From a virus: a stretch of 31,179 nucleotides of DNA. Under the pieces are notes generated by a model, which saw only the letters and a list, made by a program, of their open reading frames with translations, did not search any database and was not told where the DNA came from. The stretch is from IMG/VR virus record IMGVR_UViG_3300044729_000406, positions 1 to 31,179 of that record; one strand, 5' to 3'. Within the stretch, counting starts at the first letter, position 1. Every line of letters begins with the position of its first letter. The translations under genes were made by a program, and so were the position numbers. Of this stretch, positions 1 to 31,179 are shown in pieces.

Positions 1-61
1 CAAGGCTCTTAACCGATGCTGCTCGTGATTGATTTTTGGAAGTCCTTGTTTGGATTCCTTT
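1..61. repeat. Terminal direct repeat (contig overlap), left copy
   Basis: These 61 bases are identical to 31119-31179. Removing one copy joins the ends into a 31,118-bp circle and rejoins an open reading frame on the minus strand. A short exact overlap is what an assembler leaves on a circular or circularly permuted molecule, so I do not read it as a biological terminal repeat. Confidence 0.95.
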
Positions 62-382
62 ATTTATGATCCATTGCTCAATAGATTTCTGTAGCGTTGG
101 GTTAGATGGCGTATTTGTTCTTGTAGGTGGTCTACCGTCTTCAACCCACTTGTAATAGTCGAGCATTTTTATTTGCAGACTATAGCCTGTTTTAGTTGGT
201 GAAATGTCAGGCTCTATCTCTGAGTAAAGTCTGCGTGATGCAAGAGATTTATTTTTTTGAAGATTAGCACGAAATTTAGAAATAAGTTCATTGCCCCAAT
301 TTTGGAGTATGCCTTGAATCCCTTTGTCACCAGCAGGATTAAAGTCGCTAAACTTTTTCCCTATGTCGTCTAAGGTTGCCAC
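1..382 (-). CDS. HK97 gp10-like neck/tail completion protein, 5' part (gene crosses the contig junction)
   Basis: This is the N-terminal part of a protein that continues at 31118-30982. Joined across the junction it has 172 residues and ends in TAG. I chose the GTG at 382-380 as start because no ATG is nearby; it overlaps the end of the upstream lysozyme gene by 13 nt in another frame. The C-terminal part has basic residues followed by KARPFISPVL, the pattern of HK97 gp10-like proteins, which complete the head-tail junction or tail end in siphophages. The middle carries a YYKWVEDGRPP segment also common in this family. It is the last gene of the late operon. Family assignment is by eye; the intact frame over the junction is seen directly. 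Confidence 0.75.
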   Translation of the reverse strand, partial: MATLDDIGKKFSDFNPAGDKGIQGILQNWGNELISKFRANLQKNKSLASRRLYSEIEPDISPTKTGYSLQIKMLDYYKWVEDGRPPTRTNTPSNPTLQKSIEQWIINKGIQTRTSKNQSRAASVKSL

Positions 383-945
383 TGACGTTGTGCGTAAATA
401 TAGAAGTCTTGTAATCTATTAATCCAACCTTTGCCAAAATCTTTAAATGAAGTCAGGCTTTGAAGAAAGTGAACTCTCCAAGAGTAGCAAGATTCAAAAA
501 CCCATTTCTCACCATTACGCTCAATAAGGCTATTTAAGGCACTAATTGTGAATTGCCCTATCTTACCATCAACTTTCAAATTAAAGCCGTGAGAGTTCAA
601 AAAACGCTGCAACTGACGTGATGAACCGCCTATTCCTGAACCCCAAGCAAAGTCTGCCCAAAATTCAGCTATTATCTGAGATTCTATTTTAGTGCAGTTT
701 AAACCGTCCCAATATCTCTGATACACTTGAATCCACTTGTCTTTGGGCATCTTGTAAAAAGATTCAATAGACTCATTTGTAGAGCCAAAAATTCCCTTCC
801 AGACAACCCAAGTGATTCCGCGATTCGTGTGATATCCGCTTCCGTCAGGAACTGGGTGTCTTGATGCCGTGTCAGCTTTATGCTTACTTAGACCACCTTC
901 CCACTTTAGGATGTAGTCGATGTTAGAGAGTTCTATTCTTGCCAT
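370..945 (-). CDS. Endolysin, GH108-type N-acetylmuramidase with peptidoglycan-binding region
   Basis: Lysozyme that would cut the glycan strands of peptidoglycan at the end of infection. I start it at the ATG at 945, which begins MARIELSNIDYILKWEGG, giving 191 residues; an upstream ATG at 1068 would add 41 residues that lie inside the preceding gene in another frame. The ILKWEGG motif at residues 12-18 holds the expected catalytic glutamate of glycoside hydrolase family 108, and NRGIT follows about 25 residues later as in that family. The second half (KVDGKIGQFTISALNSL) resembles the C-terminal peptidoglycan-binding part seen in GH108 proteins. There is no signal peptide, so export would need a holin; candidates lie at 5464-5801. 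Confidence 0.8.
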   Translation of the reverse strand: MARIELSNIDYILKWEGGLSKHKADTASRHPVPDGSGYHTNRGITWVVWKGIFGSTNESIESFYKMPKDKWIQVYQRYWDGLNCTKIESQIIAEFWADFAWGSGIGGSSRQLQRFLNSHGFNLKVDGKIGQFTISALNSLIERNGEKWVFESCYSWRVHFLQSLTSFKDFGKGWINRLQDFYIYAQRQWQP

Positions 946-1144
946 TGATTTCAATAAGTTTGTTGAGATACCATTGTGCTTTGAGTAAATCTTCTTGTCC
1001 ATTTTTACGAGTATACCGCATAAGATACTTAATGCAGTTACCGTGTACATAACCTTTAAATGCTTCATTTGTCATTGCTGATTCGATAGCATCTATAGCC
1101 TCTACTTTACCCTGATAGTGTGCGGGATTGTTAACTATATCCAT
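923..1144 (-). CDS. DUF3310-family small phage protein
   Basis: A 73-residue protein. It starts with MDIVNNPAHYQGKVEAIDAI and has the central GNCIKYLMRYTRKNG segment, both hallmarks of DUF3310, a family widespread in phages and once described as an unusual nucleotide kinase; the biochemical role is not settled. Its 3' end overlaps the lysozyme start by 23 nt and its start overlaps the upstream gene by 10 nt, so it is part of the same late transcript. Confidence 0.8.
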   Translation of the reverse strand: MDIVNNPAHYQGKVEAIDAIESAMTNEAFKGYVHGNCIKYLMRYTRKNGQEDLLKAQWYLNKLIEINGKNRTL

Positions 1145-1368
1145 ATTGCTTCAAATTCATTTAACGGCAAATCTATTAAAAAAGTGTGACCACCGGTGCA
1201 ATATACCTGAGTTAATTCATAAAACTCTGACGCAGCAATGACATGATTTAGGTTTAACCAACCTTCTTCTACTATCTCAAAAGCGTCTGCATCCATTTCT
1301 AACCCCAGCTTTTTGTATATTGGATCAATGTTTTCTTCTTGGAAGACAAAGTTTACTTTTACTCTCAT
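1135..1368 (-). CDS. Hypothetical protein, 77 aa
   Basis: I do not recognise this protein. It is acidic, starts with a beta-like MRVKVNFVF segment and contains hydrophobic strands near its C-terminus (HTFLIDLPLNEFEAIWI), suggesting a small alpha/beta fold. Its ATG overlaps the stop of the metallophosphoesterase gene by 4 nt and its end overlaps the DUF3310 gene by 10 nt, which supports real, coupled translation. Confidence 0.65.
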   Translation of the reverse strand: MRVKVNFVFQEENIDPIYKKLGLEMDADAFEIVEEGWLNLNHVIAASEFYELTQVYCTGGHTFLIDLPLNEFEAIWI

Positions 1369-2210
1369 AGTGTTTTATAAGTGAAAGCGTTTATTTTAAC
1401 GAGTTCTTGCCCTTCTTTCTTGGTTCTCTGTGGATGCAGTTCTAACCACCTACCGCCTGTAGGCTTAGGAGATGCTCCACGTTCAACGTGCCAACCGCCT
1501 TTGCCCTGATTATATTCTTCTTTGTAGGTTGCAGTTCTAATCATTAAAATGTCTCTTAACTCAACATTCAAATGAGATGTTATTCTTTCAACCGTGTATG
1601 TTAACTCATGGTCTTCGTGAACGTGTCCCATCCAAATCATGTCAGCACCTTCTACATAAGTAGACATTCTGTTAAATTGAATAGTACCCTTAGTAACTGC
1701 TCCACCGCCACCGAAGCCGTGCATATATTTTATCTTGTAGTTTACTTGTGTTCCGTGCCTTATAAAATTATAGACTATCCAACCACCGTAACCGCCTACT
1801 TCTACATTTGTACCATTCTTAGAATTTAAACCAAAAACAAATCTATCAATTACGTCTGTTTCTTGACGTTTAAGAATGTTTGTTTCATGGTTTCCGTAGC
1901 CTACAACTTTAATCAAATGAGCATAAGGAGAAAACCACTCAATTGCATCGTTTACAACCGCATCTAAATAGTTTGCTTTGTTGTGTTCAGGTCTTATGTC
2001 GTTTTTGCTTTTACGAGGATCATAAGCACCCTGCATTAAACAAAAAGTATCTCCATTAAATAAGATGTCTGCTCCTAACTCTTTGGCTTGGTCAAGATGA
2101 CGTTTAAGCATATCACGGTCACATTTGGGATTATCCCAATGGATGTCAGAGATGAGTAGTACTTTTTTAGGTTTAAATTCTGCATCGAAACGGTGTACAT
2201 TGTTCTTCAT
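1365..2210 (-). CDS. Calcineurin-like metallophosphoesterase
   Basis: A predicted metal-dependent phosphoesterase or nuclease of the calcineurin-like superfamily, 281 residues from the ATG at 2210. That start overlaps the previous stop as ATGA; a longer frame to 2252 is less likely. The metal-binding motifs appear in order: DIHWD (D22, H24), FNGDTF, GYGNHE, YMHGFGG and WMGHVHEDH. The substrate cannot be told. Similar proteins in other phages sit near replication or nucleotide genes, but here it lies in the late region between a putative spanin pair and the lysis gene. Confidence 0.8.
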   Translation of the reverse strand: MKNNVHRFDAEFKPKKVLLISDIHWDNPKCDRDMLKRHLDQAKELGADILFNGDTFCLMQGAYDPRKSKNDIRPEHNKANYLDAVVNDAIEWFSPYAHLIKVVGYGNHETNILKRQETDVIDRFVFGLNSKNGTNVEVGGYGGWIVYNFIRHGTQVNYKIKYMHGFGGGGAVTKGTIQFNRMSTYVEGADMIWMGHVHEDHELTYTVERITSHLNVELRDILMIRTATYKEEYNQGKGGWHVERGASPKPTGGRWLELHPQRTKKEGQELVKINAFTYKTL

Positions 2211-2530
2211 AGTAATATAGACAAAATCAAAACAGACCAACTTAAAATGCAAAAATCTCTGTACCTATTCCGTTGACCTTTTATTTCAAAGTTATCGTTC
2301 TTTAATTTGATTATTTGACTGTGCTGCTCTTGAATTGTGGCACTATCTTGAGATGCTAACTGCATGAATTTTTCTTGTTTTTGTCTGCACTTATGCAACT
2401 CCAATAGACGCAAATTAATTTCTTTTATCGTGCTGTCGGAGAATTGACAATAGACTCTCTGTGGACTTAGGAGAAGTAATGCTATCAGCAAAGACCTTGT
2501 AAATACTGTCGTGCTTTTTTTCAATCTCAT
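2207..2530 (-). CDS. Small membrane/coiled-coil protein, candidate spanin partner
   Basis: A 107-residue protein with an N-terminal hydrophobic stretch (SLLIALLLLSP) that looks like a signal peptide or anchor, a central helical region rich in K, E and Q (residues ~35-85) likely to be a coiled coil, and a hydrophobic C-terminus (FCILSWSVLILSILL) likely to be a second membrane segment. A cysteine at the end of the signal-like region (RVYCQ) is not a clear lipobox. Its 5' part overlaps the upstream membrane protein gene (2415-2675) by 116 nt in a different frame, an arrangement reminiscent of Rz/Rz1 spanins. The lysis role is inference from topology and position. Confidence 0.55.
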   Translation of the reverse strand: MRLKKSTTVFTRSLLIALLLLSPQRVYCQFSDSTIKEINLRLLELHKCRQKQEKFMQLASQDSATIQEQHSQIIKLKNDNFEIKGQRNRYRDFCILSWSVLILSILL

Positions 2531-2675
2531 AGATTTCTCTAATTATAATAAGCCTACTCGTATCAGGTGGGGATGTCACAGTAGGATTCGAGGTAGGGCG
2601 TGTTAACACTAACACTAATAGAGTGACCAGCCACAACGTCAGTTGAGCTATCAAAGAAAGGTTCTGCTGCTGCAT
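2415..2675 (-). CDS. Small membrane protein nested between neighbours, candidate spanin partner
   Basis: An 86-residue protein with one strong N-terminal membrane segment (LIAQLTLWLVTLLVLVLT, residues ~8-25), a short proline- and threonine-rich linker, then a charged helical region beginning near DTSRLIIIREIYEIEKKHDS. The start lies 113 nt inside the upstream tail-terminator gene and the end lies 116 nt inside the next gene, so more than two thirds of it overlaps other frames. A membrane anchor followed by a helix is the layout of inner-membrane spanins or of small Bacteroidota phage proteins of unknown role. The heavy overlap leaves some doubt that the full frame is translated. Confidence 0.5.
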   Translation of the reverse strand: MQQQNLSLIAQLTLWLVTLLVLVLTRPTSNPTVTSPPDTSRLIIIREIYEIEKKHDSIYKVFADSITSPKSTESLLSILRQHDKRN

Positions 2676-3000
2676 TTACAATTAATTCAAAATCTGTTTC
2701 CGTCACGTTTCTTCGTAAAAGTGTGACAATGTCTAAAATAATACCTGCACTATCACTAAGCACCTCAATAGTGTTAGAGCTACTTTCAAAGGCTCTATCC
2801 ATTACCATGAGTTCAAAGTTGTAAGTGACTAATCTTGTTTCGGTGTTAAATTGAAAACCGTTAGGAACTAACCAAACGAGAGGATAGTATTTAACCTCTT
2901 CAACTGCGAAATCAAAGTCAGCCCCTACTGCGAACTTTCCCACCATTTTGTGAGATTCTGCCTGAGTCTGAATTTTTTTGATAATCTGATTTAACGTCAT
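2563..3000 (-). CDS. Putative tail terminator / neck protein
   Basis: A 145-residue protein following the connector gene. It begins with a helix (MTLNQIIKKIQTQAESHKMV) followed by a strand-rich middle containing YYPLVWLVPNGF and a VTYNFELMVMDR segment; this order resembles small tail-terminator or neck proteins of Bacteroidota siphophages. Position after portal and head-tail connector fits a role in closing the tail or joining it to the head. Assignment is from context and pattern, not from a catalytic motif. Confidence 0.55.
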   Translation of the reverse strand: MTLNQIIKKIQTQAESHKMVGKFAVGADFDFAVEEVKYYPLVWLVPNGFQFNTETRLVTYNFELMVMDRAFESSSNTIEVLSDSAGIILDIVTLLRRNVTETDFELIVNAAAEPFFDSSTDVVAGHSISVSVNTPYLESYCDIPT

Positions 3001-3038
3001 AAAGTTTGATTAGTTTTTGTTCGTTTTTGAGCCGCCAT

Positions 3039-3596
3039 TTATTCTTCTGGGAAGTCATAGTTTAAAAAGCAATCATCGTTGTTACCTGGTAAGTACATGC
3101 CACCAAATAAAGCAGTATTTTTTGGTTTAATTACATCGAAGCCACTACCAGGATTTAAATACTTTGGATAAATTTGTGGGTACTCCTTCAAGAAGTTTCG
3201 CAATCTCTCAGCATAGTACTCTGCCTTATCTCTGTATCTCTGCTCGATTAGAGTTAATTCTTGAGGTGTAATAGGTTGAGCAAATTCTGCCTGTCTTGAA
3301 CTTACGGACTTGTTTAAGAATTTAAAAGTCATCGGAAGCATTGACTCTACCAATGTATAATACTTTAAACAAGGTGCAATATAAGAGTCTAAAAGAGTCG
3401 TATTGTCAGCAGTCACGTTACCATTAAAGGTCTGCGTTTGCAGTTCGTCATATATCCCTGAACCAATGATGTCACGAATATACACTTCTTGTGCCTCTTT
3501 TATAGCACTTTTAAGTAATTTATCATCAAGATTTTCATTGATGGGTGTGTTATCCTTTAAAAAGGTAACTGAAATGAAATATACAAAGTTAGCCAT
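3039..3596 (-). CDS. Head-tail connector / head completion protein (DUF6712-like)
   Basis: A 185-residue protein directly after the portal gene, overlapping its end by 8 nt. The N-terminal helix pattern (DDKLLKSAIKEAQEVYIRDIIG, split by charged residues) and the following YDELQ match small adaptor proteins that bind the portal ring in Bacteroidota phages, similar to DUF6712. The C-terminus is proline- and asparagine-rich and probably flexible. Confidence 0.6.
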   Translation of the reverse strand: MANFVYFISVTFLKDNTPINENLDDKLLKSAIKEAQEVYIRDIIGSGIYDELQTQTFNGNVTADNTTLLDSYIAPCLKYYTLVESMLPMTFKFLNKSVSSRQAEFAQPITPQELTLIEQRYRDKAEYYAERLRNFLKEYPQIYPKYLNPGSGFDVIKPKNTALFGGMYLPGNNDDCFLNYDFPEE

Positions 3597-5370
3597 TGAT
3601 TTTTCTTCTTAATAATTGTGATTTCCAAATGTGCCTACAATAAGGCACGTGAATTGCAGGTGAAGAGCCTTTAACTGTCATCCAACCGCCTCTTCTTTCC
3701 CAAGCGTTGTAACCTACTCTTGATGAAATTGTGTCGATGTCTTCACGAGTGTACACACGATTTAAAGCGATTAAACTTCTGCAAAAATCTCTTGAAGTAG
3801 GTATGATTTCAGAGCCGCTTATTCCAGGTCCTTTTTCGTAGGTATAACGAACTAAAAGTTCTGTGCCTAATCCTGAGTCTGTTAAGGTCTTTGTTCCTTG
3901 CTCAGTAACGTTTAAAATGTTGTCTGCTGAAGTGATTAAGCCGTCATTGATTAATTTGGTTACTGCCTCCGCTACTTTATCAGCATCTTGCTTAATGTTG
4001 TTAGCAAGGTCTTGAAGTGTTAACTCTGTGTTTCCGTTCAAAAACTGCAGAATGATTAACTCCAAAGCAGAGGCAAAATCAAAAGGGACTTTTTCAAACT
4101 TAGAAGCTAATTCACCGAATTGCTCAAATACTGCAAGGTCTTTATCATCATCCCAACCAAAAGGATTGTGTGAACATGAGGGGTGACTTGGGGGGTTACT
4201 TGAGGGGTAAGATGACATTGCAACGGTGTCGCTCATTCCTAACTCTCTACGTGCCTCAGCTTGTGAGATAATTCCTTTCTCAAAAAGCTGGATGTAATCT
4301 AAACCGATAGGAGGCTTGTTTTTAGTTTTTATGGTTACGGGCACAATAAACTTAAAAATAGAAGTCAACGCTCTGTCCATTTGGTTCTGACGTGGCTCAA
4401 TGTATGCAGTTTGGAAAGCCTCGTAAGCCTCAATCAACTCTGAACGCCCTCCGAGTTGTCCTTCTGTTTTGATGCCAAATAACATCGGAGATGTCACACG
4501 ATGTGCCATCAAAATTTCTTGTTGTACAGTTTGGTTTAACAAGTCAAACTGCTTGTCAAAATCAGAGGGTGCTAAGTTATTAACGACAGATGGCGTTTCG
4601 TTAGGATCATTAAATTGAATAATTATAGAACCTGCATTATCTGTGCCGCTAAAGTTCTCTTTGAATCTCTTAATTGTCTGACGCATCTCTTCAGGTGTAG
4701 GAACGCCTTTGAAGAGTTGTAAGAGAGTTTGAGCAGAGAAACCACTCTTTATACTATTAAGGTGGAAATTTGCAATCTCAGTGTCTATTTCGATGTATTT
4801 TAAAGCACTTTGATACGGTGCAGTAGGATATTCGCCTTGACCTGCTTTGTACATCTTAAAATAGTACAACTGCTTATTCTCACGGGTGATTGGATTCCAG
4901 CAATAGTAGTAAATCGGATCTAACTTTCTATCGCTCCAATCTTCAGCGTACCAATAATGACCGTCCAAAGAAATACGTACATTTTGAAATGGCAAGTGAT
5001 AAATCTCAGCTATGGAGGTTTTCGCCTTATTCCAAATAATTTCCAACGCAAACCCATCAAAGAGTTCAAGGTCAGCAGCAATCTTTGCTTTAACGTCATC
5101 AAAGGACTCGTAAGAGTTAATCGACGCAAGTCTATCGTTTGCAATGGTTAGTTGCTCTGTGTTGTTTGCTATAACCTCAGTTTTGTCACCTGCTATATAT
5201 TGAGCCTTTTGACTTACGATTGCTCCGTGTTTTGGAGAGGAGTTGTAAAGGTCAATAAGCATTTGAGGGTACTTGTTGTCCGTACCGTAAGTGATATAGT
5301 TCTTCGCCTTATTTTCTTTGAAAACAGGTATCTTGCTTTCGGCAAAGTTTATTCTTGCAAATTCTGTCAT
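3589..5370 (-). CDS. Portal protein with extra C-terminal domains
   Basis: This 593-residue protein should form the ring through which DNA enters the capsid. The first ~380 residues have portal features: an early YGTDNKYPQ segment, an alpha/beta domain around SLDGHYWYAEDWSD, a long helical stem region (TPEEMRQTIKRFKENFSG) and the MLFGIKTEGQLGGRSELIEA segment. After a low-complexity linker (SSYPSSNPPSHPS) comes a helical, winged-helix-like part (~residues 450-510). A final domain containing FCRSLIALNRVYTREDID, GGWMT and PYCRHIW follows. Such C-terminal extensions occur on portals of related phages and may contribute to minor head assembly. Ordinary siphophage portals are about 400-500 residues, so the extra length is real. 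It overlaps the next gene by 8 nt. Confidence 0.8.
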   Translation of the reverse strand: MTEFARINFAESKIPVFKENKAKNYITYGTDNKYPQMLIDLYNSSPKHGAIVSQKAQYIAGDKTEVIANNTEQLTIANDRLASINSYESFDDVKAKIAADLELFDGFALEIIWNKAKTSIAEIYHLPFQNVRISLDGHYWYAEDWSDRKLDPIYYYCWNPITRENKQLYYFKMYKAGQGEYPTAPYQSALKYIEIDTEIANFHLNSIKSGFSAQTLLQLFKGVPTPEEMRQTIKRFKENFSGTDNAGSIIIQFNDPNETPSVVNNLAPSDFDKQFDLLNQTVQQEILMAHRVTSPMLFGIKTEGQLGGRSELIEAYEAFQTAYIEPRQNQMDRALTSIFKFIVPVTIKTKNKPPIGLDYIQLFEKGIISQAEARRELGMSDTVAMSSYPSSNPPSHPSCSHNPFGWDDDKDLAVFEQFGELASKFEKVPFDFASALELIILQFLNGNTELTLQDLANNIKQDADKVAEAVTKLINDGLITSADNILNVTEQGTKTLTDSGLGTELLVRYTYEKGPGISGSEIIPTSRDFCRSLIALNRVYTREDIDTISSRVGYNAWERRGGWMTVKGSSPAIHVPYCRHIWKSQLLRRKING

Positions 5371-5483
5371 CGTCCTTGTCCGTTATATGGTTTAGTTGAT
5401 TTGTGTTTATTCTTGTGTTTGGTGTGCCTTCTAAGTTTATTCTTAGGCTTTGCTTTAAATAAGTTAATCTGCTGCTTTGCCAT
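5367..5483 (-). CDS. Very basic 38-aa protein
   Basis: A tiny protein starting MAKQQINLFKAKPKNK and ending YNGQGR, with about half its residues lysine, arginine or histidine. Its start overlaps the upstream membrane protein by 20 nt in another frame, and its TGA overlaps the portal ATG (ATGA). Short basic proteins of this kind precede portals in other Bacteroidota phages as far as I recall. A role in binding DNA or in capsid assembly is possible but not shown. Confidence 0.6.
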   Translation of the reverse strand: MAKQQINLFKAKPKNKLRRHTKHKNKHKSTKPYNGQGR

Positions 5484-5634
5484 CTTTTGAAAATAAAAGT
5501 AGTAAACCTCCGCCAATAAATGCCGTAAACTCAGTTAATGTTGCTTTTTCAAACCACACAAGCAAAAAGCCTACGCCCATAACTGCTAATCCTAAAGCAG
5601 TAGATTTCCAATTTTTAAATATGCGGTCAATCAT
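5464..5634 (-). CDS. Holin-like protein with two membrane segments, 56 aa
   Basis: Starts MIDRIFKNWKSTALGLAV and contains two hydrophobic stretches (ALGLAVMGVGFLLVWF and FTAFIGGGLLLLF) joined by a short loop with KATLTE; the C-terminus is charged (SKDGKAAD). Two short membrane spans in a very small protein, with start codon overlapping the previous stop as ATGA, fit a holin or holin antagonist that times lysis. The endolysin lies more than 4 kb away, so the lysis genes are split. Confidence 0.65.
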   Translation of the reverse strand: MIDRIFKNWKSTALGLAVMGVGFLLVWFEKATLTEFTAFIGGGLLLLFSKDGKAAD

Positions 5635-5801
5635 TTTCGTAGTTTTTTAATGTAGTAAATAGCACCAAGTAAGCCTGTAACTATTGCGATAATCCCACCG
5701 ATTGCCGATATAATAGGATTCCAAGTTGTAGCAATGCTACTAAAAGCACCTACAAAGGACGTTGTTGTTAAAGCGTTAGCGGTTGTATCAGTTAGCTTCA
5801 T
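5631..5801 (-). CDS. Holin-like single-span membrane protein, 56 aa
   Basis: From the ATG at 5801 the product begins MKLTDTTANALTTTSF and has one long hydrophobic segment (ISAIGGIIAIVTGLLGAIYYI, in part) followed by the positive tail KKLRK. A longer open frame to 5921 would lie inside the upstream gene and is less likely. The paired arrangement with the next two-span protein suggests a holin/antiholin pair, though either could serve another membrane function. Confidence 0.6.
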   Translation of the reverse strand: MKLTDTTANALTTTSFVGAFSSIATTWNPIISAIGGIIAIVTGLLGAIYYIKKLRK

Positions 5802-6018
5802 CGAATGGGTTAGGTGTTGGCTTAGGTATGTATTCGCCTTTTGGTAGGTCAAACAACCACATATATTCAGAATCTTTAAAGGTCTCTTTATCTTGCTCGT
5901 TTCCGAAAAAGAACCAAACATCGTTTACGTCTTGAACGCAGTTAATAAAAAGGTAAGGAGTAATAAATACGCCTTGCACTTGTTCTGCTTGTTCGGGTGT
6001 TAAAATGTATCCTATCAT
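5788..6018 (-). CDS. Hypothetical protein, 76 aa, following the receptor-binding protein
   Basis: A small acidic protein beginning MIGYILTPEQAEQVQGVFI with aromatic strands (VNDVWFFFGNE) and a proline-rich tail (IPKPTPNPFDEAN). The ATG overlaps the end of the large fibre-type gene and the end overlaps the holin-like gene by 14 nt. Its position directly behind a receptor-binding protein suggests a chaperone or tip component, but no known motif is visible. Confidence 0.6.
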   Translation of the reverse strand: MIGYILTPEQAEQVQGVFITPYLFINCVQDVNDVWFFFGNEQDKETFKDSEYMWLFDLPKGEYIPKPTPNPFDEAN

Positions 6019-6884
6019 ACGTTACGGCTTAAGGTTGTTTGAAATGCTTGTACCGAAGTATAAAATTTATCCGTGTCATTAGTTGTTAAGCCGTCACCTA
6101 TTGAGGCAAATGCACAACGCGCGTCATCTGGATTTAAAACAACACCATTTAAATTTAACGCTCCTATATATACTGAAAAATCAGCAGGTAAAGATAAACT
6201 CGCAACACTTGAAGTTTGAATTAAACTACCGTTTTTGTAGTAATTAAATTCATTTGATGCGATTCTTGATAAAGTCAAAAACCCATTCACATCGTTTAGT
6301 TCTGAATTTCTATTAACACCGCTTATATTTAAAGTGTTATAATTTTGAGTTGAATTGTTTTTTGCACCTATAAAACTATCAACTGCTCCCGTTCCTCTCA
6401 CACCAATTTGAAAAGAACCTAATTTCACATTTTGATTAGTATAATAGGAATAATGCGTAGAATTTACCGAGCCAATTGCACTACTGAGAAACAAACTGGT
6501 ATTCATAAAAGTTGTTAATCCATTACCTTTTACTCCCGTACTTGCAAAAGTCCAACCTGCAGTAAAAGTCCCCGTAAAACTACTACTCTTTAAGTTCTGC
6601 GCACACGCTGCCGCACTTGATCCAACCATTGGGTAAATGGCTTTCATTTTAGTCCAAATGCCATCAAGTTTCATTTGTCTTACAAGTGTGTCAATTGCAA
6701 GTTTTTCAGTTGCTGATAGTGTACCACTTGCTGTTGTCACCCTGTCAAAAAACGCTAATGAATCTATATCAAAACCAAAACTTTCACTTCCAATAATACC
6801 TAACTCAGTAGGCAATTGCCCAGTGTATAATTTATCGCCAAACAATTTCTCGTTAAACCCTCTAAATATTCCGAAATCAGGCAT
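6015..6884 (-). CDS. Tail fibre / receptor-binding protein, probable lectin-like fold
   Basis: A 289-residue structural protein. The segment KLAIDTLVRQMKLDGIWTKM followed by AIYPMVG is a signature I associate with surface proteins of Bacteroidota phages. The remainder is rich in Ser, Thr, Asn and Gly with alternating strands (for example NEFNYYKNGSLIQTS and FSVYIGALN), the pattern of a concanavalin/LamG-like beta sandwich. This fits binding to host surface sugars. It joins the upstream gene by a TAATG 1-nt overlap. Function is inferred from composition and context. Confidence 0.6.
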   Translation of the reverse strand: MPDFGIFRGFNEKLFGDKLYTGQLPTELGIIGSESFGFDIDSLAFFDRVTTASGTLSATEKLAIDTLVRQMKLDGIWTKMKAIYPMVGSSAAACAQNLKSSSFTGTFTAGWTFASTGVKGNGLTTFMNTSLFLSSAIGSVNSTHYSYYTNQNVKLGSFQIGVRGTGAVDSFIGAKNNSTQNYNTLNISGVNRNSELNDVNGFLTLSRIASNEFNYYKNGSLIQTSSVASLSLPADFSVYIGALNLNGVVLNPDDARCAFASIGDGLTTNDTDKFYTSVQAFQTTLSRNV

Positions 6885-7285
6885 TAATAGTCTCCTTTAA
6901 TTGCAAATATGTTAACTCCGTCTGCTTGGGCAACGGTGATTCCTACTAACACTTTTTGACCGCTTTTTAGTTGCAAGTCGCTATATGCCGTTACTGCTCG
7001 TTGTGAGGTAACTGTCGTTGATGCGGTTATTGCTAAAAGCCCAATCTCATCGTATAATTTTGGATTTGCCCCTGCAGTATCTGTAATAAAGATAAGCACC
7101 AAACAAGACGTATTTGTACCTGCTACCTTTGCGCCTATTTGAGTTATTTTCGTTCCGTCAGTTCCTGCGGTTAGCAACTCTGCCAAGTTTGTAGTAGTCG
7201 CTCCCGTTCTATCGGTGGTCGCAGTCGTAACCGTTACTATTTTAGTTTCGGGAACAAGTGCGAAAATTGGTGATGTGTTTGCCAT
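6884..7285 (-). CDS. Small virion fibre or decoration-type protein, 133 aa
   Basis: Threonine- and alanine-rich beta-strand protein (for example ETKIVTVTTATTDRTGATTT) with a predicted beta-sandwich composition and no charged helices. Similar proteins lie beside tail fibres in many phages. The start overlaps the previous stop by one base (TAATG), as does its own end with the next gene, so it is tightly coupled to the fibre genes. Confidence 0.55.
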   Translation of the reverse strand: MANTSPIFALVPETKIVTVTTATTDRTGATTTNLAELLTAGTDGTKITQIGAKVAGTNTSCLVLIFITDTAGANPKLYDEIGLLAITASTTVTSQRAVTAYSDLQLKSGQKVLVGITVAQADGVNIFAIKGDY

Positions 7286-8085
7286 TAGTAGTTATAAAAT
7301 AAATATAGATTGCCTCCTGTTGATGGAGGAATTGGTAGATTTGTTAAATTGCTTCCGTCAACTGCTGGAAGTTTAGCAGATGCGTCTAATTGCACAAGTT
7401 TATTTGCAGCGTTAAAGGTATTGCCTTGCGTTGTAACCAAAGAAGATAGTCTTGCGTCAGCTAATGTTCCACTTGATATATTTGAAGCGTTTGTGGTGTC
7501 TACGTTTGCGACATTTGATAAACCTACCTGAGTCTTTGTAACTGCGTGAGGGTTATTTGTGTCAGCAACGTGAGTATTAAGGGTTGTAAGATTTGCAGTT
7601 ATCTGAGCCTGTAATTTACCAAATGCGACTAAAACTGAATCAGTAGCAGAAATAACCGCATTTGTAATTAATGATAAACCTGTTAAAACTACCGCTCTAA
7701 CTCTTGCAGCAGTAAAGTACTCGTTTGTGCCTTCACTTATATCAGTAGTCGTAAGTACAACCGCTCCCGTTTTAGTATTTACGCTCTGAACATTCCCCTG
7801 AGATGCTATTGTAATAGTTTGTAAGGCATCATCAAAAGTAATTGAGGTGTTGCTACCTGCGATAAGAGATGCTTTGACTTTGGTGTATACTCGTGTGTTG
7901 GTAAAGTAAAGATTTGTGCCTTCTGCAAGGTTAGTTGTTGTGTTAGCCTCTAAAACCCTTTCTCCGATATTTGCAAGATTTGTTCTCTTTGTCAGATTTT
8001 CAGAATAATCGACAATGGGAATACTATCCTGATTTACATCGATAGTCCCGATGGGTTCAAGTTGTGAGATTTTCTGATTACCCAT
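7285..8085 (-). CDS. Tail fibre protein with internal repeats
   Basis: A 266-residue fibre. Two repeats share the pattern EGTN-YFT-RV at residues ~55-70 and ~118-132, and a later stretch HVADTNNPHAVTKTQVGL is the classic fibre motif found in many phage and prophage tail fibres. The C-terminus is glycine- and proline-rich, ending GGNLYLFYNY. The elongated repeat structure suggests a trimeric shaft. Start overlaps the upstream gene by 8 nt. Confidence 0.75.
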   Translation of the reverse strand: MGNQKISQLEPIGTIDVNQDSIPIVDYSENLTKRTNLANIGERVLEANTTTNLAEGTNLYFTNTRVYTKVKASLIAGSNTSITFDDALQTITIASQGNVQSVNTKTGAVVLTTTDISEGTNEYFTAARVRAVVLTGLSLITNAVISATDSVLVAFGKLQAQITANLTTLNTHVADTNNPHAVTKTQVGLSNVANVDTTNASNISSGTLADARLSSLVTTQGNTFNAANKLVQLDASAKLPAVDGSNLTNLPIPPSTGGNLYLFYNY

Positions 8086-8305
8086 AATAACTTACTATTC
8101 GCCCTCCTTGTTCTAATTGTAAAAAGTCGTTACTCTCAGTCATAAGAAAGAAAGCAGATAAAGCGTCAACATCATAAATCTCTTTAGTTAGATCAACTTG
8201 CCTTTCAAAGCCTATGCTTCTTTGCGTAACAAAGATTTCTTTATCAAGGTTTACTTGATGCTCTTTGCCTATTGGCTTTTCTGATATGTAAATCTTCTTA
8301 CTCAA
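8078..8305 (-). CDS. Small protein with two internal repeats, 75 aa
   Basis: Two consecutive imperfect repeats are visible: KPIGKEHQVNLDKEIF and RSIGFERQVDLTKEIY, preceded by a partial third (KKIYISE). The repeats alternate short strands and charged turns. It sits between a small structural protein and the fibre, overlapping both by 8 nt, so a baseplate or fibre-attachment role is plausible. I do not recognise the family. Confidence 0.6.
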   Translation of the reverse strand: MSKKIYISEKPIGKEHQVNLDKEIFVTQRSIGFERQVDLTKEIYDVDALSAFFLMTESNDFLQLEQGGRIVSYYG

Positions 8306-8648
8306 CTACGTAAAATAATTCTTCGTTAATCAATGGTAACACTTTAAATATCCCTGTTTCGACTACTTCGTCAGCGTTGTTTGGGTTGGTGTTATTGGGA
8401 GAAATCTGAGCATAAATAGTGTAAAGATGCTCTCCAACGTCTAAAGTAGTTGCATCTGTATCTCCTTCAGTAAACTCAAACTTATTATATCTGTCTTTGT
8501 AATTTGAAGTGTCCGCTAAGATGAAATTCTTAAAAGTATCTGTTTGACGAGATTTTAAACTGAATAAATAAGTAGGATTGGAGATTGTTGTTTTCTCCGT
8601 CAAAGTCAAGTAAAAGTCTTTGGTATCTTGCTTAGTTATATGCAGCAT
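8298..8648 (-). CDS. Putative virion structural protein, 116 aa
   Basis: First gene after the strong terminator that follows the capsid/tube genes. The product starts MLHITKQDTKDFYLTLTEKT and continues with strand-rich sequence (YLFSLKSRQTDTFKNFIL, EHLYTIYAQI), resembling the small beta-sandwich proteins found near baseplate or fibre genes of Bacteroidota phages. No catalytic motif. Confidence 0.55.
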   Translation of the reverse strand: MLHITKQDTKDFYLTLTEKTTISNPTYLFSLKSRQTDTFKNFILADTSNYKDRYNKFEFTEGDTDATTLDVGEHLYTIYAQISPNNTNPNNADEVVETGIFKVLPLINEELFYVVE

Positions 8649-8684
8649 CTATAAGTAAATAACTTTTTTGTGAAATTGGCAAAT

Positions 8685-8713
8685 AAAAAAGGGTGACCGA
8701 AGCCACCCCTTTA
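8685..8713 (-). terminator. Rho-independent terminator with UUCG loop
   Basis: On the minus strand GGGTGGC - TTCG - GTCACCC forms a 7-bp stem (one G-U pair) flanked by A and U runs and followed by six T. The tetraloop is the very stable UUCG. It lies just after the tail-tube gene, so transcripts through capsid and tail tube can end here while fibre, lysis and portal genes depend on read-through or another promoter. Confidence 0.9.
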
Positions 8714-8731
8714 ATAAAGAAACTATGAAAC

Positions 8732-9238
8732 TTAAATCGAGAGAGCAGTTACAACAGAAACCTGTAATTTATAGGGACTTTCAGACTCAATCGCACTCAA
8801 AGTGAAATTGTAGCCGTAGTTGTCACCCATTGCAGTTCCTGTTTCGCTTGTCATAGCAGTGATGTCGCAACCGTATTCTTTTCCAACAAGCCAGTAAGCG
8901 TCGTTGTTGTCTTGAACGATACAGAATACACGATTCTGAGCAAGTAATTTCAACTCATTACGCTTAGTAGTAGCAAGTTTTCTCAAACGAGCAACTACGT
9001 CTGTTTGATTGAATACAGTTCCGTTTTCGGTAGAAACGTTAGTAGTGGTAGTCATAGAACCCACACCCTTAGGCATCTCGTAAGTATATACGCTGCCTGA
9101 AGCGATGGTGGTAGCAGTAACCTCTCCACCGCTAACGGTAAATCCTGTTGATGCGAAGTCAACCAAGTGGATAGCTTTAACGCCACCAACTGAATCTTTG
9201 CAATCTAAAGTAAAACCTGCGGTTAAGTTACAAGCCAT
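8732..9238 (-). CDS. Probable major tail (tube) protein
   Basis: A 168-residue protein immediately downstream of the major capsid gene and just before a strong terminator, the position of an abundantly made virion protein. It starts MACNLTAGFTLDCKDSVGG, has central strands around YTYEMPKGVGSM and a RVFCIVQDNNDAYWLVG segment, and ends in a region (TGTAMGDNYGYNFTLSAIE) like that of small tail-tube or minor structural proteins in Bacteroidota phages. Tail tube is the best inference; a head decoration protein is an alternative. Confidence 0.6.
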   Translation of the reverse strand: MACNLTAGFTLDCKDSVGGVKAIHLVDFASTGFTVSGGEVTATTIASGSVYTYEMPKGVGSMTTTTNVSTENGTVFNQTDVVARLRKLATTKRNELKLLAQNRVFCIVQDNNDAYWLVGKEYGCDITAMTSETGTAMGDNYGYNFTLSAIESESPYKLQVSVVTALSI

Positions 9239-9249
9239 TTTCTACCCCC

Positions 9250-10185
9250 TTATGCTAATTTAAACTGAACGATTTGATCAGGGAATGCAAACTGAACACC
9301 ATACTTCATGGTAGCACGGAAACGAACTTCATCGTTATCTTGGCTATACCAGAATCTGTAGTCCTCTTCTTCGTTAGCAAGGTCAGTTCCTACAAACAAG
9401 TTAGACAAACGAGCTAAGAACATTCTGTTAGTTCCGTTCAATCCACCTACAGCAATCAATTTCACGTTAGTTGCAGGAATCATGATTTCCATTCCTTCAC
9501 TGTCAGCAGCGTAGTGGAATAAGTTAGATGCTCTTAATGCAGTGCTATACTTTTTGAAAGTATCAATACCTACAAACAAAACCAAGTCAGAAGCATCAGA
9601 GATATCTGCAGGTACTACGTTGTAGATGTTATCAATCAAATCTTCTACGTTTGCAGTAGTGATTGAAGTAGCAGAAGAAGTGTTACCAGCAACAGTTGAA
9701 GCAGAAGCAGCGTCAATCAACTTGATAAACCCGTCAAACTTGTTAGTGTTAGGGTTAGTGTTGGTTGTTGCTGTGTCACCTTGCCACATTGCGATTTCTA
9801 ACAATTTTGCAATGTTGTTTGCTTTGTCTTGACCGATTTGCTCCTCGAAAGGTACTGAAGTTGGAGAACCTGCAGCGATTTGGGTCTGCATCCACTTTGC
9901 TTCCAAAGTCTTAGGGCACAAAGTCTCTTCAACTTTGATTTTACCTACTGTGATGTTACGCTGAGAGAAAGTAGTGTTACCTGAAGCAGTGTAACCGCAA
10001 CCGTCAGTTTGAAAGTAAACGTCAGAAGTAAGGATGTTCAAAGCCTCTGCAGACTTTACACCTACTTGAACTTGACCTGCTGCTTGTAAAATAGAAGCAG
10101 TTTTTGAACCAAACAAAGACTTAAGTACTAACTCTGTAGACTGCTCGTTGGTGTAATTTGCTAAGGCTGATACGTTAAATGCCAT
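9250..10185 (-). CDS. Major capsid protein
   Basis: A 311-residue protein placed after scaffold and protease genes. Features fitting an HK97-fold capsid protein include a helical N-terminus, a strand-rich central domain (TFSQRNITVGKIKVEETLCP), a long helix (EQIGQDKANNIAKLLEIAMW), and a C-terminal domain ending FRATMKYGVQFAFPDQIVQF. The compact size and alanine/asparagine-rich composition suit an abundant shell protein. There is no visible catalytic motif, and identity follows from context plus composition. Confidence 0.75.
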   Translation of the reverse strand: MAFNVSALANYTNEQSTELVLKSLFGSKTASILQAAGQVQVGVKSAEALNILTSDVYFQTDGCGYTASGNTTFSQRNITVGKIKVEETLCPKTLEAKWMQTQIAAGSPTSVPFEEQIGQDKANNIAKLLEIAMWQGDTATTNTNPNTNKFDGFIKLIDAASASTVAGNTSSATSITTANVEDLIDNIYNVVPADISDASDLVLFVGIDTFKKYSTALRASNLFHYAADSEGMEIMIPATNVKLIAVGGLNGTNRMFLARLSNLFVGTDLANEEEDYRFWYSQDNDEVRFRATMKYGVQFAFPDQIVQFKLA

Positions 10186-10189
10186 TTTT

Positions 10190-10744
10190 TTATTTATTTT
10201 TTAGGGTTTGTGCAATTTTCATGATGTTTGCGAACTGCTCTTCTTTCTTAGAAAGTTTTGCAGGTGCTTTCTGTGGTTCTTCAGATGGTAAATCTGCTAC
10301 TTTTTCAACTAAGTCAACGGTCTTAGAGAAAATGTCTTTCATTGAGTTGAATTTAGCCTCTTGTTCAGCGTTCTTCTTTTCCATTGCTTCAAGACGTGCA
10401 ACTACTTCATTGAACTTGTCTAATAAAGAATTGAAAGACTCAACGGTTGCAAACTCAGTTGCTGCAACTTCTACTTCAACTTCTTCTTCAATTTCTACGA
10501 TTTCGGTTACAATACCGCCTTCAGTAGTTACAAGCATACCGCCCTCAACTTCGTGAGTAGCGTCAGGAGCTGGTATTAAGCCTTCACCAGTTTGTACAAA
10601 GATTGCAGTACCAACTGCAAGTTCGCCTTCCCATTCAATGATCGTGCCATCTACTAATGTGGCAGTTTCCATCTTCACCTCTTGTTTCTCTTCTGAGAAA
10701 CCTAACAAGGTTCTGATTTCTTGGATTACTTCTTTTGAATTCAT
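10190..10744 (-). CDS. Head scaffolding protein
   Basis: A 184-residue, strongly acidic protein just upstream of the capsid gene. The central part is almost all Glu and Val (IVEIEEEVEVEVA), followed by a helical coiled-coil (residues ~100-150, FNEVVARLEAMEKKNAEQE) and a lysine-rich C-terminus (KLSKKEEQFANIMKIAQTLK) that would contact capsid subunits, as in other scaffolds. An N-terminal TATLVDGTIIEWEGEL module with a small beta fold is common in scaffold-type proteins of these phages. Confidence 0.7.
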   Translation of the reverse strand: MNSKEVIQEIRTLLGFSEEKQEVKMETATLVDGTIIEWEGELAVGTAIFVQTGEGLIPAPDATHEVEGGMLVTTEGGIVTEIVEIEEEVEVEVAATEFATVESFNSLLDKFNEVVARLEAMEKKNAEQEAKFNSMKDIFSKTVDLVEKVADLPSEEPQKAPAKLSKKEEQFANIMKIAQTLKNK

Positions 10745-10777
10745 TTTATATATAATTAGTGGTTTGTTTTTTTTGGC

Positions 10778-11821
10778 TCAATTTTTACCGTCCCATTGCT
10801 CCAACACTCTTTTTAATTTCTTCATCATAGCGTTTGCAATCTTGTCTTCAACGGTCTCTTCAAAGTCAAAGAATCCCTCTACTGAGAAACCTTTAAACTC
10901 ACCCTCTTTTACTCTCTGCCATATAGACTCATCATTTACGATGTAAGACAAAAACCATGATCCGTCAGCAACTTCTTCGTAACCTTTTGGAGGCATAATG
11001 CCACGCTCTCTGTCAACGATAAATGACTCAAATAAAGAAAGTCCATTTACTGCTTTGTCGTGATGAATGTTTACTGCATCGTATTTGTCCCCTCTTGCCC
11101 ATTTCTTGGCAATTTCAAATATCGTTTCTTTGTCAAATACAACGTAGTATTCACCTCTTGTTTCGTCGTAACGGTAAATCGGTAAATCAGCAATCATTGC
11201 AGCACCTGAGATTATTCGCTTCTCTTCATTCTGAATTTCAAATCTTGCTTTACGTGCCTTGCTCAATTCTAACTCTTCTAACTTGCGTTCAGTCCATCTC
11301 AACATCTCTTCACCACCCCACAACAAATAAGAGATAGTTCCACAGGCTTTTGTGTCTGATGGGTTATAGTATTCTTTCGCTCTTGACAAATAAGAGTAAG
11401 TGCGTTTAATCGTTTGCAAAGAAAGATTCTCTCTTGCTACTAATTGTCTTGCTCTGTTCTTGCCTACTAACGTAGCACAGTCATTACCTATTGCCTCGTT
11501 CAGGTTAATTCCTCTCTGTGCATTTTGACTTGCTGCTTTTGGGTAATCGTTAAAGAACTCATGTTTATCAAATTTGCCACCTTCCCAATATGAATAGCAG
11601 ATTGCAACTGCCTGTTCATTTTCATAACCTTCGTTAATGACTTTCTCTACACAACGAGATATAAACTCACCTTCATTGTCTCCTGGTCTTGGATCAACAA
11701 AGTCTTGCTCACTAAAATATTGAAACTCTTTTTCTATTGCAGGATTGGTCACAAGTGACACGAACTCTACGCCTGTTTCATCTTCAGGATTGATTACTAA
11801 TTTGTAAACTGGTAAATCCAT
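10778..11821 (-). CDS. XkdF-like prohead protease with additional N-terminal domains
   Basis: A 347-residue protein whose C-terminal ~150 residues fit the XkdF-type head maturation protease family: EEKRIISGAAMIADLPIYRY, YYVVFDKETI, VNIHHDKAVNGLSLFESFIVD, GSWFLSYIVND and FKGFSVEGFF. The His of NIHHD and Ser of GFSVEG are candidate catalytic residues. The N-terminal half adds DFVDPRPGDNEGEFISRCVE with a CYSYWE segment, and a helical block with LSLQTIKRTYSYLSRAKEYY and CGTISYLLWGG. Such blocks also occur fused to portals or proteases of other phages. It would cut scaffold and capsid precursors during prohead maturation. Confidence 0.7.
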   Translation of the reverse strand: MDLPVYKLVINPEDETGVEFVSLVTNPAIEKEFQYFSEQDFVDPRPGDNEGEFISRCVEKVINEGYENEQAVAICYSYWEGGKFDKHEFFNDYPKAASQNAQRGINLNEAIGNDCATLVGKNRARQLVARENLSLQTIKRTYSYLSRAKEYYNPSDTKACGTISYLLWGGEEMLRWTERKLEELELSKARKARFEIQNEEKRIISGAAMIADLPIYRYDETRGEYYVVFDKETIFEIAKKWARGDKYDAVNIHHDKAVNGLSLFESFIVDRERGIMPPKGYEEVADGSWFLSYIVNDESIWQRVKEGEFKGFSVEGFFDFEETVEDKIANAMMKKLKRVLEQWDGKN

Positions 11822-11859
11822 TCTATTATAATTATTGATTGTTGTTTTTTGGCTTTGTT

Positions 11860-13503
11860 TTACCCACCTAACACGCTTACATTCTGATTGGTTGCCGCTC
11901 TTCGTTGTGTTCTTGTGATGTCACCTTCTAACACAAATACTCTTCGTTCTTGTGTCAAAATGTCTTGACCTTGTGGAAGTCGTGTAGTTGGTGCGGTAAA
12001 TGTTTGAGCACTTGAAACTGAACCTACTGACGGTGATGGTGTTGAATTAGGGTTAAATTGTTGTCTTGAAATTGTCGCTATTTTAGCAATACCAAACGCT
12101 GCTGCAGTTGCTGCTTGTACAAAAGGGTAAGCAGGAAATACCGTTGTGATTGGAGAAGCCGATGCACTTTTAAAAGCCTCTAAAGTAGCCTCAACTGTTG
12201 CAATAGTTGCAGTAGTTAAAGATAATGCTTTTCTTACTTGAAATGCTTTACGTTGACTTGCTTCAGATTCGTTAGCAAAAGCGGTTGTAAGTTCTGAAAT
12301 TGCAGCAAAAGTGTTTACAAAAGTATTTACGAAGTCTACACCAAAAGCACTAACCCCTAATTTAAGCCTTTCGATGTTGGTTAACTGATTATCTGTTGTT
12401 TGCTCAATAACTACGTTTGTTGCCGCTATGTTTGCAGCTGCTTGTTCTTGTAATGCTCCTGTAGTGTCTTGTAATTGTTTGCCTTGAAAAGTTCTTAATT
12501 CTTGTGCTGATTTTTCTCTCTGTTGTCTACTCCAATTATCAAACTCTATTTTTCCTTTTTGCTCGTCTGTAAGACCTTGTTTTGCAACTTGTGTAGTTGT
12601 CTTTACTTCTTGTTTTTTAAGTTCTTCTAAACGCTTTGATAGCTTTAATTGTTCGTTTAGTAATTGCTCGTTTTCAAGTGCTTGGGCTTTTATTTTTTCG
12701 TTACGTCTATCGATTTCAGATTGTCTCACTTGATTACCCAGAGCTTCAACTCCTCTGTAGTATTCTTCATTGAATTCTTTTTGACGCTTTAATTCATCTT
12801 GACCTGCTTTTAATCTTGCTTGTGTTGTTCTTAGTGTTTCTTCAACTACTGCTTTTTCACCTTCTAATAAAAGTTTACGCTCATTTCGTAAAGCGGTTAA
12901 TTGATCGTTGTAGTTTTTCTGTGCTGCTGCTGCCTGTTCTGATGCTTCTTTTAATCTAAGGAAATTAGCAACCAATGCTCCAACAGCAATAACTGCTGCA
13001 CCAATACCACTTGATATAAGAGCGTTTCTCATTCCTGTAAATGCAGGAATTAAGAAGTTCTTTATGTTAGTAGCAATTCCAATAATAGCCCCTTTAAACT
13101 CATTAAGGTCTTTTAAGCCTTGTGCTAAAACCATAGCACCTTGAACCTTAATCAGTAGCTTTTCAAGTTCTTGACTTTCACTTCCTACAATAGCCATAGC
13201 ACCTGCAGCAATCTCAAATCCTGCAGCAAGTCCTTGAACTGACCTAAATAATTGGTCTGCACCTCCTCTATTAGCATCAATGGCTTGGTCTAATAGTTCA
13301 AGTTGACCTTTGTATTCCCCCGCTCTTCTAATTGCCTCTTTTGTTCGGTCGTCGTTTATACCAAATTGCAAGGCTAATTTCTCTGCTTCTCTCTGGGTAT
13401 TCGCAAACGCATCACCCAAATCTTCGTAAACTGTTGCTGCCTGTTGAACGGTTTGTATGCCGTTAACATCTACGTCTATTTTTACTGCTGTTTCTATTGC
13501 CAT
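11860..13503 (-). CDS. Tail tape measure protein
   Basis: A 547-residue protein rich in Ala, Gln and Glu, largely helical with long heptad-like coiled coils (for example residues ~195-320, EKAVVEETLRTTQARLKAGQ). Hydrophobic membrane-insertion-like segments occur at ~160-185 (ALISSGIGAAVIAVGALVA) and near 430-470. These are features of tape measure proteins, which set siphophage tail length and enter the cell envelope during DNA ejection. The C-terminus is Ser/Thr/Gln-rich. Its short size predicts a short to medium tail. In this genome it follows the large tail proteins rather than preceding them. Confidence 0.8.
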   Translation of the reverse strand: MAIETAVKIDVDVNGIQTVQQAATVYEDLGDAFANTQREAEKLALQFGINDDRTKEAIRRAGEYKGQLELLDQAIDANRGGADQLFRSVQGLAAGFEIAAGAMAIVGSESQELEKLLIKVQGAMVLAQGLKDLNEFKGAIIGIATNIKNFLIPAFTGMRNALISSGIGAAVIAVGALVANFLRLKEASEQAAAAQKNYNDQLTALRNERKLLLEGEKAVVEETLRTTQARLKAGQDELKRQKEFNEEYYRGVEALGNQVRQSEIDRRNEKIKAQALENEQLLNEQLKLSKRLEELKKQEVKTTTQVAKQGLTDEQKGKIEFDNWSRQQREKSAQELRTFQGKQLQDTTGALQEQAAANIAATNVVIEQTTDNQLTNIERLKLGVSAFGVDFVNTFVNTFAAISELTTAFANESEASQRKAFQVRKALSLTTATIATVEATLEAFKSASASPITTVFPAYPFVQAATAAAFGIAKIATISRQQFNPNSTPSPSVGSVSSAQTFTAPTTRLPQGQDILTQERRVFVLEGDITRTQRRAATNQNVSVLGG

Positions 13504-13507
13504 TTTT

Positions 13508-16261
13508 TTAGTCTGTTATTACCCAATATTGAGTGCCGTCTGATACTACTTGATGAAAGCTATTTTTTGCGTTTTGTGTGTGTGTGGTTGTGTCATCTAT
13601 TAATATAGAGCCATCTCCTGCGTTAATTGTTACAGAGTGACTGCTTTGTGTTTTTTTAATGGTGTACATTTTTCCGCTATTTGCTGCAGTTGGTGTTGGA
13701 AGAGTTACCGTTATATTTCCAGCAGAAGTGTTGCACAGTATAAGCCAATCTTCTGAAGTCGCTAAATAAGGACTATCAGCATTTGTGATGCTTGTAACTT
13801 TACCGCCCGACATCCAACTTCCCAAACATGGATAGTTTTCAATGTAGAGTCTCTCTGTGTAAGGTACGTTGTAGTTGTCGCATCTTAATGCAGTCACGTT
13901 TTCGTAGTTGTCAGGGATAACAACACGCTCTGAACTTGTAACTACATTGTGACTACCGCCTATAGCATTTAGGTTTCCTACTACTACGTTTTCACCGCCA
14001 CGACCTGTGTTATTTCCGACGTATACTCCGCGCGTTGAAGAGCCTGTGCTATTGGTTTTATTGCCAAATGGAATGAGTTCTGCTCCGCCCCCAGAGTTAA
14101 TAGCATCTGAAAAGCCTAATTGCTTTTTTGTGCGTGAAAATGGAGGATAGTATTTAGCCAGTAAAAACTCACACTCATAAACGTCGTCAATCAAAGGGTT
14201 GTAATCAGTAACCGTTTGAAGTCTCCAATATTGCCCTTCAAAGAAATAAAGGTTTGACATCTTCATTGTCTGCCAATCCTTCGGAGTTATTCTAAAAAAC
14301 CCTTTAAATATCTTTGAATCCCTATCTGCTATTTCTGTGAGCGTCTTGTAATAGTAAAGATTGACAAGATTCTGATTCGTGTATTCAATGCCCAACTTCG
14401 TGTCGACATAAATAGGCATTCCGAAGTTGAGATCAAAATTCATGTCTGCCGTATCGTCAATGTGCAGCGTCATTGGATACTTATTGATGATGTCTCCTGG
14501 TGTTTTACCGCCTGTATTAAACAGATAGTAAAAAGGTACAGTTACAGCACCATAGAAATAAAGGACTCTCAGTTCACCTATTTGACCATCGGGTGTAGTA
14601 CACATCGAATAGAACCTTCGTGTACCAAAATCCTCAGTCATCATAGTGGGGACGAATGTCACCTCTATCTTTTTCTCTTGCTTTACAAAGTCGTTGTCGA
14701 TTCTATAGGTACGTTCACCGTAGATTTGTTCTGTCTGCGTCTTGTAAATACTATTCTCTTCGTCTTTGCCTTCTTTGTAAGTGAACTTGTAAGGGTTGCC
14801 TTGTAAGTCTCCGTAAGGTACAATCTCATAAGGTTGCGAATAATCTAACTTTTGGGAATAGTCAACAGTACCAGCATAGAAATCATCACGAGGAACAATT
14901 CTTAAAGTCTTTGAATCAAGTGTTGTCTCAATATAAAGATTAAACATCTTGATGAAATTTGTTAAGAGTTCTGTTTGTGTGAAATCACCTACAAAGAAAC
15001 TTTCAAAAGGAACTATGTTATTATAAAAAAGGTTAGTTGAAGTGCTTAAATTGTACCAATAAGTGCCATTATTTACACTTAATGATGGCTGAAATATCAA
15101 ACCTCCTGTTGACGGATCTTCAACATAGCAACCTGTAAACTTTATTTCTACTTGTTTTCCATCAATTACATTTGCCGCACCCACTCCTGTGTCATCAAAT
15201 ACAACCTGATTAGATAAAACTTTTGATAAAATCTGAATTTGAGAAGTATATACTCCATCTACAACAACTGCAAAGTTTGCCCAAGCTGCTGAATCGTCTG
15301 CAATAGTTATATTAAATGAAGCGTCTAAATACAAATAAAATTCATAACGTGCAGATACAGGAGCAGTATATTTATAAGTTGATGGATTGTAATTACCACC
15401 ATTGTCAAAGTTGCCTCCTGTTGAATCGTTAGAAGCTGGTAATGTATCTCCTAAAACATTTTGCCCTGTCGTATCTAAAGTAGTAGCACCTGTAACTTGC
15501 GCACGAAACATTCTATCTTCTACATCTGCATCGTTTACATTAAATCCATAGTTAGTGTAAGGTATAATTAGATTCTTAAAACGTGTGCTATTAAAAAAGG
15601 AATCTCCTGTATATCTATAGCCTTGATTTTCAAATATCTTGTCTACTACGGTCTTTGCATACAAACAAGGTGTATGATCAGCAACAGACCACTCGTTAGA
15701 ATTGTAGCCTTTAGTTTCCCTTTTTGGAAACATTTGAGAATACACATAGCCTCTGCCTTTTTCAAATGTCACTCCTGTTCCGTCAACTATAATCTCTGTG
15801 TCCCAAGAGTTGATAACATTGGTTCTGTTTAAAACGTGATTGTACTCAGAGAAATCAAGATCAGAAAGTTTAAGGTCTTTTATATTGGTAAATAGGTCAG
15901 CAGTCTCACCGTGAACCGTACACACATACTCAATGTCGTTTGTTCCTTTTACGGTAACCTCAGTCAATCTTAAAAAGCCTCTGAGTTGCTCCATGCCGTT
16001 TGCAATGATAACGCATTGAGCCTTCTTGTTTACCTTGAAATCGGATATCTGCTGAATGTTTCCTCCGATGGTTGACTTGCCAACCTCAAAGAAAGCATTA
16101 AAAAACTTGTTGTTTACTTTAGTACCGGGAAGAGTAAAACTTTTTGACCAATCACTTGTTCTTTTTTCAGGCTCTCTTATGTCAGCTATTTGTCGAGTGA
16201 TTAAAATCTGTAAGTCACCGCCTACCTCTAACTGAAGACCTTCCGCTATTATTTCTATCAT
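13508..16261 (-). CDS. Large tail tip protein with C-terminal surface-binding domain
   Basis: This is the largest protein (917 residues). The N-terminus (IEIIAEGLQLEVGGDLQILI, then RTSDWSKSFTLPGT) is typical of a family of baseplate/tail-tip proteins in Bacteroidota phages. A long beta-rich middle follows. The final ~70 residues contain ITVTLPTPTAANSGKMYTIK and a terminal YWVITD, a small beta module found at ends of fibres and tip proteins. It probably forms the tail tip and may bind the host. It is joined to the upstream tail gene by a 4-nt overlap and lies only 4 bases from the tape measure gene. Confidence 0.65.
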   Translation of the reverse strand: MIEIIAEGLQLEVGGDLQILITRQIADIREPEKRTSDWSKSFTLPGTKVNNKFFNAFFEVGKSTIGGNIQQISDFKVNKKAQCVIIANGMEQLRGFLRLTEVTVKGTNDIEYVCTVHGETADLFTNIKDLKLSDLDFSEYNHVLNRTNVINSWDTEIIVDGTGVTFEKGRGYVYSQMFPKRETKGYNSNEWSVADHTPCLYAKTVVDKIFENQGYRYTGDSFFNSTRFKNLIIPYTNYGFNVNDADVEDRMFRAQVTGATTLDTTGQNVLGDTLPASNDSTGGNFDNGGNYNPSTYKYTAPVSARYEFYLYLDASFNITIADDSAAWANFAVVVDGVYTSQIQILSKVLSNQVVFDDTGVGAANVIDGKQVEIKFTGCYVEDPSTGGLIFQPSLSVNNGTYWYNLSTSTNLFYNNIVPFESFFVGDFTQTELLTNFIKMFNLYIETTLDSKTLRIVPRDDFYAGTVDYSQKLDYSQPYEIVPYGDLQGNPYKFTYKEGKDEENSIYKTQTEQIYGERTYRIDNDFVKQEKKIEVTFVPTMMTEDFGTRRFYSMCTTPDGQIGELRVLYFYGAVTVPFYYLFNTGGKTPGDIINKYPMTLHIDDTADMNFDLNFGMPIYVDTKLGIEYTNQNLVNLYYYKTLTEIADRDSKIFKGFFRITPKDWQTMKMSNLYFFEGQYWRLQTVTDYNPLIDDVYECEFLLAKYYPPFSRTKKQLGFSDAINSGGGAELIPFGNKTNSTGSSTRGVYVGNNTGRGGENVVVGNLNAIGGSHNVVTSSERVVIPDNYENVTALRCDNYNVPYTERLYIENYPCLGSWMSGGKVTSITNADSPYLATSEDWLILCNTSAGNITVTLPTPTAANSGKMYTIKKTQSSHSVTINAGDGSILIDDTTTHTQNAKNSFHQVVSDGTQYWVITD

Positions 16262-17439
16262 CTGCGTTGTGATTTGTCCATTGCACTTACTTCAACTTCT
16301 AATGTCAAGTTAAACACCTTGTCGTTGACGTGGTATTTACGCTCATATTCACTCGTTCTTATATTGACCGCTTTAAGTGTGCCGTCATACATCCAAACGT
16401 AAGGACTGCCGATTAACTCTTTTAACCAATCAGCCTCAGCCTCTGTAATAAAATTAGAGTTTAAAGTAAATCGAGTTATTTCGTCAGTATAGTAGTCCGT
16501 TTTCCAATGGCTTTCAGCATCGTAAGTGTAAGTGATTGCCGTATTGTCTAACGTGTATGGATTTCGATTGTAAGACTTCCGATTGTAGTTTACACTCTGT
16601 CGTCTCAGCATATCAAATCGGAATGATTCAACACCCCCTAAACGATTTAAAAAGTATAAATCTACGTTGTCGTACTTGCTACATCTGTCATCAATGGTAA
16701 TTGTGTACGGACTGCCTACGGTAGTTCCTGCTGAATTCTTAGGAGTGATAGTGTAGGACTTTGTTCCAACAGGTATGCCACCTGGTATGTTTGCCCCAAT
16801 CGGAAAACGAGTAATGTCCTGAGCCGTTCCAGTGATAGTCGTAGAACCACTTGGACTAAAAACAACATCCAAGCGATTAAGTACACCAGCGTGAAGAGCA
16901 TAGAGCCAATCTTTTTGATCAATGTGAATTCTTTTATTTAGGTTATGCGTTAAGAAGTTTGCAGTTGAGCCTGTTGCCATTCTGTAGTCAGATTCAGCGT
17001 AGTTCATTAACTCTTCAGGGCTTAATGCAGCGTTCCAAACTTTTCTCACAGATTCGTTAGTTACTCCTGTAGATAACACTATCGGAGATGTTGCCCCTGT
17101 GCTATACTCGTAGCCAAACTTTGAAGTATAAGCAAAAACTGAATTATTGCAGCCACTTGCTGCACTATCGTTGTAGTCCCAATCGTAGCTAACATAGTTT
17201 TCAAGAATGCGCCCAATGTTAAAAACGCCCTTATTATTACTATTGTAGTAAATAGGTGCTTTGAGCATTGTGATAGAAAACGGAACGCCTCCACCGTAGT
17301 CCTGAATTACGCAGTTGAATCTAAAGTTGAACTGAGAATATGTACCTGAGGCAGATTCTGAAACGACATAAATGTTGTCGTTGTATGCAGGAAGAAAACT
17401 TGTGCCTGATGTTGGTTGGTGCTTGAAACTTAAAGCCAT
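16258..17439 (-). CDS. Tail protein, putative distal tail component
   Basis: A 393-residue beta-rich protein without catalytic motifs. The central segment SYTITPKNSAGTTVGSPYTI looks like an immunoglobulin-like strand pair, and RCSKYDNVDLYFLNRLGGVE is a recurring motif in tail proteins of Bacteroidota phages. The C-terminal half has repeated YDAESHWKTDYYTDE-type aromatic strands. It is translationally coupled to the large tail-tip gene (4-nt overlap), so both likely assemble at the distal end of the tail. Confidence 0.6.
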   Translation of the reverse strand: MALSFKHQPTSGTSFLPAYNDNIYVVSESASGTYSQFNFRFNCVIQDYGGGVPFSITMLKAPIYYNSNNKGVFNIGRILENYVSYDWDYNDSAASGCNNSVFAYTSKFGYEYSTGATSPIVLSTGVTNESVRKVWNAALSPEELMNYAESDYRMATGSTANFLTHNLNKRIHIDQKDWLYALHAGVLNRLDVVFSPSGSTTITGTAQDITRFPIGANIPGGIPVGTKSYTITPKNSAGTTVGSPYTITIDDRCSKYDNVDLYFLNRLGGVESFRFDMLRRQSVNYNRKSYNRNPYTLDNTAITYTYDAESHWKTDYYTDEITRFTLNSNFITEAEADWLKELIGSPYVWMYDGTLKAVNIRTSEYERKYHVNDKVFNLTLEVEVSAMDKSQRR

Positions 17440-17476
17440 CTATACATAAATAATTTTTACGTTAAAGTGTCCCAAA

Positions 17477-18210
17477 TCAAAGCAATTCATTTAAACAAGC
17501 ACATACATAAGATTCAAAACCTTGTTGTGCTGCCTTTTCTAATCTCTTCTGTTGTTGTCGTTTTACCGTTATATGGAACGAAAGAGTGTTCAAAAACTCC
17601 TTTAATGACAAGTTAAGAATGATATCCCATTCATTACGTTTTCCCCCTGCTAATCGGTCGATGAGTCCAAGCCATCCGAAAGCATCTCCTTCATCTTCGC
17701 TTCCTTCTCCTTCAAATAGATTAGGGTAGCCTCTAATAACTTCGGATAAAGTTGAGAAAAAAAAACTGCGTAATTGTAGAAGTTCACCAACGGTAAATCT
17801 GCGAAGTCTTTTACCTTTTGCTCATAGTCATCTTCTTTCTTGCGTCCAAAGATATTCACGGTATGTGACAAACACGCTATTATCTCAGGCAGCACCTCAA
17901 TAGTGTCTTTCTTCATTAACTCCTGCAATTCGATGAAATGGTGAGCCTTCATTTCTTTTGCAGTCTTAACGAGTCTGTATCTCTTGCCTTTGTGCTTAAA
18001 GGTGAATTTTAATTTACTTTTTGGTATCTCTTGAAGAAACGTAAGGTCAATGGCTTTTAATTTGTCAAGTGTCCATTGCTCTACTTCTTCGTAGGGCGTT
18101 TCAGTCAAAATAGATACAACCCATGCAGTTCTTTCAATAGGGTTGCAGTTCTTGTCTATCTCGTTAATCTCTTGTAGTTTTTTGATTGTTATGTTGTTCC
18201 AATTAAGCAT
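17477..18210 (-). CDS. Tail assembly chaperone, -1 frameshift fusion product (gpGT-like)
   Basis: The upstream chaperone frame runs 18210-17650. A second frame in the -1 phase runs from at least the T9 run at 17765-17757 down to TGA at 17477-17479 and has no good start of its own. Slipping back one base after F151 gives a 244-residue fusion whose last 93 residues include DAFGWLGLIDRLAGGKRNEW and a basic helix (ITVKRQQQKRLEKAAQQG). This matches the lambda G/GT strategy, in which a small share of chaperone carries a C-terminal extension that binds the tape measure. The extension fills the otherwise empty stretch before the next gene. Frameshifting itself is inferred. Confidence 0.75.
17650..18210 (-). 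CDS. Tail assembly chaperone, zero-frame product (gpG-like)
   Basis: A 186-residue helical protein beginning MLNWNNITIKKLQEINEI, with WVVSILTETPYEEVEQWTLD and a beta hairpin FTFKHKGKRYRL, the layout of gpG-type tail chaperones. It starts 8 nt inside the large terminase gene and ends with TAG after SDGLDSSTD. Residues 149-152 are encoded by GTT TTT TTT TCT, the slippery run. Usually this gene pair sits next to the tape measure gene; here two large tail genes intervene. Confidence 0.75.
   Translation of the reverse strand: MLNWNNITIKKLQEINEIDKNCNPIERTAWVVSILTETPYEEVEQWTLDKLKAIDLTFLQEIPKSKLKFTFKHKGKRYRLVKTAKEMKAHHFIELQELMKKDTIEVLPEIIACLSHTVNIFGRKKEDDYEQKVKDFADLPLVNFYNYAVFFSQLYPKLLEATLIYLKEKEAKMKEMLSDGLDSSTD
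17757..17765 (-). other. T9 slippery site for -1 frameshifting
   Basis: Nine consecutive T on the coding strand, read GTT TTT TTT TCT in the zero frame. The heptamer T TTT TTT lets both tRNAs re-pair after slipping one base back. It lies 36 codons before the zero-frame stop and opens a 93-codon extension. No stable downstream pseudoknot was sought. Confidence 0.7.
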
Positions 18211-19390
18211 AAAAAAATAATCCTTTCTTGTTGTGTTGTTTGCAGTCCCACGCCAACGCCAACGACATTACGCAGTCATCGTGCAGTCCTTGTGGTGCGG
18301 TATATTTTACTCCTGTTCGGGAATATTCAAACTCAAAGTTACGCATTTCATCCGCAATATTACCGTCAGGGAATCCTATTTGCCTCTGTTGTACTGCCAT
18401 CACCAAGCCTTCAATGAGTTGTTGTTTGCTCTGAGATGTAAATTTAAAGCCTATTACTCTTGGGTGCTTACGTTGTAGCTGCTCAACGATTGGATCACCA
18501 ACACCAGTAGAGTCTAAGTAGGTCGGAGTGTTTCCTATTAAGTTAGAAATCTTTGTCATGGTCTGTGACCAATCCATTTGAAAGCGTTCAAAGTGACATA
18601 CATTACCTTGTTCATTCAGCCCTATAATAACCGTCCAATCCGTATATTTTGCTAAGTCAATGCCGTAAGCCGTAACTATACCCGATTGGGTAGGAATTAT
18701 ACAGTTTTCTATATTATCGTACCCGAAAGGGTTTGAATTGTCATCAGCAGGTTCTGCAAGGTACAACTCCTTGAAAACGTAGTCAGGTAGATCACGCTTT
18801 GCCTGTTCTATTTCTTCAACGTCTAATATTCCCTCTTTGGCTGCATCGTAAGCGGTAATTTTAAAATACTCTAAGTTCGGTTCGCCTCCTTTGGCTTTCT
18901 CGCCTAACTTGTAAAACCAATTCTTTTTACCTTTGACGTTACCGATTAGTTTGCACTTCCCTTTAGTTGCAGTCAACGTAGAACGTAAAGCAAACCAACT
19001 TTCTTCTCTTGCTCTTGATGCCTCGTCAAATACTGCTGCGAAAACGTCATCACCGTATAAGTTGTCGGGTTTCTCTGCTGACTTAAACTCTATCCGTGAG
19101 CCTATCGGAGTAGTGAGTACAAGTTTAGATTCATTGCTTTGGAAGAAGTCACGAGAGTTTACCTGTGCTTTCATTCGCCTAAATGCAATCTCCGCTTGTT
19201 GGTAAACAGGAGCAACCCACCACACAGCTTGGTTTTCTTTTAATGCCAAACTCTGTTCAAACAACCAAATAATATGAGACGCAGTTTTACCTGTCTTAGT
19301 AGATGCTGCCGTAATTGTGTAACGTGCAGGAGAATCTAAGATGGCTTTCTGATAACTCGTTAAAAATGGTCGCTTGTAGTTTATTTGCAT
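18203..19390 (-). CDS. Terminase large subunit
   Basis: This 395-residue protein is the ATP-driven DNA-packaging motor and nuclease. ATPase motifs: Walker A-like STKTGKT (residues 30-36) and Walker B VFAAVFDEAS (116-125, acidic pair D122/E123). Nuclease motifs of the RNase H fold: GIDLAKYTDW (D245), YLDSTGVGD (D293) and GLHDDCV (D371/D372). The length is near the lower end for large terminases. It starts 10 nt inside the glycosyltransferase gene and its end overlaps the tail chaperone, so it heads the late structural genes. Confidence 0.92.
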   Translation of the reverse strand: MQINYKRPFLTSYQKAILDSPARYTITAASTKTGKTASHIIWLFEQSLALKENQAVWWVAPVYQQAEIAFRRMKAQVNSRDFFQSNESKLVLTTPIGSRIEFKSAEKPDNLYGDDVFAAVFDEASRAREESWFALRSTLTATKGKCKLIGNVKGKKNWFYKLGEKAKGGEPNLEYFKITAYDAAKEGILDVEEIEQAKRDLPDYVFKELYLAEPADDNSNPFGYDNIENCIIPTQSGIVTAYGIDLAKYTDWTVIIGLNEQGNVCHFERFQMDWSQTMTKISNLIGNTPTYLDSTGVGDPIVEQLQRKHPRVIGFKFTSQSKQQLIEGLVMAVQQRQIGFPDGNIADEMRNFEFEYSRTGVKYTAPQGLHDDCVMSLALAWDCKQHNKKGLFFYA

Positions 19391-20403
19391 ACTTTCTGTA
19401 ACAAATCTATTCTCTTTTTGTTAATCTCATTAATGTTGTGATGCTCGTTGCAGTAGTTGTAGTTTATCAATCCTACCTCTTTACTTTTCCCACTTTCTAT
19501 CAGTTGAGTTAACGGTGTAGTCCAATCGTTGTTTTGCACAAAGAATACGCCTAAGTTACTTTTGTGGTTAGTGTATGGCTCAACACTTGAAACTAAAATA
19601 GGTCGTTTGTATGCAGCAGCCTCAACTATCTTCAACTCTGACTTGTATCGATTAAATGTCTGAGCCGTCAAAGGTGCTAAACAGATATCTATCTCAGAAT
19701 AAATCTCAGCGTATTTATCAGGTGTTGTGCCTACTCTTGTTTCAAACCATGTCGGTCTGTTCTTTTGACTCTCTCCTGTAATGGCTTTCTCCATCTCTGC
19801 CCACATTCTACTATTCTCGTGGTGTCCACCCATTATAAAGCGATAGCCGTACTTCTCACAGATAGGTCTGATTTGATTTGTAAGCAACTTAATGTCCTCA
19901 ACGTGACTTATTCCACCTACCCAACCGATAGTCGGTGTATGGTCTTTATTTACGTTCCATTGACTCTGTGTAAAGTCTACTGCGTTTTCAGCAATCGTAA
20001 TGTTGTCGCCTTTGTAAAACTCCTTTATCTTTTCAGCAAGTTGTGGAGTGGTTACCTGTACGCCATCGGCATAAGTTAAAGCGTTCTTAACCCCATCTTT
20101 AATGTAGGCTCTGTAAAACTTGTACGCTGGGTTGTACTTCGGAAGTACCCAGTAGTCATCAAGATCAACGATGTAAGGCACTTTGTATTTTGCAAGTAGC
20201 GGTAGAATATTGTACTGATACCTTCCTAACCAACGATTGAATATAACACAATCGTATTGCTGATAGTCAAGGTTTACCCAATCTGCATTATTCAAGCTGA
20301 CATCTACGGTAATGTCGTGGTCTTGTTGTAAACGAAGATAGGGAGTGTACAATCTATGAAAGGACACTCCATTTGCTCCGTCAAGTAGACAAATTACTCT
20401 CAT
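19381..20403 (-). CDS. Glycosyltransferase, GT4-like
   Basis: A 340-residue enzyme expected to transfer a sugar from a nucleotide donor. The N-terminal Rossmann-like half begins MRVICLLDGANGVSFHRLY and includes VDLDDYW (residues 79-85). The C-terminal half has TIGWVGGISHVED and KSELKIVEAAAYKRPILVSS (254-273), the donor-binding pattern of GT-B enzymes of family 4. The target (DNA base, virion protein or host glycan) cannot be read from the sequence. It sits between the packaging genes, with a TAATG junction upstream and a 10-nt overlap with the large terminase, so it is made together with the packaging proteins. Confidence 0.8.
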   Translation of the reverse strand: MRVICLLDGANGVSFHRLYTPYLRLQQDHDITVDVSLNNADWVNLDYQQYDCVIFNRWLGRYQYNILPLLAKYKVPYIVDLDDYWVLPKYNPAYKFYRAYIKDGVKNALTYADGVQVTTPQLAEKIKEFYKGDNITIAENAVDFTQSQWNVNKDHTPTIGWVGGISHVEDIKLLTNQIRPICEKYGYRFIMGGHHENSRMWAEMEKAITGESQKNRPTWFETRVGTTPDKYAEIYSEIDICLAPLTAQTFNRYKSELKIVEAAAYKRPILVSSVEPYTNHKSNLGVFFVQNNDWTTPLTQLIESGKSKEVGLINYNYCNEHHNINEINKKRIDLLQKVCK

Positions 20404-20624
20404 TAAAAGGGTGCTTCTACTTTTGGTTTAGGCACACTAACCGAGTGAGTCGCTTTGCTCTTCTCGTTCTGTGCTTTTAGTTTTTGTACACGCACACGTA
20501 CATCACCGTATTTGTTTACTTCTAACTTTCCGCTTTTAATTGCTTCGTTTAGTTTCTCGATGTTGATGCTGACGTTTAAGCCGTAGTCATCTGACCAGGC
20601 ACTACCTAAGTAAGTTGTTTCCAT
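20403..20624 (-). CDS. Hypothetical protein, 73 aa
   Basis: Starts METTYLGSAWSDDYGLNVSI, then a helix (EKLNEAIKSGKLEVN) and a basic strand (DVRVRVQKLKAQNEK), ending in a Pro/Lys/Val tail. The fold looks like a small alpha/beta protein; no motif reveals function. Its start lies 23 nt inside the preceding small gene and its stop overlaps the glycosyltransferase start by one base. Confidence 0.65.
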   Translation of the reverse strand: METTYLGSAWSDDYGLNVSINIEKLNEAIKSGKLEVNKYGDVRVRVQKLKAQNEKSKATHSVSVPKPKVEAPF

Positions 20625-20757
20625 TTCTTTTAAAATATTCGTTTATAATTGTATCAAGTGCTATTCCTATCTGCGTTGGGTTCGGCATTTCTATGTCTTC
20701 GCCTCTTCTCCAATCGTTGTAGTAGATTAGTAGAATGATTGCTTCTTTTTCGGTCAT
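20602..20757 (-). CDS. Hypothetical protein, 51 aa
   Basis: Short gene filling the space between two others. Its ATG overlaps the previous TGA (ATGA), and the product runs MTEKEAIILLIYYNDWRRGE to FKRNGNNLLR. It is helical with a hydrophobic first third. The EAIILLIYYNDWRRG pattern, followed by an ALDTIINEYF helix, recurs in small phage proteins as far as I recall, without known function. Confidence 0.6.
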   Translation of the reverse strand: MTEKEAIILLIYYNDWRRGEDIEMPNPTQIGIALDTIINEYFKRNGNNLLR

Positions 20758-21104
20758 GCCTTTTTTTTATTAACCTGCTCAAAGAAATCTAATTCGTCAT
20801 TCAAACGCTTTAAAAAGTTTTCTTCACCGTCATCCCCTGACAATAACCAATCTATTCGATGGGCGTATATCTGTGCTTCTCGTAGAATGTTAACCGCTTC
20901 TTTAAATCTCTTTATTACTACTCTTGGGTATTTGTGATGATTTTTGTCTTCAGGATTTCTCTCAAGCCATTCTTCATCTATCCAAGATTGCTCTTTAAGT
21001 TCTTCTTTAGTTTTTGGTTTGCCGTTCTTTTCAATAAGTTGTTCTATTTTGTCGGCAATATATCCAATCTTATATTGGTCGTAATCAAAGTGTCCTCCGC
21101 TCAT
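20754..21104 (-). CDS. Conserved phage protein with MSGGHFDY start, 116 aa
   Basis: Begins MSGGHFDYDQYKIGYIADKI, a signature of a protein family common in phages of many hosts but without known function. The rest is helical and acidic (RFKEAVNILREAQIYAHRID, then NFLKRLNDELDFFEQVNKKK). It starts one base after the likely small terminase gene ends. A regulatory or packaging-associated role would fit the neighbourhood but is unproven. Confidence 0.7.
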   Translation of the reverse strand: MSGGHFDYDQYKIGYIADKIEQLIEKNGKPKTKEELKEQSWIDEEWLERNPEDKNHHKYPRVVIKRFKEAVNILREAQIYAHRIDWLLSGDDGEENFLKRLNDELDFFEQVNKKKA

Positions 21105-21105
21105 A

Positions 21106-21474
21106 TTAGTCTAAGTTTAATGTTACGTTTATTACTTTCGCTTCTACTGTTGCTTCTACTGATTCTTTTGGTTTGCCGTACACTCTCGATAGAAGCGTGT
21201 CCATTGAATAGAGTGAGCCTTTCTCATAGCTCTTTATTATAGCTTTTGCAACGGTTTTCTCAAGCATGGTTGCCTCATCGTTTTTAAGCACGTCTTTGAT
21301 TTGCTTTTCGTCCATTGACATAATGACCTGAATAGAATCGTTAACCTGAGAAAGTGAGTAGCCATTCTCTTTCATTAAGGTAGTAAACTTTTTAGGTCTG
21401 CCGTTAGGGTTATTTGTCTCTCCTTTTTCGGGTACTTTTAAAGTCCCTCCGTTTCTGCCTTGAATCTCTTTCAT
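21106..21474 (-). CDS. Putative terminase small subunit (DUF5681-like)
   Basis: A 122-residue protein. The N-terminus has GRNGGTLKVPEKGETNNPNG followed by RPKKF, the glycine/asparagine-rich DNA-contact motif of DUF5681-type proteins found next to terminases. The C-terminal part is helical (KTVAKAIIKSYEKG, then LLSRVYGKPKESV), typical of small terminase proteins that recognise phage DNA. The large subunit follows four genes later. An alternative is a general DNA-binding regulator. Confidence 0.55.
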   Translation of the reverse strand: MKEIQGRNGGTLKVPEKGETNNPNGRPKKFTTLMKENGYSLSQVNDSIQVIMSMDEKQIKDVLKNDEATMLEKTVAKAIIKSYEKGSLYSMDTLLSRVYGKPKESVEATVEAKVINVTLNLD

Positions 21475-21495
21475 TACTTTGTACTTACTTTGTAA

Positions 21496-21711
21496 TTACA
21501 GACTTATTCCCTTTTCAAAAAGCATCTGTCTTAGTTGCTCCCTTGTGTCTTCAAGTAGGGCATATTCGTTCTCTTGAAGTTCGCTATACTTGATTTTCTG
21601 ACGTAGAAACTCATCGATTTCGCATAGCACACAAAAGTAGTCAAATCCTTTGTTAGCGAAGTTATATTGTTCCTGGTCTTCAGGTAGTTCAAATTCTATT
21701 GTTGCTTTCAT
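21496..21711 (-). CDS. Hypothetical conserved phage protein, 71 aa
   Basis: Acidic and helical. It starts MKATIEFELPEDQEQYNFAN, has an aromatic middle (FDYFCVLCEIDEFLRQKIKY) and ends ALLEDTREQLRQMLFEKG. Proteins with this E-D-Q-E start followed by a DEFLR helix are frequent beside HNH and terminase genes. Role unknown. Its ATG overlaps the HNH stop codon as ATGA. Confidence 0.65.
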   Translation of the reverse strand: MKATIEFELPEDQEQYNFANKGFDYFCVLCEIDEFLRQKIKYSELQENEYALLEDTREQLRQMLFEKGISL

Positions 21712-21965
21712 TTTCTTTCGTTCATTTTAACTTGATGTACTACTTTCAGCATTACTTTGTGTTCTTTCTTATCTCCTAATTCCATATGGCACTTTCTGCA
21801 TAGTGCTTGTAGGTTTTCTATTGTATCTTTTGTTTTGCTGCCGCCCATTCCTCTTGCTTCGATGTGATGAATATCATTAGCCGTTTGTCCGCACATCTCA
21901 CAAGGTATCCAACTGCTTTGATCGTAACCGAAATATTCTAAATATATTTTAGTGTGCTTTTTCAT
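21708..21965 (-). CDS. HNH endonuclease, small McrA-like
   Basis: An 85-residue protein with the complete zinc-binding HNH core: CEMCG (residues ~22-26), IHHIEARGMGG with the catalytic histidines, the asparagine of TIENLQALC, and CRKCH. Single-domain HNH proteins beside terminase genes are known in other phages to assist packaging cleavage, and this one lies two genes upstream of the putative small terminase. A C-terminal basic tail would help DNA binding. Confidence 0.85.
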   Translation of the reverse strand: MKKHTKIYLEYFGYDQSSWIPCEMCGQTANDIHHIEARGMGGSKTKDTIENLQALCRKCHMELGDKKEHKVMLKVVHQVKMNERK

Positions 21966-22110
21966 TTAAAAAAATATCAAAGAGTAAATCTGTTGGTACT
22001 TGTGACATTCCTTTGCTTTCTGAACACCAATAGTAAATGAAGTCGTGTTCATCGCAGCAAGTCCAATGATTCTCCGCAATCCACTCAGCGAATTTAATTT
22101 CAAACAACAT
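21949..22110 (-). CDS. Hypothetical protein, 53 aa
   Basis: I place the start at the ATG at 22110 (MLFEIKFAEWIAENHWTCCD), since an extension to 22182 would lie fully within the methyltransferase gene. It is rich in aromatic residues and Cys (FIYYWCSESKG) and has a short helix at its end. The FAEWI start resembles the FAEYL segment of the 22641-22820 product. Function unknown. Confidence 0.55.
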   Translation of the reverse strand: MLFEIKFAEWIAENHWTCCDEHDFIYYWCSESKGMSQVPTDLLFDIFLNEKAH

Positions 22111-22669
22111 CTTTCTTAAATAATAAACTCCACTTCGTAGGCTTTGACATTTCCAGCAGTAAAGTGAATCCGCATTGCTCAAATAAATGCACCCAATGTG
22201 CTACAGGCTTTATGTTGATGTGTCCCCATTCTTTGTCAAAATTAGAATAGTGAGGAGTTGAACTGAAGTGAAAGTAATTACATTTTAGGTTTGCTAAGAA
22301 TGGTTTGAGTTTGTCATCTTCAATATGCTCCATTACTTCGATGCACGAAACAAAGTCTGCCTTGATTTTCTTTGTTGTAAAATCACAGATATGATATTCA
22401 TCAGCTACGTTTCTTTCGTGGGCGTATTCGTAGTGATGTTCATTTAGGTCGTAGTAAATAGTCTTGATGCCTTTCTTCTTCATCGCTAAACAATAAGCAC
22501 CTACTCCCCCACCTAAATCTGTGTGTGTTTTAATATCTAACAGAGTTGTGATTTCATTTACAACATCGTCATACATATTTACGAATGATGGGTTATCCAA
22601 ATGGATGCCGTTTCGCATCTCGTAGTCAAAGCATTGCTGATTATTCCAAGTTCCGCCGAATGAGTTCAT
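22100..22669 (-). CDS. Class I SAM-dependent methyltransferase
   Basis: A 189-residue enzyme with the methyltransferase fold. Motif I is HTDLGGGVGAYCLAMKKKG (residues ~47-65, S-adenosylmethionine site); the acidic residue after strand 2 lies in IYYDLNEHH; motif IV is FVSCIEVMEHIEDD. The later part has PHYSNFDKEWGHINIKPVAH and an FEQCGFTLLLEM strand. The FKAM-like and EH patterns fit Methyltransf_23/11 types, which modify small molecules, sugars or lipids more often than DNA; no DPPY-type DNA motif is present. The start overlaps the upstream gene by 29 nt. Confidence 0.75.
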   Translation of the reverse strand: MNSFGGTWNNQQCFDYEMRNGIHLDNPSFVNMYDDVVNEITTLLDIKTHTDLGGGVGAYCLAMKKKGIKTIYYDLNEHHYEYAHERNVADEYHICDFTTKKIKADFVSCIEVMEHIEDDKLKPFLANLKCNYFHFSSTPHYSNFDKEWGHINIKPVAHWVHLFEQCGFTLLLEMSKPTKWSLLFKKDVV

Positions 22670-22820
22670 ATTCTCTTAGTAGTTGTTTTGTTGTTTTTGT
22701 TTCTTTTCCGTTGCTCCAATAACTAACACCTCTCACGATGTCATAAAGAACATAAGAGTTGTGTGCTAAGTATTCAGCGAATTTAACTTGTTCTTCTCTT
22801 TCTTTTTGGTTTTTGCTCAT
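22641..22820 (-). CDS. Hypothetical protein, 59 aa
   Basis: A small charged helical protein from the ATG at 22820 (MSKNQKEREEQVKFAEYLAH); two ATG codons and a TTG lie slightly upstream. It contains YDIVRGVSYWSNGKET and a C-terminal helix LLREYELIRRNLE. Its 5' end overlaps the gene before by 38 nt and its 3' end overlaps the methyltransferase. No known motif. Confidence 0.55.
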   Translation of the reverse strand: MSKNQKEREEQVKFAEYLAHNSYVLYDIVRGVSYWSNGKETKTTKQLLREYELIRRNLE

Positions 22821-23058
22821 CATCTGCAATAGTAGCTGCTTGTATTTCTTGTTGTGCTTCTGCTCTTACAATTAACGAATAAAGACTCTCGACAAAACAA
22901 TTAGAGCACGTCGGCATTGGTCTACCCATCTCCCTAAAGTAGATGTCTCTGACTTTTACTGAGTCCTCTGGTGATAACCTCATAAAACCACTATGCTTCC
23001 ATTTAGTGAAGTGTGGTTGAATCTCGGTAATGATGTAGTTTATTTCTTCTTGTGTCAT
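22783..23058 (-). CDS. Conserved phage protein with CxxC motif, 91 aa
   Basis: Begins MTQEEINYIITEIQPHFTKW, contains a CSNC motif in PTCSNCFVESLYSLIV that could hold a metal with a nearby residue, and ends in a very basic tail KPKRKRRTS. Similar small proteins with a CxNC-x3-L helix occur in other Bacteroidota phages. It is the first gene after the 77-nt gap at 23059-23135, so it may start a transcription unit. Confidence 0.6.
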   Translation of the reverse strand: MTQEEINYIITEIQPHFTKWKHSGFMRLSPEDSVKVRDIYFREMGRPMPTCSNCFVESLYSLIVRAEAQQEIQAATIADDEQKPKRKRRTS

Positions 23059-23135
23059 GATTTTTTAAATTATAAGCAACTTTTAAAATGTGTATAAATG
23101 TAAATTGGATAATCGTAAATTTATTTGGTAATCGT
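23059..23135 (-). other. AT-rich intergenic gap with a DnaA-box match
   Basis: One of the few gaps larger than 40 bases. It is very AT-rich and contains TTATACACA on the minus strand (+ strand 23089-23097), a match to the DnaA-box consensus TTATNCACA. No Bacteroidota -7 element is evident in it. It could be a binding site for the stand-alone DnaA domain IV protein encoded at 24190-24675, or a promoter for the downstream genes. A single 9-mer can arise by chance. Confidence 0.35.
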
Positions 23136-23348
23136 TCATAGTTTTTCAAATACTGATTTATAATACTCTTCAGCACTATGCAACATCATTGCATTAAATT
23201 CTTGAGCATTAAAATGTGTTTCAATAATTTCTTGCTTATAAATATTTTTATAATGTTCTAATAAGTAACCTATTTCTTTATCATCTGCTTTTAAAAAGCC
23301 TTTTTCATAAAGTGCATTAGCAAAAAGTTCTATACTGCTTTTATTCAT
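23136..23348 (-). CDS. Small acidic protein, third member of a dispersed paralog family
   Basis: A 70-residue protein (MNKSSIELFANALYEKGFLK) sharing layout with the two adjacent genes at 28104-28509: an N-terminal helix with an A-E-L type pattern, a central YKQEIIETHF segment equivalent to EKQQIIDAF, and a C-terminal AEEYYKSVFEKL equivalent to AEQYYDNMFKTKL. The family is common in Bacteroidota phages, function unknown. The start overlaps the upstream membrane-protein gene by 4 nt. Confidence 0.65.
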   Translation of the reverse strand: MNKSSIELFANALYEKGFLKADDKEIGYLLEHYKNIYKQEIIETHFNAQEFNAMMLHSAEEYYKSVFEKL

Positions 23349-23548
23349 AGATATTTATTTATTATCGTTGAACTTGCTGCTGATAAAAATGCTAAGGGTA
23401 TGCCCTCGATGGAATGAAACCAAAATAGGGTTATCCAAAACGATAGACACAACTCACATCCTAAAGGCTTTTTGAATCTGTAGCCAAACTCACGCACCCA
23501 AATTATGCTCATCGATGCTATCCCCATAATTTGCAACAAGTCTTTCAT
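23345..23548 (-). CDS. Small membrane protein with CxxC-like motif, 67 aa
   Basis: Has two or three hydrophobic stretches (LLQIMGIASMSIIWV, LSFWITLFWFHSIEG, LAFLSAASSTIINKYL) and the GCELCLSFW motif after a basic loop KKPLG. This arrangement recurs in small phage membrane proteins of unknown role. Its start lies 59 nt inside the sigma-like gene. Confidence 0.6.
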   Translation of the reverse strand: MKDLLQIMGIASMSIIWVREFGYRFKKPLGCELCLSFWITLFWFHSIEGIPLAFLSAASSTIINKYL

Positions 23549-24047
23549 TTATTTCTTTTTTGATTGTGTTAATTACTCTGAGTATTTCCTGCCTTGAAAT
23601 ATCGGTTGCTCTGCTAATACTTCTTGCTGATCGTGGTTTGATTTCAAGTTTCGTATCACCTTCGCAGTACAATGTCCAAATCTTTTGCTCATACCATTCT
23701 TTAGAACTTACAATGTCGTCAATAGTGCTATATAGTGCCTCTTTGTACATTGAGTCGTTCTCTTCTATTATTTCAACTCCTTCTGTGTCATATAGTCCTA
23801 TTGGTTTGACAAAATTCTTTGAGAAGTTAGTGTATTTGCCATAATACTGATTTAAACAGATGCGAATTACAAAGCCTTCCCAATATCCGCTTTTGTACTT
23901 TTCTTCTATCCATTCGTCGGTCTTTTCGCATAGAATTACAAATAGTTCTTGGTATAAGTCGCTTGAAAGTTCACCTGCAATCTTTATGCAGAACTCACGC
24001 AGCCAGGTAGACTGCGTTAGCTCCGATATTATTTGTGGCTTTTTGAT
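23490..24047 (-). CDS. Sigma-factor-like transcription regulator, apparently starting at ATC
   Basis: The open frame runs from just after a TAA (24048-24050) to the stop at 23490 with no ATG until codon 100 (ATG at 23750). The first codons ATC AAA AAG CCA CAA read IKKPQIISEL, and the region following (LSSDLYQELFVILCEK and EWIEEKYKSGYWEGFVIR) matches N-terminal regions of sigma-70-like proteins of Bacteroidota phages. The C-terminal SARSISRATDISRQEILRVI looks like the region-4 helix-turn-helix. A start at ATG 23750 would discard the conserved first half. An A-rich stretch upstream of ATC fits a Bacteroidota ribosome site. CTG at codon 15 is a second candidate. It likely redirects host RNA polymerase to phage genes. 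Confidence 0.6.
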   Translation of the reverse strand: MKKPQIISELTQSTWLREFCIKIAGELSSDLYQELFVILCEKTDEWIEEKYKSGYWEGFVIRICLNQYYGKYTNFSKNFVKPIGLYDTEGVEIIEENDSMYKEALYSTIDDIVSSKEWYEQKIWTLYCEGDTKLEIKPRSARSISRATDISRQEILRVINTIKKEINERLVANYGDSIDEHNLGA

Positions 24048-24080
24048 TTAACAAATTTCTTTTTAATTTGACCAAAGTTA

Positions 24081-24248
24081 TCAATATTGTTTCCACACTA
24101 CTCTTGTTGTAAGTGATTCGTCAACTGATACCAACTCCCATCCTAGCTTTGTGTACTTTCTCCAATAGTAGATGACTTCCTCTTCATCATTAAGACAAAT
24201 ATGGAGATATTCTCGTGACCTCCTCAAGGTAATTGTCAGGAATCGCAT
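24081..24248 (-). CDS. Hypothetical protein, 55 aa
   Basis: A short frame from the ATG at 24248 (59 nt inside the preceding gene) or from a TTG at 24227 to TGA at 24081. The conserved-looking part is EEEVIYYWRKYTKLGWELVS, then VDESLTTRVVWKQY, the pattern of small beta-rich phage proteins in which a GWELV strand is followed by a W/F-x-R strand. Start position uncertain. Confidence 0.5.
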   Translation of the reverse strand: MRFLTITLRRSREYLHICLNDEEEVIYYWRKYTKLGWELVSVDESLTTRVVWKQY

Positions 24249-24675
24249 TTAGTCTTGATTTAATTCTGTTGTGCATTGCCGTTTCAAACTTCATATTGAT
24301 GTCTAAATAGTCTCCTATCATATCTCTACCGTGAATTACTGTGCTATGGTCACGGTTTAAATATAGACCGATTTTCTTTAGAGACTGATTTAGCTCTCTG
24401 TATGCAAAATAACAGAACATGGCTCTTGCAATTACATACTCACGCTTTCTTGATCGAGAGAAAAAGTCTTTAGGTATGACGTTGGACTCCTGACAAACTA
24501 TTCTCAGAAGTTCATCAAAGTTCTTGTCTACCTTTTTTGTTTTCTGCTCAGGCTTTAAAATCATTTGTCTTAGTTCTTGGATTTCTCTCTTAGCACTTTC
24601 AAGTTTGTTCTCGTAGGTGTTTTTTAAACGAGTGTGTGCTGCTTTTAATTTGATGTATTCGTATTCGTAGTTCAT
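24190..24675 (-). CDS. Stand-alone DnaA domain IV (DnaA-box-binding) protein
   Basis: A 161-residue protein. The first ~55 residues form a coiled coil (LKNTYENKLESAKREIQELR). The rest is the DNA-binding domain of the replication initiator DnaA: SRSRKREYVIARAMFCYFAY, then SLKKIGLYLNRDHSTVIHGR. The NRDHSTVIH segment matches the GRDHTTVLH signature that contacts the DnaA box. The AAA+ ATPase domain is missing. It is translated just after the DnaB-type helicase (4-nt overlap), so it may bring the helicase to DnaA-box-like sites or compete with host DnaA. The fold is clear; the role is inference. Confidence 0.8.
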   Translation of the reverse strand: MNYEYEYIKLKAAHTRLKNTYENKLESAKREIQELRQMILKPEQKTKKVDKNFDELLRIVCQESNVIPKDFFSRSRKREYVIARAMFCYFAYRELNQSLKKIGLYLNRDHSTVIHGRDMIGDYLDINMKFETAMHNRIKSRLNAIPDNYLEEVTRISPYLS

Positions 24676-25889
24676 AGTATTTCTTTATATCGTGTGTAAC
24701 GCCCTTCAAATGACATTGGCACTACTCCACATTGACCGTGTCTGTTCTTTGCAATAATTAATTCAGCGTCCATTTCAATCTCAGGTCTTGTGTCCTCGTA
24801 GTAACTTGGTCTAAATGGAAATAGAATAACGTCTGCGTCCTGCTCTAACTGACCGCTTTCTTTTAAGTCTGAAAGTGTTGGTTGTGTCTTTGCTGATTCT
24901 TCTCTTTTCAACTGAGCAAGAGCAATAATCGTGATGCCTAATTCCTTCGCTAATTGCTTTAGTCTTTTACTGGCATCACTTACCATTTCGTACCTTGTCT
25001 TTCCGTGTCCTTCAATTAACTGCAAATAGTCAAGTACAACGACATCTAAACCAAACTTTACTTTATGCAATCTTATCTGTGCGGTAATGTGGTCTATTTT
25101 TCTATTATTAGCGTCTATGATGTGAAAATCTTTACCAAGTGTATACATCTGTGTAGAAATGCGTTCAATGTCCTGTAATGTCATAGATGCGTTTCTGATT
25201 TTATAGTTTTCAATCTGAGCAAAATAACTTATGTATCTCTGTGCTAATTCTTCTTTGCTCATTTCAATAGTGTATAATAAAACATTTGCCCATTTGCAGC
25301 AGTCGACTGAGAGAGATAAGCCTAATGCAGTTTTACCCATACCAGGTCGACCACCGACAATAATTAGGTTTCCTTTGTGATAACCACCAATAAACTTGTC
25401 TAAGTATCTCCACCCTGTGCTTATGCCTTGCAAATTTGTTCCCTGTTCAACTGCCTTTGTAATTACGTCTAACACACCACCTGCAACCTGACTAATTGTA
25501 TAAGAACGGTCTAAAACTGATATGCGTGAACGCTCTAAAATCTCCATTAATTCATTCTGTATAATATCAATGGGTTTGCGTTCATCAATGGTCATGATGC
25601 CATCGATTAATATTTTCTTTTTGTAGTCAAGTTCTAAAATAAGTAAATCTCTTTCTATTGATTTGTCAGAACAAAGAGCGGTAAATATTTGAGATAATTC
25701 AAATGCTTTTGTTGGAAACATCTTGTAAAGTGCATTTACAGATATAACGGTGTTTGAATGGTACATATCTTTCATTGCTCTCATAATGTCTTTATGAAAG
25801 CCTGAGAACCATTCAGGATCTGTTTTACCGATGAACGCCTTTGCGTAATCCGTCTGCATCATTGCAGATATCACATTTATTTCAATCAT
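24672..25889 (-). CDS. dnaB: Replicative DNA helicase, DnaB type
   Basis: A 405-residue hexameric 5'-3' helicase with the RecA-type core: GGRPGMGKT (Walker A, residues ~179-187), YTIEMSKEE, VVVLDYLQLI (Walker B, ~283-292), IIALAQLKREE (motif with sensor Gln) and AKNRHGQCG (arginine-finger region, ~380-389). The N-terminal primase-interacting domain is shorter than in bacterial DnaB (usually ~450-470 residues in total). It begins 8 nt inside the initiator gene, an arrangement like lambda O-P or other initiator-helicase pairs. Confidence 0.92.
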   Translation of the reverse strand: MIEINVISAMMQTDYAKAFIGKTDPEWFSGFHKDIMRAMKDMYHSNTVISVNALYKMFPTKAFELSQIFTALCSDKSIERDLLILELDYKKKILIDGIMTIDERKPIDIIQNELMEILERSRISVLDRSYTISQVAGGVLDVITKAVEQGTNLQGISTGWRYLDKFIGGYHKGNLIIVGGRPGMGKTALGLSLSVDCCKWANVLLYTIEMSKEELAQRYISYFAQIENYKIRNASMTLQDIERISTQMYTLGKDFHIIDANNRKIDHITAQIRLHKVKFGLDVVVLDYLQLIEGHGKTRYEMVSDASKRLKQLAKELGITIIALAQLKREESAKTQPTLSDLKESGQLEQDADVILFPFRPSYYEDTRPEIEMDAELIIAKNRHGQCGVVPMSFEGRYTRYKEIL

Positions 25890-26547
25890 TTAAATTAAGT
25901 TTAGAGTAAGACTTAGATACTGTTTCAATTTGTTTTGACTTATAAGGCAATTCGTCTTGCCACTTTTTTAGATTTATATATTTTTCAAAATAAGGTAAAA
26001 ATTGTAACTTATCATTATCTATATGATTTTTAACGTATAAAGGTAAATGTTCTTCAATTGCCTCAATAGTCTTCTTCGATAGTTTTTTAAACCTATCTAA
26101 TGATGTTTGCTTTGTACCTCTTTTTGTATATGTATCCCAAAGTTTTTCAAACCTTTCTATTATACTATTATTATTATTTGTATTACTATAATTATTACTG
26201 TCGCAATTTTGCGGTGAGGGGTAGTCGCAATCCTGCGGTGAGGGTATACGCATTTCTGCGGTAGGGTTCATTGTGTCAACTACAAATATCTTTCTGCTTA
26301 CAATTTCATTTTTATCATTCCTGGTAATAACTCTTCTTATAAGTTGTTTTGATTCTAAAAATGTTAAATCTCTTTGCAATGAATCAACTGAACACTTTAA
26401 TATTTCAGATAGTGTTTTATTACTTGCATAGCAATAACCTTCACGCTTAGACATACCATTTAACACACCAAGCAAAATTGCTTGTCTATGCGTAGTCTTG
26501 TCTAAAATAAAAGTTTGAAATATTACGAATTTACCTGCTGAGTCCAT
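25882..26547 (-). CDS. Replication initiator-like protein with embedded origin
   Basis: A 221-residue protein. The N-terminal half is a winged helix-turn-helix (LLGVLNGMSKREGYCYASNK, then LSEILKCSVDSLQRDLTFLE and LIRRVI), like RepA_N/HTH_36 initiators. A low-complexity middle (residues ~92-128, Asn-, Ser-, Pro-rich) is encoded by the iteron and AT-rich region, and the C-terminal helices (TSLDRFKKLSKKTIEAIEEH, FLPYFEKYINLKKWQDEL) resemble a DnaD-like helicase-loading part. Position directly before the helicase supports a lambda O-like role: bind iterons, melt DNA, recruit helicase. Start overlaps the preceding gene by 25 nt. Confidence 0.75.
   Translation of the reverse strand: MDSAGKFVIFQTFILDKTTHRQAILLGVLNGMSKREGYCYASNKTLSEILKCSVDSLQRDLTFLESKQLIRRVITRNDKNEIVSRKIFVVDTMNPTAEMRIPSPQDCDYPSPQNCDSNNYSNTNNNNSIIERFEKLWDTYTKRGTKQTSLDRFKKLSKKTIEAIEEHLPLYVKNHIDNDKLQFLPYFEKYINLKKWQDELPYKSKQIETVSKSYSKLNLND
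26158..26266. other. Candidate replication origin: three iterons plus AT-rich tract within the initiator gene
   Basis: Iteron cores GCGGTGAGGG at 26211-26220 and 26235-26244 and GCGGTAGGG at 26258-26266 are each preceded by CGCA-N4-TGCG palindromes at 26202-26213, 26226-26237 and 26249-26260. Palindrome spacing is 24 and 23 bases. Directly next to them, 26158-26200 is almost purely A and T and could melt. Iterons plus an AT-rich element in the initiator gene is the lambda ori arrangement. Confidence 0.65.
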
Positions 26548-26726
26548 AAAGCTGATTTTATTTCATTAATGTTTTCAGGAGTACCCCAATATTTACCTGA
26601 GATATGCTCAATGTAATGATCAAATTCTTCAACGTAAAAGTAATACTCTGTTAAAAATTCACCGTTTTTGTAAAGGTCAATTACTACTTCATTGCCTTCA
26701 ATTCTTGTTTGTGTTTTAAAATTCAT
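26523..26726 (-). CDS. Hypothetical protein, 67 aa, first gene of the replication operon
   Basis: Starts MNFKTQTRIEGNEVVIDLYK, a small beta protein with aromatic strands (FLTEYYFYVEEFDHYIEHIS) and a C-terminal helix NEIKSALWTQQVNS. I prefer the ATG at 26726, since the ATG at 26744 lies inside the terminator hairpin of the upstream RNA. The end overlaps the initiator start by 25 nt. Translation would begin a few bases after the U-tract, so expression may depend on read-through from the RNA leader. Confidence 0.55.
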   Translation of the reverse strand: MNFKTQTRIEGNEVVIDLYKNGEFLTEYYFYVEEFDHYIEHISGKYWGTPENINEIKSALWTQQVNS

Positions 26727-26730
26727 TGCA

Positions 26731-26878
26731 TAAAAAAAGCCCATCAGATTTACGGTAGTGAAGGTACGCGTAAACCCAACAGGCTAATATCTTTTTAACT
26801 TTTGGAATCCTTCACATTCCAGTTAGTTGCTATTTTAACAGAGAGGCAGCAGGTGTTGTTACTACCCCTCTGATTTGG
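26731..26878 (-). ncRNA. Structured RNA (~147 nt) with complementary hairpin loops and terminator
   Basis: Predicted from direct pairing on the minus strand. P1: 26839-26851 with 26860-26872, 13 bp with three G-U pairs, loop ACAACACC. P2: 26797-26825, GGAAU/AUUCC plus UAACU/AGUUA around a 3-nt bulge, loop GUGAAGG. P3: 26738-26785, AGCC/GGCU, seven wobble-rich pairs, then UUUACG-GUA/UAC-CGUAAA with one bulge, loop CCUUCAC, then a run of U. P3 is thus a terminator. Loops 2 and 3 are perfect 7-nt complements. A promoter lies just upstream. It may be a free small RNA or a leader controlling the replication genes. I know no family for it. Confidence 0.75.
26732..26785 (-). terminator. Terminator hairpin (P3) at the end of the structured RNA
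   Basis: About 20 base pairs, many of them G-U, closing with AGCC/GGCU and followed by six T on the minus strand. Its 7-nt loop pairs with the loop of the hairpin just upstream, which could change termination. The next coding start is 5 bases beyond the U-tract. Confidence 0.65.
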
Positions 26879-26884
26879 TGTATG

Positions 26885-26913
26885 CAAATATAAACTAAAT
26901 TTCGGGATTTTCC
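26885..26913 (-). promoter_or_regulatory. Bacteroidota-type promoter for the structured RNA
   Basis: Minus strand TATATTTG at 26892-26885 matches TAnnTTTG, with a TTG about 20 bases upstream (TTGG at 26915-26912). The start would be about 7 bases downstream, near 26878, just before hairpin P1. The promoter overlaps the end of the upstream gene (stop at 26895). Confidence 0.65.
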
Positions 26914-27107
26914 AACTGAATAAATCCAGTATGTCTATTACTTCCCATTTCTTTTAAAAATTGCACTTCTACTTTTGCGGAGTTAATGATTACCTGTGCA
27001 ACGTCGCTAATTGCTCTTGCCTTCTCTATTTCCATGTCTCCGTCTTTAAGCATTTCAATAGTTTCAAATAGATGGTGTCTCAGGTCTTGAATTTTGTCTT
27101 TTGCCAT
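26895..27107 (-). CDS. Conserved phage protein, 70 aa
   Basis: Begins MAKDKIQDLRHHLFETIEML, followed by DGDMEIEKARAISDVAQVII. Two helices with this sequence pattern form a phage protein family found well beyond Bacteroidota, function unknown. It starts 44 nt inside the HNH gene and the RNA promoter lies at its 3' end. If the HNH gene is a mobile intruder, this is the gene it invaded next to. Confidence 0.7.
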   Translation of the reverse strand: MAKDKIQDLRHHLFETIEMLKDGDMEIEKARAISDVAQVIINSAKVEVQFLKEMGSNRHTGFIQLENPEI

Positions 27108-27693
27108 GTTCTGTTATAATTCTTGTTATGTTCTTTTTTAAATGTATTACTTCCTGTAATTCCTCAGGTAAATGTACCCAGTGATTGCGTTGCATATGCT
27201 CCTGACGTGAAATTAATTTTAGATTTGAGATATCCAAGTTCTTTGGATTTCGGTCTAAAAATATAACCACTTCGTAAGGATCTAATTTAACGCCGTAATG
27301 TTCTTCGTATATAATTCTATGCTTAGGTCTATACTTGCCGTTGTGCTTTATTTCAATATATCCGTCTTTTGAAATTCTTTCTGTTCCTTCGGGCGTCCAA
27401 TTGTGAGGTTTATGACCTTTTGGGAACTGAGTTTCTTTGCCACCTATTTGAATGCCTTTTTTACCTTTGTTCCAGCTTGTCATACCCTTTTTAAATTGAG
27501 TAGGTATATTTGGCTTCACATTGTAGCAATGCGCTTTCTTATACTCCTCTGAACGTGCTATATTGTAACGTTGAGCAGCACAGTAAACAACGTGTCTTTT
27601 TGTTCCAAAGAATTGACAAATTTGGTCAATGTCAGTAGCAACATATAACTCTCTAAGTTTATCAATTTTCTCTGGTGTCCACCGAAATCTCAT
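27064..27693 (-). CDS. HNH homing-type endonuclease with N-terminal helix-turn-helix
   Basis: A 209-residue protein. Residues ~5-45 form a Myb/HTH-like DNA-binding helix set (WTPEKIDKLRELYVATDID). Then come NUMOD-like glycine/lysine motifs (FKKGMTSWNKGKKG and TQFPKGHKPHN) and the HNH_3 core (KHRIIYEEHYG, VVIFLDRNPKNLDISNLKLI) with the catalytic His in KHRI and the Asn residues of NPKNLDISN. Such enzymes spread by cutting cognate DNA lacking them. It overlaps both neighbours (32 and 44 nt). No intron structure is visible, so it appears free-standing. Confidence 0.85.
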   Translation of the reverse strand: MRFRWTPEKIDKLRELYVATDIDQICQFFGTKRHVVYCAAQRYNIARSEEYKKAHCYNVKPNIPTQFKKGMTSWNKGKKGIQIGGKETQFPKGHKPHNWTPEGTERISKDGYIEIKHNGKYRPKHRIIYEEHYGVKLDPYEVVIFLDRNPKNLDISNLKLISRQEHMQRNHWVHLPEELQEVIHLKKNITRIITEHGKRQNSRPETPSI

Positions 27694-27985
27694 ATCCTAA
27701 ATCTTGTTTAACTTCTTCCTGTTGTTCCATTCGTTTCTGATAGCGTTCACCTCTTAAATGAGGGTAGTGCATTTGAAGTTTACGTCTGATTCTTGAAATG
27801 GTTGAAGCATTGGTCACTTTTCCCTGATAAAGCATATTGAAAAATTCATAAGTCTTGTAAGCGTAGTTACCATTGTCGTTCATTTCCATTTTCCAAAACT
27901 CTACCAGCAAAACATTGTCGTTGTCTCTCGCTTCTGAGTGATTCAGCAAAACTGCCGCCACTCTTTGTTCAATTAGTTTATTCAT
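27662..27985 (-). CDS. Conserved phage protein, putative DNA-binding, 107 aa
   Basis: Begins MNKLIEQRVAAVLLNHSEAR, an N-terminal helix, then aromatic/charged VLLVEFWKME and NASTISRIRRKLQMHYPHLR, a short positively charged helix typical of a wing or recognition helix. Similar proteins are widespread in phages of several phyla. It is preceded by GGAGG 6 bases before the ATG, one of the few strong Shine-Dalgarno sites here, so it is probably made at high level. Confidence 0.7.
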   Translation of the reverse strand: MNKLIEQRVAAVLLNHSEARDNDNVLLVEFWKMEMNDNGNYAYKTYEFFNMLYQGKVTNASTISRIRRKLQMHYPHLRGERYQKRMEQQEEVKQDLGYEISVDTREN

Positions 27986-28107
27986 TTGTTACCTCCGTAT
28001 GTTTGTTCGTATTCTTTTATTCTACTTAACCAATAATTGGCTCTGTTAAAATCTTCCATATCTTTCCAAAAAAAATATCTTTGATATAAAAAATTTATAT
28101 TACTCAT
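27982..28107 (-). CDS. Hypothetical protein, 41 aa
   Basis: Product MSNINFLYQRYFFWKDMEDF ending with WLSRIKEYEQTYGGNK. It is aromatic and helical. The ATG overlaps the previous TGA (ATGA), and its TGA overlaps the next ATG, so it is embedded in a coupled string of genes. The final codons supply the strong ribosome site of the following gene. Confidence 0.6.
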   Translation of the reverse strand: MSNINFLYQRYFFWKDMEDFNRANYWLSRIKEYEQTYGGNK

Positions 28108-28313
28108 AATTTTGTTTTAAACATATTGTCGTAGTATTGTTCTGCATCAAAATTTACAAATAAAGGTGGTAGTTCGCCATGTTTAAACGCATCAATAATC
28201 TGCTGCTTCTCCATTTCTTTGCCTTGCTTTATAATATAAGTTACTTCATCTATATTCAACTGACCTTTAAGGTTGTCAATTAACCACTCTACTGCTGTTT
28301 GTTGTTTATTCAT
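28104..28313 (-). CDS. Small protein of the TAVEWL paralog family, copy 2
   Basis: A 69-residue protein from the ATG at 28313 (MNKQQTAVEWLIDNLKGQ), followed by QGKEMEKQQIIDAFKHG and FDAEQYYDNMFKTKL. It resembles the gene directly upstream (TAVEYL, AKEMEKNQIITAH) closely enough to suggest tandem duplication. The family is typical of Bacteroidota phages with unknown role. Overlaps the upstream gene by 8 nt. Confidence 0.7.
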   Translation of the reverse strand: MNKQQTAVEWLIDNLKGQLNIDEVTYIIKQGKEMEKQQIIDAFKHGELPPLFVNFDAEQYYDNMFKTKL

Positions 28314-28509
28314 AGTTTTCTTTATAATAAGCAACCGCACAGTCTAACGCTATGTAAGGTTTACCTAACTCAATAGCGGAACTTTCGTGTGCCGTAATGA
28401 TTTGATTCTTTTCCATTTCTTTAGCCTCTTTTAGATATTGGAAGCACTCCATTCTTGTTGGCTCTGTATTGACTAACTTGTCAAATAAGTATTCTACGGC
28501 AGTCATCAT
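28306..28509 (-). CDS. Small protein of the TAVEWL paralog family, copy 1
   Basis: A 67-residue protein with MMTAVEYLFDKLVNTEP, LKEAKEMEKNQIITAHESS and a C-terminal AVAYYKENYE. It shows the same motif order as its downstream neighbour and as the gene at 23136-23348. The start overlaps the stop of the membrane protein gene by 4 nt. Function unknown. Confidence 0.7.
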   Translation of the reverse strand: MMTAVEYLFDKLVNTEPTRMECFQYLKEAKEMEKNQIITAHESSAIELGKPYIALDCAVAYYKENYE

Positions 28510-28733
28510 AGTTTTAATTTTCCTCTGTACATTGTTTTACGAACTTTAGCCTGGTGCTTCATTACCTCGTTAAAGTGAGCAGGATCAACGTAAGGTCTTT
28601 CCTGCTCCTGAAATGGTTCAGCTTCTTTTTGCTCTTGGTTAAACTCTTGTACTTTAATTGCAAGATACCATAGCAAGTACGCTATTGCAAAGAATACAAT
28701 ACAAACGATTTGAAAATAGTGGTGTTGTGTCAT
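28506..28733 (-). CDS. Small membrane protein, 75 aa
   Basis: One N-terminal hydrophobic segment (IVCIVFFAIAYLLWYLAI, residues ~9-26) followed by a charged, glutamine- and lysine-rich cytoplasmic tail with FNEVMKHQAKVRKTMYR. The topology suggests a single-span anchor protein expressed early, possibly for superinfection exclusion or membrane attachment of a replication factor; neither is shown. Confidence 0.6.
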   Translation of the reverse strand: MTQHHYFQIVCIVFFAIAYLLWYLAIKVQEFNQEQKEAEPFQEQERPYVDPAHFNEVMKHQAKVRKTMYRGKLKL

Positions 28734-28734
28734 A

Positions 28735-28881
28735 TTATCTATATCTTTCTTTAATCCAATTTGATAAAACTTCTAATTCCCTTTGTTCTGTGTCAGTAAT
28801 TCCTACTGTTATTTTCTTATAGGATAATTCTGAAATCCTAATTGAAACATCTCTTAAATTCATTTCTTGTTCGTTTTTCAT
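28735..28881 (-). CDS. Hypothetical early protein, 48 aa
   Basis: Product MKNEQEMNLRDVSIRISELS, then YKKITVGITDTEQRELEVLS and NWIKERYR. First gene of the second early operon: the ATG lies only 4 bases after the -7 promoter element, so the mRNA would have almost no leader. Compact alpha/beta composition, no known family. Confidence 0.6.
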   Translation of the reverse strand: MKNEQEMNLRDVSIRISELSYKKITVGITDTEQRELEVLSNWIKERYR

Positions 28882-28885
28882 ATAG

Positions 28886-28916
28886 CAAAGATATACCCAT
28901 TTACCGCATATGCAAA
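28886..28916 (-). promoter_or_regulatory. Bacteroidota promoter with -33 and -7 elements
   Basis: Minus strand TTTG (28916-28913), 19-base spacer, TATCTTTG (28893-28886). Both elements fit the Bacteroidota vegetative consensus. The ATG of the 48-residue gene follows after 4 bases. It drives the small-gene block down to the HNH endonuclease. Confidence 0.8.
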
Positions 28917-28927
28917 ATATTTTTTTC

Positions 28928-28949
28928 TTTTTGCAATTATTTTTGCAAT
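28928..28949. repeat. Two direct repeats upstream of the second early promoter
   Basis: TTTTTGCAAT occurs at 28928-28937 and 28940-28949, a 12-base period, 12 bases upstream of the -33 element. They could be operator half-sites or an UP-like element. The tract is AT-rich, so chance is possible. Confidence 0.4.
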
Positions 28950-28952
28950 ATC

Positions 28953-29585
28953 TTACAATCTGATGACATTATTCAACAACTCAGCAGCAGCATTTAGCTT
29001 CTCGTCTATCTCGTCTTGGACTAAATGACGTTCTATTTCCGCAACGTGAATATGTTTTCCTTGTGGCATTCGTGGATCGTAGGAAACAAAGTAGCCTTTA
29101 TCTAAATCCGCTGCAATCATTCCGAGTTGCATTTGCCAGTAATACTCAGGATGCAAAGTCTTTAAACTATCGGCATCGTAGATAGTAAAGTTTTTTAGGT
29201 GAATTGCTGAGTTATAAGGGCATTTAATTTCTAAGATAGCATCTTTGCTTAAACCGTCAGGAGAATAGCCGCTATTGTCTCCGTATGGGATGAATACATA
29301 GGTTTCACCTCCGTAGTAGGTAAACTCATCAAATGTAATTCTTGCGAAATGGTTAAAGGCATCAGATTCGTATTGCTTACCCCATTCAAGGGCATCTCCG
29401 AAAATAGCCTTTCTTTGACCGGTTAGAATCTCTGCTGCTTTTTCATAGACAAATGTCTCAGCAGTTTTGCTTAGTGTATCACCGCTGCGAGAACTTCCCA
29501 TCAGCTTGTGAATCTCAGAGGCAGTGAAGCGAGATAGTCTCGCCTCCTGCCAAAGTTCTTCCTGTTGTGTTATTGTAATTTGCAT
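28953..29585 (-). CDS. YqaJ-type recombination exonuclease
   Basis: A 210-residue nuclease of the lambda-exonuclease/YqaJ family. Motifs: SRFTASEIHKLMG near the N-terminus, GDALEWGKQYE, SPDG (108-111, metal-binding Asp), LEIKCP (118-123, the E-x-K active site) and YYWQMQLGM (148-156, Gln). It digests one strand of double-stranded ends so the annealing protein encoded two genes upstream can pair them, forming a two-component recombinase like lambda Exo/Beta. The TAATG overlap at its start links it with the preceding small gene. Confidence 0.88.
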   Translation of the reverse strand: MQITITQQEELWQEARLSRFTASEIHKLMGSSRSGDTLSKTAETFVYEKAAEILTGQRKAIFGDALEWGKQYESDAFNHFARITFDEFTYYGGETYVFIPYGDNSGYSPDGLSKDAILEIKCPYNSAIHLKNFTIYDADSLKTLHPEYYWQMQLGMIAADLDKGYFVSYDPRMPQGKHIHVAEIERHLVQDEIDEKLNAAAELLNNVIRL

Positions 29586-29728
29586 TATTTAACAATTCTA
29601 ATTAGTTCCAATACTAATGAATTTCTACCCATTCTATATGCTCTTTCAAAAGCTGTTTCTTTTTCACGTTCTTTTGGTGGATATTGGTAAAGTTTTTCTA
29701 AATCTTTTTTTGTTAATTTAATTTTCAT
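29585..29728 (-). CDS. Hypothetical protein, 47 aa
   Basis: Lies between the annealing protein and the exonuclease. The product is lysine-rich and helical (MKIKLTKKDLEKLYQYPPKE, then FERAYRMGRNSLVLELIRIV). The TAATG overlap with the exonuclease start supports translation. It might assist recombination, given the neighbours, but has no recognisable motif. Confidence 0.6.
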   Translation of the reverse strand: MKIKLTKKDLEKLYQYPPKEREKETAFERAYRMGRNSLVLELIRIVK

Positions 29729-29754
29729 AATAATTTCCAATTATTTTCAATCAT

Positions 29755-30291
29755 TCATTTAGTAGCCGTCAAAATTGCAATGTTATCTGCACTTACAATG
29801 TACTTGTCAGTAACGTCAGAAATAGAACCGCCTTTTGCGATATGGTCAACTGCTTTCTTCCACAATGGATGCTTAGGTGTCATCTCCTCTTTTACTGCTT
29901 TGACTTGGTAGCCTGTTGCAGTATTCCCATCGTCATCGGTTTGATTTAAATTAAAAATAGACGCAAGAGCATAACGACGGGCATAGGTCAACGAAGATCC
30001 TTGTTGCTGAGGATTATTCAAGTCCTTCATTCTTAAAACTTGTTCACTCTGCATCCATTCGCCACTCTCAGCGTGGTAAACGGTAGTCACAAGACTATCC
30101 TCGTTTGGGTGTTGTGTAACCAGTAGACCGCATTCTATCATAATAGGGTTAATCACTTCAAGAATAGCCGATAGATCAGCGTAGTTCTTTTTAAAATGTC
30201 CATTAACAGCAGATTTCTTAACTGCTGATACTTTGGTCTGAAAGCAAAACAAGGCTTTGGTTAGGTTAGTTATTTTCTCTGATGTTTTCAT
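29755..30291 (-). CDS. erf: ERF-family single-strand annealing protein
   Basis: A 178-residue recombinase that anneals complementary single strands. Diagnostic features are KKNYADLSAILEVINPIM, TTVYHAESGEWM and the family signature QQGSSLTYARRYALASIF (residues ~96-113) followed by acidic DDDGN. The family member from phage P22 has a C-terminal tail; this one keeps a short basic/helical tail. With the downstream YqaJ exonuclease it forms the homologous recombination and genome circularisation module. Confidence 0.88.
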   Translation of the reverse strand: MKTSEKITNLTKALFCFQTKVSAVKKSAVNGHFKKNYADLSAILEVINPIMIECGLLVTQHPNEDSLVTTVYHAESGEWMQSEQVLRMKDLNNPQQQGSSLTYARRYALASIFNLNQTDDDGNTATGYQVKAVKEEMTPKHPLWKKAVDHIAKGGSISDVTDKYIVSADNIAILTATK

Positions 30292-30530
30292 AAAATTTCT
30301 TGAATTACTCTGTATAGTTCGTGTTCTTTGATATGCTCTAAGTCAACTCTAAAAGTTACCTCGTAAGGACTACTGTCTTCGTCTTTAGAAATAACCTCTT
30401 CAAATTTCTTGAAATAGTGTTCAATGATTGCGTCTTCTACTTCCATTCTATCATATATAAAAGTAAAAGAATCGTCAAAGACTACTTGAACCTCTTTGTC
30501 TTGTACATATACGTTTACTTCAACTTTCAT
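30288..30530 (-). CDS. Hypothetical early protein, 80 aa
   Basis: Acidic alpha/beta protein (MKVEVNVYVQDKEVQVVFDD, then IEHYFKKFEEVISKDEDSS and VTFRVDLEHIKEHELYRVI). Strongly negative charge is common among early phage proteins that bind host factors or mimic DNA, but there is no specific motif. Joined to both neighbours by 4-nt overlaps. Confidence 0.65.
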   Translation of the reverse strand: MKVEVNVYVQDKEVQVVFDDSFTFIYDRMEVEDAIIEHYFKKFEEVISKDEDSSPYEVTFRVDLEHIKEHELYRVIQEIL

Positions 30531-30748
30531 CTTGAAACCTCCCTTATACCTTTTAACCCATCAAAGTGTTTGTTAACTTCTTCTAAAAGTTCGTTCATGG
30601 TGCATTTGTTACTTGGATGTCTTAATTTTTCAATCATCCAAACAAGGTTAACAAGGTCTCCCTCTGAATAAGTTGGTTGGCTTTCAGCAGTGCCGTTAAC
30701 TTTTTCTTTAGAAAAGATGCGTTTTAGTGTTAATATAAATTTTTTCAT
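30527..30748 (-). CDS. Hypothetical early protein, 73 aa
   Basis: Basic N-terminus (MKKFILTLKRIFSKEK) that could be an amphipathic membrane-binding helix, then a helical region with LVNLVWMIEKLRHPSNKCTM and LLEEVNKHFDGLKGIREV. No known motif. The ATG overlaps the regulator stop as ATGA. Confidence 0.65.
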   Translation of the reverse strand: MKKFILTLKRIFSKEKVNGTAESQPTYSEGDLVNLVWMIEKLRHPSNKCTMNELLEEVNKHFDGLKGIREVSR

Positions 30749-30924
30749 TTTGATACCTCCTCTAATGCAGTTTTAATAACCAACATAGCCTTTGGATTGA
30801 TAACGTCACCGTCAAGATACTTTCTAACGGTAGGCATAGACACGCCTGTTTGCTCAGATACTCGCTTCACGAGTCCGTGCTTTCTTTTTACTTTAATAAG
30901 ATTTATGATTTCTTGTAGTTCCAT
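30745..30924 (-). CDS. Helix-turn-helix regulator, 59 aa
   Basis: First gene of the early operon. The product MELQEIINLIKVKRKHGLVK continues with a clear helix-turn-helix: RVSEQTGVSMPTVRKYLDGD, which resembles the LacI/Cro recognition helix (GVSMPTVRKYL). Such a short protein would act as a dimer. A 16-bp perfect palindrome lies 30 bases upstream of its start and overlaps the -33 position of its promoter, so it may repress itself. The role (Cro-like switch or simple early repressor) is inference. Confidence 0.75.
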   Translation of the reverse strand: MELQEIINLIKVKRKHGLVKRVSEQTGVSMPTVRKYLDGDVINPKAMLVIKTALEEVSK

Positions 30925-30928
30925 GCAG

Positions 30929-30936
30929 CAAAGATA
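30929..30936 (-). promoter_or_regulatory. Early promoter -7 element
   Basis: TATCTTTG on the minus strand, identical to the -7 element of the second early promoter and likewise 4 bases before an ATG. The -33 position 19 bases upstream reads TTTT instead of TTTG, so it is weaker or needs activation. Confidence 0.7.
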
Positions 30937-30953
30937 AAATAAATTTCATTAAT

Positions 30954-30969
30954 AGAAAAATATTTTTCT
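30954..30969. promoter_or_regulatory. 16-bp palindrome, candidate operator
   Basis: AGAAAAATATTTTTCT is a perfect inverted repeat covering the -33 position of the early promoter. A dimeric helix-turn-helix protein encoded immediately downstream is a natural candidate ligand. The tract is pure A/T apart from two bases, which weakens the case. Confidence 0.45.
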
Positions 30970-30981
30970 TTATTGACAGAA

Positions 30982-31179
30982 CTATGACGCTAAAGAGTCA
31001 GCGATATACCTACCGATTCTATCAACAAGTGTTTGTTTCATTTTATCTGTTAGAACAGGAGAAATAAAAGGTCTTGCCTTTGTGCCTTTTCTATGAATCT
31101 TTCTTGCTATTACATAAGCAAGGCTCTTAACCGATGCTGCTCGTGATTGATTTTTGGAAGTCCTTGTTTGGATTCCTTT
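30982..31179 (-). CDS. HK97 gp10-like neck/tail completion protein, 3' part
   Basis: C-terminal part of the junction-spanning gene. Bases 31119-31179 duplicate 1-61, so the unique portion is 30982-31118. It encodes a lysine- and arginine-rich helix (IARKIHRKGTKARPFISPVL) and ends with TAG at 30982-30984. About 60 bases downstream lie the promoter and start of the first early gene, so the late operon runs up to the early promoter with no obvious hairpin terminator between them. Confidence 0.75.
   Translation of the reverse strand, partial: KGIQTRTSKNQSRAASVKSLAYVIARKIHRKGTKARPFISPVLTDKMKQTLVDRIGRYIADSLAS
31119..31179. repeat. Terminal direct repeat (contig overlap), right copy
   Basis: Exact copy of bases 1-61. 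It lies within the coding sequence of the gp10-like gene that crosses the junction, and the frame is preserved when the two ends are merged. Confidence 0.95.

Follow-up and report, generated by a model that had tools for sequence, protein, structure and literature searches.

The window analysed here is the whole of an IMG/VR virus record of 31,179 bases, and the element under study occupies positions 26892-26731 of its minus strand. The first gene past the element is a 67-aa ORF (26523..26726, minus strand) that belongs to cluster c7 (14 relatives) and has no Pfam or PHROG match. It is followed by a RepO/DnaD-like replication initiator (25882..26547, minus strand; phrog_270 and HTH_36), a DnaB-like replicative helicase (24672..25889, minus strand; family matches) and, behind the DnaB gene, an ORF (24190-24675) with the C-terminal DNA-binding domain of DnaA (Bac_DnaA_C, 9.4e-18). 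A first-pass annotation of this DNA had placed the start of the replication genes 5 bases beyond the RNA; an ORF does start there, at 26726, but it is the 67-aa ORF that matched no family, the start of the RepO-like initiator being at 26547. Just upstream of the RNA lies a 70-aa ORF (26895-27107) matching phrog_2044, whose label, 'RNA polymerase beta subunit', looks doubtful for a protein so small; no such RNA was found near the homologues of this ORF in L087-L113. The gene for an HNH endonuclease (27064-27693), two genes upstream of the RNA, is retained in many relatives (cluster c5).

Read along the minus strand, the element consists of the promoter box TATATTTG, hairpin 1, hairpin 2, an A-rich linker, hairpin 3 and a U7 tract. 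The box (26885..26892) is the -7 element of a Bacteroidota-type promoter of the form TTG-N20-TATATTTG, in which sequence inspection and a promoter scan placed the -33 element TTG at 26913..26915 of the minus strand, 20 nt upstream. This bears out the earlier claim that the RNA has its own TAnnTTTG promoter. The fold also agreed with the three hairpins described before, with one addition. Hairpin 1 (26839..26872, minus strand) has 13 bp and an 8-nt loop. Hairpin 2 (26797..26824, minus strand) closes loop 2, GUGAAGG (26815-26809), with the inner stem GGAAU/AUUCC; its stem and loop were as annotated, but the description was incomplete, as a 3-nt 3' bulge and an outer stem, AACU/AGUU, lie below. 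The linker AAAAAGAUAUUA (26785..26796, minus strand) falls in highly conserved columns of alignment A1, a MAFFT alignment of 35 relatives. Hairpin 3 (26739..26784, minus strand), supported by fold and co-variation, is a terminator stem of about 20 bp, interrupted by a bulge three pairs down from the loop; it closes loop 3, CCUUCAC (26764-26758), and is followed by the U7 tract (26732..26738, minus strand). Loops 2 and 3, both of 7 nt, are exact complements, and the loop-containing 9-mers TGTGAAGGA and ACCTTCACT have no second occurrence in the window.

The 162-nt minus-strand RNA had a folding energy of -51.8 kcal/mol, compared with a mean of -32.5 kcal/mol (sd 3.35) for 200 dinucleotide shuffles; the resulting z-score was -5.75, and none of the 200 shuffles reached the energy of the native sequence. 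For positions 26731-26884, the minus strand gave -50.6 kcal/mol and the opposite strand only -33.2 kcal/mol, in line with the earlier proposal that the minus-strand RNA is the folded molecule. The same annotation recognised no described family, and a search of the window against Rfam 15 likewise yielded no family at its gathering score; a lax threshold gave two weak matches only, both under their gathering scores. In relatives the linker (26785-26796 in the window) often reads GATATTTG, one base off TAnnTTTG; the window has GATATTAG, and the motif is not universal. Interpretation of GATATTTG as a second promoter was rejected, since the motif lacks conservation.

Relatives were sought via the RepO-like initiator and the 70-aa neighbour protein, via a terminator-end pattern and via a linker-plus-terminator pattern. 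These searches yielded about 300 loci (L002-L300), with several contigs recurring, and after merging, a scanner found the layout with complementary loops in about 89 distinct RNAs from viral contigs. The scanner itself demands loop complementarity; the linker-plus-terminator pattern does not and thus provides an unbiased check. Each pattern match without a scanner match was inspected, and none proved to be a true member with unpaired loops: the true members either paired fully, as in L256, whose 5' end is missing from the sequence, or carried a single G-U wobble (GUGGGAG with CUUCCAC, in the L283/L287/L289 group), and the other matches were unrelated sequence. A DNA similarity search with the window RNA against phage records gave no match, because loops and stems diverge. 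None of 16 pattern matches in genome contigs, as candidate prophage copies, folded as the element; none was found in 397 Flavobacteriaceae genomes, which says little, as only about 10 candidates were scored per genome; and plasmids gave no match by DNA or by protein. A match in AG-341-P01 (L319) was attributed to chance, and no such RNA lay just upstream of the related initiator in a Vibrio phage (L332). Searching whole records with a covariance model, we found one copy in each of eight virus records.

As evident from alignment A1, the two loops changed together. RNAalifold, which considers nested structures only, picked the 7-bp loop-loop helix as the consensus unprompted. All 245 of the 245 loop-loop cells in the 35 aligned relatives were Watson-Crick paired (100%), and compensatory changes were present in 7/7 pairs with 0 one-sided changes; chance is excluded by this pairing, compensated at every pair. 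In the same alignment, 95% of the inner-stem cells and 82% of the outer-stem cells of hairpin 2 were paired, with compensatory changes, as were 82% of those of hairpin 3, and the stems co-varied as RNA, G-U pairs included. Scored with the pseudoknot, the co-variation of the whole structure was 0.468, against 0.200 for shuffled and at most 0.128 for slid versions. The relatives retain the layout of the first-pass annotation, and loops 2 and 3 change jointly and never independently, the single G-U group (L283/L287/L289) being the sole imperfection.

At least 29 loop pairs were present over all relatives, cultured phages included. The mean duplex energy was -9.2 kcal/mol for cognate and -2.2 kcal/mol for non-cognate pairs; 97% of the non-cognate combinations were weaker by more than 2 kcal/mol, and 2.6% came within 2 kcal/mol of the cognate pair. 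The loops tested were complementary to their partner loop and mostly not to themselves. Because this code varies from phage to phage with both loops always changing together, we consider the pairing of loop 2 with loop 3 functional, and its role is most likely control over the amount of replication operon made. In pairs of RNAs that were 5-10% divergent outside the loops, the per-site difference was 0.152 in loops, about 0.05 in stems, 0.078 in the linker and 0.207 in the 5' spacer. The loops of close pairs thus changed at about three times the stem rate, always remaining complementary, yet no faster than the unstructured 5' spacer. This is suggestive of diversifying selection on the loops but does not prove it, and loops could drift likewise under purely cis pairing.

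Comparison of the relatives revealed a common core with some variable parts. TAnnTT[TC]G was present upstream of hairpin 2 in 88/89 relatives, mostly 15-20 nt before loop 2 and 69-74 nt before it where hairpin 1 was inserted, and TTG was found in the -33 zone of 65/89. Hairpin 1, which the earlier reading had treated as part of the layout, is present in the window but is an optional insertion, missing from L060, L128, L203 and most relatives; given the distance from the box to loop 2, transcription in relatives without it should begin at the foot of hairpin 2. Where hairpin 1 (26839-26872 in the window) recurs, in a subset of relatives, it has similar loop cores, CAACACCU and CUGCACCU. The outer stem of hairpin 2, below a bulge of 3-4 nt, reads UUAAC/GUUAA in many relatives and shows compensatory changes in others. 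A subtype (L119, L120, L123) has an extra hairpin in the linker between hairpins 2 and 3, and its loops AGUGGAC, GUGCAAG and GUAGACA are each perfectly matched. A TAnnTTTG box for an antisense promoter occurred within a 350-nt region in only 20/89 relatives and is not a conserved feature.

The loops are spaced 45 to 51 nt apart in the core family and more elsewhere. From the inner stem of hairpin 2 to hairpin 3 the core family has 14-19 nt, compared with about 13 nt needed around a coaxial kiss in cis. By this crude geometry, the linker length accommodates a cis kiss in 95/96 RNAs, and in 20/96 with the outer stem of hairpin 2 closed. The model suggests, without proving, that the cis kiss and the closed outer stem may be mutually exclusive, that is, two states of the RNA.

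The genomic position of the element was also retained. In the core family, the RNA almost always lies directly upstream of initiator cluster c0, or upstream of a small ORF (for example c7, as in the window) and then c0, and behind c0 comes DnaB cluster c1 or else c9. The distance from the U-tract to the ORF is mostly 0-6 nt in relatives. Several kinds of initiator stand behind the element across relatives; in L258 the place of the initiator is taken by what we presume, from a reading of the sequence without a family search, to be a VirE/primase-like protein. In the relatives' contexts the neighbours were replication genes, and no linkage of the element to packaging genes was seen. In nearly all core-family relatives the RNA is placed where a leader controlling read-through into the replication genes would be expected, in agreement with the earlier suggestion.

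Given the observed fold, loop-loop co-variation, promoter and terminator sequences and position, we lean towards the view that the element forms the leader of the replication operon in these phages and is constructed as a transcription attenuator, in which a hypothetical trans step may be embedded. Attenuation itself is suggested by the position. Transcription would start just downstream of the TAnnTTTG box, at the foot of hairpin 2 where hairpin 1 is absent. Hairpin 2 would fold first and then hairpin 3, the predicted intrinsic terminator, whose U-tract runs into the next start codon. Most transcripts would stop at hairpin 3, leaving a stable RNA of 95-150 nt, and the replication genes would be reached by read-through past hairpin 3. 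The gap from terminator to start codon is too short to hold a promoter, so these genes should depend on such read-through, and hairpin 3 would therefore be an attenuator. Upstream operons could be a further source of read-through, and the promoter of the element need not be the sole one. In cis, loop 2 may catch the emerging loop-3 sequence, shifting the balance of termination and read-through. Terminated copies carry these two loops as well and might, in trans, occupy the loops of another transcript of their type while it is being made; this action, like the direction in which loop pairing moves termination, is conjectural. Such an RNA would serve as an antisense to itself, encoded on the same strand. 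It could sense how many genomes or transcripts are present and act as a type marker between co-infecting phages. As a tentative proposal, which we hold to be possible and somewhat doubtful, such a same-strand 'self-antisense' code would let the finished leader bind nascent copies with the same loops and thereby govern termination ahead of the replication genes. A phage could in this way count its own genomes and block replication of any co-infecting phage with its loop type. If true, plasmid incompatibility groups would have their phage equivalent in the loop types, of which there are at least 29, largely orthogonal.

Other explanations can be given for the same observations. The loop-loop pair might be purely a structural aid in cis that stabilises or speeds the terminator, with neutral compensated drift and no action in trans. 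The linker, which just permits a cis kiss in 95/96 RNAs, and loops that are no faster than the free 5' spacer agree with such an aid; a 20-bp terminator with U7 requires no such help, however, and the pairing in A1, strictly Watson-Crick and with no G-U intermediates, exceeds what a stability aid needs, so that we find this unlikely. Quite unlikely, in our estimate, is an independent small RNA with host or phage mRNA as its targets in trans; the kissing would then serve for folding or loop protection, and the replication neighbours would be incidental. Its own promoter, strong terminator and stable fold would suit that role, but many lineages with different initiator types retain it immediately in front of replication genes, the 9-mers around the loops are single in the window, and a fixed external target is improbable because the loop sequences change freely.

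The mutual complementarity of loops that, in those tested, mostly do not match themselves, and the steric difficulty of a cis kiss with the outer stem of hairpin 2 closed, would also be expected of a multimerising RNA joined by intermolecular contacts of loop 2 with loop 3, such as a phi29 pRNA-like RNA or a GOLLD/ROOL-like RNA-only complex. We judge this very unlikely for a small and simple RNA that stands in single copy upstream of replication genes, unlinked to packaging genes, with a linker length that suits the cis kiss. Finally, inverted repeats acting at the DNA level, such as half-sites bound by the initiator or a portion of an origin, might happen to sit in hairpin loops; they would equally give strict Watson-Crick complementarity, and the initiator gene adjoins the element. 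This appears extremely improbable, as every relative has its complementary 7-mers placed as the loops of two hairpins, the stems co-vary as RNA with G-U pairs, one group has G-U in the loop pair itself, and the distance between the 7-mers is not fixed, with a spread of 45-51 nt in the core family and more outside it.

We compared the proposed attenuator leader with known RNA systems. The pRNA of phi29 contains a pair of complementary loops whose sequences co-vary from phage to phage; it serves the packaging motor by intermolecular pairing and contains a three-way junction. The present element resembles it in that a single RNA has two loops that match and co-vary with each other, but lies beside replication genes and is unlinked to DNA packaging. 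In ColE1, 7-nt complementary kissing loops of RNAI and RNAII set replication specificity; those RNAs come from opposite strands and control a primer, whereas here one RNA precedes a protein initiator and no antisense promoter is conserved. The CI RNA of satellite P4 and the c4 RNA of P1 are small phage RNAs that control transcription termination before replication or antirepressor genes; they are enterobacterial and act on separate complementary sites, with no kissing of a terminator loop. We know of no kissing loops or loop code in IsrK of Salmonella. IsrK of prophage Gifsy-1 is described as having two isoforms and being both a small RNA and an mRNA (PMC4825925).

The pT181 attenuator and the IncI-type rep leaders are, by analogy, the closest known working principles. 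In pT181-type attenuators, the leader before the replication initiator gene has a terminator and, ahead of it on the promoter side, a hairpin whose loop recognises an RNA by kissing; such hairpins are interrupted below the loop by an interior loop or a bulge (PMC3753616). The element likewise has a terminator in the leader of an initiator gene (hairpin 3 with U7, in most relatives ending 0-6 nt short of the following ORF) and bulges below the loops of hairpins 2 and 3. In contrast to pT181, where the antisense RNA comes from the opposite strand, it lacks a conserved antisense promoter, and the complement of loop 2 is the terminator loop of the same transcript. In IncI, IncB and IncK plasmids, stem-loop pairing occurs upstream of the rep gene (ColIb-P9 RepZ pseudoknot, RNAI), and few loop changes set the incompatibility type, the RNAI of IncK1 and IncK2 being five nucleotides apart (PMC10724649). 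The long-range loop pairing upstream of an initiator gene is similar to the IncI/IncB RepZ pseudoknot; unlike this translational control of plasmids by antisense RNAI, the element occurs in phages and its partner loop is in an intrinsic terminator. It is a member of neither the pT181 nor the IncI class, as a promoter for the defining antisense transcript was sought and none was conserved. Open-access literature on kissing loops, terminators, Bacteroidota phages, structured RNAs and related RNAs of replication control or immunity contained no description of the element, and its novelty is likely, not certain. Kissing-loop control of replication, known from plasmids, would here be found in phages, on one strand and with a terminator loop as partner. 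If the trans step is right, phage replication types would be defined by RNA, and superinfection control by RNA would be directly testable in Flavobacterium phages. The roughly 29 natural, mostly orthogonal kissing pairs joined to terminators are also a resource for RNA engineering.

The element spans many Bacteroidota phage lineages, including cultured ones: it was found in Elemovirus, Lillamyvirus, Muminvirus, Hattifnattvirus, Olleya phage Harreka_1, Flavobacterium phages 11b and FCL-2, Polaribacter phage P12002L and Cellulophaga phages phi13:2 and phi19:3, where it precedes annotated or inferred replication genes. The control for the intergenic scan that gave the P12002L and FCL-2 copies had 4 matches in 1.02 Mb of Markov sequence on one strand, and lone matches outside pre-gene gaps were not counted. 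B124-14, P12024S, phi39:1 and RAP44 had no convincing intergenic match; the RAP44 rows and a second FCL-2 row were set aside as being at the chance rate of the scan. Elemovirus 13-1A has the loops GUGAGAUG/CAUCUCAC, and elemoA 7-9A and elemoD 13-5B have UGAGAGC/GCUCUCA; the difference between 13-1A and 7-9A gives the single species elemoA two versions of the loop code among isolates of one host. The loops are GUGGUGG/CCACCAC in Harreka_1 and CGGGCAGG/CCUGCCCG in 11b. One or two small ORFs separate the RNA from the initiator in the elemo, Harreka_1 and Moomin phages. In P12002L (GGUCGUAG/CUACGACC) the element occupies the gap before the primosomal protein gene, and in FCL-2 (CAUCCAC/GUGGAUG) the gap before gp54, a gene without annotated function. 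Lillamy-, Mumin- and Hattifnattvirus have the common loops GUGAGACG/CGUCUCAC. The RNA region is identical across these three genera (L323-L328), and this identity of sequence suggests recent exchange of the replication module. We also observed reversed polarity, with a pyrimidine-rich first loop and a purine-rich terminator loop, in phi13:2 and phi19:3 (CUCUCACAA/UUGUGAGAG), in which hairpin 2 is less clear, and in FCL-2 (L329, L330, L338:37475).
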